This document shows, piece by piece, positions 1-64,000 of a stretch of DNA of 64,000 nucleotides (positions are counted from its first letter, which is position 1; every line of letters starts with the position of its first letter). The position numbers were made by a program, and so were the translations under genes. Under the pieces are notes generated by a model that worked only from the letters and a program-made list of their open reading frames with translations, was not told where the DNA came from and did not search any database. Source of the stretch: Bdellovibrionota bacterium (GTDB taxonomy: Bacteria > Bdellovibrionota > UBA1018 > CAUJDS01); assembly GCA_963169695.1 (NCBI GenBank), contig CAUJDS010000013.1, positions 1 to 64,000 on the forward strand, given 5' to 3'.

Positions 1-187
1 CATAAACGAAACCCATCATGGAGGATGGTTGAGCGAGATCAAGGTTCCCAAAAACCGGGAAACGATTCAAGGCAATGGCCTGCTAGGAAGGTGGGCTCGT
101 GTTTGAATGGTCGAACGCGCTACAATCGCATGGAAGCGAAATTCGTAATGACTACGCAATCCTTGTCTTTGACAGGGGGGACTTGAG
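1..187. other. window edge upstream of flgJ; no convincing gene
   Basis: Two short open frames reach in from the left edge, one ending at about 115 and one at the TGA just before flgJ. Neither resembles the C-terminus of FlgI or FlgH, the usual upstream neighbours of flgJ, so neither is called as a gene. A G-rich stretch just before the flgJ ATG probably acts as its ribosome binding site. Confidence 0.4.
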
Positions 188-538
188 ATGAGCAGCCCGA
201 TCGCCCCGGGTACTGCCAGACCTCAGGTCCCCTCCCTTCAAAAGGCTGACCCGGAGTTGGTCAAGGCCGCCCAGGGAATGGAAGCTATGTTCCTGGACTA
301 CTTGATGAACGTCATGAGACAGTCAGTCCCCGAAAGTGATTTGGATTTGGAAAATTCAGCGACAAAAATCTACCGCTCGATGCTCGATTCGCACCTGGCA
401 GAAACGGCATCCCACGTTGGAGGAGTAGGCCTTTCTGATCTCATCGTTGAATATATGCAAGCAGGAAGGTACAATCAAAAGGGAGAGCAGAGTCCGCAGG
501 ATGCGCAAATTCCTACTAGGATGAGGAGTGAACCATGA
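188..538 (+). CDS. flgJ: FlgJ-type rod-binding protein (N-terminal domain only)
   Basis: This short 116-residue protein matches the N-terminal rod-binding domain of FlgJ. Residues about 20-95 carry the pattern 'AAQGMEAMFLDYLMN', followed by a helix with 'IYRSMLDSHLAE' and a 'GGVGLSDLIVEYM' end. In gamma-proteobacteria FlgJ also has a C-terminal muramidase domain that opens the peptidoglycan for the rod. That domain is absent, as in many delta- and epsilon-proteobacteria, so another hydrolase must do that job. The stop codon overlaps the flgM start (ATGA), which implies translational coupling. It opens a run of hook and filament-junction genes. The family call is strong; FlgJ is the usual name for the stand-alone domain. 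Confidence 0.86.
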   Translation: MSSPIAPGTARPQVPSLQKADPELVKAAQGMEAMFLDYLMNVMRQSVPESDLDLENSATKIYRSMLDSHLAETASHVGGVGLSDLIVEYMQAGRYNQKGEQSPQDAQIPTRMRSEP

Positions 539-861
539 AGGTTAAAGAATACGCCAATAGCCAAGCCGCTACTACTCGAGACACGTCGAATGCGTCGAGA
601 GTGCGAGGCAATAAAGAAACGTCCGAAAAAGAAAGATCATCGCGATCGGATTCGGAAGAAGCTTCGGCAACCGCTTCTATTTCTGGTAGGGCGCGCGAGA
701 TGGCAAAAGCCAAAGATGCAGCTTCTGCTGCGCCAGATACGCGAGAAGCACGCATCGCTGAACTGAAGCGCCGAATTGCTGCCAAAGAATACAATGTCAG
801 TGCGGATGATGTAGCGGACAAAATGGTAGAGGAGCATCTCAAGACTCGCGATTTGGGATAG
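535..861 (+). CDS. flgM: FlgM, anti-sigma-28 factor
   Basis: FlgM binds and inhibits the flagellar sigma factor FliA until the hook is complete, when it is exported. Length (108 residues) fits. The first ~60 residues are Ser/Glu/Lys-rich and look disordered, which is typical. The conserved sigma-binding C-terminal part is at about residues 70-104, with 'RIAELKRRIAAKEYNV' and 'DDVADKMVEEHL'. The start overlaps the flgJ stop by four bases. The position between flgJ and flgN is typical, since FlgN is the chaperone whose free level couples to flagellin-junction export. The long antisense frames over this gene are treated as shadows. Confidence 0.9.
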   Translation: MKVKEYANSQAATTRDTSNASRVRGNKETSEKERSSRSDSEEASATASISGRAREMAKAKDAASAAPDTREARIAELKRRIAAKEYNVSADDVADKMVEEHLKTRDLG

Positions 862-901
862 TTCTTAAGTCCTCAACGAAGCAATCATGGAGGATTGCAG
901 A

Positions 902-1414
902 GTGAAGAAGACGATTGATCGATTTTATGAAATTTTAGAGAGCCTCGTAGGTTTTCATCGCCAATTGCTCGATTTGGTAAGGATTGAGAAAGAAGCGTTG
1001 ATTCAAGCTGAACTAAAAAAGGTTCAGGAACTAACTGCCGCAAAAGAAGTAATCTTGGGTTCGATTCAGCAAGCGGAATTGGATCGCCAAAAAATGGTAG
1101 CTGAGTTCTCGGTGATCTATAAGATTCCGAAGAAAGATCTCACGCTCAGTCAGTTAATTATTCAGGTTCAAGGTGATTATCCAAAAGAGGCAGAACAGTA
1201 TCGAAGCGCGATGAGCGCCATGACCATACTGATTCAACGAATCACAGAACAAAGCAAAGAAAGCTCCGCATTGATCGAGAAATCTTTGGAGCATCTTTCA
1301 AATATGAAGGCGAATGTTCTGCGAGAGCAGGGACATAAGAATGAAGTTTATTCCAAATCGGGGAATAAGGTTCAACCCTCGCGCGAGTCACGGCTACTTT
1401 CTAGGGAGGCTTGA
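902..1414 (+). CDS. flgN: FlgN-family flagellar export chaperone
   Basis: FlgN is the cytoplasmic export chaperone for the hook-filament junction proteins FlgK and FlgL, which are the next two genes. The product is almost wholly helical and rich in Lys, Glu and Gln, as expected for this coiled family. An ATG exists 15 bases upstream, but that ATG overlaps a GGAGG whose spacing (8 bases) is ideal for the GTG used here, so the GTG is preferred. The product is then 170 residues. Sequence conservation in FlgN is low, so the call rests on length, predicted fold and gene order flgM-flgN-flgK-flgL. Confidence 0.8.
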   Translation: MKKTIDRFYEILESLVGFHRQLLDLVRIEKEALIQAELKKVQELTAAKEVILGSIQQAELDRQKMVAEFSVIYKIPKKDLTLSQLIIQVQGDYPKEAEQYRSAMSAMTILIQRITEQSKESSALIEKSLEHLSNMKANVLREQGHKNEVYSKSGNKVQPSRESRLLSREA

Positions 1415-1420
1415 TTAGCG

Positions 1421-2842
1421 ATGGGATTGCCCAATGTCATGCACACGGGTCGTTCAGGAATGGTGGCATCGAGGGCCGCTATTGCTACGACCGGTCATAA
1501 CATTGCCAATACCAACACAGAAGGTTACAGCCGCCAGCGCGTAGATACTGAAGCCAATGTTCCTACCGATGGTGTTGGCCGTCGCAACACCATTGGACAA
1601 GGTGTAAAGCTGACTCAAGTCAGTCGCGTCAATGATGAGTACGTCGAGAAGGAGCTCCGCAATGGAACTCGCGACCTAGGCCACTATGAAGAAAAAGGCG
1701 CTAGCCTCCGACAATTAGAAGATGTCTTCAATGAATTGAATGGCGATGGACTCAATCGCTTGATGTCGCGATTTTTTAATGAATTTAGAAAACTAGGCAA
1801 TGACCCCAATAATGAGGCTATTCGACAGTCTGTAAGAGAAGCTACGCAAGCATTGGTGACGGACTTTCACCGCTTGAGACAAGAAGTCGAAAGCGTACAG
1901 CAGCATATCGATAGCCGTATTTCGGGATACGCGGGCGAGATCAATTCTCTTACGACAGAGATCCGAGACCTCAATCAACAAATCAAAGCGGCCGTCGTAG
2001 GTGGTGGATCTCCCAATGACTTGATGGACAACAGAGATGTGGCATTGAAGAAACTCTCTTCATTCTTCGACGTCAGCGTTCATAAAGACAAAGATGGCGC
2101 CCTCAACGTCGATATTCGTGGGGTCGGACCATTGATCACCGGTCCCCAGGCCGAAGCTTTCAGTGTGGCTCGCAGTCCCGCAGATGAGCACGGAAAGCCC
2201 GAAAATGCTTTGGATATCAAGACTTCAGCGAGTGCGAGTTCCAATGTTACCCATCGACTACGTGGCGGAAAATTAGGTGCCTTGGTAGAAGTGAGAGATA
2301 AGACACTATCAGGTGTTCTTAGTCGGCTCGATGATCTGGCCTATTCGGTATCCAGCTACGTCAACGAAATCCACAAGCAAGGTGTGACACGAGATGGCTT
2401 CACTGGTGTCGATTACTTCAAGGGACTTCAGTCCAAAGAGCGCGCATCGGAGAAGATAGGGCTCTCGGATGCTATTGCTTCGAATACGAATAATATTGCC
2501 GCAGCCTTTGAAAAGGATGCACCAGGTGACAATCGCGTCGCCTTGGCGATTTCGCAGCTCCAGTTTCAAAAATTAATGAACGATGGGCAAACGACCGCGG
2601 ACGATTGGTACAATTCCATTGTCAGTGATATCGGCGTAGTCCGAAACCGCAATGAGTCTGCTCTGGGACAGACCAAAAATATCATGACTAATTTGGAGCG
2701 TGTACGGGACCAAATATCTGGAGTCTCGTTGGATGAAGAAACCGCGAATTTGCTTCAGTTTCAGCACGCTTTTGCTGCTTCAGCAAAGGTGATTACAGTG
2801 GCAGATCAATTGCTGGATGAGGTTTTGGCAATTCGTCGTTAG
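1421..2842 (+). CDS. flgK: FlgK, flagellar hook-associated protein 1
   Basis: FlgK forms the first junction ring between hook and filament. The N-terminus has the rod/hook family signature 'GHNIANTNTEGYSRQRV' at about residues 26-42. The C-terminus has the matching helix 'ETANLLQFQHAFAASAKVI' near residues 443-461. The N- and C-terminal helices pair in the assembled D0/D1 domains. At 473 residues it is within the normal range of FlgK from species with a modest variable middle domain. A GGGAGG lies 11 bases upstream of the ATG. It is followed after 17 bases by flgL and preceded by its probable chaperone gene flgN. Confidence 0.95.
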   Translation: MGLPNVMHTGRSGMVASRAAIATTGHNIANTNTEGYSRQRVDTEANVPTDGVGRRNTIGQGVKLTQVSRVNDEYVEKELRNGTRDLGHYEEKGASLRQLEDVFNELNGDGLNRLMSRFFNEFRKLGNDPNNEAIRQSVREATQALVTDFHRLRQEVESVQQHIDSRISGYAGEINSLTTEIRDLNQQIKAAVVGGGSPNDLMDNRDVALKKLSSFFDVSVHKDKDGALNVDIRGVGPLITGPQAEAFSVARSPADEHGKPENALDIKTSASASSNVTHRLRGGKLGALVEVRDKTLSGVLSRLDDLAYSVSSYVNEIHKQGVTRDGFTGVDYFKGLQSKERASEKIGLSDAIASNTNNIAAAFEKDAPGDNRVALAISQLQFQKLMNDGQTTADDWYNSIVSDIGVVRNRNESALGQTKNIMTNLERVRDQISGVSLDEETANLLQFQHAFAASAKVITVADQLLDEVLAIRR

Positions 2843-2859
2843 GGATGGGAGGTGATTGA

Positions 2860-3879
2860 ATGAGAGTGACTCAAAATACCAATTTCAATACCGTCCGTGA
2901 CACGATTCAGCGGTCGCGAGGTCGCATGGAAGACTTGCAGAATCAGGCATCTACCCTCAAGAAGCTCAATCGACCTTCGGACAGTCCAGTCGACGCTGCC
3001 AAGGTTCTTGAAATACGGACGGACAAAGTGAACAACGATCAATACTTCAATAATGCGAAACTCTCCGAAGCGATGCTCAACAACTCCGATCACGCCATTG
3101 AAGAAATGGTAGAAGTCGTCAATCGAGCCAAAGAGATCGCGATCAATCAATCTAGCGGGGCAAGTTCAACGGATGAATCCCGACTCGGAGTGGCTGAAGA
3201 GGTTCAACAGCTTTTTCAGAGAGCCGTTGCCGCGGGTAATACTCGAATCGGAGATCGCTACGTCTTTGGTGGTTATAAAACCGACCGGCCTCCCGTGAGT
3301 CCAGATGGAACCTACGCCGGTGACTCTGGGGAGATTATGGTGGAAATCGGCAAGGATGTCTTTCTTGCATCGAATCTTCCAGGCATCTATGTTTTCAATA
3401 CCAATCCCGATACCTCTCCTGATTATGACAAGCTCAAGACCGAGCGAGGGCTTGCGTCAGACGCAGAAGAAGGCGCCGAGCAACCCGCTTCGGCCCGCCT
3501 CCACAGTGAAGAGCATTCTCTCAAGGGAACCGGCGACGAGAACGTCAATGTGTTTCGAGAGCTTAGGAATCTCCGTATTTCGCTCTTGACGGGCGACGTT
3601 GAGAGCGTACGCTCATCGCTTGACCGTTTTGACCAGATGCACGGTACTTTGGTTGCTTCTCGCGCCAAGATTGGTTCGAGAGTGGCAGGTCTTCAGGGCT
3701 CGATCGGATCTATGGACCGGCATAATCTGACCAATGCCCAATTAACCACGACTTTGGAAGATGCAGATATGGCTGAAGTAATGGGAAATATTGCAAAGGA
3801 AGAAACGGTGTTTCGCAGTGTGCTATCCAGTTCCAAGCGCCTGGTGCAACCTACGCTCATGGACTTTTTAGGAAACTAG
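2860..3879 (+). CDS. flgL: FlgL, flagellar hook-associated protein 3
   Basis: FlgL is the second junction protein and is homologous to flagellin. The N-terminal D0 helix has 'MRVTQNTNFNTVRDTIQ' and then 'LNRPSDSPVDAAKVLEIR' at about residues 36-53. The C-terminal end 'LTTTLEDADMAEVMGNIAKEE' is the flagellin-type closing helix. Length is 339 residues. A GGGAGG seven bases before the ATG is a strong ribosome binding site. The Glu/Ala-rich stretch at residues about 195-215 is a likely surface loop. It ends the hook-junction group and precedes the csrA leader. Confidence 0.94.
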   Translation: MRVTQNTNFNTVRDTIQRSRGRMEDLQNQASTLKKLNRPSDSPVDAAKVLEIRTDKVNNDQYFNNAKLSEAMLNNSDHAIEEMVEVVNRAKEIAINQSSGASSTDESRLGVAEEVQQLFQRAVAAGNTRIGDRYVFGGYKTDRPPVSPDGTYAGDSGEIMVEIGKDVFLASNLPGIYVFNTNPDTSPDYDKLKTERGLASDAEEGAEQPASARLHSEEHSLKGTGDENVNVFRELRNLRISLLTGDVESVRSSLDRFDQMHGTLVASRAKIGSRVAGLQGSIGSMDRHNLTNAQLTTTLEDADMAEVMGNIAKEETVFRSVLSSSKRLVQPTLMDFLGN

Positions 3880-3920
3880 AGAAAGGTTGCCAGGGATGAT
3901 GCGTTCGATTATTGCTGGTC

Positions 3921-3944
3921 GGGTGAAGGATCACTCAAACACCC
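3921..3944 (+). promoter_or_regulatory. csrA leader hairpin with GGA in the loop
   Basis: In the 81-base flgL-csrA gap a five-pair stem (GGGTG with CACCC) closes a 14-base loop that contains AAGGATC. GGA in a hairpin loop is the classic CsrA/RsmA recognition element. Two more GGA triplets lie in the leader, one of them (ATGGAGAT) inside the csrA Shine-Dalgarno. The pattern suggests CsrA represses its own translation. This is seen in sequence; binding itself is inference. Confidence 0.4.
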
Positions 3945-3960
3945 AAGAGATGGAGATCTT

Positions 3961-4185
3961 ATGTTAGTATTGACCCGTAAGCTGGGCGAAAGCATTGCCA
4001 TTGATGACCATATTAAAGTGGTTGTAGTTCAAATCAAGGGCAAGCAGGTTCGGTTGGGGATTCAAGCTCCGAAAGAAACCAAGATTCACCGCGAGGAAGT
4101 CTACGTGGCGATTAAGGAGCAGAACCAACAATCCGTAACCCATGCACCCCAGATGGATGAAGTTTCCAAAGCCCTCAAGGGATAA
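3961..4185 (+). CDS. csrA: CsrA, carbon storage regulator / translational repressor
   Basis: CsrA is a small RNA-binding dimer that blocks ribosome access at GGA motifs. It represses flagellin translation in many flagellated bacteria. The sequence begins 'MLVLTRKLGESIAI' and has 'VRLGIQAPKE' followed by 'IHREEVY', the strand that holds the key binding Arg. The 74-residue length is typical, with a short C-terminal tail. It sits directly before fliW, its protein antagonist. A GGAG five bases upstream gives a good ribosome binding site that overlaps a potential CsrA site. Confidence 0.97.
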   Translation: MLVLTRKLGESIAIDDHIKVVVVQIKGKQVRLGIQAPKETKIHREEVYVAIKEQNQQSVTHAPQMDEVSKALKG

Positions 4186-4218
4186 TCCCCTGACGGCAAT
4201 GGTGGATGTGAGCAGAGA

Positions 4219-4782
4219 GTGATCATAAAAACAGGACGTTTTGGCGATCTCAGTATATCGAATGAAGAAATCCTTAGGATTCCTTTGGGGATCTTGGGTT
4301 TTCCAGAGTTAATTGATTACGTTTTGGTCGACCCGGCAGATGACACGCTTATTCTATGGCTTCAGTCACTGCAGGAGCCTGGAATCGCTTTTCCGGTATT
4401 AGAGCCAAAGATTTTCAGGCCAGATTATTCCGTAAGTCTTTCAGGCAATGATCAGCGCGAACTGAGCCTTCTTTCCCTTAAGGACAACGCAACTGTTTTG
4501 ACTATTCTTACTATTCCTGCGCTCATTACTGAAATGACTGCCAATCTGAAGGCGCCCCTCGTAATCAACCTTGAGCAAAGGCTTGGCAAGCAAGTGGTGC
4601 TTCAGGAGAATGAATACCATCTGCGGCATCCTATGTTCCGCGAGTTGAAGACTCATTTGATGACGATTCAGTCGCAATTAAGAAAAGCAGAGCCTCTCAA
4701 AGCGGTTAGTTCCGCTACTCCCGTGGGGATCTCCAAACTCAAGCCCTATGCCAAACTCAAAGGGATCCAGGCTGAGGCGTAA
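4219..4782 (+). CDS. fliW: FliW, flagellar assembly factor and CsrA antagonist
   Basis: FliW binds either flagellin or CsrA and so links filament assembly to flagellin translation. Conserved FliW features are 'ILRIPLGILGFPEL' near residues 18-31, 'LQSLQEPGIAFPVLEP' near 50-65 and 'TVLTILTIP...MTANLKAPLVIN' near 95-118. At 187 residues it is about 35 residues longer than usual, with an extra C-terminal stretch rich in Lys and Pro. The start is GTG with GCAGAGAG upstream. The csrA-fliW order is conserved in many phyla. Its 3' end overlaps the convergent TPR gene by 26 bases. Confidence 0.92.
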   Translation: MIIKTGRFGDLSISNEEILRIPLGILGFPELIDYVLVDPADDTLILWLQSLQEPGIAFPVLEPKIFRPDYSVSLSGNDQRELSLLSLKDNATVLTILTIPALITEMTANLKAPLVINLEQRLGKQVVLQENEYHLRHPMFRELKTHLMTIQSQLRKAEPLKAVSSATPVGISKLKPYAKLKGIQAEA

Positions 4783-5512
4783 TCCTGCGCTGCTTAGCCA
4801 GGTCCAAGTAACTCTTTATTTCTTTGTTATGGGGATCAAATTCCAACGCATTTTCCCATTCTAATTCTGCGTCCAAAATATTTCCGTGGCTGAAGTGCAC
4901 CAATCCCAATTGGATTCGCGCTGGGACAAAGTCGGGCTGATCTTTCCGTAAGTTTTGCAATTCCTGAATAGCCCGCGTAACAAAGCCTTTCTTTGCGTAA
5001 GCCTTTGCTCGCTTGATCACTGTATCCAAGGCCCTTGGGTCTAAGCTGATGGACTTGGTATATTCTTCGATGGCTTCATCATAGCGGCGATACCGAAAAT
5101 ACAAATCTGCGAGTTCTAAATGCTTCACGGAAAATTTTCGATCAATGGCATGATCATCGCCCGGTCGCTTTTGGGCGATGGAGGCGTTGGCTTGCTCAAA
5201 TACTTTTCGAGCCTCGTCGTATCTTCCCGTATCGTTGTACAGAACGCTGAGGCAAATGGCTGCGTCAGTATGATGAGCGTCCAGCTGTAGGGCCTTAGTA
5301 AAATACTCAATCGCGCCCGATAACTTCCCTTGATAAGAAGCTATAACGCCCTTGAGGTATCGTGCATCTGCGCTCTGTGGCTCGAGTTGAATCTTCTCGT
5401 CCACAAGACGACTGGCTTCTGTGTACGATCGTTTTGCTATCAGGTCTTGAATCAGTCGGTCGCGGCCGCGGTTGCGCAAGCTAGGTCTTGTGAGCCGGGG
5501 TTCAAGTTCCAT
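4757..5512 (-). CDS. TPR-repeat protein
   Basis: This 251-residue protein consists mainly of tetratricopeptide repeats. At least five 34-residue units can be read, with hallmarks such as 'ARYLKGVIASYQGKLSGAIEYFTKALQLD' split over two helices, 'YFRYRRYDEAIEEYTKSISLDP' and 'LVHFSHGNILDAELEWENALEFDP'. TPRs mediate protein-protein contacts. No signal peptide or membrane segment is seen, so it is probably cytoplasmic. Its start lies within the end of bamD (11-base overlap), so the two are co-transcribed. A role is not known; the link to BamD hints at envelope assembly but is only context. Confidence 0.85.
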   Translation of the reverse strand: MELEPRLTRPSLRNRGRDRLIQDLIAKRSYTEASRLVDEKIQLEPQSADARYLKGVIASYQGKLSGAIEYFTKALQLDAHHTDAAICLSVLYNDTGRYDEARKVFEQANASIAQKRPGDDHAIDRKFSVKHLELADLYFRYRRYDEAIEEYTKSISLDPRALDTVIKRAKAYAKKGFVTRAIQELQNLRKDQPDFVPARIQLGLVHFSHGNILDAELEWENALEFDPHNKEIKSYLDLAKQRRITPQPGSL

Positions 5513-6167
5513 ATCCTGGTTGCTCTTTCAATTTGGACATCAATTTGCGTGCTTTTGCTGCGGCTTCGGTGTCGGGGTAGAGGGAGAGTATTTTTTTACA
5601 GCGTTGCTCAGTAGCCTTCCACTGTTCTTCGCGAAAATAGAATTTAGCGATATAAAGCTCTTTCTCTGCAAGTTGACCTTCGACTTCTTCGAGGAGCTGT
5701 TTGGCTTTCTTGGCTTCTTCTGTTCCAGAATAGCGAGAGAGGTAATCCTTTAATGCTGTCTGTGCTTCGTATCCAGAGCTTTGGTCTCGAGCGATATTGC
5801 TGGGCATATCTTTTTGGTAGGCTTCGCCGATTCGAAACCTTGCATAAGAGGTACGGTCACCGCTGGGATAGAGTTCGACATAGGATCTGTAGGACTCTGC
5901 TGCCTCAGCAAAGGACTCTTGGAGAAAATAGACGTCTCCCAATCGAGCTTGGGCTTTTCCTGAGTAGCTGGAGTAAGGAAACTTGTTTTTCACTTTGCGA
6001 AGCTTTTCGATGGCGAGCAAGTAGTGATCATTATCGATGTCTTGCTCAGCTTGCTTGTAAAGACCTTCGGGTGTGTTTTCATCGTCGGAGGTCGTTGCGC
6101 ATGATGCAACGAAGCAACTCAATAATAAAAATAGGCACCATTGCTTTGGATGACTAAAACGATTCAT
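5502..6167 (-). CDS. bamD: BamD-like outer-membrane assembly lipoprotein
   Basis: BamD is the essential TPR lipoprotein of the BAM complex that folds beta-barrel proteins into the outer membrane. The product has a lipoprotein signal with lipobox 'FVASC' (Cys at about residue 23). TPR-like repeats of the BamD/YbgF type follow, including 'YSSYSGKAQARLGDVYFLQESF' (two helices) and 'LYPSGDRTSYARFRIGEAY'. The 'YLSRYSGTEEAKKAKQLL' segment matches the later BamD repeats. Length 221 is close to the usual 240. It is upstream of, and overlaps, the TPR gene. Confidence 0.85.
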   Translation of the reverse strand: MNRFSHPKQWCLFLLLSCFVASCATTSDDENTPEGLYKQAEQDIDNDHYLLAIEKLRKVKNKFPYSSYSGKAQARLGDVYFLQESFAEAAESYRSYVELYPSGDRTSYARFRIGEAYQKDMPSNIARDQSSGYEAQTALKDYLSRYSGTEEAKKAKQLLEEVEGQLAEKELYIAKFYFREEQWKATEQRCKKILSLYPDTEAAAKARKLMSKLKEQPGYGT

Positions 6168-6212
6168 GGTTTCTGCTCTCGAACATCGCTAACATAAAAG
6201 CATAGGACTTAC

Positions 6213-6986
6213 TCACAATAAAGCGCTCCGTCCCATAAGTTGAATAAGATGGTCTGACAATATCCAGCCGACATTTCCTTCCGAAAAACGCACCTGGACC
6301 CAAGACTTTTGGTCTGCACCCAAGGAGGGTTCAGAAACCACACGGATTCGCAAACCGGATTCTAATTCTTGAAGCTTCATAAAGGACTCGCCTGGTCCGC
6401 TTCGAACTTCACTGGTCTCGGCCACCACGCGATAGCTATCGTAATCGAGGGTAAGTGATAATCCATGAGCTCCCAGCAGTAAAGTAGTGGCCGTCGCAGA
6501 TACCCAGACCGGAAAGTGACCCATGCACCGCTTTAGGCTTCGGGTCCGGTAATAGGGCAGAAGCAGAAACATGACAGTCCACCATAGGCCCCATCCTGCG
6601 AGATTGAGCCATGAAACTTCTCGTAGAATGTCTTCGGCGGGACTCAACCAGTTTTCGCTTCGATTGAGGGAGTCTGTGCCAAGTTTCTGCTTTAGCTCCT
6701 GACGTGCCAGGTCCCGATTGAAGGCTAGGTCTGGCAAATGGGGTTGAATCCAATGAGCGGCTTCAAAGTAAGCCGTGGCCTTGCCGAGTTCTTGATTCTG
6801 ATAGTAGGCGCATCCCAAGTTGTAATTCCACTGTGCAGAACCTGGGCGAGGATCTGATCGAAGTTCTTTGATCGCAGATGGGTAATTCCCTGCTTCATAG
6901 GAGGTCTGAAAATTTTCTCCCAGCGCAGAATAAGTGGAAGCAAACAAGAAGATGCTCCAAAAAATACCATGCTGAACCCACTTCAT
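6213..6986 (-). CDS. BatE-like protein: signal peptide, TPR, membrane segments, SH3 domain
   Basis: The chosen ATG begins a clear signal peptide ('MKWVQHGIFWSIFLFASTYSALG'); a TTG 42 bases further out is less likely. After it come one or two TPRs ('WNYNLGCAYYQNQELGKATAYFEAA' across two helices), then two membrane-spanning stretches, and a C-terminal bacterial SH3 domain that starts at 'EVRSGPGESF' and ends 'GNVGWILSDHL'. This order (TPR, two TM, SH3) is that of BatE from Bacteroides aerotolerance operons. The other Bat-type parts, a MoxR ATPase and a VWA protein, occur about 9 kb away rather than alongside. The architecture is seen directly; the BatE-like role is inference. Confidence 0.7.
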   Translation of the reverse strand: MKWVQHGIFWSIFLFASTYSALGENFQTSYEAGNYPSAIKELRSDPRPGSAQWNYNLGCAYYQNQELGKATAYFEAAHWIQPHLPDLAFNRDLARQELKQKLGTDSLNRSENWLSPAEDILREVSWLNLAGWGLWWTVMFLLLPYYRTRSLKRCMGHFPVWVSATATTLLLGAHGLSLTLDYDSYRVVAETSEVRSGPGESFMKLQELESGLRIRVVSEPSLGADQKSWVQVRFSEGNVGWILSDHLIQLMGRSALL

Positions 6987-7070
6987 TTCCCTATATTGGT
7001 TCTTTGGGAGTAGTCTTGCAAGGGGCAATTCCCGATGTTACTTCCATAGTATTCCTGAGAGGGTAGAGGC

Positions 7071-8522
7071 ATGAGCGTTAAGCGACTTCTCGACGAAGCA
7101 CGTCGCTTTATTCAAATTCAATCGGTGAGTCAGGAAGGGACTGAGGAGTTGGTCGGTTATGCGGAAAGCTTGCTTCAGATGCGAGGCCTGCAGACCAAGA
7201 CCCAGCAAGTCACCCATTCCTTAGAAGGAGTCTCCAAGCGACAATTCAACCTCCTTGGGACCTTGGGCGATCCCCTCGTTGATCGAAAAATCCGAACCGG
7301 ATTACTTTTCGTCAATCACCTCGACACCTGTCCTCCCGGGGATATCAAAGAATGGGCTTCAACGGGTCTCGATCCACTTGCGATGACGCTCAAAGATGGA
7401 AGTGTATTTGGATTGGGTGTGGCGTCTGGAAAAATCGACTTCCTTTGTCGTGCGCAAGCGATTCAGAAATTTCGAAATCGCAAACTCAAGATGCCAGTGT
7501 ATTTGGCCGGAATTTCGGGCTCGGAGTTAGGAATGCTCGGCACGACCTTCCTTCTCCAATCTCATGCACTCAATCCCCGCTATGTATTGGTCGGTGAACC
7601 GACTGGCGGAGCTTTGATGACGGCAACCGCTAGCTTGGTCCTGGCTAAGGTGAGCGTGCAATATTCTACGATCGAAAAAGGTGTGCGTGGCTACAATCGC
7701 AAAGTGATCCTTCGATCCAAAGGAAATGCCGCCCACATCGCTCGACCTCAAGATGGAAAAAACGCGATCGACCAACTCATCGACTTTATCAAAGTCTGCA
7801 TGGACAGTGGCTTCGAACTTCGCATGACCAAAATGGATGGTGGCGGAATCATTAATCAGGTTCCGCAGGGCGCTTCTGCCGAAATACACCTTGCTTCGCA
7901 TCAGTTGGAAGATTTCAAGGCTTTCTTCAATGAGTTTCATTTGAGTACCAATCAAAAGGACGCCTTTGAATTGGAATTGGGAACCGTAGGAGACTCTGGA
8001 ATAGCGTTTTTGCCACAAGAACTCTTTGCCTGTCTTCTTGAACTACGACATGAGTTTGGCTCGATTTCAGCGGAGGATCGAAAGAGTGCCGTCGCCTATC
8101 GGCTTTTTCAGTCGACCGGACGAACTGAGCTTTGGGTCGGCGCGAGCCTCGCTCCACACGATGCCTTTGATCACCTCGAAGCTAGGATCAAGAAAGTCAC
8201 CAAGGCACTCTGTGATCAGTACCCTCACCTCAATATTCAATTTGATCGAATGCGAGAAGTCCCTGCTTTGAAGGCGCAGAGTGATACGTGGACAGAGACC
8301 GTTCAACGCGTCCTAGAATCCGTGGGACTACCATCGGAGGGGCAGGTATTTCCAAGCTACTCTCAAGCTGGCATTTTTGCACAGAAGGACTGTCCCACGG
8401 TAGTTTGGGGACCGGGTGATTTGCCAAAAAATGTTGGACTCGAAAACGAAAAAATCGCGATCCAGGATTTAGAAAAGGCCTTGGCTTTTTACGAAAAACT
8501 GATTGAGGCTACTTGCCTATGA
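7071..8522 (+). CDS. M20-peptidase-fold protein, probably catalytically inactive
   Basis: The overall plan is that of the M20 (ArgE/DapE) amidohydrolases. 'NHLDTCPPGD' keeps the first His ligand and its Asp, and 'VGEPTGG' keeps a later Glu ligand. Other key sites are changed. The motif normally GRGAxDMKG reads 'GLGVASGKI', losing the bridging Asp. The usual DEE reads 'GSEL', losing the general base. Near the C-terminus 'PGDLPKNVGLENE' lacks the final His ligand. Length (483) is longer than DapE or ArgE. It overlaps astA by four bases (ATGA), which suggests a paired function in arginine succinyl-metabolism. It might replace AstE or be a non-catalytic partner; neither is shown. Confidence 0.75.
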   Translation: MSVKRLLDEARRFIQIQSVSQEGTEELVGYAESLLQMRGLQTKTQQVTHSLEGVSKRQFNLLGTLGDPLVDRKIRTGLLFVNHLDTCPPGDIKEWASTGLDPLAMTLKDGSVFGLGVASGKIDFLCRAQAIQKFRNRKLKMPVYLAGISGSELGMLGTTFLLQSHALNPRYVLVGEPTGGALMTATASLVLAKVSVQYSTIEKGVRGYNRKVILRSKGNAAHIARPQDGKNAIDQLIDFIKVCMDSGFELRMTKMDGGGIINQVPQGASAEIHLASHQLEDFKAFFNEFHLSTNQKDAFELELGTVGDSGIAFLPQELFACLLELRHEFGSISAEDRKSAVAYRLFQSTGRTELWVGASLAPHDAFDHLEARIKKVTKALCDQYPHLNIQFDRMREVPALKAQSDTWTETVQRVLESVGLPSEGQVFPSYSQAGIFAQKDCPTVVWGPGDLPKNVGLENEKIAIQDLEKALAFYEKLIEATCL

Positions 8523-9568
8523 TTCTCCTTCGCGAATCTCGAATGGAAGATGTCCCTTTGCTTTCGCGCTTGGCACAGATGCCGGGTCCAGGGTTCTATG
8601 GACTTCCTTCGGATGAACACTCCCTTAAGGATCGCGTTGAAATTTCAGTAAAGTCCTTTCTAGGCAAATCCAGACGCACTTCTGACGCCAGGTATTTGAT
8701 GGTTGCAGAAGATCTCACTACGGGAGAGGTGGTAGGCACTTCCACGATTCGTGCTCAGTACGGAACAGAGGATTCTCCTAACTTCTACTTTGAGGTGGGA
8801 GTTGAGCGTAAGTTTTCTGAGACGATCAATACGGGCTTTCTTCACGGCACGCTCATCCTTCGTTATGATACTCAGGGCCCGTCAGAAATTGGTGGCCTCG
8901 TTGTTCATCCCGATTATCGCCAACGCGAGGATCGGCTGGGCAGGCAGATTTCTTTTGTGCGGTTTCTTTATATGGGAATGCACCGGTCACAATTTAAGAA
9001 GCGGTTGTTGACGGAGCTTTTGCCTCCCTTTAATCGTGACGGACAGTCGCCACTTTGGGAGGCTGTTGGTCGGCGCTTTACGAATATGGAGTATTGGGAA
9101 GCGGACCAACTTTGTTCGCAAAATAAAGAATTCATCCTCTCGCTTTTTCCTACGGGCAAGATCTATACGACGTTCCTTCCTGCCGAAGCGCGAGATTCCA
9201 TCGGCAAGGTGGGAGACCAAACCAAGCCCGTGCATCATATGTTGACGAAGGCGGGCTTTCGTTACGAAAACAAAATCGATCCCTTTGACGGTGGTCCCCA
9301 CTTGGTTTGTGATACCGATCAAGTCGTTCCAATTCAAAAAATCCAAACCCTTCGCCTCAAAGTTTCCACAGGTACTCCAAGTAAGTTGGGAGAGAAGGGT
9401 TTGATTTCTTCGAGCTTTAAGCATGAGCGTGGATTTCAGGCAGTTGCTGTCACGGCCGTGATTGAGGGCGATACCTTGATTTTACCCAATCAAGAATCCA
9501 CTCAGAAGTTGCAGACACTCCTTTCATTGTCTACGGGAGATTCCGTCGTCTTTATGCCCTATTATTAG
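8519..9568 (+). CDS. astA: Arginine N-succinyltransferase (AstA-like)
   Basis: AstA transfers succinyl from succinyl-CoA to arginine, the first step of the AST pathway. The family patterns are present: 'MPGPGFYGLPSDE' near residues 20-32, 'EIGGLVVHPDYRQ' near 122-134, 'LLPPFNRDGQSPLWEAVGRRF' in two parts near 168-188, and 'GPHLVCDT' near residue 260. At 349 residues it has the normal length of about 340. The ATG start overlaps the stop of the M20-like gene; a TTG six bases upstream is possible but unneeded. AstD follows after 13 bases. The genes for AstB, AstC and AstE are not in the window. Confidence 0.9.
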   Translation: MILLRESRMEDVPLLSRLAQMPGPGFYGLPSDEHSLKDRVEISVKSFLGKSRRTSDARYLMVAEDLTTGEVVGTSTIRAQYGTEDSPNFYFEVGVERKFSETINTGFLHGTLILRYDTQGPSEIGGLVVHPDYRQREDRLGRQISFVRFLYMGMHRSQFKKRLLTELLPPFNRDGQSPLWEAVGRRFTNMEYWEADQLCSQNKEFILSLFPTGKIYTTFLPAEARDSIGKVGDQTKPVHHMLTKAGFRYENKIDPFDGGPHLVCDTDQVVPIQKIQTLRLKVSTGTPSKLGEKGLISSSFKHERGFQAVAVTAVIEGDTLILPNQESTQKLQTLLSLSTGDSVVFMPYY

Positions 9569-9581
9569 CGTTGGAGGTTTT

Positions 9582-11108
9582 ATGCGCGAAGCCCAGTTTC
9601 CAGTTGAATACCTAGGCAATTACATCGACGGGCAATTTGCTAAGCCCCAGTCGTCTCAAGGCAAGTGGGAGGTTTTCAGTCCCGCCAATACCCATGATCG
9701 AGTGGGTGAGATGAGTTATGGATTTTCGGATATCGATCGCGCAGTAGAGGTAGCGCAACGGGCCCAAAAGCACTGGAAGCGGACCTCTCTTCAAGATCGA
9801 ATGGGACTGCTCAAGGCTTACCAGGCTCAGCTTAAGCAGCGAGAATCGCAGCTTGCAGAAGTGCTTTCGCGCGAGGTTGGCAAACCGCTTTGGGAGTCTA
9901 AGACCGAAGTAGACACCATGATTAATAAGGTCGACGTCACCATCCAAGAGAGCATGAAGCTTGTAGAGGAAGTCAAAATTGCCAAGGCTAGTCCCAATGC
10001 AGATGGCGTCTGGAGAAACAAGCCTCTGGGTGTCACCGTCGTAGTGGGTCCCTTCAACTTTCCGGGCCACCTTCCCAATGGACATATCGTTCCAGCACTC
10101 CTCACGGGCAACGCAGTTTTATTTAAGCCCTCAGAGAAAACTCCTTTTACGGGGCAAGTGATGGCGGAGTGCTTTCATGCGGCCGGATTTCCCAAAGGTG
10201 TTTTTAATCTCATTCAAGGCGAGAGAGAAGTGAGTCGCCGCCTTTGCACGCACGAAGGTGTCGACGCCGTATTGTTTACCGGCAGCTACGAAGTAGGGAT
10301 GCAGATCAAGCAAGATACGCTCCAGCAGTATTGGAAGCTCTTGGCCCTCGAGATGGGTGGGAAGAATTCAGCGATTGTCTGGGAGGACGCTTCGATTGAG
10401 GCGGCCCTTCGAGACACCTTGATTGGTGCGTTTATTACAACGGGACAGCGTTGCAGTTGCACGAGCCGCGTGATGCTGCATGAAAGCATCGCTCAGTCTT
10501 TTATTGAGCGATTTCATGCAAGGGCCAAGGCGTTTAAGATCGGACATCCTTTCGATGAGCCGTTTATGGGGCCACTCATTGATCGCGTCAGCGTGGATCG
10601 GTACATGAAGTTTCAAGACATTGCTCCGCGAGAGGGCTTCGACGTCTTGATGCGCGGCAAAGTCTTAGAACTGGATTCTCCCGGCAACTACATCACACCT
10701 TCCATCATGGTGATGCGTGATCCTACTTCCGAAAAGATTGCAAAGAGTGTCTACCAACAAACCGAGCTCTTTGCGCCGAACGTGAGCTTCTTGGTGGTGA
10801 AGGATCTCGATGAAGCCATCGCCTATGCCAATGCTACTCAATATGGATTGGTGGCAAGTGTCTTTACCCAAGATCGCAAGGTCTACGAGAAGTGCCTTGA
10901 TGATTTGGATACAGGTTTGGTGAATTGGAATACCACCACGGTTGGGGCTTCTTCCAAGCTTCCTTTTGGTGGCACAAAGAAGAGTGGCAATCACTGGCCA
11001 ACAGCGGTGACGGCAACTCGGTATTGCACGTATCCGGTTGCATCGCTTGAAGTAGAATCACCTTCGGCCGAAGCGCCTAAGCAGCCGGGCTTAAACTGGA
11101 AGTCCTAA
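9582..11108 (+). CDS. astD: N-succinylglutamate 5-semialdehyde dehydrogenase (AstD-like)
   Basis: This is an NAD-dependent aldehyde dehydrogenase of 508 residues. The catalytic Cys is in 'FITTGQRCSCTSR' and the general-base Glu is in 'LALEMGGKNSAIV'. The dinucleotide site includes 'VLFTGSYEVG'. 'VVVGPFNFPGHLPNGHIVPALL' (read in two parts) is the AstD subfamily form of the N-terminal binding motif, and the C-terminus has 'KLPFGGTKKSGNHWP'. The adjacency to astA supports the succinylglutamate assignment over a generic ALDH. A GGAGG precedes the ATG. The last 20 residues are Pro/Glu-rich. The stop codon lies inside a small palindrome shared with the convergent gene. Confidence 0.88.
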   Translation: MREAQFPVEYLGNYIDGQFAKPQSSQGKWEVFSPANTHDRVGEMSYGFSDIDRAVEVAQRAQKHWKRTSLQDRMGLLKAYQAQLKQRESQLAEVLSREVGKPLWESKTEVDTMINKVDVTIQESMKLVEEVKIAKASPNADGVWRNKPLGVTVVVGPFNFPGHLPNGHIVPALLTGNAVLFKPSEKTPFTGQVMAECFHAAGFPKGVFNLIQGEREVSRRLCTHEGVDAVLFTGSYEVGMQIKQDTLQQYWKLLALEMGGKNSAIVWEDASIEAALRDTLIGAFITTGQRCSCTSRVMLHESIAQSFIERFHARAKAFKIGHPFDEPFMGPLIDRVSVDRYMKFQDIAPREGFDVLMRGKVLELDSPGNYITPSIMVMRDPTSEKIAKSVYQQTELFAPNVSFLVVKDLDEAIAYANATQYGLVASVFTQDRKVYEKCLDDLDTGLVNWNTTTVGASSKLPFGGTKKSGNHWPTAVTATRYCTYPVASLEVESPSAEAPKQPGLNWKS

Positions 11109-11119
11109 GTTAGCTTAGG
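11104..11119. terminator. small palindrome between convergent genes
   Basis: CCTAAG, a four-base TTAG loop and CTTAGG form a perfect six-pair hairpin that covers the astD stop and abuts the stop of the convergent secreted-protein gene. It lacks a clear T-tract on either strand, so it is at best a weak bidirectional terminator. Confidence 0.35.
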
Positions 11120-13025
11120 TTCCATCCATAGAGAGTGTGTTTAGCTCTGGCAAAGTCACTGCTTGCGCATCGGGAGCTACTTGGATCATACGCTTCGCGC
11201 GCGGATGAGGATTGAAGTTGGGAGTGCCCATTACACTGGGATCCGTTCCTGCAATTCCTCTCTGCTGACCTGCTGCTTGGCTAGCGAGTGGCTGGCCTTG
11301 CGCACCTTGCTGAGGTTGTCTCGGTTGAAAGAACTGCTGCTGATTTTCATTCACAGCTCCACCCATCGATTGCCGCAACATCGTGTCGTACATATTGATG
11401 GGATTGTTCATCGTGTAGAAAGAATTTGCTGCTTGAGTCACTTGGCGACAAGCTGCTGCATCAGTTTTGCTCGCATTTGTCATTCCTGGAACTTGCATGC
11501 CCATTCCGCAGTACTGCAGGCGTCCCATCAAGAACTTAGCCTGATTCATTTGCATAAACCATTTGGCAGCTTGACTTGGGTTCATTCCCATTCCGCCCAT
11601 CATGGGATTGTTCATTCCCATCATCATCTGGGCCATGTTATTTGGATTCAAAAGTTCTTCGCCCATCGCCTTACCTTCTTCGGCAGTGACTTCATAATCG
11701 CGGTAGATGGCTAATTGCTTGGCAGCAGCTTCATTGCTGAACGAATCCTTGGCAAGGTCCGCAAGGTCTCGAGAGGCCTTCGCTTTCTCGGATGCGGTGC
11801 CCTCGGTCTTTTCGCCAGAGCGAGTTGCCATCCAGGTCACAGTTTTGACAAAAGTCTTCTGTTGTTCATCACTCAAGCCGCCGACAAAATTGCTTTCCAA
11901 AACTGCTTCAGCAGCCGATCGAATTCCTTCAGCGTCTTTGATCTTAGCGACGGGTCGCCGAATCATTTTGTCCACATCCGCAAAGCTCGCGACCGCCTCG
12001 TTTTCACCTTTGACCGACAATGCCTGTGGTGCCCATGCAAGGACAGCCTTCAATACGACTTCGCTATCTCCTTTTGCTGTCCACTTTTCGAGGACTGCTT
12101 TTTGCGCCAAAAGGATTTCGCTTCGTTTGTCAGAATGTTTTGCCAATAGCGCGTTGAGGCGCTTCATGAGTGCTCCAGGATTTTTGATCTCCTCAGCAGT
12201 CGATGCAGCTAAAGCTTCTTCGAGGGCTTTGGCTTCTGCGGCTTCTTGTTTGGTATCTCGAATTTGAACCAATCGCTCTTCATGCTTCTCGAAGACAGCG
12301 TGGGCTTCTGCTTTGTCTTCATCGCTTAGGCCGCTTTCATCTACTTGACCGACCAATTCTTGCAAAGCCTCGATACTGGCATCGACCTTCTCTAAATCGC
12401 CAGTCTTTTCAAGCTGTCTACAAGTTGAAGTGAATTGCCGATCCGTATCGAATAAAAGCTTAGCGTTGGCATTGAAGAAGTTAATTGCTCCACGCGGGTC
12501 AAAGCTAACTTTATTGTTCTCAAGAAGACTCAAAGCACCAACCGCGAATTGCTTTTTATTTGCCAAGTTTAGCTCTGTCGCAATTTGGCTTGCAATTAAG
12601 GTGATCTCTATCCTTCTGCAAGGAATAGTAGCTGGCATTGAAGTTGTTGGTTCCCCAGCTCTTAGGAAATCAGGAGTGGTTGACTGGTGGTCTCCTGCAT
12701 ACGTTTCGCAAGTTTTAAAAAGATCGCGCGTTAAGGTTGTATTCGGCTGAACCTTAAAAACTAAAGCCACATCTTTTTTATCGTGGGTGGCGGTAAGGTT
12801 AGGAGAATTTGGCTGAGGTGATATGATAAATTTAGTTTTGATACTTTCTGGCATCCAATACTTTATAGTGATGGTGTCAGCAGAAGCATCTTGGCTGAAA
12901 GTGAGCCCCAAGGAATCATGAAGCTCCTGGTAGCTAGGAAACCTAGTGCCCGAACCCTGTGCCATCGCAACTTGGCTCTGTAAAGCCAAGCATCCCAAAA
13001 TCAAAATCCACTTCTTTGCGCTCAT
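11115..13025 (-). CDS. large secreted protein with helical middle and Met/Gln-rich tail, function unknown
   Basis: A Sec signal peptide ('KKWILILGCLALQSQVAMA') starts this 636-residue protein. Residues about 30-160 look beta-rich and contain two Cys that could pair. Residues about 200-440 are Ala/Glu/Lys-rich helices, probably coiled. Around residues 475-500 is a Met/Gly/Asn run with 'QMMMGMNNPMMGGMGMN'. A second stretch near 560-590 is Gln/Pro-rich. It is not recognised as a known family. The Met-rich part could bind copper or simply be flexible. It stands alone on the minus strand, convergent with astD, with a 753-base gap upstream. Confidence 0.6.
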   Translation of the reverse strand: MSAKKWILILGCLALQSQVAMAQGSGTRFPSYQELHDSLGLTFSQDASADTITIKYWMPESIKTKFIISPQPNSPNLTATHDKKDVALVFKVQPNTTLTRDLFKTCETYAGDHQSTTPDFLRAGEPTTSMPATIPCRRIEITLIASQIATELNLANKKQFAVGALSLLENNKVSFDPRGAINFFNANAKLLFDTDRQFTSTCRQLEKTGDLEKVDASIEALQELVGQVDESGLSDEDKAEAHAVFEKHEERLVQIRDTKQEAAEAKALEEALAASTAEEIKNPGALMKRLNALLAKHSDKRSEILLAQKAVLEKWTAKGDSEVVLKAVLAWAPQALSVKGENEAVASFADVDKMIRRPVAKIKDAEGIRSAAEAVLESNFVGGLSDEQQKTFVKTVTWMATRSGEKTEGTASEKAKASRDLADLAKDSFSNEAAAKQLAIYRDYEVTAEEGKAMGEELLNPNNMAQMMMGMNNPMMGGMGMNPSQAAKWFMQMNQAKFLMGRLQYCGMGMQVPGMTNASKTDAAACRQVTQAANSFYTMNNPINMYDTMLRQSMGGAVNENQQQFFQPRQPQQGAQGQPLASQAAGQQRGIAGTDPSVMGTPNFNPHPRAKRMIQVAPDAQAVTLPELNTLSMDGT

Positions 13026-13213
13026 CTCTCACTCCTCATTGCGTACCCTTTCGGGACGCGTAACATCTCAACATGCGCGTAAACTCGCATCTCTCTTCCC
13101 CTAGGTAGAGCAAGACCCAGGCCAAAGGGCTTTGCTTAGCAACCGTGAAGAATCGAGGAGTTATCGGGGTATTTTGGGCTAGTCGGCGTCCGGATCTGCC
13201 AGCCCTTATACGC

Positions 13214-13232
13214 CTGTCTAGCCTTTAGACAG
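13214..13232 (+). repeat. perfect 7-bp hairpin
   Basis: CTGTCTA and TAGACAG enclose a five-base GCCTT loop and are followed by AATTTT. It could stop transcription coming from the left, but no gene reads into it from that side, so its role is unclear. Confidence 0.4.
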
Positions 13233-13249
13233 AATTTTAAAAAGGTGCC

Positions 13250-13290
13250 ATTCAAAGGTGCACTGCACTTTTGAATCCTTTTTGGCCCGA
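13250..13290 (+). repeat. dispersed palindromic repeat, copy 1
   Basis: A 13-base arm (ATTCAAAGGTGCA) is followed by one C and its near-perfect complement, then by CCTTTTT and GGCCCGA. The same layout, with TGCACTG at the centre and TTGGCCCGA at the end, recurs about 4.7 kb away. The stem sequences differ but pairing is kept. This points to a mobile or structured repeat family rather than a gene-specific terminator. Confidence 0.6.
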
Positions 13291-13312
13291 AGTGCGTCAC
13301 AGTTAGGCCCGG

Positions 13313-13382
13313 CCCCAGCAAGGCGGGTTTGATTCTTGGAAGTTAGCGATGGATGACAGGGGGGGGAACAGCGAGGGGGGCG
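13313..13382 (+). repeat. left inverted-repeat arm of the HNH element
   Basis: This arm begins CCCCAGCAAGGCGGGTTTGA and ends with GCGAGGGGGGCG. It is the reverse complement, with few changes, of the arm beyond the HNH gene. The middle carries seven differing bases followed by an identical GGATGACAGG. Confidence 0.7.
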
Positions 13383-13444
13383 ACTTTGATGAAATACATT
13401 GAATATATGTAAGCTAACGGATCCGTACTAGGATCTAAGGGCAC

Positions 13445-13470
13445 CCCTTCGTCGTACTGTACGACGAGGG
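13445..13470 (+). repeat. hairpin inside the element, upstream of the HNH gene
   Basis: TCGTCGTA and TACGACGA form an eight-pair perfect stem around a three-base CTG loop, extended by further C/G pairs with one mismatch. It sits between the left arm and the HNH gene and might be a binding site or recombination structure. Confidence 0.4.
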
Positions 13471-13634
13471 CTTGATACCCGAGAAGTCTGCAGCAAAACT
13501 AGCTTTTCCGATTGTGACTTCGCTGTGAGTGCAAAATGAGATGCAGATGATTTTTCTCTTGGCGCCTTGAAAATGAGTTTCATTTGTTTCTTTTCGAAAG
13601 TTGCTCAAACTCTTTTATCACGATGCCATGGCCT

Positions 13635-13655
13635 CCCGCTTTCATTCAGAGCGGG
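13635..13655 (+). repeat. CCCGCT/AGCGGG hairpin in the HNH leader
   Basis: A six-pair stem with a nine-base loop ends about 120 bases before the HNH start and is followed by AAATGTTCATTTTA. It could be a weak terminator or leader structure for the HNH transcript. Confidence 0.35.
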
Positions 13656-13778
13656 AAATGTTCATTTTATGGGGAGGATCTTTATTCTAAGAATGAAACG
13701 CATGAGAGGCTAAAGCAGAGAGGATAATCGCACCGCAAAACCCGTGGTAAGTTCCATCTCGTTGAAAGGAACTCTCCA

Positions 13779-14738
13779 ATGTCACACCTGCTTTGCTCTC
13801 TTCACGATCAAGCCTTGAAACTTTCAAAACAGTATCTTGCTTGTGAGAAGGAACTCTTAGAAATCCTTGTGAAGATTGAAGCCAAGAAAGTCTATCTTGA
13901 GCAAGGCCATGCAAGCCTGACTGAGTATTCGCAAAAGGCACTTGGGCTATCTCGAGATGTTTGCTGGAATCTTGTTACCATTGTTCATAAATCCAAAGCC
14001 ATACCAGAGCTAAGGCACGCGGTGCAAATGGGAGTACTTCCTCTCAGTAAAGCAAGGCAGATCGCTCCCCATTTGACGAAGGAAAATTCTCAGAAGTTTA
14101 TCGCACTTGCGCAAGCCATGCCAAGAGAGAAGCTCCAAGAGGCCCTCGCCAAGGAAAGCCCCAAGATTCCAAGCGTGGAAGAGCGTGCTCGGGTGATCAA
14201 TGCAACCCAAGCGGAGCTTTCTTTGTGCCTGCCAAAGGAAGTCATGGAAAAAATCCGCCGTGCCCAAGATAGAGTCTCTGAGTCGCAGAAGAAGTGGGTT
14301 GGCCTGGCAGAGACTCTGGAGCAAGTCGTCGAATTCTACCTTCAGCATAAAGATCCAAAAGAAAAAGCCAGGCGTCATGAAGTTCGAAAAAACAAAGCTC
14401 CCGTGTCGGTAAAACAATCCCATCGTACAGTACGAGAATCTGCCGCGGCTGCTAGAGATTCTGAATTTAATTTTAGGCATATAAATAAGCCTAGAACCAA
14501 GATTCAAACAATTGGCCGAATCCCTATCCCAGCCGGCATCAAACACGAGGTGATTATCAAGAATGCACATCAGTGCACCTATCAAGACCCTAGGACCAAG
14601 CTTCGATGTGAGAAAGAAAGGTTCTTGCACATCCATCACAAACTTCCAGTAACAATGGGTGGAACGAATGCTCTAGAGAACCTTACTATGCTTTGTAGCG
14701 CCCATCATCGATTGGAGCATTATCAAAGTAGCGGGTGA
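13779..14738 (+). CDS. HNH endonuclease with N-terminal DUF222-like helical domain
   Basis: The C-terminal ~60 residues form an HNH nuclease. It includes a zinc-ribbon-like Cys pair (one in 'QCTYQ', one in 'LRCEKE'), then 'HIHHKLPVTMGGTNALENL' and 'LCSAHHRLEH', which supply the H-N-H residues. The N-terminal ~150 residues are helical, with 'SLTEYSQKALGLSRDVCWNL' and 'GVLPLSKARQIAPHL', resembling the DUF222-type region found before HNH domains. A basic, Ser-rich linker lies at 195-240. AAAGGA eight bases upstream supports the ATG. The gene stands alone between long inverted repeats. It may be a homing-like enzyme; targets are unknown. Confidence 0.85.
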   Translation: MSHLLCSLHDQALKLSKQYLACEKELLEILVKIEAKKVYLEQGHASLTEYSQKALGLSRDVCWNLVTIVHKSKAIPELRHAVQMGVLPLSKARQIAPHLTKENSQKFIALAQAMPREKLQEALAKESPKIPSVEERARVINATQAELSLCLPKEVMEKIRRAQDRVSESQKKWVGLAETLEQVVEFYLQHKDPKEKARRHEVRKNKAPVSVKQSHRTVRESAAAARDSEFNFRHINKPRTKIQTIGRIPIPAGIKHEVIIKNAHQCTYQDPRTKLRCEKERFLHIHHKLPVTMGGTNALENLTMLCSAHHRLEHYQSSG

Positions 14739-14785
14739 GTTTTAATGATCGCTGCGCACTTCTACTCGTAGGAGCTTTTCTTAGG

Positions 14786-14856
14786 CGCCCCCCTCGCTGA
14801 GTTCCCTTCCTGTCATCCAATGTTCACTTCCAAGAATCAAACCCGTCTTGCTGGGG
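14786..14856 (-). repeat. right inverted-repeat arm of the HNH element
   Basis: Read on the minus strand this arm begins CCCCAGCAAGACGGGTTTGA, contains GGATGACAGG and ends GCGAGGGGGGCG. It matches the left arm with one change in the outer 31 bases. It lies 47 bases after the HNH stop codon. Confidence 0.7.
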
Positions 14857-14909
14857 GTGCGCTAGGGTTATTTAGAGTCGTTAAATGGTCAGTGGCTTAG
14901 TGGTAGATG

Positions 14910-14934
14910 CCTATCCCTAACGTGGCGGGATAGG
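14910..14934 (+). repeat. perfect 8-bp hairpin between element and moxR-like gene
   Basis: CCTATCCC and GGGATAGG enclose a nine-base loop in the 290-base gap before the MoxR gene. The bases just before it resemble a tRNA D-arm, but no tRNA can be folded. No gene is seen in this gap, and no clear ribosome binding site precedes the MoxR start. Confidence 0.4.
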
Positions 14935-15028
14935 ATGCTTCAAATTGGCTTTGTACATATGGATAGCTCTTTACTTCAGAATCTGAGTTGCCAAGTCAGG
15001 AGCGCCTCGCTAAGGTTTCATCCACACT

Positions 15029-15904
15029 ATGGCTACGATTCATTCTCCCAAGTCACTCCCCATCCTGGGCCGTAAGAAGGAACTTGAGAGTCTCACCCTT
15101 TGCCTTGAGTTAGAAAAGAACGTGCTGCTGGAAGGTCCCGTTGGAGTCGGTAAGACTTCTCTCGTCCTGCACCTCTTGGAGAAGCTTGGCCGAAAGTTGA
15201 TACGGATAGATGGTGATCATCGCTACACCGAGCAGAAGCTTGTTGGTTGGTTTGATCCACCGAGGGCGATGACCAAAGGATTTGATGCGGACGCTTTTTT
15301 GGATGGCCCACTTGTGGAGGCCATGAAGACAGGTTCGGTCTTGTTTGTGAATGAACTGAATCGAATGCCCGAGGGCGTGCAGAACGTACTTCTGCCCCCG
15401 CTGGATGAGCGTCAGTTGGTTTTGCCGCGGCTTGGGGTCATTCATGCAAAACCGGGATTTCTGGTTATTGCCACTCAAAATCCCAAGGAATTTATTGCTA
15501 CATCGCAATTGAGCGAAGCGATTCAGGATCGCTTTGAATGGATACGGCTCGATTATCCTCCCTATGAAGAAGAATGCGCCATTGCCAAGAGCTATTTGGA
15601 AGCAAAGGGATACCAGCTTTCGGAAGCGATGCTTCGACGTTGTATGGACCTGATTCGTGTGAGTCGTACTGACCCGCGGATTCGGCGTGGTGCGAGTATC
15701 CGCGCGGCTTTGAGTCTCGTAGAATTGACAGCAGCGTGGATCAAGAGGGGTTATACGGAAGATCGCGCTTTAGAAGAAGCAGCGTTATTGGTTTTTCCGG
15801 CTCGATTGGAACGGGACCAGGACCTCGACGACGAAGAGGCAAGTGGTCCGCTATCTACTGAGGCATTGATCCGTGACCTCTTAAAAAAAAAGCCCCTGAC
15901 CTGA
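15029..15904 (+). CDS. MoxR-family AAA+ ATPase
   Basis: MoxR ATPases act as chaperones or metal-insertion helpers, usually with a VWA-domain partner. The Walker A motif is 'GPVGVGKTS' near residues 36-44. The Walker B region reads 'SVLFVNELNRM' near 103-113, with Asn in place of the usual Asp of the DE pair, which is common in this group. Sensor 1 is 'VIATQNP', and the sensor 2 region has 'IRRGASIRAAL'. Length is 291. The gene ends in a run of nine A bases, just before its stop, that offers a -1 slip into the VWA frame. The VWA gene follows, the classic MoxR-VWA pairing. Confidence 0.87.
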   Translation: MATIHSPKSLPILGRKKELESLTLCLELEKNVLLEGPVGVGKTSLVLHLLEKLGRKLIRIDGDHRYTEQKLVGWFDPPRAMTKGFDADAFLDGPLVEAMKTGSVLFVNELNRMPEGVQNVLLPPLDERQLVLPRLGVIHAKPGFLVIATQNPKEFIATSQLSEAIQDRFEWIRLDYPPYEEECAIAKSYLEAKGYQLSEAMLRRCMDLIRVSRTDPRIRRGASIRAALSLVELTAAWIKRGYTEDRALEEAALLVFPARLERDQDLDDEEASGPLSTEALIRDLLKKKPLT

Positions 15905-15930
15905 GTGATGATCCGTCAGGCGAGCCTGAC
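15886..15930 (+). promoter_or_regulatory. possible -1 frameshift site (A AAA AAG) with downstream hairpin
   Basis: The MoxR reading frame ends TTA AAA AAA AAG, which contains the slippery heptamer A AAA AAG known from dnaX. A -1 shift here enters a frame that is open all the way into the VWA gene, predicting a fusion of about 612 residues. A GTCAGG/CCTGAC hairpin lies 22 bases downstream, further than usual for a frameshift stimulator. Transcriptional slippage on nine As is another route. Confidence 0.4.
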
Positions 15931-15966
15931 TTTCGGTATTCCAAAGTCCGAAACCTAGAGGACCTG

Positions 15967-16866
15967 GTGTCCAATTCAAGTATGGACTCCATTGAAGCGC
16001 GTCCCTCCAAGCAGCTGCTGGGGCATGGCTGGCAGATTGCAGTGCGTTATCATGAACTGGTGGGTTCGACCCAAGACCCCTCCGAAAAAGCGAGTTTAAA
16101 GGCTGTTGCGGTGGACGCGGTTTTGAAGCGGGCGAGGGAGCTTTTGGGCGCGCTGCTTCCTGCACTTCAGACCCGGGTTGGGCTTTGGGAGGACCTTCCA
16201 GCGGATGCCGAAGGGTTAGAATTTGATCCGGAGGAGAGCCTGGACTCGCTCCTGCTTCAACCCGGACGGTCTTGGTTGGACCCTGAAGTACCCTGGCTCT
16301 ATCGCTACCGCCAACCCTACGAAAAGCCTTTGCTCTTAGTCCTAGACACGAGCCTATCCATGACGGGTGAGAAGTTGGCACTGACCGCAGTGGCACTGGC
16401 CGTGGTGCTCCTTCAGGTTCCTAGAAGGCAGCTTGGGGTAATGACCTTTGGGAGCCAGGCCAAGGTTCTCTTGCGTCCCGGTGAAAAAGGAACCGCCGCG
16501 CAGGTCCTTCGTCGGTTTTTGAAGGCTCCGGGTCAAGGTTACACTCACCTCGAAAAGGGGCTCTTAAGGGCACTTAGGATGCAGAGCAGCTATGCGCATC
16601 GGGGCGGTAGCCCGAAAGTCTCCACCGTGTTGCTGACCGATGGAAAGTACACGGCCGGCAGAGACCCTACGTATTTAGCGCGCCACTTTTCTCACCTCCT
16701 GGTACTGAAAATGGGCGAAGAATTTGCCGCGCATGAACTCTGTTCTGCCCTTGCAAAAAAGGCCAGTGGCAGAGTACTCACGATTGGACGTATGGAAAAT
16801 CTTCCTTCCGTTATGTATACTGTTTCTCGGGAATTGCTCAGGGGAAGAGCCCGTGAAGAAGGGTAA
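15967..16866 (+). CDS. von Willebrand factor A domain protein, partner of the MoxR ATPase
   Basis: The C-terminal two thirds form a VWA domain with a metal-ion-dependent adhesion site: 'LVLDTSLSMTGE' (DxSxS) near residues 124-135, a Thr in 'GQGYTHLEKGL' and Asp in 'VLLTDGKYTAG'. The N-terminal ~110 residues are unlike known domains. No membrane segment is seen, so it acts in the cytoplasm, as in CbbO/NorD-type partners rather than membrane BatA. The GTG start has AGAGG five bases upstream. The same frame is open upstream through the end of the MoxR gene, so a fused product is possible. Function beyond the MoxR partnership is unknown. Confidence 0.83.
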   Translation: MSNSSMDSIEARPSKQLLGHGWQIAVRYHELVGSTQDPSEKASLKAVAVDAVLKRARELLGALLPALQTRVGLWEDLPADAEGLEFDPEESLDSLLLQPGRSWLDPEVPWLYRYRQPYEKPLLLVLDTSLSMTGEKLALTAVALAVVLLQVPRRQLGVMTFGSQAKVLLRPGEKGTAAQVLRRFLKAPGQGYTHLEKGLLRALRMQSSYAHRGGSPKVSTVLLTDGKYTAGRDPTYLARHFSHLLVLKMGEEFAAHELCSALAKKASGRVLTIGRMENLPSVMYTVSRELLRGRAREEG

Positions 16867-16896
16867 TGACTACGGAAAAGTAAGGATACTTGGAAA

Positions 16897-17085
16897 ATGA
16901 GAGACGATTATCATCTAGAAGGCCCAACTGTGAAAGTCGAACTAGAACTTGAAAAACAAGTTCATGAGCGTTTGATGGAAATGGTGAGCTATACGACATT
17001 GAGCCAGTCTGAATTGTTGAATACCGCTCTGAAGCGATTCATCTCCAACCACAAAGACTTTCTTCCTGCGCGTCGCGCGGGTTGA
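16897..17085 (+). CDS. small protein resembling a ribbon-helix-helix regulator
   Basis: This 62-residue protein has a short strand ('TVKVELELEKQ') followed by two helices ('VHERLMEMVSYT' and 'SQSELLNTALKRFISNH'). This is the layout of CopG/Arc-like ribbon-helix-helix DNA-binding proteins, which bind as dimers through the strand. The basic tail 'PARRAG' fits DNA contact. It is 30 bases downstream of the VWA gene and ends just before the stop of a convergent gene. No toxin-like partner is adjacent, so an antitoxin role is not supported. Called on fold pattern only. Confidence 0.6.
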   Translation: MRDDYHLEGPTVKVELELEKQVHERLMEMVSYTTLSQSELLNTALKRFISNHKDFLPARRAG

Positions 17086-17091
17086 ATCCCA

Positions 17092-17760
17092 TTATTCGGT
17101 GATCGGCGATCCATCCCAAAGAAAGCCCTTCAAGGCGAAGAGGTTGTCTACGGGTGCCGTTGGATCGGTCAGAGCTCGAATCTTTGTATCATCAGGCTGA
17201 ACGGTCTTTCGAAATTCTGATCGCGTTTCCGAAAGGTATGCTCCCGTAAGGTGTTGCCTTACGTAGGTAGACGCATCCGACTCAGGCAAAAGGACCTTCC
17301 ATTGCAATGTGCCTGTCGATTTGCTCAGCACCGTGAGGCCCTTCAAGACCGACAAGTTGGCCTTCATCTGCGCCAAGGTCTGATCCAAGATAAGAATAAT
17401 TGTTGGGCGAGTAAACTCAACCTTCACGGGTGCTTTCACCTTAAATTCTACGGTGCCATTTTCCTTCAAGGCACCTAAGTTCAGGTCGCCCAAGGAAATA
17501 CCGCGATGCACTCCTTCTTTGACGAGGTCTTCGTCGCTCTTCAAAAGGACCATGGATTCCAAAAGAAGGCTTCCTTGGTTATTGGGCGACTGCTCTCGAG
17601 AAGTTACATTGCCAGCCAAGCCAATTCCCAATAACCCATTCTGTCCCTTTTGATAGCTTGGGGCTAAGGGCGCGCAACGTGAGAAGATCAAAGCTGCCAA
17701 TGCAAGAAAGGCTGATACTCCAACGACGCGAATCCAAAGGGACTGAAAATACTGGTTCAC
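17092..17760 (-). CDS. hypothetical lipoprotein or anchored envelope protein
   Basis: The N-terminus carries a hydrophobic segment ('VVGVSAFLALAALIF') that ends in 'SRCAPLAPS'. The Cys suggests lipidation, but the lipobox (FSRC) is imperfect, so a signal anchor is also possible. The remaining ~190 residues have no recognised motif. They alternate strand-like stretches ('VEFKVKAPVKVEFTRPTIILIL') with charged turns. Residues 40-60 are Gly/Asn/Ser-rich. It is a single gene on the minus strand, convergent with the small RHH-like gene and six bases from it. Confidence 0.55.
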   Translation of the reverse strand: MNQYFQSLWIRVVGVSAFLALAALIFSRCAPLAPSYQKGQNGLLGIGLAGNVTSREQSPNNQGSLLLESMVLLKSDEDLVKEGVHRGISLGDLNLGALKENGTVEFKVKAPVKVEFTRPTIILILDQTLAQMKANLSVLKGLTVLSKSTGTLQWKVLLPESDASTYVRQHLTGAYLSETRSEFRKTVQPDDTKIRALTDPTAPVDNLFALKGFLWDGSPITE

Positions 17761-17930
17761 AAAAAAATCCTCTATACCCCCTTATCCAAGGTTCGTGCCA
17801 GGTCCTTGAGCAACAGGTGTCATTAGAGGACTAAGGATTCTGGGGTTACGCCAGCAAGGACCAGAAAGTTTCTGTTGAACACTCATCAGAACTTGAACGA
17901 GTGACTAAGAGTTGTACAAACTTAAGTGTT

Positions 17931-17972
17931 ATCTGAAGATGCACTGAACCTTCAGATCTTTTATTGGCCCGA
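17931..17972 (+). repeat. dispersed palindromic repeat, copy 2
   Basis: ATCTGAAG and CTTCAGAT enclose a loop with TGCACTG, followed by CTTTTATTGGCCCGA. Compared with copy 1 three positions in one arm have changed and all three partners in the other arm have changed with them. The run of Ts is on the plus strand, away from the direction of the neighbouring minus-strand genes, so it is not their terminator. Confidence 0.6.
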
Positions 17973-18004
17973 GTTAAATCACTAAATTTATCTCTGGATT
18001 TAAC
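17973..18004. repeat. AT-rich inverted repeat at the end of the Fe-S oxidoreductase gene
   Basis: GTTAAATC and GATTTAAC form eight pairs around a 16-base loop, starting directly after repeat copy 2 and ending on the stop codon of the minus-strand gene. It might end that transcript, although no T-tract follows on the minus strand. Confidence 0.35.
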
Positions 18005-19971
18005 TAACTAATCGACTGGTCCAAAATTTCTGCGACGTCCATGACCTTCATTTTGCTTTGAAGGTCCTTGGCCTTAACACCATCGGTGAGCATGGTCATG
18101 CAGAAAGGACAGGCCGAAGCGACAACGGTAGCTTTGGTTGCAATGGCTTGTTCGGTCCGAACGATATTGATGGATTTGCCAATCTTTTCTTCCATCCACA
18201 TTCGCCCGCCACCAGCACCGCAGCACATACCTTTCTCGCGGTTCTGAGTCATTTCTACAAAGTGGGCAGAAGGTATGGCGCTGATCAGAGATCGGGGTTG
18301 TTCATAGACCGAGTTCCATCGTCCTAAGTAACAACTATCGTGGTAGGTCACGGTCTCATCAAAATTCTTTGCAGGCTTGAGACGTCCAGTATTCATGAGT
18401 CGCACGAGGTATTGCGAGTGGTGAAACACCTGATACTTTCCACCGAAGTCTGGGTATTCATTCTTGAGCGTATTGAAGCAATGCGGACAAGACGTCACGA
18501 TGGTCTTGATCTGATGTCGATTGAGGGTCTCAATATTGGATTTGGCCAGGGTTTGAAAAAGATATTCGTTCCCAATACGTCTTGCGGGATCTCCGGTGCA
18601 TTTTTCTTCATTGCCTAATATTGCAAAGCTCACTCCAGCTTTCTTGAGCAGGCTTGCAAAGGCAGTCACGACCTTCTTGTTGCGGTCATCATAGGAACCA
18701 GCGCATCCCACCCAAAGTAGGACCTCGGCATTTGGATTGGCTTGAATCGTAGGGATGGAGAGTCCTTGCGACCAGTTGGCCCTATCCGATGCACTGAATG
18801 CCCATGGAGTTGCATTGTTCTCCATGTTTTTGAAAACATTTTGAACTTCAGCCGGAAATCGCGATTCCATCAATACCAGATTGCGTCGAATGGCGTAGAT
18901 CTTATCCGTTTGTTCGATAAAGACCGGACAAGCGACTTCGCAAGCGCGACAACTGGTGCAAGCCCAGATGACATCTTCCGTAACATTGTCGTCGATAACG
19001 GGAGTAACGTCTTCGATTTTTCCGGACAAGATCGCAGCTTGATTGCGAAGGAGGTTCTTCTTAAGGTCCGAAATGATGGCCTTCGGAGAAAGGGGCTTCT
19101 GCGTGTTCCAGGCAGGGCAGAGGTCCTGGCAACGTCCGCACTCGGTGCAGGCAAAAGTGTCGAGGGTATCTTTCCAACTCAAGTCCGTGACTTTGGCAGC
19201 GCCATACTGAGTGAGGGTTTCATCCTCAAAATCAATCTTCTGCATGCCTTTTTCAACGGTCAGGGTCTTGAAGAAAGTATTCGGTCCCGCTGCCAAGACA
19301 TGAAGGTGCTTGGAATGAGGGATGTACATTGCAAACCCCAAAACCAAGATCATGTGGATCCACTTAAAAAAAGTATAGCCTGCCATACAGATGCTCGGGT
19401 CGCTTGGAGCCAATCCCGAGAGCAGGTTTGAAAAAATCATCGCGGATGCAAACCAAGGTTGCGTACCCGCCAAGTGAAAGGCGTTCATCAATAAAATAGA
19501 GACCATCAACCCGCCGGTGAAGGCGAGGATCTTCAAGGCATCTTTGGACTTGCCCAGGCGTTCGGGTCGGACCACCAATCGAACATAAAAGGCGTAGCCA
19601 ACTGCCAAGAGCACTGCAACGGTGAAAAAGTCCTGAAAGAAAACCAGGGCCTGGTAGATGCTGGATCCCAGAAATTCAAAGTTGGCGCCTTCTACTAAGG
19701 TAGATACAAACTGCTCCAACGTACCCAAGGTGATAATCAGGAAGCCCCAGAAAATCGTGGCATGCATGATGCCCGCTTTTTTGTCCCGGAGGACCGCTTT
19801 CTGTCCAAGCACGTTGATCAATGTTTCGCGGACTCGTGCTCCCATTTCGTCCATGACTCGAGTTTTGCCGGTGGAAGCCTTCATCAGCTTGCCGAGTCGT
19901 CGAATTTGCAAAAGGGAGTATCCCATTGCGCCAAAGAAAACGGGAAGGAAGAGCCAGGTCTGCCACGTCAT
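18004..19971 (-). CDS. Membrane Fe-S ETF:quinone oxidoreductase (EMO-type, HdrD/CCG family)
   Basis: The first ~240 residues hold about five or six membrane helices of the NarI-like cytochrome b type. Two [4Fe-4S] motifs follow: 'CTECGRCQDLCP' near residue 275 and 'CTSCRACEVACP' near 340. The C-terminal half has the two CCG domains of heterodisulfide reductase subunit D, with 'LLWVGCAGSYDD', 'TSCPHCFNTLKNEYPDFGGK', 'YHDSCYLGRW' and 'MCCGAGGGRMWMEE'. Proteins of this layout next to etfAB pass electrons from acyl-CoA dehydrogenases through ETF to menaquinone. Etf genes lie directly upstream with gaps of 2-5 bases. The call is firm for the family; quinone choice is inferred. Confidence 0.85.
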   Translation of the reverse strand: MTWQTWLFLPVFFGAMGYSLLQIRRLGKLMKASTGKTRVMDEMGARVRETLINVLGQKAVLRDKKAGIMHATIFWGFLIITLGTLEQFVSTLVEGANFEFLGSSIYQALVFFQDFFTVAVLLAVGYAFYVRLVVRPERLGKSKDALKILAFTGGLMVSILLMNAFHLAGTQPWFASAMIFSNLLSGLAPSDPSICMAGYTFFKWIHMILVLGFAMYIPHSKHLHVLAAGPNTFFKTLTVEKGMQKIDFEDETLTQYGAAKVTDLSWKDTLDTFACTECGRCQDLCPAWNTQKPLSPKAIISDLKKNLLRNQAAILSGKIEDVTPVIDDNVTEDVIWACTSCRACEVACPVFIEQTDKIYAIRRNLVLMESRFPAEVQNVFKNMENNATPWAFSASDRANWSQGLSIPTIQANPNAEVLLWVGCAGSYDDRNKKVVTAFASLLKKAGVSFAILGNEEKCTGDPARRIGNEYLFQTLAKSNIETLNRHQIKTIVTSCPHCFNTLKNEYPDFGGKYQVFHHSQYLVRLMNTGRLKPAKNFDETVTYHDSCYLGRWNSVYEQPRSLISAIPSAHFVEMTQNREKGMCCGAGGGRMWMEEKIGKSINIVRTEQAIATKATVVASACPFCMTMLTDGVKAKDLQSKMKVMDVAEILDQSIS

Positions 19972-19976
19972 GAATT

Positions 19977-20942
19977 TCAGTGTTCCTTCAGTTTTTTGAA
20001 TTCTTGCGTCAGTGCTGGGACCAATTGAAACAAATCAGCCACGACACCATAGTCCGCTACTTGGAAAATAGGAGCTTCCGGATCGGTGTTGATTGCGACA
20101 ATACACTTTGACGTGCGCATTCCAGCTAAGTGCTGAATAGCGCCACTGATACCACAAGCGATATAAAGGGACGGAGATACCACCTTGCCGGTCTGACCTA
20201 CTTGGTCTCGGTGCGGACGAAATCCCGCATCGACGGCAGCACGAGATGCCCCAACTGCTGCACCCACGGTGTCCGCAAGTTCTTCGAGAATCTTGAAGCC
20301 GTCGGCACTTTTCAGGGAGCGACCACCAGAAATAACAATGGCAGCTTCGGTGACGTCGGGTCGCGCAGTCGCGCCTTTGACGACGCTAAGGCCCTTGGTC
20401 TTGAGGCCAGCCAGGTTGACACTTAGTTTTTGTACCTGAGGTGTTTGTGCTGTGGCTGCGCTAGCACCGAGTGCATTGGCTCGAACGGTGAGAACGCGTG
20501 TTCCAGTGCCAAGGAATTCTACTTCAGCAATCGCCTTGCCGGCATAGAGTGGGCGCCGCGCGGTGAGGTTGTCGCCTTGAAATTGAAGGGATGTGCAATC
20601 GCTTGCGTACCCTGCTTCCAATTCTTGTGCGACCAGTGCCATGGCTTCTCTTCCAGTAGGTGTGTGTGCCGCGAAGAAGAAACCTGGACTCAGTGACTTG
20701 GCCAATTCAACAAGGACTTTGCAATAAGCTTCTGCGGTGTACATTGCGAGCTCTGGAGCTTCGGCAAGGTGAACCACTTTGGCTCCTTGAGCGCCGAGTT
20801 CATTTGCAAGTCCCGCGACGCCATCGCCCAACAAAGCTACATGAGTTTCGTGGCCAGACTTGGCACAGAACTGAATAAGTTCGAAGGAAGTTTTTTTTAA
20901 TTTGCCATCACGCTGTTCAGCTAAAATCAATACTTTTGCCAT
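19977..20942 (-). CDS. etfA: Electron transfer flavoprotein alpha subunit
   Basis: EtfA binds FAD and, with EtfB, carries electrons from acyl-CoA and related dehydrogenases. The C-terminal FAD domain is clear. 'VISGGRSLKSADGF' near residue 205 is followed by 'GAAVGASRAAVDAGF', 'QVGQTGKVVSPSLYIACGISG' in two parts, 'QHLAGMRTSKCIVAIN' and 'DPEAPIFQVADYGVV'. The 321-residue length is normal. The N-terminal half matches the EtfA alpha/beta fold. It is two bases after etfB and five before the membrane oxidoreductase gene, so all three form one operon. Confidence 0.95.
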   Translation of the reverse strand: MAKVLILAEQRDGKLKKTSFELIQFCAKSGHETHVALLGDGVAGLANELGAQGAKVVHLAEAPELAMYTAEAYCKVLVELAKSLSPGFFFAAHTPTGREAMALVAQELEAGYASDCTSLQFQGDNLTARRPLYAGKAIAEVEFLGTGTRVLTVRANALGASAATAQTPQVQKLSVNLAGLKTKGLSVVKGATARPDVTEAAIVISGGRSLKSADGFKILEELADTVGAAVGASRAAVDAGFRPHRDQVGQTGKVVSPSLYIACGISGAIQHLAGMRTSKCIVAINTDPEAPIFQVADYGVVADLFQLVPALTQEFKKLKEH

Positions 20943-20944
20943 CG

Positions 20945-21718
20945 TTAGATTACCTTCGCTTCTTCTCGGAGGAGTCGCGCAAGCTCTTTGGCTTGCGTTG
21001 CGATATCGCCCGCAATTTTCTTGCCTGCTTGTTTTGGAGGAGGCAGTTCAAAATTTTTCAGCCGAACCTTCTGGTCCGATGCACTCACACCCACGTCCGC
21101 TTGACTGTAAGTCTTAATTTCTTTCTTCTTGGCCTTCATAATATTGGGAAGGCTTGCGTAGCGTGGCTCGTTCAATCCCTTCTGGGCAGCAAGTACTGCA
21201 GGCAATGTCGCTTCTACCATTTCCACAGCACCACCTTCTACTTCGCGACGGCACTGTACTTTTCCGGGACCGTATTCGATTCCGAGGACAACAGTGACGC
21301 AAGGATAATTGAGGTTCTTCGCTAAGAATTGAGAAAACTGAGCAGCACCATCATCAATGGCTTCCTTACCCGTAAAAATAATATCGACTTGCGGTTCCTT
21401 TTTGATCGCACCAGCTGCAGCCTTGGCAGCCAACGCACCGTCCGCTCCTTCGGGCGCATCGACCAAAATGCCATTATCCGCACCCATGGCCAAAGCAGTC
21501 CGAATGGCTTCCTTGGCGCGCTCAGGTCCCACCGACACTACGGTAACCGTGCTGCCTGCGTTCTTTTCTTTAAGCCGCAGTGCTTCTTCGATTGCAAATT
21601 CGTCGTAGGGGCTAAGGATCCATTTGACGCCCGAAAGGTCGATGCCTGACTTGTCAGGCAGAATCTTAATCTTGGTTTCTGTATCGGGGACTTGCTTCAC
21701 GCATACATAGATATTCAT
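20945..21718 (-). CDS. etfB: Electron transfer flavoprotein beta subunit
   Basis: EtfB partners EtfA and binds AMP. The start chosen gives 'MNIYVCVKQVPDTETKIKI', the conserved N-terminus; a GTG 24 bases upstream is possible but adds residues the family lacks. Key parts are 'LSPYDEFAIEEALRLKE' near residues 36-52, 'ALAMGADNGILVD' near 80 and 'DIIFTGKEAIDDGAAQ' near 111, which carries the adenine-nucleotide loop. 'IMKAKKKEIKTYS' is the usual C-terminal arm that wraps round EtfA. Length 257 is typical. First gene of the etf operon, about 65 bases after dapD. Confidence 0.94.
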   Translation of the reverse strand: MNIYVCVKQVPDTETKIKILPDKSGIDLSGVKWILSPYDEFAIEEALRLKEKNAGSTVTVVSVGPERAKEAIRTALAMGADNGILVDAPEGADGALAAKAAAGAIKKEPQVDIIFTGKEAIDDGAAQFSQFLAKNLNYPCVTVVLGIEYGPGKVQCRREVEGGAVEMVEATLPAVLAAQKGLNEPRYASLPNIMKAKKKEIKTYSQADVGVSASDQKVRLKNFELPPPKQAGKKIAGDIATQAKELARLLREEAKVI

Positions 21719-21783
21719 GGGGGGTTCGCCTTTTGGCATCACTATAGTAATGACGCGACGCTCTTAGCAAACGGATTCCCAGA

Positions 21784-22596
21784 TCATTCAAGATTAAACG
21801 CGCGAAGCGCTTGATTGAGCGCCGTCTTTTCATCCGTGCGAGCCGTGCGCTTGCCAATAATCAGCGGACAGGCCACATCAAAATCACCCGCAGGAAACTT
21901 CTTGGTCCTCGATCCCATAATGACGACCGAATCCTCTGGAACGTATCCCTTATATTGCACCGCTTCTTTTTGTGTGACGTCTAAGATGGGTGAACTCGCT
22001 GTTAGTACGACACCGGCTCCAAGAACAGCGCGTCTTCCAACGCGGACACCTTCTACGACAATGCAGCGACTTCCAATAAAGGCTTCGTCCTCAATAATGA
22101 CGGGATCGGCCTGAGCAGGTTCTAGTACGCCACCAATGCCTACTCCGCCTGAGAGGTGCACGTTTTTTCCGATCTGGGCGCAAGACCCTACGGTCGCCCA
22201 CGTGTCTACCATCGTGCCCGCACCGACATACGCGCCGATATTGACATACGAAGGCATCAAGACGCAGCCACGTTCAATATGCGAGCCATAGCGGACCAGT
22301 GCATGAGGCACAACTCGCACGCCTTCTTCGCCAGTAAAATGTTTGAGTGGAACTTTATCCACAAATACAAATCCACCCAGGTCCACAGGAGCAACGCTCC
22401 TCATCCTGAAATAAAGGAGGATCGCCTTTTTGAGCCAAGCATGAGTGGTCCACGTTCCGCTTGGATCCTGCGAACAAACACGAAGCTCTCCATTGTCGAG
22501 CTGCTTCAGTGTGGCTTCTACCGCAGCTTGCAACTCAGGAGTGACTGGAAGGTTTTGGTCGAAGGCATCGTCGATGAGTCGTCTTCTAGCGTTCAC
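21784..22596 (-). CDS. dapD: Tetrahydrodipicolinate N-succinyltransferase (DapD)
   Basis: DapD succinylates tetrahydrodipicolinate using succinyl-CoA in the succinylase route to diaminopimelate and lysine. Left-handed beta-helix hexapeptide repeats are clear at residues ~105-215, for example 'VNIGAYVGAGTMVDTWATVG' and 'IIEDEAFIGSRCIVVEGVRV'. 'FRMRSVAPVDLGG' and 'VPHALVRYGSHI' match DapD rather than other acyltransferases. The 270-residue length is normal. GGGAG six bases upstream confirms the GTG start, which lies inside the end of dapA (11-base overlap). No dapE gene is recognised nearby. Confidence 0.95.
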   Translation of the reverse strand: MNARRRLIDDAFDQNLPVTPELQAAVEATLKQLDNGELRVCSQDPSGTWTTHAWLKKAILLYFRMRSVAPVDLGGFVFVDKVPLKHFTGEEGVRVVPHALVRYGSHIERGCVLMPSYVNIGAYVGAGTMVDTWATVGSCAQIGKNVHLSGGVGIGGVLEPAQADPVIIEDEAFIGSRCIVVEGVRVGRRAVLGAGVVLTASSPILDVTQKEAVQYKGYVPEDSVVIMGSRTKKFPAGDFDVACPLIIGKRTARTDEKTALNQALRAFNLE

Positions 22597-23488
22597 GAAT
22601 TTCTCCCAAAACTTTTCGAAGCGTAGCGAGGGACTTGGGCTGCATCTCGCAGAGGGGCAATCGCAAGGTGGGCTGGCAAAGTCCTTCCGCGTGCATGGCG
22701 GCCTTGATCGGTGCCGGATTGGTTTCTACAAATAAATCTCGAAACAGGGGATAGTAGCGTTGATGAAGCTTGGTGGCTTCTTCGCGGCGATTGCTCAAAA
22801 AGGCCTTCCAAATGGCTACCATTTCAGCTGGAATCAAATTAGAACTCACGGACACGACTCCGACCGAACCGATAGAAAGCGATGGCAAGAAGTTGATGTC
22901 ATCCCCAGTAAGCATTTGGATGGTTACGCCGGCCTCGCGGCATCGATCCAACGTCTCCATCGGAGAGGTGATGCTTCCAGTGCTGTCTTTGATAGCGCGG
23001 AACCGCGGGTGCTTTGCGAGCATCGCAATAGTTTCAGCATGGAGCGTAACGCCCGTCCGCTTGGGAGTCAGGTAGGCCATGACGTCACATTCGACGGCAT
23101 CACAGATTGCCGAAAAATGTTTTACCAATCCTTCTTGAGTTGGAAGGTTGTAGTAGGGAAGCACAACCAATAAACCTGCTGCGCCTTGGTCGCTAGCCCA
23201 GCGGGAGAAAGCAACGGTCTTGCTTGTGTCATTGCCACCCGTGCCCGCGAGGACTTTGGTCGCAGTTCCCTTAGTTTCTTCTAGCGCCAAGCTGATGAGG
23301 CGCTTGCGATCCTCTTCGGAAAGTGTGGGGGATTCGCCCGTGGTCCCACAGGGTACGACACCTTGAACTCCCCCAGCCACTTGCCGCTTGATGAGTTTGC
23401 GATACGTTTCGAAATCCACCGCGCCATCTTGGTGCATGGGGGTGATGAGTGCCGTCCAAATTCCAGAAAAATCTTGTTTTCCAACCAT
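22586..23488 (-). CDS. dapA: 4-Hydroxy-tetrahydrodipicolinate synthase (DapA)
   Basis: DapA condenses pyruvate with aspartate semialdehyde. The TIM-barrel signature 'GVVPCGTTGESPTLS' is near residues 41-55, the active-site Tyr/Arg region reads 'AYLTPKRTGV' near 138, and the Schiff-base Lys is in 'RAIKDSTGS' near 165. The usual YNVP is changed to YLTP, but the Tyr and Arg are kept. Length 300 is normal. It lies between lysA and dapD on the same strand, so these three genes probably form one lysine/diaminopimelate operon. Confidence 0.94.
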   Translation of the reverse strand: MVGKQDFSGIWTALITPMHQDGAVDFETYRKLIKRQVAGGVQGVVPCGTTGESPTLSEEDRKRLISLALEETKGTATKVLAGTGGNDTSKTVAFSRWASDQGAAGLLVVLPYYNLPTQEGLVKHFSAICDAVECDVMAYLTPKRTGVTLHAETIAMLAKHPRFRAIKDSTGSITSPMETLDRCREAGVTIQMLTGDDINFLPSLSIGSVGVVSVSSNLIPAEMVAIWKAFLSNRREEATKLHQRYYPLFRDLFVETNPAPIKAAMHAEGLCQPTLRLPLCEMQPKSLATLRKVLGEIRER

Positions 23489-23525
23489 GAAGAGCTTCTT
23501 AGCACAGACTGGGGATTAGCCCAAA

Positions 23526-24815
23526 TCAGAGGATTTCATTGCGGATTAAGTCTTCATGGCGATCGCGTTTGCGTATTAGCACGGCCTTGTCTTGATGAAC
23601 CAGGACTTCCGCAGGAAGTCGGCGACTATTGTAGTGGTTGGCCATCGAAAACCCATAGGCGCCCGCGGAGAGGAGGGCCACCAGGTCGCCTTCCTTGAGA
23701 TTTTTTGGCAAAACGGCCTTTTTTGCAAAGACGTCTGAAGACTCGCATACGGGACCTACGACTAATGTCTTCTCACTTGCACCGAGCCTTTTGTGCACAG
23801 GCAGGATGGCATGGATGGCTTCGTAGAGCGCGGGTCGCATCAGGTCGTTCATTCCAGCATCTAAGATAAGGCATCGGCGTTTGAGGATTCGCTTTTCGTA
23901 AAGCACCTGAGTGACAAGGACGCCAGCATTTCCAACGAGCAATCGGCCGGGTTCCAGGAGAATCTTCAGGCGTCCCCGAAACGGAGAACGCTGCCCAAAA
24001 TATCTCGAAACTTCTTTGGCGTAGGATTTCAGAGATAGTGGCTTTTCTTTTTCATAAGGAATGCCAATGCCACCTCCAACGTCGACCACTTCGAGGGGAC
24101 GTTTCAAGATCGCTTCTAACTTTTGGATGAGGGTCTGAGTTTTCTGAAAGGTTTTCTGAAAAGGTTTGAGTTGATGGATCTGGCTGCCTATATGAACGCT
24201 CACTCCAAGAAAGTGAAGGTATTCCTTGGACGCGTTGTTCTTGACCCAGTGAAGGATTTCTTTTTCGGTCAAACCAAATTTACTGGTCTCTGTCCCTGTG
24301 GTGATGAGTGGATGCGTCTCGGCTTCCACTCCTGGATTGAAACGCAGGCAGAAGGATGCCTTTTTCTTTGCGGTTGTGGCCTGGGCTTCTAAGCACATCA
24401 ATTCATGAAGGGATTCAACTTGGAAAGAAAGGATTCCTTTTCCTTCTTGATAGTGGAGCGCCTCTTGGATTTCCTCTCGCGTTTTTCCGACCCCAGAGAA
24501 AACAATTTTAGCGGAATCACCGCCCGCCTTTGCAACGCGATAAAGCTCTCCTCCCGACACAAGATCAAACCCTGCACCCAAGTCGCGCAAGACTCTGAGC
24601 AGTGAGAGATTGGAGTTGGCTTTGACTGCGTAACAAATTTGGAGATTCTCGTTTTCAGGAAATGCCTTCTGAAGTTCTCGGTAGGCGGCTTCGATGGCTG
24701 ATTGAGAATAGACATAGAGTGGCGTCCCATACTGCCGCACCAGCTCCTCGACAGAAGTGCCTTCGACATGGAGGTAACCCTTGCGATAGGGAAAATAGGA
24801 TTGAGGTAGGTTCAT
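23526..24815 (-). CDS. lysA: Diaminopimelate decarboxylase (LysA)
   Basis: LysA removes CO2 from meso-diaminopimelate to give lysine, using PLP. The PLP Lys is in 'ICYAVKANSN' near residue 63. 'HIGSQI' near 207, 'VVDVGGGIGIPYE' near 243, 'LLEPGRLLVG' near 290, 'CESSDVFAKK' near 360 and 'AYGFSMANHYNSR' near 388 are all present. The length of 429 is normal. Its ATG overlaps the stop of a small lipoprotein gene (ATGA), as seen for the LptM-like gene near dap genes in enterobacteria. Confidence 0.95.
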   Translation of the reverse strand: MNLPQSYFPYRKGYLHVEGTSVEELVRQYGTPLYVYSQSAIEAAYRELQKAFPENENLQICYAVKANSNLSLLRVLRDLGAGFDLVSGGELYRVAKAGGDSAKIVFSGVGKTREEIQEALHYQEGKGILSFQVESLHELMCLEAQATTAKKKASFCLRFNPGVEAETHPLITTGTETSKFGLTEKEILHWVKNNASKEYLHFLGVSVHIGSQIHQLKPFQKTFQKTQTLIQKLEAILKRPLEVVDVGGGIGIPYEKEKPLSLKSYAKEVSRYFGQRSPFRGRLKILLEPGRLLVGNAGVLVTQVLYEKRILKRRCLILDAGMNDLMRPALYEAIHAILPVHKRLGASEKTLVVGPVCESSDVFAKKAVLPKNLKEGDLVALLSAGAYGFSMANHYNSRRLPAEVLVHQDKAVLIRKRDRHEDLIRNEIL

Positions 24816-24979
24816 GGAGCTTTCTTTTTTAGCGGTTCATCTTTTGAGGGTAGCTTCAGATCTTCTTCTTCAAGGGGATTATCAAAGAGGGGTTCGCGAT
24901 AGGCTGGGCTGGGATCTGCCTTTACGCCACACGCTTGAAGCACCAAAACCAGTATCATTAGGAAATAAATTCTGACCAT
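24812..24979 (-). CDS. small LptM/YifL-like lipoprotein
   Basis: A 55-residue open frame that is easy to miss. It starts MVRIYFLMILVLVLQAC, a complete lipoprotein signal with lipobox 'LQAC', then reads 'GVKADPSPAYREPLFDNP' and ends in a Lys/Glu-rich tail. LptM (YifL) of enterobacteria is a similar short lipoprotein, just upstream of dapF, with C-G-x-K-G/x-P after the Cys. LptM helps mature the LPS translocon LptD. Here the gene overlaps lysA by four bases and lies three bases after the beta-barrel gene. Likeness is by signal, length and context, so the name is tentative. Confidence 0.65.
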   Translation of the reverse strand: MVRIYFLMILVLVLQACGVKADPSPAYREPLFDNPLEEEDLKLPSKDEPLKKKAP

Positions 24980-24982
24980 ACG

Positions 24983-26377
24983 TCAGAGTCTTAATACTAG
25001 ACCCGTTCCTATAAAGTCTAGGCCAAGGTCAGCACGAAGGTACCATTTGGGCCCGATGTGGAAGAAAAGACCCGCACCGAGGGCTGGCTTGAGCCCCTCC
25101 AAGAGTAGAAGGGCTTCGTCGGTGCCGTCCGTATTGCTAAGCACCATAGAATTGGAGATTCCTGCATAAGCAAAGGCAATAATGGAATCACCAAAGTAGA
25201 CATTGTAACGAGCAGCTAATGTGAGTGGCAAGACCGAATAACTATCCAAATCCGACGCAAATCCACTCACCGAATAGAGAAACATGCTGAGCTCTGCCGT
25301 AAAGGAATCCTGAATGCCTTTGCCCTTGATGAAGAGGTGCTCGCCCAGATTGAGACCGTAGCGAAGTCCCACACCCGAAAAATAAGCGACGGTGTCGGAG
25401 GGAGTGGTCGTCGGGAAATAGCCATACCCAAGCGAGAGCCAGTGACGATCCACTTCGATGGGGTGGTATTCTTCCGCAACCAAGTTGGCCATCTCGAGAC
25501 GTTGGGTGGTGTTTCCTGATGCGGCATCAGAACCAGGTGGCGGTGAAGTGCCTGCATCTAAGTCGGCGTCATAGGCAGCGATGGTGGGTGGCGTAGCTTC
25601 GGCTGCTTCAGCAGGAGGCGTTTCATCTTGGAAATCACCGTCCTCCGCGCCAAAGTCAGGATCGCTCTCTTGCAGGTCATTGTCCTTTGTAGCTACTTCA
25701 GGCTCGGCCTTTTGCATTTTATTCTGAGGCGCAGGCGCAGGCGCAGCGGTAGGCGGAGGGAGTGGTGTTGCTTGCGAAGTGAGGCTGTCATCAAAGCCTT
25801 CGTCAAACTCTAATTCTTGCACGTCCTGCTCATCTTGGACTTGTTCTTCGGGAGAAGGCAGGGGGGCAAGGTGTTCGCCGAGTTTATTGATGGCAGTAAA
25901 GTTCTGGCCCGCCTCGAGTGTGGGCCACTTTTCGTATTTGCGCACTGAGCGGGCTGCAAAGCGTTCGCCGTCTGGATAGTTCTTGAGGTTTCTGAATGCC
26001 ATCACGTTTTCACTACCTGAGCCGGCTTGATCCGTTCGGAGAAGGATAATTTTTCGAACAGGGAGTTCGTCTTTCCCCGCTGCTTTCAAAAGATAGACCC
26101 GTTGGGATTTGCTCATGCGGACCACTTCTACACTGAAGCGCTTCACTTCGATTTTGAGTCGAGGATCTTCCGACTTTGAAGATCCCAAAAAAGACGTGGG
26201 CTTGGAGGGGCCAGTCTCGCGCATTTCGGTAGTGCCCCAGTCAAAGTCTTCAACAGGAGTTTGCTCAGCCCGCAAAGTGGGAGCAGTCAAAAGAAAAAAG
26301 GCGAGCCACCAGGTCGGGTGCTCCAAAACAGCGACCGATTTCTCATTCTTTCTTGGCGGACGGTAGGTTAGACTCAC
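24983..26377 (-). CDS. putative outer-membrane beta-barrel protein with acidic, Pro/Ala-rich middle
   Basis: After a signal sequence ('WWLAFFLLTAPTLRAEQ') comes a folded region of ~140 residues, then a long low-complexity segment at about residues 165-295 rich in Glu, Asp, Pro and Ala. The last ~160 residues alternate in the manner of an outer-membrane barrel ('WLSLGYGYFP', 'GVGLRYGLNLGEHLFIKG', 'YLRADLGLDFIGTGLVLRL'). The gene is not recognised as a known family. The GTG start is only three bases from the divergent TPR gene start, so one or both true starts may lie further in. It leads into the small lipoprotein and lysA. Confidence 0.65.
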   Translation of the reverse strand: MSLTYRPPRKNEKSVAVLEHPTWWLAFFLLTAPTLRAEQTPVEDFDWGTTEMRETGPSKPTSFLGSSKSEDPRLKIEVKRFSVEVVRMSKSQRVYLLKAAGKDELPVRKIILLRTDQAGSGSENVMAFRNLKNYPDGERFAARSVRKYEKWPTLEAGQNFTAINKLGEHLAPLPSPEEQVQDEQDVQELEFDEGFDDSLTSQATPLPPPTAAPAPAPQNKMQKAEPEVATKDNDLQESDPDFGAEDGDFQDETPPAEAAEATPPTIAAYDADLDAGTSPPPGSDAASGNTTQRLEMANLVAEEYHPIEVDRHWLSLGYGYFPTTTPSDTVAYFSGVGLRYGLNLGEHLFIKGKGIQDSFTAELSMFLYSVSGFASDLDSYSVLPLTLAARYNVYFGDSIIAFAYAGISNSMVLSNTDGTDEALLLLEGLKPALGAGLFFHIGPKWYLRADLGLDFIGTGLVLRL

Positions 26378-26380
26378 GTC

Positions 26381-27424
26381 ATGTTTTCCAATGGGTTCGT
26401 TCGCTTAGCCTCTCTTTATTTTAGGGCATTCCCCTCCTTGGGTGGACCGGAAATTCGAAGTAGGAAATTACTGCCCCATTGGGTTGCTCTTGGAATGCTG
26501 GCAAGTCAGGCGGTAATGGCATCCGTCGATGAAGCTGGTCTGACTTACGTCAAAGATTTGGTGCAAAAAAGTCAGTGGCCAGAAGCGGTATTGCAATTGC
26601 GAGCGCTGGCTTCAGATTACGGCGCTTTGTCTGAAGCGGATCTGCTTTTTGCTTACGTCTTGGTTCAGCTCAATCGTCGTGGAGAGGCACTTGCCCATTT
26701 GCGAAGAAAAGTGCCCACCGCGAATGGGACAGTCCGAGAAAAACTTTTGTCCCGAATGGACACGCTAGCGGAGTCTTTTCTTTCACGAAAATCTTCGCAA
26801 CTCTATCAAGACGCCCTTAGCCGTGTCAGCGCCAATGAAATAGAAGGCGCCAAACAACTCTTGAGTCAGATATTGGATTTAGAGCCCGACAATGTGCGAG
26901 TCCTCAAAACCCTTTCTCAATTGGAAATAGAAAGGGAGCAAAGTCGTTCGGCCCTAGAGCGATTGCGAAAAATCATGGACCTGCATCCGACAGATCCAGA
27001 CCTAGCCGCATGGCTTGGTCGAGCCCACCTCAAGGTAGGGGATTACCTTTCTGCTTTGGGAGAGCTTCAATCTGCCTACCAAAAAGGCTTGAATCCCATC
27101 TTTATGCCGTCTTGGTTTGCGGAGGCATTGAATGGAACTGGCAAAACATCAGAAGCCGTCGAGATTCTGCAGACTGACTTAGTCGCTCATCCTGACTCCG
27201 TTCCAAGTCTCGTGGGTTGGGCCAAAATGAAACTCATCGATCCCACCTCGCGATTGGAAGACTATCGCCAAGCTTCTCTAAAATTAGAAAAGGCGCGTGG
27301 ACTTTTTGATCAGTTTCGAAAGGATCATCCTTGCGAGAGCATATCGTTTCCAAAGGAGATGGACAGGTTGACTACCCAATTGGGCGAAGCCATGACGATG
27401 CTAGCGCCCAAATCCGAGACCTAA
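26381..27424 (+). CDS. exported TPR-repeat protein
   Basis: This is a 347-residue protein with a probable signal sequence ('KLLPHWVALGMLASQAVMA' at about residues 29-47), preceded by an unusually long N-terminal stretch, so the true start may be internal. TPR units follow, for example 'LLSQILDLEPDNVRVLKTLSQLE' in part, 'LRKIMDLHPTDPDLAAWLGRAHL' in part, and 'GKTSEAVEILQTDLVAHPD'. It is likely periplasmic and a scaffold for protein contacts. The gene is divergent from the barrel gene and convergent with citrate synthase. No specific function can be assigned. Confidence 0.75.
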   Translation: MFSNGFVRLASLYFRAFPSLGGPEIRSRKLLPHWVALGMLASQAVMASVDEAGLTYVKDLVQKSQWPEAVLQLRALASDYGALSEADLLFAYVLVQLNRRGEALAHLRRKVPTANGTVREKLLSRMDTLAESFLSRKSSQLYQDALSRVSANEIEGAKQLLSQILDLEPDNVRVLKTLSQLEIEREQSRSALERLRKIMDLHPTDPDLAAWLGRAHLKVGDYLSALGELQSAYQKGLNPIFMPSWFAEALNGTGKTSEAVEILQTDLVAHPDSVPSLVGWAKMKLIDPTSRLEDYRQASLKLEKARGLFDQFRKDHPCESISFPKEMDRLTTQLGEAMTMLAPKSET

Positions 27425-27430
27425 GGAATT

Positions 27431-28564
27431 TTATTTCCGTTGGTCCATCGGAGTAATCGTAAGATCGACAGGTCCCGTGTAATAGGCGCGAGGACGATAG
27501 ATTCTATTATTGCCAGTTTGCTCCAAGATCTGCGCACTCCAGCCGACGTTTCGGCTCAAGGCAAAGATCGGAGTAAAATCACGCGGACGAAGTCCAAGCG
27601 CGGTGTAGACAAGTCCGCTGTAAAAATCCACGTTTGGCATAAGGCCCTTTTGGTCCAGCATTTGTTGTTCAATGCGAGACAGGATTTTGTGCTGCTCTTC
27701 TAGTCCGGCTTTTTCACAGATTTTGAGGGACATATCGCGAAGAATTTTGGCGCGCGGGTCACCGTTTTTATACACGCGATGGCCTATGCCCATGACTTTC
27801 TTTTTATTGTCGACGGCGTCTTTGATAAAGGGATCAACTTTTTGCAAAGTATTGATTTGTTGGAGCATGATCATGACTTGCTCGTTAGCACCACCATGCA
27901 AAGGACCCTTGAGCGACCCAATCGCGCCTACAATATCGCTGTAGTAATCGCTGGTGGTTGAAGCAACGACCCGTGCTGTAAAGGTAGAGGCATTGAGTTC
28001 ATGGTCGGCATGAAGAACCAGAGCCGTGTCAAAAAGATCTTCTTCTTCTTTAGAAGGACCTTTTCCATGCATCATGTTCAAGAAATTCCACGCCACGCTT
28101 TTTCCGGCGGTCGGCGCGATGATTTCTTTCCCTTGCTCCAGGCGTGAAAGCGCAGCAATCATGGGTCCGAGTGCAGCTGTCAATCGAATCGCGGCTTGCT
28201 TGACCCCGGCGTCCGAGTTGTCTTCCGCCTTATGGTCCAGCAAAGCAAAGTACGAAATAGCGGTGCGCAACTTGGCCATTGAGTGTGCTTTGGTCCCAGC
28301 AATAGACTTAAGGATCGGTGTTAGTGCTGGAGGAAGCGGCATATGGACGCTGAGATGGGTTTTGAGTTCTTCTAACTTCTTCTTGTTGGGAAGTTCCTTG
28401 TACCAAAGGAGGTGAATGATTTCCTCAAAGCAGCATTGTTCAACTAAGCTTTCAATAGTGTATCCACGGTACAAGAGTGTGACATCGTGGATGGTGCTGA
28501 TTTCGCTGGTACAGGCGACAACGCCTTCGAGACCTTTATTTGCTGTTTCTGGGATATCGGACAT
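27431..28564 (-). CDS. gltA: Citrate synthase (short, 2-methylcitrate-synthase-like type)
   Basis: Citrate synthase joins oxaloacetate and acetyl-CoA at the head of the TCA cycle. Catalytic residues are present: His in 'GPLHGGANEQVM' near 223, His in 'GIGHRVYKNGDPRA' near 262 and Asp in 'NVDFYSGLVYTALG' near 314. At 377 residues it belongs to the short dimeric class shared with 2-methylcitrate synthases, and the substrate cannot be settled by eye. No prpB or prpD neighbours are seen, which favours citrate. AAGGAG six bases before the ATG is a strong ribosome binding site. It stands alone on the minus strand. Confidence 0.9.
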   Translation of the reverse strand: MSDIPETANKGLEGVVACTSEISTIHDVTLLYRGYTIESLVEQCCFEEIIHLLWYKELPNKKKLEELKTHLSVHMPLPPALTPILKSIAGTKAHSMAKLRTAISYFALLDHKAEDNSDAGVKQAAIRLTAALGPMIAALSRLEQGKEIIAPTAGKSVAWNFLNMMHGKGPSKEEEDLFDTALVLHADHELNASTFTARVVASTTSDYYSDIVGAIGSLKGPLHGGANEQVMIMLQQINTLQKVDPFIKDAVDNKKKVMGIGHRVYKNGDPRAKILRDMSLKICEKAGLEEQHKILSRIEQQMLDQKGLMPNVDFYSGLVYTALGLRPRDFTPIFALSRNVGWSAQILEQTGNNRIYRPRAYYTGPVDLTITPMDQRK

Positions 28565-28693
28565 TTCAAACTCCTTGAAATTTCTGAGGGCGCTTTGACC
28601 CTCTGTGTCTTCTTAAGTTCCTTCTCAAGAATGTAGTAACTACTAATAAGTTCTCAGAGTTTTCTAAGTGGGTCTAGATAATTGATCCACTCC

Positions 28694-28720
28694 TTGACTT
28701 ATCTTTCACAAACTTACTAT
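28694..28720 (+). promoter_or_regulatory. possible promoter of the deoxynucleoside kinase gene
   Basis: TTGACT and TACTAT are separated by 15 bases, slightly short of the optimum. They lie 28 bases before the TTG start of the kinase gene, in the divergent gap with citrate synthase. The reading frame through this region would be an N-terminal extension unlike kinases, which favours promoter over coding. Confidence 0.4.
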
Positions 28721-28747
28721 CACCTAAGAGAAGACAGGGAGATCTCA

Positions 28748-29386
28748 TTGGCGCACAGTAAAATTTTTGTCGTTCTTGCGGGCAATATTGGAACAGGTAA
28801 GACGACGCTGTCTCGTCTTTTGGCTCAGCGCATGGGATGGCAACCCCATTACGAATCCGTTGAGACCAATCCCTACCTCAAGGATTTCTACTCTGACATG
28901 GGGCGATGGTCTTTTCCGCTTCAGATTTTTTTCTTGAATCACCGCTTTCGCACGCACCACACGATCTCCTCTGGCGATGGGAGTTCGATTCAAGATCGAA
29001 GCATCTATGAAGACGCCAATATTTTCGCGCGTGCCCTTTTTGAGCAGGGACATATGGAGCGCCGGGACTACGAAAACTACCTCTCGCTCTATCAATCGAT
29101 GGTTCAATTTTTGACACCTCCCGATCTCGTCATTTACCTTCGCAAGTCGGTCCCTGAGTTGAAGAAAAGAATTGCCATGCGTGGCCATGATTACGAAAAA
29201 GGCATCAGTGAGTCCTACCTCTCAAGCTTGAATAAGTATTATGACGAATGGATGGAAACCTATCGTGCCGGTAAGCGCTTGGTTATCCAGAGCGATGATT
29301 TGGATTTTCTGAACAACCCAAGGCATTTTGATGATTTCTGTACCCAGATGATTGCCGCCATTGATCAGAAGGACCTTTTCTTCTAA
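28748..29386 (+). CDS. Deoxynucleoside kinase family protein
   Basis: Deoxynucleoside kinases phosphorylate salvaged deoxynucleosides. The P-loop is 'LAGNIGTGKTTLS' near residue 9, the substrate-site motif is 'IQDRSIYEDANIF' near 82 and the lid region has 'RIAMRGHDYEKGI' near 140. Length is about 212 residues. The frame extends 66 bases upstream, but a TTG behind AGGGAG with six-base spacing gives the family-like N-terminus. Substrate (dG, dA or T) cannot be told by eye. Salvage of nucleosides would suit a predator or scavenger. It stands alone. Confidence 0.87.
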   Translation: MAHSKIFVVLAGNIGTGKTTLSRLLAQRMGWQPHYESVETNPYLKDFYSDMGRWSFPLQIFFLNHRFRTHHTISSGDGSSIQDRSIYEDANIFARALFEQGHMERRDYENYLSLYQSMVQFLTPPDLVIYLRKSVPELKKRIAMRGHDYEKGISESYLSSLNKYYDEWMETYRAGKRLVIQSDDLDFLNNPRHFDDFCTQMIAAIDQKDLFF

Positions 29387-29536
29387 ATCTTGAAAATGGT
29401 GCTTTTTTCCTATTATTATCACCTCTGCTGCCTAATAGCGTCCACCTCTGACTAGGATCGTTAACTTCCCTCAAGTTTCTCCAGATTCCGCCGAAGAGCT
29501 GGTTGAACCGATCTGAATTAGGGAAGGAGCCCCACA

Positions 29537-30448
29537 ATGGGCAAATACGATCGAAATTTTTATGACTGGGCGAGCAAGGCCTTAACCGTAGCAGCAATGC
29601 TGGCATGGCTAAGCGCCTGTTCTTCTTCAGGAACAGAAGACACCTTGGAAGGAGATGAAATATCAGCGGATTCCGAGGAGCTATCTGACGCAGGTACGGA
29701 CGCAGTACCCGAAGATTCTCTGGAAGAGCCAGAAGCTTCAGCTCAGGCCAGCACTGAAGAATTGGTTGAGCCGGAGAAGCCAGCAGAGTTTAGCCAAGAA
29801 CCTGTGATTCCAGAAACGACCGAGCAAGACCAGGCCTTGTCTGAGCCTCCCGTGGTTCCGGCACCTGAAGCTCCCGTTGCTCCAGAGCCAATGCCAGCTG
29901 ACGATATGGCAATGGCACAGCCTTCTACTGTGGAAGCGGCTCCTGAGTCCTTCTCGGGTAGTGGCCAGTATGAATCCCATACGATTCAACGCGGCGATAC
30001 ATTGATGCGCGTCGCTTTCGAATATTACGGCGATTTGTACCAATGGAAAAAAATCTATGAAGCCAATCGTGACAAAATTTCTGATCCGAACGTGATTCCC
30101 GTTGGGACTGTTTTGAAAGTTGAGCGCCCTCAGTCATCCGTCTCAGTAGAGAGGAATGGCGAACGCTACATGATCAAACAAGGGGATACCTTGGGTTCTA
30201 TTTCGCAAGACCTTTATGGCACGCGTAGTAAATGGAAGCAGATCTACGAGAACAACCGCAAGTTGATCCGAGATCCAAACAGAATCTACGCTGGCTTCAA
30301 TCTCTATTACAATCCAGAGGGTCGACAGACGGCTCCTCAATTGGCAGATCAACAGTCGACCATGCCAATGGATCAGGTTCCGGCTGTAGTTGAGGACAAT
30401 GCTGATATGCGTGCCCCTTCTTCTGAAGCCATGCCAGCAGGACAGTAA
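29537..30448 (+). CDS. LysM-domain lipoprotein with two LysM repeats
   Basis: The signal peptide ends in a lipobox ('WLSAC') with Cys near residue 28. Residues 30-135 are a Glu/Pro/Ala-rich, probably extended, linker. Two LysM domains follow. The first begins 'YESHTIQRGDTLMRVAFEYYG' in two parts near residue 148; the second begins 'YMIKQGDTLGSISQDLYG' near 212. Both continue with 'W K x I Y E x N R' and end in a Pro/Gly turn. LysM binds peptidoglycan, so this lipoprotein probably ties the outer membrane to the wall. A strong terminator starts 37 bases after the stop. Confidence 0.87.
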   Translation: MGKYDRNFYDWASKALTVAAMLAWLSACSSSGTEDTLEGDEISADSEELSDAGTDAVPEDSLEEPEASAQASTEELVEPEKPAEFSQEPVIPETTEQDQALSEPPVVPAPEAPVAPEPMPADDMAMAQPSTVEAAPESFSGSGQYESHTIQRGDTLMRVAFEYYGDLYQWKKIYEANRDKISDPNVIPVGTVLKVERPQSSVSVERNGERYMIKQGDTLGSISQDLYGTRSKWKQIYENNRKLIRDPNRIYAGFNLYYNPEGRQTAPQLADQQSTMPMDQVPAVVEDNADMRAPSSEAMPAGQ

Positions 30449-30484
30449 TCCTTAGACTTCCGTTTTGAGTTTTCTATAAGAATC

Positions 30485-30528
30485 GTGGTAGCCTGTGTCA
30501 GACGACATGAGGCTACCACTTTTTTTTT
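30485..30528 (+). terminator. strong intrinsic terminator overlapping the next gene's start
   Basis: GTGGTAGCCT and AGGCTACCAC form a perfect ten-pair stem around a 15-base loop, followed by nine Ts. It ends the LysM-gene transcript. The loop contains both possible start codons (GTG and ATG) of the following lipoprotein gene, and the second arm plus the T-tract encode part of that gene's signal peptide. The hairpin could therefore also hide the start codon in any read-through RNA. Confidence 0.85.
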
Positions 30529-31202
30529 GGATCATTGGGATGGGATGGATCTGCGGTTGCTCGACTCCGACAGAAGAAGTAGTCGTCCCACTTTCGCAAC
30601 AGATACGTGAGGATCAATCTTACTTTGCCTCCCTTAAATCAGAGGTGAGTAAGGGTGACCTCCGGGATTCGCAGTTAGAGAATTACCTTCAAAAACTCGC
30701 CCGATCTCTCGTTGACGAAAAGTCGCCCTTCAAGGGGCACAACTGGGAGATTGTAATCAAAAAAGCAAATCCGGGAGCAACGGCTCTGCTGGGGAGCCTT
30801 CCTTACGGAACGCTCTATTTCTCGACTGAACTTTGGAAGAAGTTGGCCACAGAGAATGAATTGGCGGCATTGATAGCTATCGAGTTGGCAAGATTAGAAT
30901 TGCGACAGCAGCATCAAGTCGCCCTTCGAAATGCCTTCAAAAATCCCCTTGCAGTGGAATATCAATCCGGTGAGCTCAAGGCTGCCGTCAATCGGGCTCT
31001 CGAACTCATGTACCACGCCAAATACGATCCAAGAGGTTTGGCTGTCTATTGGGAGCGAAATCATTCACGCGAATTGCAGCAAGTTAGCTCACAAGAACTC
31101 TATGAGATGGTTTCAAAGAATGTTCCAATTCGAAATCCCATTGTCAACTCGGACACCTTTCAAAAAGTACTTGGAACCGTCTTAAAAAATGGGACATCAT
31201 GA
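30507..31202 (+). CDS. M48-like lipoprotein that lacks the zinc motif
   Basis: A short signal peptide ('MRLPLFFWIIGMGWICGC') gives a lipoprotein. The rest follows M48 metalloproteases of the LoiP/BepA type: 'WEIVIKKANPGATALLGS', 'GTLYFSTELWKKL' and 'ENELAALIAIELARLELRQ'. In active members the last stretch reads LAavLgHEigH, so HExxH has become IELAR. Both His ligands are gone. The protein is 231 residues and was probably kept for a non-catalytic role. Its start lies in the loop of a strong terminator, and it overlaps amgK by four bases. A GTG 12 bases upstream is an alternative start. Confidence 0.7.
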   Translation: MRLPLFFWIIGMGWICGCSTPTEEVVVPLSQQIREDQSYFASLKSEVSKGDLRDSQLENYLQKLARSLVDEKSPFKGHNWEIVIKKANPGATALLGSLPYGTLYFSTELWKKLATENELAALIAIELARLELRQQHQVALRNAFKNPLAVEYQSGELKAAVNRALELMYHAKYDPRGLAVYWERNHSRELQQVSSQELYEMVSKNVPIRNPIVNSDTFQKVLGTVLKNGTS

Positions 31203-32254
31203 ATACTTTGTGGGGAGAATTGCTGAAAATGACACCAAACCATCTCATCAGTGAAGCTACAATAAAAAAATGGTTAAAGGGTAAACGGACCATACGAAAA
31301 ATAAAACGTATACCGGGTGATGCAAGTGCTCGAAAATATTTTCGGATCGAAACAAAGGAAATGAATTTCATTCTCCTTTCGGCCGCCCCTTTTCAGAATA
31401 CGCCAAAGAAGCCTTACACTTTCTTGGAGGTTCAAGATTTTTTGATGAACTGCGGGGTGTCGGTTCCTCAAGTCTATGACTACCAATCGAACAAAGGGTT
31501 CATCCTCCTGGAGGATCTCGGGGATCAGACTCTCCTGCACCATCTCAAGAAAATTTCGGATTCCGAAATGGAAACTCGAGTTTACCAAAGAACCTTGGAC
31601 CTTCTTTTAAATTTTCAGCTCGAAACCCATAGGCAAATGGACAAATATTCACTTCAGGGTTTTAAGCTTAGGTTCGATCATGAAAAACTCTATTGGGAAA
31701 TTCAGTTCACTATTAGTCATTTTTTTGAAAAATACCTTCAGCGAAAAATCAGCCCTGCCCATCGAAAAATTCTCAACAAAGAGATGAGCAGCCTTTGCCA
31801 AACATTGGCCGACCAACCCACGGTCTATACGCATCGGGATTTTCATAGCAGAAATATTATGGTGACCGGAAGTGATGAGCGCCTGGTCATGATTGATTTT
31901 CAGGATGCTCGTATGGGACCCGCGCAGTACGACTTAGTGTCGCTTTTGCGAGACAGCTACTATCAATTGACGGATGCACAGGTGTCGGTACTTACGGAAT
32001 ATTATTGGAATCAGTACAAGGCTGCCCTGAAACCGAAGCAAGGATTTGAAGAATTTACGAGAATTTTTGACATCATGACGATTCAACGCAACTTTAAGGC
32101 CATCGGCAGCTTTGCTTCCTTCTATAATCTAAGAGGAAACCCAAGCTACCTAAAGTACATAGGCAATACCTTCGAAAATATACGGCGTGTGTTGTGTAAG
32201 TATCCCTCCTTTGATTCCTTGAGAGAGGTCTTGTTCCATTACTACTATTTCTAA
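31199..32254 (+). CDS. amgK: AmgK-like sugar kinase (N-acetylmuramate/GlcNAc 1-kinase)
   Basis: AmgK phosphorylates MurNAc at the anomeric position in the recycling route that bypasses de novo UDP-MurNAc synthesis. The aminoglycoside-phosphotransferase fold is clear: the Brenner motif 'YTHRDFHSRNIMV' near residue 207 and 'VMIDFQDARMGPAQYDLVSL' near 228. The N-terminal part has 'PGDASARKYFRI', the typical glycine-poor loop of this subfamily. The 351-residue length is normal. The ATG overlaps the stop of the M48-like gene and murU follows after four bases, giving the AmgK-MurU pair. Confidence 0.87.
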   Translation: MNTLWGELLKMTPNHLISEATIKKWLKGKRTIRKIKRIPGDASARKYFRIETKEMNFILLSAAPFQNTPKKPYTFLEVQDFLMNCGVSVPQVYDYQSNKGFILLEDLGDQTLLHHLKKISDSEMETRVYQRTLDLLLNFQLETHRQMDKYSLQGFKLRFDHEKLYWEIQFTISHFFEKYLQRKISPAHRKILNKEMSSLCQTLADQPTVYTHRDFHSRNIMVTGSDERLVMIDFQDARMGPAQYDLVSLLRDSYYQLTDAQVSVLTEYYWNQYKAALKPKQGFEEFTRIFDIMTIQRNFKAIGSFASFYNLRGNPSYLKYIGNTFENIRRVLCKYPSFDSLREVLFHYYYF

Positions 32255-32258
32255 AGCG

Positions 32259-33257
32259 ATGATCATGGCTGCAGGACTTGGAACTCGGCTTGCGCCATTT
32301 ACAACGCTTTTGCCGAAGCCCCTTGTGCCACTCATGGGGATCCCACTCATACAGTTTCATTTGGATCAGCTCGCCGCAGCCGGTGTCAAGGAAGTCGTCA
32401 TCAATTTTCATCACCTTCCGGATCTTGCTCGGCAAAGTTATTTAGCACTGGATAGTAAAGGATTGCGGGTCCATGTCAGCGACGAAAGTGCCGAGCTTCT
32501 AGGAAGTGCAGGCGGGATCCGCAAGGTATTGCGGTTCTTTTCCGGGGAGCCCTTCTACCTTCTCAATGCCGATACCTTGTCGTTCTTTGGGCTGAATCAG
32601 CTATCAGAACATTTCTTTCAGGTCGAGAAAAAGGCTTCGGTAGAAATGGTGCTATCTCTTCAGGATGGCTCCAAAATCCCAGGAAAATATAAAGAAATCC
32701 TTCACCAGCCCGACACGATGCAGCTTCAGGGGACGGGTCCGGTGGCACAGGGAAAGTGGTTCTATGGCGGTGCTGCCGCTTTTTCGCCAAAAGCATTTGA
32801 GCACCTTACTGAAGGCCGCCCTCAGGACTTCTTTAAGGATGTTTTTCAGAAGAGCCTCACTTCTGGTTTGGCATATGGATATTTGCAAAGAGAGGCATGG
32901 TTAGATACGGGATCGCCCGAAGAATGGCATCATGCTCATCTAGGGTTGATGGAACAAATGGAACGCGATGCTGTTCCTGATTTTTGGAAGCGACGCTTGA
33001 TGTCGGGCAATCAAAGGTTGGGGCCGATGCAGTGGTTGATTCGAGATGGATTCACCCAAGGTGCTCACGACACCTCCCGGTGGAAGGCTCCTTGCTATTG
33101 GGGTGGACCAGGGATTCCGCCTGAGGAGCTAGGACCCGGGGCGGTTTGTTATGGTAGGCCGTCGCCCTATCAAGAAATGAAGAACGGTATTAGTTTCGGT
33201 GGATACTGGTCCCCTTGCTTGAAGTTTCCTGATGCCCATGGGAGCCTCAAATCATGA
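32259..33257 (+). CDS. murU: MurU-like MurNAc-1-phosphate uridylyltransferase
   Basis: MurU makes UDP-MurNAc from MurNAc-1-P and UTP. The nucleotidyltransferase signature is at the very start ('MIMAAGLGTRLAPFTTLLPKP'), with 'YLLNADTLSF' near residue 103, 'GSAGGIRKVL' near 83 and 'AWLDTGSPEEWHHA' near 212. MurU proteins are usually about 225 residues; this one has ~100 extra C-terminal residues, Trp/Gly/Pro-rich, of unknown role. Position directly after amgK and the presence of ampG in the same window support the recycling assignment over a hexose-1-P uridylyltransferase. The stop overlaps the PilZ gene start. Confidence 0.85.
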   Translation: MIMAAGLGTRLAPFTTLLPKPLVPLMGIPLIQFHLDQLAAAGVKEVVINFHHLPDLARQSYLALDSKGLRVHVSDESAELLGSAGGIRKVLRFFSGEPFYLLNADTLSFFGLNQLSEHFFQVEKKASVEMVLSLQDGSKIPGKYKEILHQPDTMQLQGTGPVAQGKWFYGGAAAFSPKAFEHLTEGRPQDFFKDVFQKSLTSGLAYGYLQREAWLDTGSPEEWHHAHLGLMEQMERDAVPDFWKRRLMSGNQRLGPMQWLIRDGFTQGAHDTSRWKAPCYWGGPGIPPEELGPGAVCYGRPSPYQEMKNGISFGGYWSPCLKFPDAHGSLKS

Positions 33258-33973
33258 AGGTTCTGTCGGTACCTTGGCGATTGCGTCTTGCGACACTTGT
33301 GCTTTTCTTGGGCGTACCTTTGGCCGGTATTGAAGTCATGCTAGTAACCAGGGCGCCTTGGTGGGAACTGCCTCTTCGCACGCTTCAGATATGGATGGGA
33401 GCTTTCTTTCTTATTACCTTACCTGTTTCCATTTGGATCGCCCAAGGAAAGCGGTGGGCCTTCTATTTTTACAAGATTTTTTCGGTTCTTTGGCTAATAG
33501 CAACAGTGGTCCTTGCGCTAAAGCACGAAAGTTTGGTGCTCGCTGTTTTCTTTCTGGTTCTCGCGCTTTCACTTTATACGATTCAGTCGTGGATCAAAGT
33601 TGAATTGCTTCGATCTTGCCTCAATCCGCGCATGGAATGGTATCAGGGTCGTCCAAAGATATTGCCCGGTGTGTATTGTCAGGCCCAGTGGAAGGGTGGC
33701 AAAAAACTTGATGGAAGCGTGAGTCGAATGGATGAAGGCGGGACTTTCCTTTATTTTCGAGAGAAGCTTACAGGAAAGAAAGCCAAGAATATCAGAGAAG
33801 TTCATTTGTCATTTGTCTTTGGGGAGCACGCTGTTTCATGCAATGGAAGAGTGGTGCGGGTTTTAGACAGCGAACAAGGAATCGGTGTTCAGTTTTTTGG
33901 CTTGACCCACGATCAAAAAAAATCGGTGGGCGACTTTTGTGAAACCTTAAGGGGAATGGGATATGTATCTTAG
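33254..33973 (+). CDS. membrane protein with C-terminal PilZ-like domain
   Basis: Three or four hydrophobic segments occupy residues about 10-115 ('LATLVLFLGVPLAGIEVML', 'WMGAFFLITLPVSIWIA', 'VLAVFFLVLALSLYTI'). The C-terminal ~110 residues look like a PilZ domain: 'GSVSRMDEGGTFLYF' in place of the usual RxxxR...DxSxxG, and 'NGRVVRVLDSEQGIGVQFFGL' at the end. PilZ domains often bind cyclic di-GMP, but the RxxxR half of the motif is weak, so binding is uncertain. The architecture matches a second PilZ gene near 55 kb. It overlaps murU and the following lipoprotein gene. Confidence 0.7.
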   Translation: MKVLSVPWRLRLATLVLFLGVPLAGIEVMLVTRAPWWELPLRTLQIWMGAFFLITLPVSIWIAQGKRWAFYFYKIFSVLWLIATVVLALKHESLVLAVFFLVLALSLYTIQSWIKVELLRSCLNPRMEWYQGRPKILPGVYCQAQWKGGKKLDGSVSRMDEGGTFLYFREKLTGKKAKNIREVHLSFVFGEHAVSCNGRVVRVLDSEQGIGVQFFGLTHDQKKSVGDFCETLRGMGYVS

Positions 33974-34421
33974 GAATATATTGTTGGGACTTCTATTAGC
34001 AGGCATTGGATGCACCAAAGCTCCGGTGCTATCTCCCGAGCCTGTGGATATCCTGAAGGCTTATATTGATAAGAGTTTTAATATTCGAAACACCGAAGAT
34101 CGCAAAACCCTGGAAGGTTACCTCACAGGCGATGTGAAGAAGCGCCTTGAAGCGTGGAGTGATGAACAATTCAAAAAAGCTTTTGTAGGCAGTAAGCGAA
34201 AATTTGCAAAAATGGCGATCAAGGAAACCCAGTCCGTATCTCCTAGCGAGGTAACCATCACCTATGAGATCGCTTACCAAGACGAAGGGGAGCAGCATCG
34301 TGCCAGGGTGACGAATAAGAAAATGTCCTACCTTCAAAAAATGGCGGATGGCTGGAAAATTCGTGAAGTAAAGAATCTCAAAGAACTCATCGAATACCAA
34401 GACGAGATGTCCCTACCTTGA
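33963..34421 (+). CDS. small lipoprotein, function unknown
   Basis: The product of 152 residues has a lipoprotein signal 'MYLRNILLGLLLAGIGC' with lipobox 'AGIGC' or 'GIGC'. The mature part is mixed helix and strand: helical 'DILKAYIDKSFNI' and 'WSDEQFKKAF', then strands 'EVTITYEIAYQD' and 'RARVTNKKMSYLQ', ending 'WKIREVKNLKE'. This helix-then-sheet order with a final Trp resembles the NTF2-like/DUF4878 fold of small lipoproteins. It overlaps the PilZ gene by 11 bases and so is probably co-transcribed with amgK-murU. The fold call is tentative. Confidence 0.65.
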   Translation: MYLRNILLGLLLAGIGCTKAPVLSPEPVDILKAYIDKSFNIRNTEDRKTLEGYLTGDVKKRLEAWSDEQFKKAFVGSKRKFAKMAIKETQSVSPSEVTITYEIAYQDEGEQHRARVTNKKMSYLQKMADGWKIREVKNLKELIEYQDEMSLP

Positions 34422-34880
34422 GGAAGTTGTGATTCCACAGCTATTGATGCGCTGTAGGGTTGCAGTCGAGAGGCTAATGGTGGGGTCCGACGAGCGATAA
34501 AATTTGGCACTGCTGATGGTCACGCTTGTAGTGACGTTGGGTATGGTAAAGGTCTTATTTCCGGTTTGACCCGTGACGACGGCTGAAAAGGGAGGATCCA
34601 GTGTTTCTAACGCCAATCTCAGCCCAGTTTCCGGCAAGTCCAGGTTTTCAAGGTAGAGGTACCACTGGTTATTTTCGCTCGAAAAAATAACGAAGGCAGT
34701 TCCAGAAATAGAGTTGGTCGCTTGAAAGCTACCGCTCAAGCATACCGTTCCATCAGGTCGAGCGTCACGAAGCTGACTCGTGCCGGACTTTAAAATGCCG
34801 CAACAAGTCAGAGTAAACATCAATGAAATTGCGGTGCAAAGTCGTCTTTTCTCTCTATCCAGGGTCGTGAAGGGTCTCAT
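34413..34880 (-). CDS. small secreted or lipoprotein, possibly DM13-like
   Basis: The N-terminus has a hydrophobic stretch ending 'FTLTCCGILKSG', which gives possible lipobox cysteines after a positively charged start. The remaining ~120 residues are beta-rich: 'SISGTAFVIFSSENNQWYLYLENL', then 'GNKTFTIPNV' and 'ATLQRINSC'. The pattern of strands after 'GSFQ...SGTA' recalls DM13 domains, but key Cys are not convincing. Two Cys in the mature part could form a disulfide. It is convergent with, and overlaps by nine bases, the preceding lipoprotein gene. Confidence 0.5.
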   Translation of the reverse strand: MRPFTTLDREKRRLCTAISLMFTLTCCGILKSGTSQLRDARPDGTVCLSGSFQATNSISGTAFVIFSSENNQWYLYLENLDLPETGLRLALETLDPPFSAVVTGQTGNKTFTIPNVTTSVTISSAKFYRSSDPTISLSTATLQRINSCGITTSSR

Positions 34881-34927
34881 TCAAGGAATTCTTCCATGAT
34901 GGCGATAAAGAGACAAGGAGATCTGAT

Positions 34928-35587
34928 TTGTCGCAACGACTTAAGCCAATTGAAATCGATCTAGGCGAGGCTGTTTTGGAAGAACCTCAATCCGCCGAGC
35001 CGTCTGAGACATTGGGTGGAGGTCTTTTCCAGGATGACCTTGGAATCCTATCGACTAAGATGGTCGCTTTAGAGGCCATGTTTAAGCTCCTCACTTCCAA
35101 TTTGAGTTTTCAGGATTTTACCCGAGAGGCGCTCCTGATCTTGATGCGAGCCGTTCGCAGTGAAGCAGGCTCTATTTTGGAAATGAACTACGAAGACAAC
35201 ACCATATTTTTTCGGACAGCCGCTGGCCATACTTCTGACAAAATTGTCCGCTTTGTCATTCCAATGGGACAAGGAATTGTGGGACACGTCGCTGAATCCA
35301 AGCAGCCACTGGTGGTGGGCGATGCAGAAGGAAATGAATATCATTTGAAGGCCTTGGCCAAAGCGGTGGGCTTTGAAGTTCGAAACATGGTTGCTCTACC
35401 CATTCTCATCCGAGGAAAAGTCTTTGCAGTCCTCGAGCTACTCAATCGCGTGGGAGATGACACTTATTCAGCGGCGGACATTGAACTTTTGACTAGCCTC
35501 TGTGACTTTATGGCAAAAGCCATTGAAGTCCGATTGATGCTCGCCTCTCGACGAACACCACCCTCGCAGGGAGGACGCTATGACTGA
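34928..35587 (+). CDS. GAF-domain protein paired with PilT
   Basis: The domain at about residues 50-200 is a GAF sensor: 'DFTREALLILMRAVRSEAGSI' in parts, 'IVRFVIPMGQGIVGHVAESKQPLVV', 'VRNMVALPILIRGKVFAVLELLNR' and 'YSAADIELLTSLCDFMAKAIE'. The start is TTG, with AGGAG seven bases upstream; no ATG fits. It overlaps pilT by eight bases. A GAF protein coupled to the retraction ATPase suggests that a small ligand or a partner signal tunes twitching, but the ligand is unknown. Confidence 0.83.
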   Translation: MSQRLKPIEIDLGEAVLEEPQSAEPSETLGGGLFQDDLGILSTKMVALEAMFKLLTSNLSFQDFTREALLILMRAVRSEAGSILEMNYEDNTIFFRTAAGHTSDKIVRFVIPMGQGIVGHVAESKQPLVVGDAEGNEYHLKALAKAVGFEVRNMVALPILIRGKVFAVLELLNRVGDDTYSAADIELLTSLCDFMAKAIEVRLMLASRRTPPSQGGRYD

Positions 35588-36785
35588 TCCAAAGCCTAGG
35601 CGTCCACGGGTGTTGCCATCTAGTCTTCATGCTGCTTCTGCGCTTGATTTGGATTCTGAGTCATCATCCGCAGACGGTGGGACGGGGGATGCTAAGTCCC
35701 ATCGATTGGATATGCGCTACCTACTCAGCGCGTTGACAAGATTTAATGCTTCCGACCTCCATATAAAAACCGGTCGCCCACCGCTATTTCGAATCAATGG
35801 CAAATTGATCCCGGCAAAATTGGAATCGCTTCGGCGCGATCAGTTGATGCAGATTATTAGTGACGTATTGACCGCCGAACAAATTCAGTCGCTTGAAAAA
35901 AATCTCAATATTGACTTCTCGTTTCGTATCGGAAACCTAGGGCGCTATCGCTGCAATGTATTTTATCAGAGAGGCGAACTTGCCGCGGTTGTTCGGTCCG
36001 TGCCTATCAATGTACCTAGCCTCGATGATCTTTCTGTTCCGTCTGTCATTAAGAAATTACTTGGCAGACCGCGCGGATTACTACTTGTCACAGGTCCCAC
36101 GGGCGCAGGAAAATCAACGACCCTTGCAGCCATGGTGCAGTACCTCAATGAGACAAGACCCATTCACATCGTAACCATCGAGGATCCTATCGAGTTTGTT
36201 CATCGTGACCTCAAAGCCAGCGTCACTCAGCGCGAAATCGGATCCGATGCCAATTCATTTGGAGAAGCATTGCGCGCAAGTTTGAGGCAGGATCCGGACG
36301 TCTTAGTCGTAGGTGAAATGCGAGACTTAGAGACGATTCAAACGGCATTGACCGCAGCAGAGACCGGTCACTTGGTATTGGCGACCTTGCATACCAAGGA
36401 TGCACGATCAACCATCGAGCGCATCCTCGATGTTTTTCCATCCGAGGCGCAAAATCAAGTGCGTGTTCAGTTGGCGTCTTCACTCATCGGAGTGATGTCC
36501 CAGAATCTCCTTTTGCGACGAGATGGCAGTGGCCGAATTCCTGCTTGTGAAGTCCTGATCAAATCGCCGGCAATCGAAAGTTTGATTTTGAAAGGCGAAT
36601 TTGATCGCATTCAAGAATCTCTCGCCGCATCAAATCAATACTACGAAATGCAGACGTTGAATCAAGATCTCGAACGTCTGGTAAAGGCCGGTCTTGTGAG
36701 CCTAGATGAAGCGACTAAAGTTTCTAGCCGCCCCGACGATCTCAGGATGAAATTGTCCGGTATCACATCCGAAGAAGCGGCTTAG
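35580..36785 (+). CDS. pilT: PilT, type IV pilus retraction ATPase
   Basis: PilT powers pilus retraction and twitching. After a ~45-residue Ser/Asp-rich N-terminal extension come 'MRYLLSALTRFNASDLHIKTG' in parts, Walker A 'LVTGPTGAGKSTTLAAM' near residue 175, the Asp box 'HIVTIEDPIEFVH', and 'VLVVGEMRDLETIQTALTAAE' in two parts with the His box 'LATLHTKDA'. The AIRNLIRE helix typical of canonical PilT reads 'LERLVKAGLVSLDEA', so this is a PilT-like or PilU-like paralogue. Type IV pili matter for prey entry in predatory bacteria, but no other pilus gene is nearby. Confidence 0.88.
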   Translation: MTDPKPRRPRVLPSSLHAASALDLDSESSSADGGTGDAKSHRLDMRYLLSALTRFNASDLHIKTGRPPLFRINGKLIPAKLESLRRDQLMQIISDVLTAEQIQSLEKNLNIDFSFRIGNLGRYRCNVFYQRGELAAVVRSVPINVPSLDDLSVPSVIKKLLGRPRGLLLVTGPTGAGKSTTLAAMVQYLNETRPIHIVTIEDPIEFVHRDLKASVTQREIGSDANSFGEALRASLRQDPDVLVVGEMRDLETIQTALTAAETGHLVLATLHTKDARSTIERILDVFPSEAQNQVRVQLASSLIGVMSQNLLLRRDGSGRIPACEVLIKSPAIESLILKGEFDRIQESLAASNQYYEMQTLNQDLERLVKAGLVSLDEATKVSSRPDDLRMKLSGITSEEAA

Positions 36786-36800
36786 GCTCACTCGCTTTGT

Positions 36801-36828
36801 TTGCACCCATCGCTACATCTGTTACTAT
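36801..36828 (+). promoter_or_regulatory. possible promoter for a leaderless transcript
   Basis: TTGCAC and TACTAT are 16 bases apart. The expected transcription start falls at or one base before the GTG that begins the following M48-like gene, so the message could be leaderless. No ribosome binding site precedes that GTG, which fits. Confidence 0.35.
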
Positions 36829-36835
36829 CGCCGGA

Positions 36836-37597
36836 GTGAAGCAGGTTCATTTTTTCTTTTCTTGGGTCCTTTTCGTTTGCCTGATCCTAGGTCCCCTTTC
36901 TTTTGGGAGTGCCTTGATTTGGGGAGTACCGCTCTATGGGATAGAAGCCGGAGTCGCCCTAGTGGTCTTGCTACTTTTGTTTAGTGATCGCTTAATACTT
37001 CGTATGCATCGAATCGACACCAAGTTGCCTTTGGGTTTTGAGCAAACCCTCAGGCGCCTTAAGAAAAAGGCCGGTGGAGGTACTCGCTTCGCCACCGTGT
37101 TCTTTGATTTAGGGGTTTCGCCGAAATTGATTGTCGGGCGCTCTCTTTTAAGGCCGAATGGATTTATTCTGATCAGTAGGGGACTTCACTCTCAGCTCAA
37201 TCAAGCCGAGCTTGAGAAACTTTTGGCGTATTCCTTTCGAGCCTCCCGACGGACGAGGCTTTTCTTAGCTTCTGCGTCGGCGGTCCTTTTGGGCGCTATG
37301 TTCAAGGTCTTGGGGAAGTCTTGGCTTCCCGCCCTACTAAAAGGCGGTGAGTCTCCCTCTCAATGGAAGCATCGTAGGCTGAGTGTGCGATCGATTCTTC
37401 TTTTTCTTGCGTGTTATCCTTGGATGAGGTGCCTTGCCTATGTCGGTCGATTAGATTTGGAGCTACCCCAGGAACTCAGAATGATGGCCAGCACGAAGTT
37501 TCAGGTCCGCTGGAGGGTGGATCTGTCGCCTGCTTTGGCGAGCCTCTATTTGTATCCGCCCATGCGGATTCAAGAATCTCTCATAGGTCCATTGTAA
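36836..37597 (+). CDS. HtpX/M48-like membrane protein that lacks the zinc motif
   Basis: Two N-terminal membrane helices ('FFFSWVLFVCLILGPLSFG' and 'GVALVVLLLLF') are followed by an HtpX-like segment: 'PKLIVGRSLLRPNGFILISRG' in parts, then 'LNQAELEKLLAYSFRASRR'. In active HtpX the last part contains a HExxH motif after 'DELxxVLA'; here it reads YSFRA, so both His and the Glu are lost. A further membrane stretch lies at about residues 145-160. The family match is by pattern and is moderate. The GTG start lacks a ribosome binding site; a TTG 39 bases upstream is an alternative. DUF1844 follows. Confidence 0.55.
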   Translation: MKQVHFFFSWVLFVCLILGPLSFGSALIWGVPLYGIEAGVALVVLLLLFSDRLILRMHRIDTKLPLGFEQTLRRLKKKAGGGTRFATVFFDLGVSPKLIVGRSLLRPNGFILISRGLHSQLNQAELEKLLAYSFRASRRTRLFLASASAVLLGAMFKVLGKSWLPALLKGGESPSQWKHRRLSVRSILLFLACYPWMRCLAYVGRLDLELPQELRMMASTKFQVRWRVDLSPALASLYLYPPMRIQESLIGPL

Positions 37598-37621
37598 CGT
37601 TCTCTGTGATATGGAGGGTTG

Positions 37622-37894
37622 ATGAGCGAAGAATTAGCGATCGATCTATCAACGTTTTTTCTGTCTATTTCATCCGCTGCCTTTTTTTCGATGGGAATGG
37701 GGATAGAAGGCAAAGAATCGGCACCCCCCGTAGACCTCACTATGGCGCGCCAGAATATTCAGCTTTTGGAGCTTTTGTCGGAGAAGACAAAAGGCAATCG
37801 AACCCAAGAGGAAGACCGGCTTCTGAGTCAGCTACTCTTTGAAGTCCGAATGCGTTTTGTGGAAATTCAGAAAGAGCTAGTTAGTAAGAAATGA
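37622..37894 (+). CDS. DUF1844-family protein
   Basis: This 90-residue protein matches DUF1844 throughout: 'IDLSTFFLSISSAAFFSMG' near residue 7, 'DLTMARQNIQLLELLSEKTKGN' in parts near 38, and 'RLLSQLLFEVRMRFVEI' near 67. The family is common in delta-proteobacteria and other phyla. Its function is unknown; it often lies near fructose-bisphosphate or tRNA-related genes, which is not the case here. GGAGG four bases before the ATG supports the start. The gene overlaps the PDZ-protein gene by four bases. Confidence 0.85.
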   Translation: MSEELAIDLSTFFLSISSAAFFSMGMGIEGKESAPPVDLTMARQNIQLLELLSEKTKGNRTQEEDRLLSQLLFEVRMRFVEIQKELVSKK

Positions 37895-38370
37895 CCATGC
37901 GTCCGGATCGCTCTTTTTGGATACAGGTTTCAATTTTTGTAGGAATCGCCGCACTTGGCGCCGGTGTTTTGATTCGGGGACTTTCATTGAGTCCCGAGCA
38001 AGCATGTCAGCAGACTTGTTCGGATCCTGGCATGAATCCCGGTGATAGCGCTCCGCCAATTCGTGGATACATAGGCCTACTTGCTGCGGACCTTACGGCC
38101 GTTGAGGCAGTTAAGCTTGGATTTGACGCTCATTTGCGCGGAGCAATAGTGACACAGCTTTTTTCGGGAGAGTCCGCAGATCGCGGAGGACTTCGAGTTC
38201 GAGACGTGATCCTCAAAGTCGATGGAGCAGAAATAGCAGGTGAGCGTGAGCTGGCGTCCAAAATAGCTAGCTTTCCCATCGGCCAAAAAGTAGTACTCTT
38301 GGTCCAGCGAGAGCACGGCAAAGTAGAGCTCAGCGTCCGGATTGAGCCTCGCCCCAATTCAGCACATTGA
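37891..38370 (+). CDS. membrane-anchored PDZ-domain protein
   Basis: An N-terminal membrane anchor ('FWIQVSIFVGIAALGAGVLI') is followed by a short periplasmic linker with two Cys ('QACQQTC'), then a PDZ domain. The PDZ starts near 'RGYIGLLAADLT' and includes 'GAIVTQLFSGESADRGGLRVRDVIL' in parts and 'LASKIASFPIGQKVVLLVQREHG' in parts. This is the DegP/HtrA-type PDZ that holds protein C-termini, but there is no protease domain in the 159 residues. It may be an adaptor for an envelope protease. It follows DUF1844 with a four-base overlap and precedes clpB by 50 bases. Confidence 0.8.
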   Translation: MTMRPDRSFWIQVSIFVGIAALGAGVLIRGLSLSPEQACQQTCSDPGMNPGDSAPPIRGYIGLLAADLTAVEAVKLGFDAHLRGAIVTQLFSGESADRGGLRVRDVILKVDGAEIAGERELASKIASFPIGQKVVLLVQREHGKVELSVRIEPRPNSAH

Positions 38371-38420
38371 CACGCAATCTTCGATGACCATTTTATCATT
38401 GAGACGACAAGGAGTGATCA

Positions 38421-40565
38421 ATGATGAATCAGCACAATCAAGAAGGCGCACAGGACCCTCAAGTAAAGGCGCTTGACCAGTATTGTCGCGACCTTACGGA
38501 ATTAGCAAAGAATCAGAAGTTAGATCCAGTGATTGGACGCGATGAAGAAATCAGAAGGGTTGTTCAAGTACTTTCTCGGCGTACCAAAAACAATCCCGTC
38601 CTTATTGGTGAGCCTGGTGTTGGTAAAACAGCTATTGTTGAAGGACTCGCCAATCGGATCGTCCGCGGTGATGTTCCTGAGGGCTTAAAGTCCAAGCGCC
38701 TTCTCTCGCTAGACCTTGGTGCGCTCATAGCAGGTGCCAAGTATCGAGGAGAATTTGAAGAGCGGCTTAAGGCCGTCCTCAAAGAGGTCACGCAGGCCGA
38801 AGGGCAGATTATTTTATTCATCGATGAGCTTCATACGCTCGTCGGGGCAGGAAAGACTGATGGCGCAATGGACGCGTCCAATATGCTGAAGCCCGCCCTT
38901 TCTCGAGGAGAGTTGCATTGCGTGGGTGCAACTACGCTAGATGAATATCGAAAATATATTGAGAAAGATGCGGCGTTAGAGCGTCGATTTCAGCCTGTTC
39001 AAGTCCGCGAGCCGTCCGTTGAGGACACGGTCAGCATTTTACGAGGACTGAAGGAGCGGTACGAAATTCATCACGGAATTACTATCCGCGATGGCGCGTT
39101 GGTATCTGCCGCGCTTTTGTCCAATCGGTACCTTGCTGATCGATTCTTGCCAGACAAGGCTATTGATTTGGTCGATGAGGCCGCTTCGAAGTTGCGAGTA
39201 GAAGTGGATTCGAGGCCAGAGGAAGTCGATCAAACAGAGAGAAAGATCCTTCAACTTCAAATTGAACAACAAGCACTCAAAAAAGAAACCGACCCTACTT
39301 CTCGAACGCGATTAGATCGCGTTCGATCGGAATTGGAAGGTCTTCAGGTGATCGATCAAAAACTGCGTACGCAATGGGAACGCGAAAAGAAAGACCTCCA
39401 GAAAATAAAATCCATCAAAGAATCCGTTGAACAAACTCGCTTAGCAGCAGAGGCTGCCGAGCGGGATGGTCAATTGGAAAAGGCGGCCGAACTTAAGTAC
39501 GGAAAGCTGCTGACTCTCCAGAGTGAGCTAGAGAAAATGAAGAATGATTTTCGAGTGGCTCAAGGTGATCATCCACTCCTTCGCCAAGAAGTGACGGAAG
39601 ATGACATTGCTGAAATCGTTTCTCGTTGGACGGGCATCCCGGTTTCGCGAATGCTGTCATCAGAGCAAGATAAGCTTTTGAAGATGGAAGAATCGATTAC
39701 CAAGCGAGTCATCGGACAAAAGAAAGCGGTAGAGGCTGTATCGAACGCTGTTCGACGATCGAGGATGGGACTTAAAGAGCCTCACCGACCAACGGGTTCG
39801 TTTCTATTTCTTGGTCCAACAGGTGTCGGAAAAACAGAGACTGCCAAGGCGCTTGCTGAATTTCTTTTTGATGATGAGCGCGCTATGATTCGCATCGACA
39901 TGAGTGAGTTTATGGAGAAGCACTCTGTCGCACGTCTTATCGGAGCACCTCCCGGATACGTCGGGTATGAAGAGGGTGGAATGCTTACCGAGGCAGTTCG
40001 TCGGAGGCCTTATTCGGTGGTCTTGCTGGATGAAATAGAAAAAGCCCACCCTGATGTATTCAACCTTTTTTTGCAAATTTTGGATGACGGTCGTGCGACG
40101 GACGGGCAAGGACGCACGGTGGATTTTTCCAATACGCTGATTGTGATGACCTCCAATATTGGTAGCCAATTTATTTTGGAGGAGGCAGATCCTGCAAAGC
40201 GCGCCGCTGGTATTCAACAGGCTTTGCAGTCTCATTTCAGGCCTGAGTTTCTGAATCGGATAGACGATACGGTGATATTTGAGAATCTGACACGCGACGA
40301 CCTGGGGCAAATCATCGACCTTTACCTTAAGAAGCTTAACCAGCTCTTGGTGGACCGAGGGATCGTCCTAGAAATAGGTACTGAGGCTAAGCATTGGCTG
40401 GGCGATAAGGGGTACGATCGCAATTATGGCGCACGGCCGCTCAAACGGGTATTCCAACAGGACCTTCAGAATCCTTTGGCCAAAGCAATGCTGGAACATC
40501 GCATTAAAAATAACACGATGGTCCGAGTCACTATTGAGGATGGTAAGCTGGCCTTTACGAGTTAA
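38421..40565 (+). CDS. clpB: ClpB-type disaggregase lacking the N-terminal domain
   Basis: ClpB threads aggregated proteins with DnaK help. Two AAA+ modules are complete: Walker A 'GEPGVGKTA' near residue 68 and 'GPTGVGKTE' near 466, Walker B '[10 protein letters not shown]' and '[11 protein letters not shown]', and pore loops '[12 protein letters not shown]' and 'GYVGYEEGG'. A coiled-coil M-domain occupies about residues 275-395, as in ClpB rather than ClpA or ClpC. At 714 residues it begins just before the first AAA+ module, so the ~145-residue N-domain is missing. The start has AAGGAG six bases upstream and the upstream gap is only 50 bases, so this is not a mis-set start. Confidence 0.92.
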
Positions 40566-40576
40566 CAAAAACAAAA

Positions 40577-40605
40577 TTGATCGCTCATCCGGCCTCAATT
40601 AAACT
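40577..40605 (+). promoter_or_regulatory. possible promoter of the spoVG gene
   Basis: TTGATC and TAAACT are spaced 17 bases apart in the 66-base gap between clpB and spoVG. A small GGTAA/TTACC inverted repeat follows, just before the GGGGG ribosome binding site. Confidence 0.35.
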
Positions 40606-40631
40606 GGTAAAGGGGTTACCCTGGGGGTTTT

Positions 40632-40943
40632 ATGGAAATTACCGAAGTAAAGGTGTTTCCGGTCGAGGAAGAGCGCTTAAAGGCCTATGTCACGATCGTG
40701 CTAGATCATTGCTTTGTAGTTCGTGACCTGAAAATCATCAATGGCGGCACCGGGCTCTTCGTTGCAATGCCGAGCAAAAAAAGAAAAGATGGATCGTACA
40801 GGGACATTGCTCACCCGCTCAATAAAGAGACTCGAACCAAAATGGAAGAGCATATCCTGAAAAGCTACCTGAATGAGCTCAAGCACCCTAGTCCACCCGA
40901 ACCCCTTCGCGGTTCTGATGAGGACTCCGGATCTCAGGAATAG
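40632..40943 (+). CDS. spoVG: SpoVG family RNA/DNA-binding regulator
   Basis: SpoVG is a small nucleic-acid-binding protein first found in Bacillus sporulation and present in many non-sporulating bacteria. The sequence has 'MEITEVKVFPVEEERLKAY', 'DHCFVVRDLKIINGGTGLFVAMPSKK' in parts, and 'YRDIAHPLNKETRTKMEE', which are the family hallmarks. The 103-residue length is normal, with an acidic C-terminal tail ('GSDEDSGSQE'). It is the last gene before the tRNA. In this context it probably has a broad post-transcriptional role; there is no sporulation gene set here. Confidence 0.92.
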   Translation: MEITEVKVFPVEEERLKAYVTIVLDHCFVVRDLKIINGGTGLFVAMPSKKRKDGSYRDIAHPLNKETRTKMEEHILKSYLNELKHPSPPEPLRGSDEDSGSQE

Positions 40944-40954
40944 TATCAGTTTCA

Positions 40955-40981
40955 TTGATTCAGAGCCTTGGTCGTGATAAT
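40955..40981 (+). promoter_or_regulatory. possible promoter of tRNA-Gln
   Basis: TTGATT and GATAAT lie 15 bases apart and the second ends 24 bases before the tRNA. The spacer is shorter than ideal. A GC-rich stretch follows the -10 box, as often seen at stable-RNA promoters. Confidence 0.3.
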
Positions 40982-41005
40982 TCCGGGTTTCCGCATTCAT
41001 CCGGT

Positions 41006-41080
41006 TGGGGCATAGACAAGCGGTAAGTCACTGGATTTTGATTCCAGCATCCCTAGGTTCGAATCCTAGTGCCCCAGCCA
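41006..41080 (+). tRNA. tRNA-Gln(UUG)
   Basis: A full cloverleaf can be drawn. The acceptor stem TGGGGCA pairs with TGCCCCA over seven pairs, and GCCA ends the RNA with CCA encoded. The anticodon arm CTGGA-TTTTGAT-TCCAG gives anticodon TTG, which reads Gln codons CAA and CAG. The T arm is CTAGG-TTCGAAT-CCTAG. The D arm has the usual AAGCGGTAAGTC form. Confidence 0.95.
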
Positions 41081-41190
41081 ATTTTTTGCTGGAAGCAAAA
41101 AATCTCGACCGCAGCGAGCCTGCTGCGCAGGCCATTTTGGCAGGAGGCCAAAATGAGCGAGGACGACAGGCATCGAAGCAAAAAATCTCG
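41081..41190. repeat. compact set of three inverted repeats and a direct repeat after tRNA-Gln
   Basis: Directly after the tRNA come three perfect stem-loops: ATTTTTTGCT/AGCAAAAAAT (loop GGA), GCCTGC/GCAGGC (loop TGC) and CATTTTGGC/GCCAAAATG (loop AGGAG). The 16-base GAAGCAAAAAATCTCG occurs at the start and again at the end as a direct repeat, 83 bases apart. The whole unit sits between the tRNA end and the stop of the convergent hydrolase gene. It resembles a REP-like or other small repeated element, or an old tRNA-linked insertion scar. Confidence 0.6.
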
Positions 41191-41194
41191 CCTC

Positions 41195-41923
41195 TTACAA
41201 TTCCTGAAGGGTCTCGATGATCTTGATCGCTTGCTGAACTTCTCCAAGGCAAGAAGGATGAATTCGATCAGAAGACAGTTCGGCGATATCGTCGATTGCA
41301 ACGACTTGAGGGTTCTGTTCATCCAAAAGATCGAAGGTTGTATTGATGTGCTCCAATTTGCCAGGATAGACATCATACATTTGACCATTTCTCGAAATCT
41401 TCACGTAAATTCGAAGTGCCTCTGGAAAAGACACCTGAATGGCGTGGTCAATGGCATGGATTGCTAAATCTGAATCGGATTCTGGCACATTGAAGATCAA
41501 ATCATTGGTACCGAGATTGGTAATGAAATACTGCGGATTCATAGCGAGCGAGTGCGCAAGCGCAAGCGTTTGATCAATGCGATCCTGATCCCATTGTACT
41601 GTTGTCGTAGCATCTGCAGCGGTCTTCAAGACGCGTACATCTTGCCCAAGAAAACCAAAATAATAAGGCACCAGAGACAGTCCGACTCTAAGAAACGGAA
41701 CGGTCAAATTGGTTGGCACTAGCTGATTGGTATAAGGGTTGTAATCTTGAGAGTGAGTAGCCATTTGCTGTACCAAAGCTGGGTCCGAATAAAGGTAGCC
41801 GCAGTATGGATTCCCTAGTGCAATGCTATCTCCCAGTACCACGAAGTCGGTGGCCTTTGCCTCCATTGTCACAAAAGTAGCCAAAGCGAATAAAACAGCA
41901 ATCCCTAATCTCTTTGTAGCCAT
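41195..41923 (-). CDS. secreted SGNH/GDSL hydrolase
   Basis: A signal peptide ('RLGIAVLFALATFVTMEAKA') precedes the SGNH fold. Block I is 'VVLGDSIALGNPY' with the nucleophile Ser near residue 33, block III is 'ITNLGTNDLIF' near residue 137, and the Asp/His pair is in 'SSDRIHPSCLG' near 222. The Gly of block II is not clear. Such enzymes cleave esters, for example on lipids or acetylated sugars. The substrate is unknown. The ATG is chosen over a GTG three bases further out. The 3' end is five bases from the repeat unit after the tRNA. Confidence 0.78.
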   Translation of the reverse strand: MATKRLGIAVLFALATFVTMEAKATDFVVLGDSIALGNPYCGYLYSDPALVQQMATHSQDYNPYTNQLVPTNLTVPFLRVGLSLVPYYFGFLGQDVRVLKTAADATTTVQWDQDRIDQTLALAHSLAMNPQYFITNLGTNDLIFNVPESDSDLAIHAIDHAIQVSFPEALRIYVKISRNGQMYDVYPGKLEHINTTFDLLDEQNPQVVAIDDIAELSSDRIHPSCLGEVQQAIKIIETLQEL

Positions 41924-41995
41924 CACCCTCTATTATAAGGGGACTTAAATATTATTTAAATAAGATAAGTTACAAAAATAAGCTGAATCTCCTAC

Positions 41996-44900
41996 TTAAC
42001 GCGAAACTTCATTTGAGGACTCGCCCTCAAAGCGGTCTAGTAACACATAGACGCTCGGAACAATAAAGAGAGTGAGGAGTGTCGAAAGTGTCACACCACC
42101 AATGACCGCGAGAGCCATGGGCACTCGACTTTCGGCTCCCGGCCCCCAGGCCAATGCGGCAGGTATGGCTCCAACGATAGTCGCAATTGAAGTCATCAAA
42201 ATAGGCCGCAGTCGCACTGGACATGCTTCATAGAGGGCATCTTTTGCAGAAAGTCCCTTGTGTCGAAAGTGGTTAGTAAATTCCACCAGCAGTATAGAGT
42301 TCTTCTTCACGATCCCCATCAGAAGAATAAGACCGATCATACTGTAAACATTAAGGCTCTGATTTCCCAAGAAGAGCGCCAAAAATGCTCCCGATAGACT
42401 AAAAGGAAGCGCCATCAAAATAGTAATCGGATGCACAAAGCTATTAAACTGAGAGGCCAAAACCATATAGGAAACGACGAGCCCTAGGACAAACGCAATT
42501 AAGAGCCCATTGAAAGAATCCTGAAAAGTCTTAGAACTACCAGAGGGTAATGCGGAATATCCTTCCGGCAATACCTCGCGAGCGATCTTATTGACGGCAT
42601 CAATGGCGGCTGTTTGTGATCCACCCTTGACCACATTGGCTACGACATTGATAGCGCGCTGTCTGTCCTCCCGAGAAATAGATTGTAGGCTGGTTGATTC
42701 TTTGATCTTTGCGACATAGCTCAAAGGCACCAATTCGCCATCGGTGTTTCGAACTTTTATTTTTTTAATGATATCCATCGTGGCTCTGCTTTCAACTGGC
42801 AGTCCGACTCGTACGTCATAGCGGCGACCGTCTTTTGAGTACTTTGCGGCGATCACGCCAGCTAGCATGGTATTCACGGTTTGCGAAATTTCTGAAACAT
42901 CCACGCCGTATTCTCTCGCCTTAACGCGATCGGGGATAACATGAATTTCGGGCATTCCATCTTGATAGTTGGAATCCACATCGGTCATTAGGCCTGTTTC
43001 TTCCATCTTTTGGCGCACCTTCTTACTCGATTCTGCCAGGGTCTCCCAGTTGGGTCCCGTGATGGTGAAGGCGATTGGATAATTTCTTCGTCCGCCGAGG
43101 ACTCCCAAGGATGGATCATAGAGGATAATCTTGGCATCTGGAATTTTGGAGAGATCGCGGCGAAATTCCGTTGAAAGATCCTGGGCGGATTTGCTTCGTT
43201 TATTGGCGGGCTTCAGCGTGATGTAGAGGAATCCAGAATTAGACTGACTGGAGCCGCCTCCGCCACCCGCAGAAGAGAAGTAGCCTTCTACTTCACTTCG
43301 CGCTTTGAGGTAGGCTTCGATCAACTGTATTTTTGAATCCGTGAAGGTCAATGAGGATCCTACGGGCGTCTGAAGCCTGATGATCAGTCTGCTTTGATCT
43401 TGGGTGGGTATGAACTCAGAGCGAAGCCGCGTTCCAATAAAAAGCGTCAGTGCAAATATCCCTAGGGCTACTCCCAGCGTTTTCCATGGGTGCTTGACAG
43501 TCGTAGGGATGACCTTGCGATAAAGTGAAGCAGCGTTTACGAAGCCTTGCTCGACTGCTTTGCCCAATCGACTAGTGCGTGGCGCCGTATCTAGGAATCG
43601 TGAACAGCGCATCGGTGTAAGCGTCAAAGCTTCCAAGAGTGAAAAGCCAACTGCTACGGATAAGGTAATTCCAAATTGCCAGAAGAACCTTCCGATCACT
43701 CCATCCATAAAAGCCACGGGAAGAAAGATGGCGATAATTGCAGCAGTTGCAGCGAGAGCGGCAAGTGTAATTTCTTTGGAGCCGTCTAAGGCGGCTTGAA
43801 GGCGGGACTTTCCCATTTCTTTATGTCGGACGATATTCTCGAGAACCATAATGGCATCGTCAACGACGATCCCGATGGCCAACGAGAGTCCAAGAAGCGT
43901 AAAAGTATTGAGCGTAAATCCAAGTGCATTGAGAACAATAAAGGTTCCAACGACGGAAGTAGGTATTGCGAGAAGGATATTCAGTGTCGCCGACCATGAT
44001 CCAAGGAATAGCCAACAGACAAGTGCGGTAAGCAGGGCAGAAAAAAGAAGCGTGAAATTAAGTTCCGATACGGATTCCTCTATGAAAGTTGTCTGATCGA
44101 ATCGAACCATCGCACGAGTGCCTTCGGGCAATTGTTTGATAATCTCATTGAGCCTTTTCTTTGCCATTTGGGCAACCTCTACGGAGTTGGCACCAGGCTG
44201 CTTTTTGATGCCCAAACCAACAGCGGTAAGTCCGTCCGTTCGACTAATACTGCGGATATCGGATGTCCCTTCCTCAACAGTTGCAACGTATTTAAGTGGG
44301 ATCGGACGGTGATTGACTGATCCCCCTCTTCTGCTGATGGTGAGATTTTCAAAGTCTTCTCTATTGGGCGCTTCGCCCATGGTGCGGATAGCGACTTCTC
44401 TCGTGCTGTTCTCAATTCGACCTCCAGGCTTTTCGGAGTGCTCGCGTTGGATGGCAGATACTACGTCGGTCGCAGTAAGCTCAAACTGGTTCAGTTTTTC
44501 TTGAGAGAGCCATACTCGAAGACTTGGCTCATAATAGCCACTGAGAAAAATCTCACCAACGCCTGCGACGGTACTGAACCGATCTTGGACCTTGTCCCGC
44601 ACATAGGTCATGAGCTGCCGTCTATCCATCTTCTCCGAAATGACACTTATCCACAAAATGGGCTGGTCATCGGGATTGCTCTTCCGAATAGAAGGAGGGT
44701 CGACGTCTTTGGGAAGTCGAGAAAGTACTTTACTCATCGCACTTTCAATCTCTTGAACTGCAACATCAATGTCTTTTGAAAGGTCAAATTCTACCGATAC
44801 ATCGGTGGATCCCGTGCGTGAGGTCGATGACATATTTTTGATGCCAGGCACGGTGGTGAGAGCGCTTTCTATCGTGTCGGCGACATCCAACTCCATAACC

Positions 44901-45070
44901 TCGGGAGATGCTCCATCAAGGCTCACGCTCACACTTACTGTTGGAAAGTCGACATCTGGCAGCTGGCTTACCCCCATCCGTTTGAAGGCAATAAATCCAA
45001 AGAGGAGCAGCGATGTCATGAGCATCCAAGCAAAGACATGATTGCGAATGGAAATTTCTGAAATATTCAA
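41996..45070 (-). CDS. RND-family efflux pump inner-membrane subunit (HAE1/AcrB-like)
   Basis: This 1024-residue protein has the twelve membrane helices and two large periplasmic loops of RND pumps. The proton relay Asp pair is in 'LAIGIVVDDAIMVLENIV' near residue 400, and the helix-10 Lys in 'LMGIVKKNSILLVEF' near 945. 'PDVDFPTVSVSVSLDGASPE' lies near residue 38, as in pumps for hydrophobic drugs rather than metals. Substrates are unknown. It is 14 bases after the tolC-like gene. A periplasmic adaptor (MFP) gene, normally adjacent, is not present in this operon. Confidence 0.93.
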   Translation of the reverse strand: MNISEISIRNHVFAWMLMTSLLLFGFIAFKRMGVSQLPDVDFPTVSVSVSLDGASPEVMELDVADTIESALTTVPGIKNMSSTSRTGSTDVSVEFDLSKDIDVAVQEIESAMSKVLSRLPKDVDPPSIRKSNPDDQPILWISVISEKMDRRQLMTYVRDKVQDRFSTVAGVGEIFLSGYYEPSLRVWLSQEKLNQFELTATDVVSAIQREHSEKPGGRIENSTREVAIRTMGEAPNREDFENLTISRRGGSVNHRPIPLKYVATVEEGTSDIRSISRTDGLTAVGLGIKKQPGANSVEVAQMAKKRLNEIIKQLPEGTRAMVRFDQTTFIEESVSELNFTLLFSALLTALVCWLFLGSWSATLNILLAIPTSVVGTFIVLNALGFTLNTFTLLGLSLAIGIVVDDAIMVLENIVRHKEMGKSRLQAALDGSKEITLAALAATAAIIAIFLPVAFMDGVIGRFFWQFGITLSVAVGFSLLEALTLTPMRCSRFLDTAPRTSRLGKAVEQGFVNAASLYRKVIPTTVKHPWKTLGVALGIFALTLFIGTRLRSEFIPTQDQSRLIIRLQTPVGSSLTFTDSKIQLIEAYLKARSEVEGYFSSAGGGGGSSQSNSGFLYITLKPANKRSKSAQDLSTEFRRDLSKIPDAKIILYDPSLGVLGGRRNYPIAFTITGPNWETLAESSKKVRQKMEETGLMTDVDSNYQDGMPEIHVIPDRVKAREYGVDVSEISQTVNTMLAGVIAAKYSKDGRRYDVRVGLPVESRATMDIIKKIKVRNTDGELVPLSYVAKIKESTSLQSISREDRQRAINVVANVVKGGSQTAAIDAVNKIAREVLPEGYSALPSGSSKTFQDSFNGLLIAFVLGLVVSYMVLASQFNSFVHPITILMALPFSLSGAFLALFLGNQSLNVYSMIGLILLMGIVKKNSILLVEFTNHFRHKGLSAKDALYEACPVRLRPILMTSIATIVGAIPAALAWGPGAESRVPMALAVIGGVTLSTLLTLFIVPSVYVLLDRFEGESSNEVSR

Positions 45071-45084
45071 AGAGAACTCCTTTG

Positions 45085-46332
45085 TCAGAGTTTAGGCAAT
45101 ACTCCTGTTGCGGCAGCAAGATTTGCCCAAGCGATTTTTGCGTTAAATCGTGTTCGATCCAAAGTTCTCTTCGTGTCATGAAACGTATTCAAAGCCTGAA
45201 TGACATCTAAGTTCGTAGCGCGACCAAAATGAAAATCCTTTTCATGCTCTTTATAGCTTCTTTCTGCTACCCTAAGAGCATTTTCTAATATTTTAAGCTG
45301 AGCGAGCGCGCTTTGATATTGATGGTAGGCGGTTTTTATTTGAGCTTGTCCCTCGCGCCTTTCCTTTTCGAGGTTTCGGTCCGCGACTGCTTCAGCGCCC
45401 ACGGCTTCATCCACTTTGGATTTGACGGCAAGGCCATGAAAAATAGGTATCGTAAGCGTGACACCCAAATTCCAATAGTTGGTTTGGGACCGATCTGGCC
45501 CAGTGACATAGTAATTGCCTTCTAGTGCGAAGGTAGGAAGGTGAGAACTTCGCGCGGTCCATACGGAGGCGGAAGCACTGTCTCGCAATGCCGTAAGGCT
45601 TTTGATCTGCGGCGTTTGTTCGTTCTGTCCCAAATAGGCCTGAAGCTCCTGAAGCGGCGGAAACGAATCTGCTCGATCAATAAGATTGGTATGGGATTCA
45701 ATTCCAGTGACTAAGGAGAAGTGGTCCCTTGCTACTTCTAAGTTTCCTAGCGCTTCAAAATGTTGGGCCTCAACGACCGCTTCTTGTGCCTGTGCGGCAA
45801 GAAGGTCAATCTCTTTGGCGCGTCCAATCTTAGTCATTTTTGCGATTTCTTTGGCTCTATCAGCATTGAGCGAAAGGAGCGTATGAAGGGTAGCAACCTC
45901 TTGCTCTTTGGAGAGGACATCGTAATAAGCTTGTGCCACCTGGGCATAGAGCACCACCCTGGCAGCTTCGACGCGGTATCCCTGACTATCTCGACTGAAA
46001 CGTGCAGCATTCAGAGTGGCAAATCGCCCTCCTCCTTCAAAAATGGATTGCGAAGCAGTAAAAAGCGTCGTGGATTTTCCGGAGCTAACTGCATAATAGG
46101 AGGACGCGGAGTTGCCTTTTTGGTAACCCCATTTGAAATCCAATTGAGGATAAAAATCACTGCGCGCGTATGCCACCTTGGCTTCAGCGACGCTGAATTG
46201 CGCTTCTTCAATGGAAACCCCCTCAGTTTTTTGGATTGCTGAGAGGTAAGCATTTTGCAGCGTGATGCCTTCCTCAGCAAAGGCGACGAGGGAAGTAGCT
46301 GCCAAGATGAGAGCTGGTAGAAGAACTTTCAA
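45085..46332 (-). CDS. TolC-family outer-membrane efflux protein
   Basis: TolC-type proteins form the outer-membrane exit duct. The protein has a signal peptide starting 'MKVLLPALILAATSLVAFA', then the duplicated helical hairpin pattern: 'ARSDFYPQLDFKWGYQKG' and 'ARSSHLPTFALEGNYYVTG' mark the two strands, and 'YHQYQSALAQLKILENALRVAERSY' in parts the coiled tunnel helix. The TTG start two bases after the preceding stop is chosen because the longer frame overlaps that gene by nearly 100 bases and lacks a signal peptide at its start. With the RND gene it forms a pump pair. Confidence 0.85.
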   Translation of the reverse strand: MKVLLPALILAATSLVAFAEEGITLQNAYLSAIQKTEGVSIEEAQFSVAEAKVAYARSDFYPQLDFKWGYQKGNSASSYYAVSSGKSTTLFTASQSIFEGGGRFATLNAARFSRDSQGYRVEAARVVLYAQVAQAYYDVLSKEQEVATLHTLLSLNADRAKEIAKMTKIGRAKEIDLLAAQAQEAVVEAQHFEALGNLEVARDHFSLVTGIESHTNLIDRADSFPPLQELQAYLGQNEQTPQIKSLTALRDSASASVWTARSSHLPTFALEGNYYVTGPDRSQTNYWNLGVTLTIPIFHGLAVKSKVDEAVGAEAVADRNLEKERREGQAQIKTAYHQYQSALAQLKILENALRVAERSYKEHEKDFHFGRATNLDVIQALNTFHDTKRTLDRTRFNAKIAWANLAAATGVLPKL

Positions 46333-46334
46333 TT

Positions 46335-47306
46335 TTATTTTCCCAATCGTGCTGTCAATGTCATCAACAATGGAAGGTGGTCGCTTGCTTCGCCCGTGGC
46401 AAGAACACGTGTTTCCATGAGATTCCATTCCTTTGTAACATAAGCATGATCCAGGCGTCGATTGGGCTTATTACTTGGAAAGGTCCAGTTGGCGGCTTCA
46501 TTCATAAGGTAGTCTTCTTGGGATAAAATAGTGGAGAGCGAACCCATTTTGGCCAAAACATCAAAGCTTTTGTCCGTACGGTAGTCGTCTGAATTGTCTG
46601 GGAAAGGTCCACGCAACTTGGCGTAGCTGGGAGGCGCATTGAAGTCTCCCGCCACGAGGAGCGGGGCGCGGGTAGCTTCGATCTCCTTCTTGAGAAGTTC
46701 AGCATGAAGCTGGCGATTCTCAGGAAAAAAAGCTTCGAGGTGCACATTGATGAAAGAGGCAACACCTTGAGTCATAGGGACTTCAATTTTTTGAAAGAAG
46801 CGGTGCAGATAGAAGTATCGATACAACCATGACTTGGATTCGGGCTTTGGTAGCAGAGTCACTTCATTTTTTGTTATAGGAAACCGCGAAAGCACCGCCC
46901 CTCCGGATAAGATTCGGCCAAAATGATGTTGAGGTGGCCAATAGGGATACGGAACGTAGGCTCGGTCCCAAGTCACGGCTCTTGCAATGTGGCCAAGGTC
47001 GGTAGCCTCCGCCAGCCACTTAGCTTGCTCAATGTCATGCGATCGACGACTTCCAAAGTCCACCTCTTGAAGTAAGACCACGTCTGCATTTTGGATCTTG
47101 ATGGTACGCGCGATGCTCTGAAGGTTGGCTTCGATCGTTGCACGAGACCTAGGCTGATAGACATTTCCGTCAGATCCCATTCCGCACCCCCAGCCGATAT
47201 TCCAAGACAAAACTCTCAATGGCTGGGTAATTGGCAATGGGTGAATCGAGGTCGTAGATCCAGTGAGTGTTTCAATGGGACCTTGAATGGTACTCAAATA
47301 GGGCAC
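46335..47306 (-). CDS. endonuclease/exonuclease/phosphatase-fold protein
   Basis: The EEP fold is recognised by 'VLSWNIGWGCGMG' near residue 32, 'VVLLQEVDFGSRRSHD' near 77 with the metal-binding Glu, 'LLVAGDFNAPPSY' near 215 with Asp-Asn, 'RRLDHAYVT' near 285 and 'ASDHLPLLM' near 308 with the catalytic Asp-His. These residues suggest an active phosphodiesterase or phosphatase. No signal peptide is seen. Substrates could be DNA, lipids or sphingomyelin-like phosphodiesters; this is open. It lies between the ferredoxin reductase-like gene and the TolC-like gene with gaps of 2-12 bases. Confidence 0.82.
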   Translation of the reverse strand: MPYLSTIQGPIETLTGSTTSIHPLPITQPLRVLSWNIGWGCGMGSDGNVYQPRSRATIEANLQSIARTIKIQNADVVLLQEVDFGSRRSHDIEQAKWLAEATDLGHIARAVTWDRAYVPYPYWPPQHHFGRILSGGAVLSRFPITKNEVTLLPKPESKSWLYRYFYLHRFFQKIEVPMTQGVASFINVHLEAFFPENRQLHAELLKKEIEATRAPLLVAGDFNAPPSYAKLRGPFPDNSDDYRTDKSFDVLAKMGSLSTILSQEDYLMNEAANWTFPSNKPNRRLDHAYVTKEWNLMETRVLATGEASDHLPLLMTLTARLGK

Positions 47307-47318
47307 CTCAACTTGATA

Positions 47319-48035
47319 TCAATAGTACTTTTCTTGAAAAATAGATTCCTTAGCGACTCCGTGTTCAGCAAGGATTTGCTTAACTTCTGCAATCATTGCG
47401 CCATTTCCACAGAGGTAATAGTCCGTGTGGCCATCAATGAGCGAGCTTGCATTCGCTTTGAGATAATGAGTGACTCGTCCGCTGAAATACTTCTGCGTCT
47501 CTGGTTGCCGCGATACACATGCTACCCAGTCCACATCCGTTGCTTCAGAAAATTCTTTTTCAAAAAGCATTTCCTCTTGGGTAACGGTTCCAAAAATGCA
47601 GATCGGCTTCGGACCTTTGCGAAGTTTGAATGCCGAACTTTGAACAATCGATAAAAAAGGAGAGACGCCTGTGCCAGTCGCAATCATACAGGGTCGTCTG
47701 GTTTCACCCGATTTCAAAACAAAATCACCGAACGGCGCATACAGCTTCACTTGGTCACCGGGTTTTCGGGTAGACAAGTAGGTCGTACCGGGGCCGCCTT
47801 CGACTTTTTTCACGCAAAGAGAAAGGAGTTCTGATTCAGGGGAACTTGCAATCGAATAAGCCCGTCGCAAATCTCGACCTTGGGGTCCGGCCCCTGGAAC
47901 AATGACACTCACAAACTGTCCGGCTTCAAACTCAACAATTCTATCGGTTTTGAAGCTGATCAAAAAAGTCGTCGGCGTCAAATAACGCAAACTTTGAACG
48001 TCTCCGAGCAGAGGTATCTTATTGGACATCCCCAT
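47319..48035 (-). CDS. ferredoxin/flavodoxin-NADP reductase-like flavoprotein
   Basis: The FAD domain has 'FEAGQFVSVIVPG' near residue 36 and 'RRAYSIASSPES' near 57, which carries the RxYS(T) flavin motif. The NAD(P) domain has 'CMIATGTGVSPFLSIV' near 116 and 'DYYLCGNGAMIAEVKQIL' near 205. The length of 238 matches short bacterial FNRs. It ends in 'SIFQEKYY', near the common aromatic end of this family. It probably recycles ferredoxin or flavodoxin with NADPH. The second ATG six bases in is an alternative start. Confidence 0.85.
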   Translation of the reverse strand: MGMSNKIPLLGDVQSLRYLTPTTFLISFKTDRIVEFEAGQFVSVIVPGAGPQGRDLRRAYSIASSPESELLSLCVKKVEGGPGTTYLSTRKPGDQVKLYAPFGDFVLKSGETRRPCMIATGTGVSPFLSIVQSSAFKLRKGPKPICIFGTVTQEEMLFEKEFSEATDVDWVACVSRQPETQKYFSGRVTHYLKANASSLIDGHTDYYLCGNGAMIAEVKQILAEHGVAKESIFQEKYY

Positions 48036-48068
48036 TAATTAACGCAGCGATTTAGGGCAGTCTACGCT

Positions 48069-49610
48069 TTATTTGATAACAAATTGAAAAATTGGAGTTG
48101 GGGGACTGAGGATTCCTTGGCCAAAGCTTCGAACGCGCCAGTAGTAGGTCCCGTTTTTCGACAAGGCCATGGACAAGAAATTTTCCTTGCTCTTTATGGT
48201 CTTGACCTGCTGTTTCAGAGCCGGGTCTTGTGACAAATCAAACTGATAGTAGTCCGTAAAATTAGTTTTTTGCCAAGTAAAGAGGATCTCGCCCTTTTCC
48301 GCATTGACCTCGGCTCGACTGAGGGCGGCTTTGTGGGGAGGAAACTTTAGTTTTGGAGGCAGAAAGTCAAATCGGAAAGGCTCGCGCGCGGACGTTAGTA
48401 GAAACCCCGAAGCGTGTTGCCCGGATATTTGATAAAAAATCATACCCTTAGGAACCTGGCTCTTTTTGAAAAGTAGGGAAGGTTCCTTTACCTCAAAACT
48501 TTGAAAGGGCTTTGGGTCTTCCGCTGAATGGTAGAAGTCCAATTTGTAATCCTTGAGAGGGGCAGCACTTTGCCATCGCAATGTGATGTCGAGTGCTTCG
48601 ACAACGTCACCGGTATATTCGTTGGAAGTATTTTCTTTTCCCGCTACAAGAGGACTCAAAATACTAATACCTCGATAGGATCGCCCAACTTCAAACGAGG
48701 ACTGAGCTTTCGCTCCCGAAGATGCGGCAGTCGCTGGCGAGACTATTGATACTTCATAACTGCCGGGATGCGCCAAAGGAAATTGAAGCGACTCTTCCGT
48801 GGACTTGGACTGAACTGTTTTTTCAAACAGTACTTTCTGATTTTGTTTTACCTGGATAACATAACTTCCTTGCGGCACGTTGGAGGTCCAACGGATTTTT
48901 AAGGGCGCTTCAGGAATTTTGGCATCCAGCGGAACCGCGAGCACCATACTAGGTGTTGGTGAAAGCAGTTTTAGTACCATTTTTTTGGCTTCGATCGGAG
49001 CGGCAACTGGAGGAGGGGGCTCCTCAGTTTTGACTTCAGGCTTAGCTTCCGGAACTGGCTCCGGCGCCGCTGGAACTACGGGAGCAGGGTTCACGGCTTG
49101 AACTGACTTAGCTGGTTCTTTGCTAAGAATCTGAATCGTTTCTTTGGCGGTTTTTAAAAGGATGGGTCGCGAGGTTGCTTTCCCTTCCACCTTACCGCTT
49201 ACCACTCGAATCGTTTGAGCGCGGTCAATGCCGCCGAAGGTGAGGCGATCCTGAAATTCGAGCCGTATCATGGTCTTGGGTCCGAGTTGAAGTTCACTTC
49301 CATCGTCAAACTTCAAAAGCGCAGTAGATTCGGCTCCCGTGACAATAGTATCTCGATTGTAGAGAGACTTTTCTTGCTGAGAATCACGAAAAGCTTGTTC
49401 CGTGTCACCCTTGCGGCGAACACTTCCTTCCGTCTTTTCAAACTTTCCGATCAATACGCGATTGCCGTCCGATTCAATTCCAAGAAGGAGATCTATAAAA
49501 GACACATCTGACCAATAAGCCCAGGTGCAAAAAGCAAAGAGGGTGCTACCGAATAAAAGGAAGAGCAACTCGAACCCTTCATACCGCTTTGAGGCTGTAG
49601 AGGCGCTCAT
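48069..49610 (-). CDS. membrane-anchored FecR-domain protein with Fn3-like C-terminus
   Basis: A membrane helix near residues 13-32 ('FELLFLLFGSTLFAFCTWAYW') precedes a FecR-type domain at about 60-150: 'EGSVRRKGDTEQAF', 'IVTGAESTALLKFDDGSELQLGPKTMIRLE' in parts. A Pro/Glu-rich linker follows near 175-205, then two or three beta-sandwich repeats ('LKIRWTSNVPQGSYVIQVKQNQKVLFE' in parts, 'GEILFTWQKTNFTDYYQFDLSQDPALKQ' in parts). FecR domains sense envelope signals in some systems. The gene overlaps the upstream phosphatase gene by four bases, hinting that both serve one signalling pathway. Confidence 0.77.
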   Translation of the reverse strand: MSASTASKRYEGFELLFLLFGSTLFAFCTWAYWSDVSFIDLLLGIESDGNRVLIGKFEKTEGSVRRKGDTEQAFRDSQQEKSLYNRDTIVTGAESTALLKFDDGSELQLGPKTMIRLEFQDRLTFGGIDRAQTIRVVSGKVEGKATSRPILLKTAKETIQILSKEPAKSVQAVNPAPVVPAAPEPVPEAKPEVKTEEPPPPVAAPIEAKKMVLKLLSPTPSMVLAVPLDAKIPEAPLKIRWTSNVPQGSYVIQVKQNQKVLFEKTVQSKSTEESLQFPLAHPGSYEVSIVSPATAASSGAKAQSSFEVGRSYRGISILSPLVAGKENTSNEYTGDVVEALDITLRWQSAAPLKDYKLDFYHSAEDPKPFQSFEVKEPSLLFKKSQVPKGMIFYQISGQHASGFLLTSAREPFRFDFLPPKLKFPPHKAALSRAEVNAEKGEILFTWQKTNFTDYYQFDLSQDPALKQQVKTIKSKENFLSMALSKNGTYYWRVRSFGQGILSPPTPIFQFVIK

Positions 49611-51472
49611 GTTTTTCCTCCATGGAGTCTGGAGATGGCAAGCGTGACGTCGTCGTCAAAGGGTTTCGTTCCATTGTGTTTTTTGAACTCGGTCATCAAT
49701 CCGTCGATGACAGTCTCTGGAGAAAGATCAGCTGTCTTCTGAATCAGCTTTCTAAAGTGCTTTTTCCCAAACATCGTTCCTTCAGCATTGGTACCCTCTA
49801 TAATTCCATCGGTATAGAGTACCAAAAGATCACCCTCGTCGAAGGAAAGGCTCTTTTGCTCAAAGCCCACATAGTCCCGACTTTCACCGAGCCGTTGCCC
49901 TTGCGCGATGAGGCTAGAAGGTTCATAGCCATTGGCCCCTTTTTTGAATAGCCAAGGTGGATTGTGGCCGGCACTTGCATAATGAATCTGAGAGGATTCG
50001 AAGTCGATGAGTCCAACGAAAAAGGTCATCATGATGTTGCCTTGTGCAGCGTCATAGATGACTCGATTGGCGTAGGATAGCATGTCAGCGGGAGCCAAAA
50101 GAGCGTCAGGATTTTCTTCGGCAATTTTTTCAATGACACTAACGCAACTCCTTGCGGAGGCCGTAAGGAGAGCGCTTGGCAGACCGTGTCCTGTTGCATC
50201 CGCTATAAAAAGCGCAACATGGTTCTTTAGTGCAAAAAATCCCCACCAATCTCCACCGCATTCACTAGCAGACTCGTAGTGGCTCGCAATCGTGATTTTG
50301 TCGTTTTTGAATTCGCGCGTCGGAATGAGCGTTCTTTGTACGGTAGAAGCGATAGCGAGTTCGTTTTCGATTCGAACCGATTCTTTGCTTTGCTCAATCA
50401 GTTCCACAATCTTTCGAGACATCGTTCCGAAAGAACTGGATAAGGCGCCAATTTCGTCGGTGCTCTGAATCTTCAACTGAAGGTCAAAATGACCCTTTGC
50501 TACCTCGCGGGTTGCCTCGTAAAGATCATTGACCGGGCCTGTGATTTTTCGAGCAAACAGAATGGAAAAAATAATGGCTAAACCAATTGCCATTCCTGCA
50601 AAGAGCACAAATTTTTCTGTGAGAGCGTAAGTGGGCCTCATGGCTTTAACCCAGGGTGTGCTGACAATTCCAATCAATCCCGAATTCATCTTGAAATACG
50701 AGCCCAGTCTTTTCTCACCGTCGAGGTCGTATTCTTGGGATCCATTGGCGACCGAGCGATTCGTGGCAGCTTGAAACAAAGGGTGTTCTAAGAAGGTCTT
50801 ATTTTGGTAGAGTGTCTCGACGTCTGAAGAGTAGAGGGGCCAACCCAAGGGACTCACCAGCGCAAAGCGAGAGCTATGAATATTGCGGCCAAGGGTTTCG
50901 ACGCTGATCCAGGCTATCGACACATAGAGCCGACCTTTTGGATCTTGATACTTCAAATCCGAAAGCAAAATACCTATGCGTGCACCTGATTCCACTTTGG
51001 ACGCGTTAAAAAAAGCGAAGCCTTCCTTCTTAAGTCCTGGAAGTAGAAGCTTGGATGATGCTGGATCCGGCAAGAACTCATTGAGATTGCTGCTTCCTGC
51101 GTTACCTAGCAATTGCAGGGTGCCGTCCTGCAGTAAAAATCCGGTCGCTAGGAATTCGACGGTTCTTTGACGTTCTTTAATTGATTTTAGACGTGAACTT
51201 ACCTCCTGAAGCGTCAAATGGGCGCGCGGATCCACTTGTTTGAGGACTTGTTTGAGGACCTCTAGGCTGTTTTCGATGAGGGGAGAAACCTCGTTGGCCA
51301 GTAAAACAGCTTCTGTCGCTTGTGCTTGATAGGTATAAGCAAGCTTGTCCTCACGAAATAAGCTAATACCCGCTAAATTCAACACAGCAACCGCAGAAGC
51401 GAGCAATAAGACGATGCTCAAAAGTAACTTGGTCCTGAGAGAGACTCGAATTCGAAATTGATCTTGCTCCAC
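49607..51472 (-). CDS. membrane HAMP-SpoIIE (PP2C-type) serine phosphatase, RsbU-like
   Basis: A first membrane helix near residues 15-33 and a second near 280-300 bracket a ~245-residue periplasmic sensor. A HAMP domain follows ('ITGPVNDLYEATREVAKGHFD' in parts), then a short coil and a PP2C phosphatase from about 385. Metal-site Asp residues are in 'ECGGDWWGF', 'LFIADATGHGLPS' and 'KPFDDDVTLAI'. 'VLYTDGIIEGTN' is a further family block. Such enzymes dephosphorylate STAS-domain anti-anti-sigma factors. A STAS gene starts divergently next door. The FecR-domain gene overlaps its end. Confidence 0.9.
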   Translation of the reverse strand: MEQDQFRIRVSLRTKLLLSIVLLLASAVAVLNLAGISLFREDKLAYTYQAQATEAVLLANEVSPLIENSLEVLKQVLKQVDPRAHLTLQEVSSRLKSIKERQRTVEFLATGFLLQDGTLQLLGNAGSSNLNEFLPDPASSKLLLPGLKKEGFAFFNASKVESGARIGILLSDLKYQDPKGRLYVSIAWISVETLGRNIHSSRFALVSPLGWPLYSSDVETLYQNKTFLEHPLFQAATNRSVANGSQEYDLDGEKRLGSYFKMNSGLIGIVSTPWVKAMRPTYALTEKFVLFAGMAIGLAIIFSILFARKITGPVNDLYEATREVAKGHFDLQLKIQSTDEIGALSSSFGTMSRKIVELIEQSKESVRIENELAIASTVQRTLIPTREFKNDKITIASHYESASECGGDWWGFFALKNHVALFIADATGHGLPSALLTASARSCVSVIEKIAEENPDALLAPADMLSYANRVIYDAAQGNIMMTFFVGLIDFESSQIHYASAGHNPPWLFKKGANGYEPSSLIAQGQRLGESRDYVGFEQKSLSFDEGDLLVLYTDGIIEGTNAEGTMFGKKHFRKLIQKTADLSPETVIDGLMTEFKKHNGTKPFDDDVTLAISRLHGGKT

Positions 51473-51547
51473 CTGCCTATTTTCACTAAAATTTGGAGTG
51501 ACGACAAGATTTTAGATGGTCAGTCCAATAAAGGTGGGGTTCTTGCA

Positions 51548-52018
51548 GTGTTAAATGTAGTCAAAGAACAGTCCGGAGCTGGACTAGTGGTCCGAATGAG
51601 TGGCTCGATCGAAGAAAGTGTTGATTTTGATCAGTTAATTGGCGCAGCGCAGGGGAATTTGATCATTCATACCAAAGGTGTGAACCGAATCAACTCCGTT
51701 GGGGTGAAAGCCTGGATTCGATATTTTCAGACAGCCGTATCCAAGGGCGCCAAGTTGAAGTTTGTTGAATGCTCAACAGCAATTGTGGAGCAGATCAATC
51801 TCATCTCCAATTTTACCTGTGGCGGTGAAGTGGAGTCGATCTATGTTCCATTTACGTGTGAAGACGACAATAGCGAGCTGGTCGGACTATTCAAGGTGAG
51901 CGACATCGTAAAGATGGGTTTTCAGATCCCACCGATGAAGAATCCTAAGACAGGTGGAAAAGCGGTCTTTGACGATATACCCGAGGAGTATTTTGGCTTT
52001 CTCATGTCCAAGAAGTGA
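51548..52018 (+). CDS. STAS-like anti-anti-sigma-type protein
   Basis: From the chosen GTG (GGTGGGG seven bases upstream) the product is 156 residues. Residues about 15-100 have the STAS pattern: 'LVVRMSGSIEESVDF', 'NLIIHTKGVNRINSVGVKAWIRYF' in parts and 'KLKFVECSTAIVEQINLI'. The Ser in 'INSVGVK' matches the phosphorylated Ser of SpoIIAA/RsbV. A C-terminal extension of ~50 residues follows. The longer TTG frame would overlap the divergent phosphatase gene and is less likely. Paired with the HATPase gene 12 bases downstream. Confidence 0.78.
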   Translation: MLNVVKEQSGAGLVVRMSGSIEESVDFDQLIGAAQGNLIIHTKGVNRINSVGVKAWIRYFQTAVSKGAKLKFVECSTAIVEQINLISNFTCGGEVESIYVPFTCEDDNSELVGLFKVSDIVKMGFQIPPMKNPKTGGKAVFDDIPEEYFGFLMSKK

Positions 52019-52030
52019 TATCCTCAATTT

Positions 52031-52996
52031 GTGCTACTGCTAATTTCAGAACATCCGGATGATCGCCTTTTTGTCCATACCATTGGTGAGGAACTGGGTC
52101 TCCCTGTTCATTCAGTAGCCCAATTTGATGCGGGAGCCAAATGGTTGATGACTCAAGAGGCTACCGCCATATTTATCAATGTATCGAGTGAAGCTAGTTT
52201 TCGAAAGCTAGAGTCAGCTCTGGAAGCTACGGTTGGCCTTTTTTCGGATAAAGCCAATCCCAATCGAATGCACTTCCTTAGCAGTTTGGATCTATCCGAA
52301 TCAGGCCATCTCTTGATGAGCCCGCTCTTCGGCAGCTTTGTTTCGACCAACTATGGTGATCCAGTAATTTCAGGTAAACGCTATAGCTACATACTACGTG
52401 GCAGCTTAGATGAACGTATATTTGGTCCTAAGAAGCTTTTCTCCTCCGCAGCAAAAACACAGCAAGTCGCGTTCGCGAGCACGAGTCAAAAGCAATCCGG
52501 CGTAGAAGGAGTGCGCAATTTTCTTCTACACGCGAAGTTCAAAAGCCGCATGGCTACCATTATTTCCAATGCGGTGGACGAATTGGTGATGAACGCCATG
52601 TTTGATGCTCCAGTGGATCCTCTTGGAAAGCAGATCTACTTAACTACCTCGCGCAATACCGTGTTGACGCTTAAGGATCGCTCAGTAGTAGAAATGAGTG
52701 TCGCCTACGATGGGGACTATGTCGGTATATCGGCGGTGGATCAATGGGGTAGTCTCGACAAGCAAAAACTGTTTGAGCACCTTTCGCGCCGGTACGCAAA
52801 GGAAGAGTATCGAGTAAAGTCTACTAGTGCGGGAGCCGGGATTGGGTTGGCGACGGTGTTTCGGACGGGTGGGAGTTTTCTTTTTGCTTGCGAAAAAGGC
52901 GTTCGCACGGAGGTTACTACCTTCTTTCGTAAGACGGATAACTTTAGAGAATTTAAGGATCAGTTTCGATTCATCGCGACTCAGTTTTACTTTTGA
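52031..52996 (+). CDS. RsbW-like HATPase with degenerate receiver-like N-terminus
   Basis: The C-terminal part (about residues 165-300) is a GHKL-type ATPase: N-box 'IISNAVDELVMNAMFDA', D-box region 'ISAVDQWGSL' and G-box 'SAGAGIGLATVFRTG'. This fits an anti-sigma kinase of the RsbW type or a histidine kinase core. The N-terminal ~115 residues look like a response-regulator receiver ('LLLISEHPDDRLFVHTIGEEL' in parts), but the phospho-acceptor position reads 'AIFINVS', Asn for Asp. So it may be a signal-blind receiver fused to the kinase. The GTG start has no clear ribosome binding site. Confidence 0.73.
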   Translation: MLLLISEHPDDRLFVHTIGEELGLPVHSVAQFDAGAKWLMTQEATAIFINVSSEASFRKLESALEATVGLFSDKANPNRMHFLSSLDLSESGHLLMSPLFGSFVSTNYGDPVISGKRYSYILRGSLDERIFGPKKLFSSAAKTQQVAFASTSQKQSGVEGVRNFLLHAKFKSRMATIISNAVDELVMNAMFDAPVDPLGKQIYLTTSRNTVLTLKDRSVVEMSVAYDGDYVGISAVDQWGSLDKQKLFEHLSRRYAKEEYRVKSTSAGAGIGLATVFRTGGSFLFACEKGVRTEVTTFFRKTDNFREFKDQFRFIATQFYF

Positions 52997-53011
52997 AGTA
53001 AGGATGGCTTC

Positions 53012-53635
53012 ATGTCGCAATCTCTCTTGGTCCTCGCATCTGGCTCTCCTCGACGCAGAGAACTGATAGCAACTTTAGGTATTCCTTTTCGGATTCAGGT
53101 CCCTGATGTTGATGAAGCCGTCTTGCCAAGTGAACATCCCCAAACCATGGTCGAGCGGCTAGCCCTTGATAAGGCCGCAGCGGCGACAAAAGCCTTTCAG
53201 TCGCTTCATCCCAAAGAGCGATTTGTCACATTGGCCGCAGATACTACGGTTTACTTACCAGCGATCAAGAAAATCCTGGGCAAGCCCAGTTCACAAGCGG
53301 AAGCCGAGCAAATGGTTGCTGAGCTTTCTGGAAAGTTCCATGAAGTCTATACAGGATTTGCATGGATGAGCTCTTGGACTCATGAAGAACCCAAAGTACG
53401 CACCGTACGAACACAAGTATGGATTCGCGCGCTCAGTCCCGAAGAGATTCAATCCTATGTCAGAACGGGAGAGCCTATGGACAAGGCCGGTGCCTATGCT
53501 GCTCAAGGGCTTGGAATGGGTCTGGTAGAAAAAATAGAAGGTAGTTATACCAACGTCGTAGGATTGCCGCTGGCCGAGGTATCGGAGGTTTTGCGCGATG
53601 AGTTTGGATATCGCATCACGTTTTCAGAAAATTGA
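53012..53635 (+). CDS. maf: Maf-like nucleoside triphosphate pyrophosphatase
   Basis: Maf proteins hydrolyse non-canonical or excess NTPs to NMPs and can block septum formation when overproduced. The sequence starts 'SLLVLASGSPRRRELI', with the phosphate-binding motif, and has 'PDVDEAV' near residue 31, 'VTLAADTTVYL' near 71, 'LGKPSSQAEAEQMV' near 88 and 'EGSYTNVVGLPLAEV' near 176. The length of 207 is normal. Its 3' end overlaps yggS by 38 bases. Confidence 0.92.
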   Translation: MSQSLLVLASGSPRRRELIATLGIPFRIQVPDVDEAVLPSEHPQTMVERLALDKAAAATKAFQSLHPKERFVTLAADTTVYLPAIKKILGKPSSQAEAEQMVAELSGKFHEVYTGFAWMSSWTHEEPKVRTVRTQVWIRALSPEEIQSYVRTGEPMDKAGAYAAQGLGMGLVEKIEGSYTNVVGLPLAEVSEVLRDEFGYRITFSEN

Positions 53636-54287
53636 ACTCGCGCTTAATGAAGCTGAGAGGGTTCACCTTTTTAGGGCGAGTTTGGTGGCAGTCACTAAGT
53701 TACAGCCTGTGGAAAAAATAGTAGAACTTTATCACCTGGGTCAGAGGGACTTTGGTGAGAATTATGTGCAGGAGTTTCTTGAAAAAGAGCAACAGCTTCA
53801 AGATTACGACTGCAAGGATATTCGGTGGCATTTCATTGGTCACTTACAAACCAATAAAGTGAAGCAATTAGTTGGGAAGATTTCCTGCCTCCATACTTTG
53901 GAGACTACTAAGCAAGCCAAGGAAATTCAAAAATACTGGTCAAGCTGTTCTTCACCTTTGGATTGCTTTATCCAAGTGAACATTGATGAGGAAGCAACCA
54001 AGTCCGGAATCGCATTATCTGAAATTGAAACTTTCTGGGAAGAGGCTCGAGCTTTCTCGGCACTGAAGATTCGGGGACTTATGTGCATTCCTCACCCTGA
54101 CAAGGCAGAAGCCTCGTTTTCAAAATTGGCTCAAACTTCCAAGGTCCTTCAAGCTCGCTTTGGAGCAGTCGAGCTATCCATGGGTATGAGTGACGACTAC
54201 CTTAGTGCTCTACGATGGGGCTCCAATTTTATTCGATTGGGAACGAGCCTTTTCGGCCCTCGTGAGCCTTCGCATCGCCCAGCCTAG
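53598..54287 (+). CDS. yggS: YggS/PROSC-family PLP homeostasis protein
   Basis: This family binds pyridoxal phosphate and keeps its level and related amino-acid pools in balance. The PLP Lys is in 'LVAVTKLQPVEKI' near residue 34. 'RDFGENYVQEF' near 52, 'IRWHFIGHLQTNKVKQL' near 77, 'MGMSDDYLSAL' near 197 and 'FIRLGTSLFGPR' near 213 are family blocks. The 229-residue length is normal. It overlaps maf by 38 bases. Its last 78 bases also overlap the end of the convergent SDR gene. Confidence 0.92.
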   Translation: MSLDIASRFQKIELALNEAERVHLFRASLVAVTKLQPVEKIVELYHLGQRDFGENYVQEFLEKEQQLQDYDCKDIRWHFIGHLQTNKVKQLVGKISCLHTLETTKQAKEIQKYWSSCSSPLDCFIQVNIDEEATKSGIALSEIETFWEEARAFSALKIRGLMCIPHPDKAEASFSKLAQTSKVLQARFGAVELSMGMSDDYLSALRWGSNFIRLGTSLFGPREPSHRPA

Positions 54288-55109
54288 TACCCGCACCAGC
54301 ACATTCGTTGGGAGCATTTTTCTTAGAAAGCACAGAAGCGCAGCATCCCTCCCTATTACCGTGCGAAAGGGGATCCTCCTCTGGTGGCAAAGCTTAACGA
54401 GCAAGTCTACTACCCGACTCGGATCAGGCAAAGTGAACTGATGACGGCGTTTCATTACAGCATCCATCGCCCTTTTTTCATCGCCATAGACAGCATCCTC
54501 CGAGCCAAGGTGTGCTGCCTGGCGAACGCTACTCGTAAAAGAAGTATGAAAGCCGCCGGGTTCGATGAGGCCTACCTGGATTCCTTGGGGGTGCAGTTCA
54601 TAAAGGAGGGCTTCACTTATGCCCTCCAGAGCAAATTTACTTGCGCTATAGATTCCATAGAAAGGAAAGGAGAGGAGTCCGGCGATACTGCTTACATTCA
54701 GGATTCTGCCTTTGGTCTTTCTCAAAGCAGGCAACGTCAGTTGAGTGAAGAGCACTGTTCCAAAGAAATTGACCTCCATTTGATTTCTGAGGTCCTCCTC
54801 CGAGAGCCGTTCAATGGGTCCCAATATCCCGAATCCTGCGTTATTGATCAGAACGTCAAGTGAGCCACCCCACTGGCTAGCAATAAACGCCATCGCAGGC
54901 CGAAAGCTCTCAGGTTGAACCAATTCGACATCAAAGAGGGTCAGTCGCCCAGTTGCCAGGGCGGGCTGAAGCTCGGGAATAGACCGGGCGCGGGTCAGGC
55001 CTCCTCGCAGCGTTCCAAGAACCTCATGCCCCATCTCGACTAAACGAACACAAGATAAAAGCCCGAACCCACTTGATACGCCCGTTATAAGAATTTTTTT
55101 TCTCTTCAT
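54210..55109 (-). CDS. short-chain dehydrogenase/reductase
   Basis: The Rossmann motif 'ILITGVSSGFG' is at residues 6-16, 'DVLINNAGFGIL' near 85, the Ser region 'ILNVSSIAGLLS' near 137 and the catalytic Tyr-Lys in 'YGIYSASKFALEG' near 150. This is a classical SDR with ~45 extra C-terminal residues, Arg/Leu-rich, ending in an unusual basic tail. Substrate is unknown. The end overlaps yggS by 78 bases, longer than other convergent overlaps in this window. The start is 52 bases from the divergent PilZ gene. Confidence 0.88.
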   Translation of the reverse strand: MKRKKILITGVSSGFGLLSCVRLVEMGHEVLGTLRGGLTRARSIPELQPALATGRLTLFDVELVQPESFRPAMAFIASQWGGSLDVLINNAGFGILGPIERLSEEDLRNQMEVNFFGTVLFTQLTLPALRKTKGRILNVSSIAGLLSFPFYGIYSASKFALEGISEALLYELHPQGIQVGLIEPGGFHTSFTSSVRQAAHLGSEDAVYGDEKRAMDAVMKRRHQFTLPDPSRVVDLLVKLCHQRRIPFRTVIGRDAALLCFLRKMLPTNVLVRVLGWAMRRLTRAEKARSQSNKIGAPS

Positions 55110-55161
55110 TGGGTTTAACCTCGAATTAAGTTATATTTCTTTGTGGCTGGAGGAGAGCATA

Positions 55162-55896
55162 GTGAAGAATTTTCGTTCTGGCTTCCTAAAAACTACCGCA
55201 GTTTTGATGGGAAGTTTTCCGATCAGTTACCTTTTGTTCTCAGGACTTTGGTTCAATGTTCCATTGAGGAACTATCCGGCGCTTCTGACATCGCCTTGGT
55301 TCTACATGGCTTCCTTTTGGTCGGTCCTGGCGGGCTATGGCCTTTGGGAAATGCGTCGCTGGGCCTGGTATATTTTCCTCGTAGCCCATGCAGCGCTTTT
55401 TTATCAAAATGCCTTGGTCGTCATTCATTACTCAGCGGCGCAATACCAAGCAGCAGCTTTTTTTCTGGCTGCGTTCCTACAGCTAGCAATTGTTTTCAAA
55501 ATCACTCGCGAAGTCCGAGTCCCTTATTTTCTTCCTAAGATTCGATGGTGGGCTTCTTCTTTTCAGGAGAATCCAACCCTCGAGACGTCGATTCGAAGAA
55601 AAGATGGCACCGAAGCCATCGGAGAAATTCTGGACGTTTCGGTTTTTGGATGCTTTGTCAAAATTCAAAATACTTTTGACGACAATGAGTCGGTGACGCT
55701 TCGGTTCTCCGTGAAGGGCGAAGAGTTTGAATGCCAGGGTTGCGTGGTTTGGAGAACAGAGCCGGCGGTTACTCATCCAAAGGGAATTGGAATCAAATTC
55801 GAGAAAATGAATCGTCGAATGCGAAAAAATCTACGTTCGGTCATTCATGGTTATAAAAAGGAAGCCAACCAAGCTTACTTCGAGTCTCTCACGTGA
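55162..55896 (+). CDS. membrane protein with C-terminal PilZ domain
   Basis: The GTG start has GGAGGAG six bases upstream. Four membrane helices occupy residues ~8-115, including 'TTAVLMGSFPISYLLFSGLWF' in part and 'AAFFLAAFLQLAIVFKIT'. A PilZ domain begins near residue 140: 'ETSIRRKDGTEAIGEILDVSVFGCFV' in parts, with 'DVSVFGCF' for the DxSxxG motif and RRK as a partial RxxxR. It ends 'HPKGIGIKFEKMNRRMRKNL'. It probably senses cyclic di-GMP at the membrane. It is a paralogue in layout of the PilZ gene near 33.5 kb, and it overlaps tadA by four bases. Confidence 0.78.
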   Translation: MKNFRSGFLKTTAVLMGSFPISYLLFSGLWFNVPLRNYPALLTSPWFYMASFWSVLAGYGLWEMRRWAWYIFLVAHAALFYQNALVVIHYSAAQYQAAAFFLAAFLQLAIVFKITREVRVPYFLPKIRWWASSFQENPTLETSIRRKDGTEAIGEILDVSVFGCFVKIQNTFDDNESVTLRFSVKGEEFECQGCVVWRTEPAVTHPKGIGIKFEKMNRRMRKNLRSVIHGYKKEANQAYFESLT

Positions 55897-56354
55897 CACC
55901 AGATCAGGTGGCAGTGTGGATGGAAAAGGCCTATCGCCTTGCCGAAGAAGCAGGTGTTCGAGGCGAAGTTCCTATTGGAGCACTGATTATTCGAGACGAT
56001 GCTTTGATCTCCGGAGCATCCAATACCAAAGAAGCCGACAAGGATCCTACCTCCCATGCCGAACTTCTTGCGATTCGAGCAGCGTGTCAGACTCTTGGCA
56101 ATTGGAGGTTGACCGGTGCGATTTTGATTACAACCTTAGAACCTTGTCCGATGTGTTTGGCGGCAGCACAGCAAGCAAGGGTAAAAGCCGTGTACTATGG
56201 CGCGACCGATCTCAAGGGGGGAGCACTTTCCTTGAATTATACGCTGCACGACAATCCTAAGCTCAATCACCAGTTTGAGGTTCACTCTTTTCCGTTCGAA
56301 CCCGCAAAAAAAATTCTTACCGATTTTTTCCGCGCTCGAAGAAACGAACAGTAG
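55893..56354 (+). CDS. tadA: tRNA-specific adenosine deaminase TadA
   Basis: TadA converts A34 to inosine in tRNA-Arg(ACG). The zinc and catalytic motifs are 'TSHAELLAIRAA' near residue 53, with the catalytic Glu, and 'LEPCPMCLAAAQQARV' near 82, with two Cys. 'YGATDLKGGALSLNY' near 102 is the family sequence that distinguishes TadA from cytidine deaminases. Length 153 is normal. The GTG start overlaps the PilZ stop. The neighbouring genes share no evident pathway. Confidence 0.93.
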   Translation: MTPDQVAVWMEKAYRLAEEAGVRGEVPIGALIIRDDALISGASNTKEADKDPTSHAELLAIRAACQTLGNWRLTGAILITTLEPCPMCLAAAQQARVKAVYYGATDLKGGALSLNYTLHDNPKLNHQFEVHSFPFEPAKKILTDFFRARRNEQ

Positions 56355-56363
56355 AATAAACGC

Positions 56364-57593
56364 ATGCGCCGAAAAACTGCTTCATTCGGGATCCTTTTTT
56401 CTCCAAGAATGGGAATTCAACTATTCTATGGATTTCTTTCTGGCCTGCCTCTCTTATTGACCGGCTCTACTTTGCAGGCCTGGATGGTGGAGTCCCAAGT
56501 ATCGCTTAGTGCGATTGGTGCGTTTTCTCTCGTGGGATTGCCGTACTCTCTTAAGATTGCATGGTCACCTTTTTTGGATCGCTTCACCTTAGGAAAAATG
56601 GGTCGACGCCGAGGATGGTTATTTTTGACTCGTTTGAGTTTGGCCGGAGCGCTGTTGGTGATGAGCCTCTGTGATCCAGGCGCCCATCTTACCTGGGTTG
56701 TAGGCGTCGCAGTCTTGATTACTTTTTTGAGTGCGAGCCAGGATATCGTTGCGGATGCCTTTCGTCGCGAAATAATGGCCGACGAAGAAATCGGATTGGC
56801 CACAGCTTACTTTATCAATGGCTATCGCCTTGGACTTCTATTTGCTGGGGCATTTGCGCTCTACCTCTCCAGTGTTTTGACGTGGGTTCGGGTCTACCAA
56901 CTGATGGCAGTGGTCATGGTGGCCGGGGCATTGTTGGGCCTAATGATACGAGACAGCGCAACGGCTCAAACGCATCCTAAGTCCTTGCGTGAAGCTATTG
57001 TTGAGCCCCTCTTGGAATATTTTAGAAGGGATCACGCTTGGAAGATTCTTGCGTTCATCCTGCTTTACAAAGCTGGCGATGCCATGGCGTCGAATCTCTT
57101 CACGCCTTTCTTTTTGCAAATGGGAATTACGAAAGTTGAAATTGCCACTATTGCTAAGACCTTTGGACTTGCTGCGACCCTGGTTGGTGGGATGGTAGGT
57201 GGAATCCTGATTCTGAATTTAGGAATATTGAGAAGCCTATGGATTTTTGGAATCCTCCAGGCTCTCTCAACGGCCTGCTTTTCGTGGTGGGCATGGACCG
57301 GTGCCACTTATGCTTCTTTTGCCTATGTGATTGCTTTTGAGAACCTTACATCAGGAATGGGGTCGGCTTCCTATGGCGCCTTTATGGCCACTCTGACGAA
57401 TCGAAAATTTACGGCAACTCAGTATGCACTTTTCTCCAGTCTGATGGGTATTCCTCGCGTGATCTTGGCTTCACCAACCGGAAAGATGGCTGAGGTTCTG
57501 GGTTGGCCCGGATTCTTTATTTTTTGCGCAGTCGCCGCGGTACCCGGACTTTTGCTATTGCGAGGATCGTGGGCCAGAGAAAAACCACGGTAG
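56364..57593 (+). CDS. ampG: AmpG-like muropeptide permease (MFS)
   Basis: AmpG imports GlcNAc-anhydroMurNAc muropeptides for recycling. The 409-residue protein has twelve probable membrane helices. 'FYGFLSGLPLLLTGSTLQAWM' in parts, 'LVGLPYSLKIAWSPFLDRF', 'MGRRRGWLFLTRL' and 'FLSASQDIVADAFRREIM' match AmpG rather than other MFS groups. It complements amgK and murU found elsewhere in the window. Substrate assignment is by family. A small hairpin after the stop may end the transcript. Confidence 0.88.
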   Translation: MRRKTASFGILFSPRMGIQLFYGFLSGLPLLLTGSTLQAWMVESQVSLSAIGAFSLVGLPYSLKIAWSPFLDRFTLGKMGRRRGWLFLTRLSLAGALLVMSLCDPGAHLTWVVGVAVLITFLSASQDIVADAFRREIMADEEIGLATAYFINGYRLGLLFAGAFALYLSSVLTWVRVYQLMAVVMVAGALLGLMIRDSATAQTHPKSLREAIVEPLLEYFRRDHAWKILAFILLYKAGDAMASNLFTPFFLQMGITKVEIATIAKTFGLAATLVGGMVGGILILNLGILRSLWIFGILQALSTACFSWWAWTGATYASFAYVIAFENLTSGMGSASYGAFMATLTNRKFTATQYALFSSLMGIPRVILASPTGKMAEVLGWPGFFIFCAVAAVPGLLLLRGSWAREKPR

Positions 57594-57601
57594 GGACACC
57601 T

Positions 57602-57616
57602 AGGCAGCTTCTGCCT
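57602..57616 (+). terminator. weak hairpin after ampG
   Basis: AGGCAG and CTGCCT pair around a three-base CTT loop, followed by TCTTAAG. The stem is short and the T-run weak, so it may only partly end transcription before the RDD gene 39 bases on. Confidence 0.3.
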
Positions 57617-57654
57617 TCTTAAGCGTCTGGAGTATTGGTCCGATAAGTCAGTCG

Positions 57655-58089
57655 ATGGAATCAAAGACTCCGAACGACAAGAAACCCGTATTTATTGGCC
57701 GACGGCTGAGTGCCGTCGCGCTGGATTTTTTCTATTCTTATGTCTTCCAGGCATTGGGAGGCTGGCTGCTCAGTCATGGCGTGTTTGCCTCGTTTTTGGC
57801 AGGCGCAGCGTTTTCTGGCACTTTGTATTGGATCATTAATTGGGTGTATTTCTTGGGTATGACGGGAGCCACCTTGGGCAAACATACGCTCGGGCTTCGC
57901 GTTGTCCAAAATAATGGACGGCCGCTTGATGTCTTAGTTGCTATGAAGCGAAGCTTGGCTTGGGTCTTTTCTCTGATACCATTGGGTTTGGGATTTCTAC
58001 CGGTATTTTTTTCCAGCGATCGCAAAACTTTTCATGATTGGATAGCGGGCACGCTGGTGGAACGTCAAAAAGGCGGCTTGCCAGGGTGA
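57655..58089 (+). CDS. RDD-family membrane protein
   Basis: This 144-residue protein has the RDD layout. An Arg/Asp-bearing first helix region 'RRLSAVALDFFYSYVFQALGG' in parts is followed by a second helix ('FLAGAAFSGTLYWIINWVYF'), then 'GATLGKHTLGLRVVQNNGRPL', the conserved RDD block, and 'DVLVAMKRSLAWVFSLIPLG'. The end 'RKTFHDWIAGTLVER' is typical. Function is unknown; some members exchange sodium and protons. The 3' end overlaps the convergent gene by 25 bases. Confidence 0.83.
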   Translation: MESKTPNDKKPVFIGRRLSAVALDFFYSYVFQALGGWLLSHGVFASFLAGAAFSGTLYWIINWVYFLGMTGATLGKHTLGLRVVQNNGRPLDVLVAMKRSLAWVFSLIPLGLGFLPVFFSSDRKTFHDWIAGTLVERQKGGLPG

Positions 58090-58697
58090 CGAATCCTGAG
58101 CGCACGGTCGTAGTGTAAGAAACTCTGCTTTTCGTCGTCAAGCAATCGCTTTCCAGAAATAAGGATCGGTTCGTTAAGAAACTGCTCCGGCAAAGGATTA
58201 CGAGCGAGATCGGAGCGTTGAAGCCTGGAGAAAAGATTTTCCAAAATTTTCTTACCCTCCACATCGTCGGGATTGGTTTCGGCATCACCAAGGGTTTCGT
58301 AGCGATAAAATTGCGGAATTTCTTTTGACCAAAGAATGGGTGGCCCGTACTGAACGGGTGCCCTGCCCCCCACTTGAGGGATGCGGGCAGTTGCAGCTGC
58401 AGCTACATCCACAATCTCTCCACCATTGGTCTCCACCCAAAAATGAAATTCTCCTTCTTGCCAGGCACCACCCCAACGCGTAAGTCCGCCCTCAAGTACT
58501 TCAACCCAGCAGGCCCTTCCATAGCGTACCGAACCCTTTGCGCCCGTTAGTTTCAATGCTTCTAAGCATACAGTGGCGGTGATCAATGGATAGCGCGCCC
58601 GAAAACCAAGGATCTGATCCACGACCTGACAAACCGTGCTTGTGACGGTGGCAACGCGACCCATGGGGGCAAGTTCTGAGCCTTCAGCGAGCTTCAT
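58065..58697 (-). CDS. hypothetical protein with papain-like Cys-His-Asp pattern
   Basis: Not assigned to a known family. Residues about 40-52 read 'ITATVCLEALKLTG', followed by strand-like 'RACWVEVLEGG', then 'FHFWVETNGGEIVDVAAA' near 86-103. A Cys at a helix start, then His-x-Trp-Val-Glu and Asp two strands later is the pattern of transglutaminase-like or papain-fold enzymes. The rest (to 210) is charged with 'PPILWSKEIPQFYRYETLGD'. No signal peptide. The ATG overlaps the end of the phenylalanine hydroxylase gene by 14 bases, suggesting co-expression. Confidence 0.5.
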   Translation of the reverse strand: MKLAEGSELAPMGRVATVTSTVCQVVDQILGFRARYPLITATVCLEALKLTGAKGSVRYGRACWVEVLEGGLTRWGGAWQEGEFHFWVETNGGEIVDVAAAATARIPQVGGRAPVQYGPPILWSKEIPQFYRYETLGDAETNPDDVEGKKILENLFSRLQRSDLARNPLPEQFLNEPILISGKRLLDDEKQSFLHYDRALRIRHPGKPPF

Positions 58698-60447
58698 TCG
58701 CTAAATTCTCCAATCCCCATCGCACTAGTTTTTCTTTGTTGGGGTCTCCCTGCACCATGTTTACAAGGGACTTCTGAAGAGCGTCGCAATCAAAAGCGTT
58801 CCACCGAAACTTTCGACAAAGTTCTAAGATTTCTAAATGAATTAGCCAGTCGCGAGACTGTCGTGCTCGTAACAAATCATGGATTTCTTTGACCTGAACC
58901 TGGGCGCTAGCTCCTTGATCCTTAGCTTCTCTTAGGGTTCGGATCGTCGAATACATCTGATACAGCCCAGTGTCTTGAGGTACATGATTGGATTTTTGAA
59001 ATGCTGGTTTCTGATGATAGCCACCCGTCGCATTGAGGTAGTTGGCGCGGTCTGCTGGACCACCAAAAACACTTACCACAGTACTGCCGCAGGCCAAATC
59101 ATAAGTCCCCCACTCAGGTTGGAAGAGGACGCGATCATGCCATTTCACGGTGCAATGCTTGAAACTCAAGACAAGATTGCGATCACCATTCTTTAGGCTG
59201 TTACTCAAAATTCCTTCCACGATTACATCCGACTCAAATTCAAGTCTTGCGGGTTTCTCATCACGAAATCCAAGTTTCTCAAGGTCACCTTGGGTGAGAT
59301 CAGCAGCAGTTCGATGGCTGTTTTTCAAAAGGCCGATGGGTGTTCCGTATCCAGCCTGGTGAGAATTCGGCCCATGCCCCTTCAATTCTACAGAACCTAA
59401 GGCCAGCTGCGATGGCCCCGTGTACTGCAAATAACAAGGCAATCCCTCATCATCACTCAAGATTCCAGTTAGGATTCCACTGACCTGAACGCCTGATTCC
59501 AACTGAACGGATGTTATTGTTTGTGCGATGCGAGCCTTTGCCAAACCCTCCATTCCGCCTTTTCGATAAGCCATCATTTCGGCAAATTCCTCAAGCACCG
59601 ATCCAAGGTGCTCAAAGCTTGTAGTCACAAAAAGCTGAGGTTGAGGCCTGGTGATGTCATAGGATAGATTGATGCAATCAATAGAGAAGGGCACTTTGGC
59701 TACCTTGTCACTGAGGCAGGTTTGACTTTCACCGATGGAAGAGAGCAGTCCGGCACCGTAGATTTTTGGCTGGCTGAGGGATCCTAGCAAGCCATATTCA
59801 GCAGACCACCAATTCATACGAGCAAGGTAGGCCGCTTCACTAATGTACTGGGTATTGGTCACAGCTAGGTCAAGCTTTTCCTGCGCAGCTGCAATAGCTT
59901 CTGCGTCCGAAAGCGGATCTTCTTTGACGATCGAGAGATTTCTTACTGCATGATAAACTTCAAGGTCATGGTGAGAATGAATAACTTTGCGCGCAATCTC
60001 ACCGTATTTTTTGAGGTAGTCAGCGAAGTCCGGATCCGAAAGGATTGGCGCATGCCCCGCTGCTTCGTGAACGATGTCCGGCGCTGGTGTGTAGGCAATG
60101 TTTTCGAGTTTCCTCATGTCACAGGCAATTGGGAGGATTCCAAGCGACTGAAACTCCATAAACGCCGATGGAGGAATGAATCCACTTACCGCAACTGCAC
60201 GCCAACCAAAGCGTTTGAGCTTTTCGTCCATCTCTGAAATAAGTGGGATGCGCTCCAAGGAGATACCTGTCTCTTCAAGACCCTTCAGATACTTGGTATG
60301 GGCATGACTAGCAAAGTAGCCTTTGCACACGCGTAGAATATAACGCCAGCACGCGTGATCTTCTGAAGTGTAGAGTTCAGGCTTTTGTTCTACGACAAAT
60401 TGTTTCAGGTAGTCCGGAAGTGAATCGGGCGAGTATGCATTTCCCAT
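58684..60447 (-). CDS. long-form phenylalanine 4-hydroxylase with C-terminal extension
   Basis: The N-terminal ~310 residues are a biopterin-dependent aromatic amino acid hydroxylase. The iron ligands are in 'PAPDIVHEAAGHAPIL' near residue 122 (two His) and 'MNWWSAEYGLLG' near 211 (Glu). Single-domain bacterial enzymes are about 260-300 residues; this one has 587. The additional ~270 residues include beta-rich segments ('VIVEGILSNSLKNGDRNLVLSF' in parts) and a helical tail. Similar long forms are known in Bacteroidetes and other groups, with the extension uncharacterised. Whether Phe or Trp is the substrate is not certain. It overlaps the papain-like gene. Confidence 0.85.
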   Translation of the reverse strand: MGNAYSPDSLPDYLKQFVVEQKPELYTSEDHACWRYILRVCKGYFASHAHTKYLKGLEETGISLERIPLISEMDEKLKRFGWRAVAVSGFIPPSAFMEFQSLGILPIACDMRKLENIAYTPAPDIVHEAAGHAPILSDPDFADYLKKYGEIARKVIHSHHDLEVYHAVRNLSIVKEDPLSDAEAIAAAQEKLDLAVTNTQYISEAAYLARMNWWSAEYGLLGSLSQPKIYGAGLLSSIGESQTCLSDKVAKVPFSIDCINLSYDITRPQPQLFVTTSFEHLGSVLEEFAEMMAYRKGGMEGLAKARIAQTITSVQLESGVQVSGILTGILSDDEGLPCYLQYTGPSQLALGSVELKGHGPNSHQAGYGTPIGLLKNSHRTAADLTQGDLEKLGFRDEKPARLEFESDVIVEGILSNSLKNGDRNLVLSFKHCTVKWHDRVLFQPEWGTYDLACGSTVVSVFGGPADRANYLNATGGYHQKPAFQKSNHVPQDTGLYQMYSTIRTLREAKDQGASAQVQVKEIHDLLRARQSRDWLIHLEILELCRKFRWNAFDCDALQKSLVNMVQGDPNKEKLVRWGLENLANEAR

Positions 60448-60485
60448 AATGAGCTTTCCCTTGATTAATAGAGTACTTGCTGAGA

Positions 60486-60653
60486 ATGTTCAACCGAATG
60501 ATTCTAGATGAAAAAAAAGTAGAGCCGGAGCATCGGGGATCAAAGTGGAAGCATCCCTACGTGGTGTATATTTGGGCGACCTTACTTCTCTTCGCCCTAC
60601 TCGTGATTGTCGCAACCATTTGTTATCGACTCGGCGTCATTCCCAATGTCTGA
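60486..60653 (+). CDS. small single-span membrane protein
   Basis: A 55-residue open frame in the divergent gap, with no homologue recognised. It has a charged N-terminal half ('ILDEKKVEPEHRGSKWKHP') and one membrane helix ('VVYIWATLLLFALLVIVATI') with a short outside end. The stop is six bases before the GT22 gene start, so it is probably translated with it and could be an accessory subunit. The ribosome binding site is weak, which lowers confidence. Confidence 0.5.
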   Translation: MFNRMILDEKKVEPEHRGSKWKHPYVVYIWATLLLFALLVIVATICYRLGVIPNV

Positions 60654-60659
60654 CACACT

Positions 60660-62111
60660 ATGACTCTCACATCCCACGAAAAAAAATGGTTCTTAGTGCT
60701 TCTCGGAGTCGCGCTACTCTTCCGATTGGGTGCGGCGGCGATTTCTACTGGCTACCAACAGCCCGACGAACACTACCAAATACTCGAGCCAGCACATGGC
60801 CTCGTCTATGGTTACTTTGATAAGAAGTGGGAATTTGAAAGGGGCCTTCGGTCCTACGTCTTACCTGGCTTCTATGCAGGTTGCATGGTTGCTATTCGGA
60901 AGTGCTTTGGAACAGAAGACCCCAATCGGGTTGCATGGATTCTTAGGACGTTGAGCGCTTTTTTTTCGATGGCCACCCTCCTGGCTGTCTTTTGGATTGG
61001 TCGTCGTCTTGAAAGAGCTAAAGATCGAAATTGGATTTCTTTTTCGGCGCTCACTTTTACTTCTCTTTGGTTTCTCTTTGTTTATTTTGGCGTGCGCACA
61101 CAAAGTGAACCGCTTTCGATGAATTTTATACTCCTTAGTGCTTGGCTCGTTCTATTGGAATTAAATGCACCGAACCCGAAGGCCTGGAGAAATCTCCTGG
61201 CGGGATTGTTTCTTGGGGTTGCGTTTAGTTTTCGCTTTCAGTCGGGCATAGTGGGCATCTCTTACTTGATTCTTTATGGCATGAGTCGAAAGTGGAAAAG
61301 CTTCGGACAACTGCTCCTTGGGTGTTCGATCATGATTTTGATTCAGGGTTTGGTTGACCTTAAGACGTGGGGAAACTTCTTACATTCGCCCATTGAATAT
61401 TTTCGCTTCAACATCCTCGAAAACGGAGCCTCGAGAGATTTTGGCGTTGATCCCTGGCATCGTTACCTCACCAGTTTGAACCGCTTTTTCACTTTCCCGA
61501 TAGCCGTAATGGTTATCGCAGGTGCCTATTGGTCCCTGCAGAAGAAAGTTCGAAAGCGCTTCGTCTTTCTTTGGGTGATGATCCTGCCTTATTGGCTGGT
61601 TCACAATCTGATTGGTCACAAAGAAGATCGCTTCTTAGTACCTATCATGCCCTTTGTGGTGCTCCTGACCTGCGGGGGATGGGCCAGCTGGTTGGAAAGG
61701 AGTCGAGAATCCTTTCGGCGAATGGCACTATTCTGGGTCCTGCTTTTTGTACTTGGTGGGGCAGTTTTTACTTATAGCAAGCATCGTTGGGCTTGGTATG
61801 GGGATCAGAACCAAGTTATTTATGAAGTGTCTAAGCAGAAGGACCTAAGAGGTCTTGCTGTCACCTACTTACTGACCTCCGGAAGTTATTTCTACTTGCA
61901 TAGAAATGTTCCTCTCAGAGCCTTTCGCAACGATCAAAGAACTCAGGAGGATTTCTATGATAAAATACCTTCGCTCTACAACTACCTAGCCCTGTTTGAT
62001 GATCAGGCAGTTGTGATAGAGAAGCTTCAGAAGCAAAACGTTCGGTGCGAGTTGATTGCTCGTGGCGTGATTTATCGATGTGAGGAAAGCCGTGAATTTA
62101 CCAAAAAATGA
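60660..62111 (+). CDS. GT22-type polyprenol-phosphate mannosyltransferase (PIG-B/ALG9-like)
   Basis: This is a 483-residue membrane protein with about ten helices. The GT22 signature is in the first lumenal/periplasmic loop: 'QQPDEHYQILEPAHGLVYGY' (residues ~33-52), 'WEFERGLRSYVLPGFY', and later 'VRTQSEPLSMNFI' and 'HKEDRFLVPIMPFVVLL'. These are closest in style to the eukaryotic GPI mannosyltransferase III (PIG-B/Gpi10) and ALG9/12. Bacterial homologues add sugars from lipid-linked donors on the outer face of the inner membrane. Acceptor is unknown. It overlaps the next gene by 20 bases. Confidence 0.83.
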   Translation: MTLTSHEKKWFLVLLGVALLFRLGAAAISTGYQQPDEHYQILEPAHGLVYGYFDKKWEFERGLRSYVLPGFYAGCMVAIRKCFGTEDPNRVAWILRTLSAFFSMATLLAVFWIGRRLERAKDRNWISFSALTFTSLWFLFVYFGVRTQSEPLSMNFILLSAWLVLLELNAPNPKAWRNLLAGLFLGVAFSFRFQSGIVGISYLILYGMSRKWKSFGQLLLGCSIMILIQGLVDLKTWGNFLHSPIEYFRFNILENGASRDFGVDPWHRYLTSLNRFFTFPIAVMVIAGAYWSLQKKVRKRFVFLWVMILPYWLVHNLIGHKEDRFLVPIMPFVVLLTCGGWASWLERSRESFRRMALFWVLLFVLGGAVFTYSKHRWAWYGDQNQVIYEVSKQKDLRGLAVTYLLTSGSYFYLHRNVPLRAFRNDQRTQEDFYDKIPSLYNYLALFDDQAVVIEKLQKQNVRCELIARGVIYRCEESREFTKK

Positions 62112-63702
62112 ACCCATCTATGACTATGGTCCTGGCGATGCGAGGACGACCAGCCTCAAGCAGGCCATGGAGAGAATGGCATCCGAAGTGCTGGAGATTC
62201 CTTGCATTATTGGAGGCGAAGCAATTTATACCGGCCAAAAGAGAGCGGTCGTCATGCCGCACGACCATGGACATGTTCTCGCTCATTTCCATCTTGCTGG
62301 CGAAAAAGAAATGGCAATGGCTGCCGCCAGTGCTGCCAAGGCCAAAGAATCGTGGTCGCGTCGGCCATGGCAAGAGCGGGTGGCGATTTTTCAGAAAATG
62401 GCCGACCTCCTAGCAACCACTCACCGTGATGCTATCAATGGATCTACCATCTTGGGGCAGTCTAAGACCGTCTATCAAGCTGAGATCGATGCGGCCTGCG
62501 AATTTATTGATTTCTTGAGATTCAATGGAAGTTTTTATGAGTCGATCCTTAAGGAACAACCTCTTTCGGTTCCCGGCATTCAAAATCGTCTCGAATATCG
62601 TCCGCTCGAGGGATTCGTTACCGCTATTACCCCGTTTAATTTTACGTCCATAGCGGCCAATCTTGCATTGGCTCCCGCTTTGGTCGGGAACACTTGCATT
62701 TGGAAACCCTCAGATACGCAAATGCTCTCGGCGCATTATACGATGAAACTCATGTTGGAGGCTGGACTGCCTGCTGATGTGATTCAGTTTTTGCCGGCAG
62801 ACGGGCCTGCGTTTGGTAATTATTTTTGTTCTCATCGAAGCTTAGGCGGGATTCATTTCACAGGATCGACTCAAACGTTTCAGTGGATCTGGAAGAAAAC
62901 TGCCGAGAATTTGGAAAGATTTCAGAGCTATCCAAGATTGGTTGGAGAAACAGGCGGCAAAGATTTTATTTTGGCCCATAGATCCGCCAATGTCGACGTA
63001 CTGGCTGTGGCTGCAGTGAGGGGAGCATTTGAGTATCAAGGGCAAAAGTGCTCAGCGGCTTCTCGAATGTATGTTCCAGAAGCGATCTGGCCCCAAGTGA
63101 AGAGTCGGATGTTAGAAATGATTCGGGAGATTAAGGTTGGTGACCCTCGCGACTTTAGCAATTTTATGGGTGCCGTAATTGATCAACGTTCATTTAAGAA
63201 AATCCAGAATTACCAAGTCGAAGCCAAAGGCGCATCGGGAGTAAAAATCTTAGCGGGTGGCGGATCTCATGGTGAAAAAGGTTACTTTGTAGAGCCTACC
63301 GTTTTGGAAGTTTCTGATCCCAAGTACCGAACGATGTGTGAGGAAATTTTTGGACCGATCTTGAGCATTTATGTCTATCCGGAATCAAAAGAGGCGGAGG
63401 TCCTAAGGCTTGTGGATGAGTCAACTCCCTACGCTCTAACGGGCGCCCTCGTTGGTGAGGATGCTGAAGTGATTCGGCGGTGGAGTCAGACGCTGCAATA
63501 TTCGGCTGGCAATCTTTATATCAATGACAAGCCAACAGGCGCTGTTGTTGGGCAACAGCCGTTTGGCGGCGCACGCGCGTCTGGCACTAATGACAAGGCG
63601 GGAAGTGGTTTGAATTTAACGAGGTGGATTTCACCGAGAACAGTAAAAGAAAACCTCGCACCGCCCAAGGACTATCGCTATCCTCATATGGCCGGGTCTT
63701 AA
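62092..63702 (+). CDS. 1-pyrroline-5-carboxylate / glutamate semialdehyde dehydrogenase
   Basis: The enzyme oxidises glutamate semialdehyde to glutamate in proline and arginine breakdown. The chosen GTG has GAGGA six bases upstream; the longer frame adds four residues. The catalytic Cys is in 'YQGQKCSAASRMY' near residue 315 and the Glu in 'PRLVGETGGKDFIL' near 285. 'PLEGFVTAITPFNFTSIAAN' in parts near 175 and 'GGARASGTNDKAG' near 505 match the ALDH4/RocA group of stand-alone enzymes. Length 536 is normal for the group. It overlaps the GT22 gene by 20 bases and the convergent arginase gene by four. Confidence 0.92.
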   Translation: MNLPKNEPIYDYGPGDARTTSLKQAMERMASEVLEIPCIIGGEAIYTGQKRAVVMPHDHGHVLAHFHLAGEKEMAMAAASAAKAKESWSRRPWQERVAIFQKMADLLATTHRDAINGSTILGQSKTVYQAEIDAACEFIDFLRFNGSFYESILKEQPLSVPGIQNRLEYRPLEGFVTAITPFNFTSIAANLALAPALVGNTCIWKPSDTQMLSAHYTMKLMLEAGLPADVIQFLPADGPAFGNYFCSHRSLGGIHFTGSTQTFQWIWKKTAENLERFQSYPRLVGETGGKDFILAHRSANVDVLAVAAVRGAFEYQGQKCSAASRMYVPEAIWPQVKSRMLEMIREIKVGDPRDFSNFMGAVIDQRSFKKIQNYQVEAKGASGVKILAGGGSHGEKGYFVEPTVLEVSDPKYRTMCEEIFGPILSIYVYPESKEAEVLRLVDESTPYALTGALVGEDAEVIRRWSQTLQYSAGNLYINDKPTGAVVGQQPFGGARASGTNDKAGSGLNLTRWISPRTVKENLAPPKDYRYPHMAGS

Positions 63703-64000
63703 TTGAGCTTTTGGCTTCGAAAGGTTGCACCGCAGAGTTGATAGAGAAGTCGGGCTCCAATATTGGCGTCCCATTCACTGTCGACTCGAGGACTCACCTC
63801 GACCAAGTCAAATCCGAGGATTTTCTTTCCGGATTTTGAAAGCCTTGCTAGCAAGCTGGTCGCTTGATTCCAAAGGAGGCCCCCAGGTACCGGTGTTCCG
63901 GTGGAAGGACAAAGCGTAGGATCAAGTCCATCAATGTCGAAAGAAATCCATACCTGATCGGGGAGTTGTTGAATCATTTCTTCGGCGATGGTGTTCCAAT
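63699..64000 (-). CDS. arginase/agmatinase-family protein, 5' end beyond the window
   Basis: Only the C-terminal ~100 residues are inside the window; the frame is open at the right edge. 'VWISFDIDGLDPTLCPSTGT' in parts carries the metal-binding DxD of ureohydrolases, followed by 'PVPGGLLWNQA' and 'ILGFDLVEVSPRVD' (the second conserved Asp/Glu stretch). This is the arginase/agmatinase/formiminoglutamase superfamily. The Thr-x-Pro-Val-Pro-Gly-Gly form favours arginase-like members. With the convergent P5C dehydrogenase it suggests arginine to ornithine to glutamate breakdown. Confidence 0.85.
   Translation of the reverse strand, partial: WNTIAEEMIQQLPDQVWISFDIDGLDPTLCPSTGTPVPGGLLWNQATSLLARLSKSGKKILGFDLVEVSPRVDSEWDANIGARLLYQLCGATFRSQKLN

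Follow-up and report, generated by a model that had tools for sequence, protein, structure and literature searches.

Elements that lack a transposase are usually regarded as inert derivatives of insertion sequences (IS). Mobile insertion cassettes and MITEs such as MIC231 carry no transposase and are described as becoming active through a cognate transposase from another genomic locus (PMC3129680). The element family described here resembles MIC231 and its kind in having inverted-repeat ends, target duplications, a passenger gene and no transposase, but it differs in its long subterminal inverted arms and invertible cargo, in the strong purifying selection on its passenger gene (16 intact paralogs) and in that a cognate IS was not found in the draft genome. 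The mycobacterial REP13E12 or DUF222-HNH repeats are likewise dispersed, multi-copy HNH genes without a transposase (PMC10589994). Unlike those repeats, however, the family here has no DUF222 domain. To our knowledge, no arms, tips or target duplications like the ones reported below have been described for REP13E12. Like IscB and OMEGA systems, the family pairs an HNH domain with conserved non-coding sequence ahead of the gene, but RuvC and PLMP domains are absent (the NCBIfam IscB model scores 28 bits against a cut-off of 175, over the HNH part only). Rfam gives no match for a structured RNA beside the HNH gene; in the upstream region, whose mean column identity is 80% across 12 aligned paralogs, two-sided changes occur at only 2 of the 48 pairs predicted and the covariation term comes out unfavourable, lending no support to a guide-RNA (OMEGA-like) reading. 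Free-standing homing HNH endonucleases offer the likeness of a lone, spreading HNH gene with specific palindromic sites, whereas the element here occupies many insertion sites unrelated to one another, with target duplications. In the literature searched we came upon no description of this element, and phage, plasmid and viral collections held either no relative or generic HNH matches only.

The window, a 64,000-nt stretch of a Bdellovibrionota contig, contains one old, degraded copy of this modular, transposase-less element family, with the following parts:

13238–13300, + strand: dispersed terminator-like repeat (AAAAAGGTGCCATTCAAAGGTGCACTGCACTTTTGAATCCTTTTTGGCCCGAAGTGCGTCA), recurring elsewhere in the genome, in place of the copy's left outer end
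13313–13385, + strand: left arm, a subterminal inverted repeat in which three blocks are conserved (CCCCAGCAAGGCGGGTTTGA..CT.GGAAGT; GGATGACAGG; CAGCGAGGGGGG), from the repeat search and the alignment of 35 arms
13450–13466, no strand: 17-bp palindrome CGTCGTACTGTACGACG about one central base, ahead of the HNH gene; almost every subfamily-1 unit has it
13506–13778, + strand: non-coding stretch ahead of the HNH gene, conserved in the 12-paralog alignment
13779–14738, + strand: HNH nuclease gene, 319 aa, with an N-terminal ParB-like HTH, a disordered linker and a C-terminal HNH domain
14421–14437, no strand: second, partly palindromic copy of the site within the ORF (CATCGTACAGTACGAGA, codons of HRTVRE)
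14574–14720, + strand: HNH motif, residues 266–314, including its cysteines and histidines
14783–14856, − strand: right arm, the left arm inverted, from the same search and alignment
14857–14929, − strand: remnant of a B-type outer end, matching the B end of C8:11426; the outermost ~65 nt and the tip are lost or diverged

The first-pass annotation had described imperfect inverted-repeat arms enclosing a single HNH gene and no transposase, and this anatomy holds. In the repeat search the arms pair over 53 nt (13313–13365 with 14804–14856, 87% complementary) and, further in, over 17 nt (13369–13385 with 14783–14799, 94%); the three blocks conserved among 35 aligned arms are those picked out earlier, and the intact ORF matches Pfam HNH (PF01844) above cut-off. 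By a rough count, 31 nt matching with one mismatch would arise in 2.6 kb of random sequence at odds near 1e-10, which, with about 40 left-arm matches in the same genome (G000; 2.79 Mb, 82 contigs, draft assembly), shows that the arm pairing is not chance. The genome also holds 28 HNH-protein matches at about 28 places, remnants included. Nine are further full-length paralogs with 85–92% identity to the window protein, several copies are truncated, and a second subfamily, ~27% identical to the first, sits between the same arms (for example C31:70882–72565, C11:104592–106261 and C60:203857–205528). Across these copies the ORFs between arms are HNH only, with no transposase. The earlier suggestion of a mobile unit is supported, the unit being multi-copy and transposase-less.

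Two sequence types, A and B, adjoin the arms on the outside and are essentially absent away from them. Traced outward, both finish in ~20-nt terminal inverted repeats (GGNCTCCGTAGTAATNGTTGAA-like tips) that are inverted at the two ends and, in a search of the draft genome, are confined to these elements apart from a few weak matches. Three copies run from tip to tip:

C60:158615–160166: 1,552 bp
C8:29106–29836: 731 bp, deleted inside
C60:150437–150612: 176 bp

All three are flanked by target duplications of 7–9 bp (GGATTGTCC/GGATTGCCC, AGTTTTA/AGTTTTA and CAATTTTA/CAATTCTA). These are near-duplications lying 0–2 nt from the tips, with a simulated chance of ~0.001–0.01 per element. The position of outer ends that the arms had been given is ruled out because A and B recur only with arms and bear the tips, which in complete copies lie 80–140 nt farther out. 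The arms are therefore subterminal modules of the element family.

In the window copy both tips are gone while the HNH ORF is intact, and the B-end remnant (~73 nt) aligns with the B end of C8:11426 at 82% identity over 79 nt. A tRNA-like sequence considered at 14880–14950 has no match in ARAGORN or Rfam; the stretch is B-end sequence. The terminator-like hairpin repeat on the left (AAGGTGCCATTCAAAGGTGCACTGCACCTTTGAATCCTTTTTGGCCCGAGGTGCGTCA) is dispersed, occurring at C69:1319, C11:130730, C56:6714, C34:25089 and C46:12999 as well as at 13238–13300, at several of these places without arms, and seems able to replace element ends.

Arm identity is 77% between left and right within an element, 74–78% between elements and 77% across the HNH subfamilies, a pattern more in keeping with sites bound by a shared factor than with recent arm-to-arm copying. 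As the first reading had allowed, the arms also behave as borders of recombination or exchange, with cargo found facing either way with respect to the outer ends. In subfamily 2 the gene's upstream side joins A-type ends in C11, C60b and C57 and B-type ends in C69, C8, C51 and C80, both kinds of junction resting on homology well past the arm in most copies; the inner cassette has thus been turned round or exchanged at the arms.

The HNH motif is complete, with its metal and zinc ligands, and its invariant columns are C266, C277, H286, H287, G294, G295, E300, N301, L302, C306, H309 and H314. With a median dN/dS of 0.13 in subfamily 1 (ten full paralogs, dS 0.3–1.1) and 0.17 in subfamily 2, the HNH genes of both subfamilies are under purifying selection, though several truncated copies exist. 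AlphaFold models the window protein (mean pLDDT 82, pTM 0.46) as a helical N-terminal domain joined through a disordered linker to the HNH domain at the C-terminus. The label 'DUF222-like' does not carry over to Pfam, where PF02720 is not among the families listed at E ≤ 1 for 26 proteins, the window protein and 25 homologs; HTH_ParB is matched in 5 of the 26, and the N-terminal domain resembles ParB/Noc DNA-binding domains (Foldseek probability 0.85–0.97, at weak E-values above 0.5). ParB-type domains bind palindromes as dimers.

In subfamily-1 units the palindrome CGTCGTAC(A/T)GTACGACG precedes the gene, and a near copy lies within the coding sequence; the two are ~970–1005 bp apart, or 288 bp in a truncated copy. 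The upstream site shows paired changes (CATCGTAC..GTACGATG), and the inner site is synonymously near-invariant among ten paralogs (by comparison with random codon sets, P 0.003). At ≤2 mismatches the genome holds 29 such sites, compared with 0 for the reversed control. Together, the predicted fold and the sites lead us to infer that the HNH protein binds the palindrome. Among the few palindromes outside full units, two are element remnants (C31:51655 and C31:58108) and one stands alone, at C8:21625 (L324:1626–1642). This perfect, intergenic copy (CATCGTACAGTACGATG), with no element remnant beside it, is a candidate for either an operator or a target that the HNH protein has left uncut. Two identical variant sites (CGTCGTACTGTGCGACA; C60:35089 and 36098, that is L083:1090 and L083:2099) lie near a divergent, truncated HNH gene, a 72% identical fragment, which suggests that the sites vary along with the nuclease. 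The subfamily-1 palindrome was not seen in subfamily-2 loci. Because the ~27%-identical subfamilies have arms in common but not this palindrome, the arms themselves, once proposed as the nuclease target, appear less likely to be so.

We searched 58 genomes, comprising the source genome, whose genus and family are singletons in this set, and relatives of the same order or class. HNH homologs occur in 33 of the 58, with up to 47 matches in one genome; some relatives show bursts of 14–47 matches and some same-genus sister species have none. In five genomes (nzgw169, G009, G039, G032 and G048) what recurs as a multi-copy unit is the ORF with 130–280 nt of upstream sequence, longer in some G009 copies, and neither long arms nor evident terminal repeats were found at these units; those of nzgw169 have no terminal inverted repeats and no target duplications. 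What spreads generally is thus the nuclease gene, whereas arms and tips belong to the lineage of the window, and such ends cannot account for the spread of HNH genes in general. On these comparisons the arms and the nuclease are separable, and the link first drawn between them gives way by half, in that HNH homologs are multi-copy without such arms in other genomes.

The nzgw169 units (L327–L339, 13 matches) are compact, at ~1,015 bp. A strong hairpin (GGGGCACGGC..GGGCCGC..GGCCC..GCCGGC) marks their 5′ border, and on the 3′ side they end with the last His codon, which leaves the flank to supply the stop codon. In G041, a 22-nt tip-like sequence (GGGCTCCGTAACAATCGTTGCA) recurs (L315, L319 and L321) by truncated ORFs resembling four-helix-bundle (23S intervening-sequence) proteins. 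Matches to the tip pattern in G041 and G042 were set aside, as they lie beside these truncated four-helix-bundle-like ORFs and about 0.5 matches are expected by chance; the inverted repeats at one G041 HNH copy are AT-rich low complexity.

The explanation we favour, and consider somewhat probable, is a mobile-insertion-cassette-like element on which a transposase acts in trans and whose HNH gene is kept as a palindrome-binding nuclease. A complete copy reads tip, outer end A, arm, HNH cargo with its palindrome, inverted arm, outer end B and tip. As for mobile insertion cassettes and MITEs, a cut-and-paste (DDE-type) transposase provided in trans would bind and cleave the tips and arms, while recombination between the inverted arms would flip or swap the inner cassette. 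The HNH protein may bind its own palindrome through the ParB-like HTH and nick or cut DNA there, an activity that would either keep the gene spreading or serve the host; we propose that this is why the gene has not decayed like dead cargo. By analogy, the mobilising enzyme is probably such a trans-acting transposase, although a tip-pattern search of the draft assembly did not find an autonomous element with these tips. The ISL3 family, the one transposase family sought in the assembly, is rejected as partner, its end (GGCTCTTCTCAGTTGATGG) differing from the element tips. An ISL3-family transposase C-terminus stands at two contig starts with identical ends (L311, C59:1–140; L312, C25:1–140; end GGCTCTTCTCAGTTGATGGTGGG), so a multi-copy ISL3 probably breaks the assembly.

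Possible, though unlikely, is that the HNH protein is itself the mobility enzyme, nicking or cutting palindromes, arms or ends so that host repair copies the unit, with no DDE, HUH or recombinase enzyme involved; the arms and tips seen in this genome would then serve as its substrate. The HNH gene and its upstream region are the sole part common to multi-copy families in many genomes, the gene is under strong purifying selection and each subfamily-1 unit has two palindromic sites, all as this reading would have it. Yet target duplications of 7–9 bp with terminal inverted repeats of ~20 nt typify DDE transposases rather than HNH nicking, arms and tips are common to both subfamilies while the subfamily-1 palindrome is not, and the nzgw169 units lack both kinds of end feature. 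In its boldest form, with the ParB-like HTH-HNH protein as the mobility enzyme of a new self-spreading class, recurrently bursting across Bdellovibrionota and acting at palindrome and arms without a DDE, HUH or recombinase transposase, the proposal strikes us as improbable. We rate as decidedly improbable a nested arrangement in which an arm-HNH-arm homing cassette has entered, in either orientation, one fixed site of an older MITE (tip-A-B-tip): the arm-to-arm cassette does occur in both orientations relative to A and B with the junction always the same, but neither an empty A-B MITE nor an armless A or B end was found, deletion derivatives aside. Very little probability attaches to host-serving dispersed nuclease genes (for example in defence) spread by ordinary recombination between repeats, with the arms as passive repeats, since, although tip-less copies such as that in the window keep an intact ORF and HNH restriction enzymes give weak matches confined to the HNH part, three loci have tips and target duplications, PADLOC matches are weak and mostly within generic HNH regions, and the window copy neighbours a MoxR-type AAA gene and a VWA gene, with no other defence genes alongside.

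At about 28 places in one genome, then, this family carries a nuclease gene or its remnant, under selection where intact, with palindromes that resemble its own binding sites and borders across which the cargo can be inverted. Should the nuclease aid spread, the element would move by a route that no known transposase class covers; if it does not, the family would clearly exemplify a nuclease retained as the cargo of a cassette. In both cases a testable anatomy becomes available for the HNH genes that have multiplied in many relatives of predatory bacteria.
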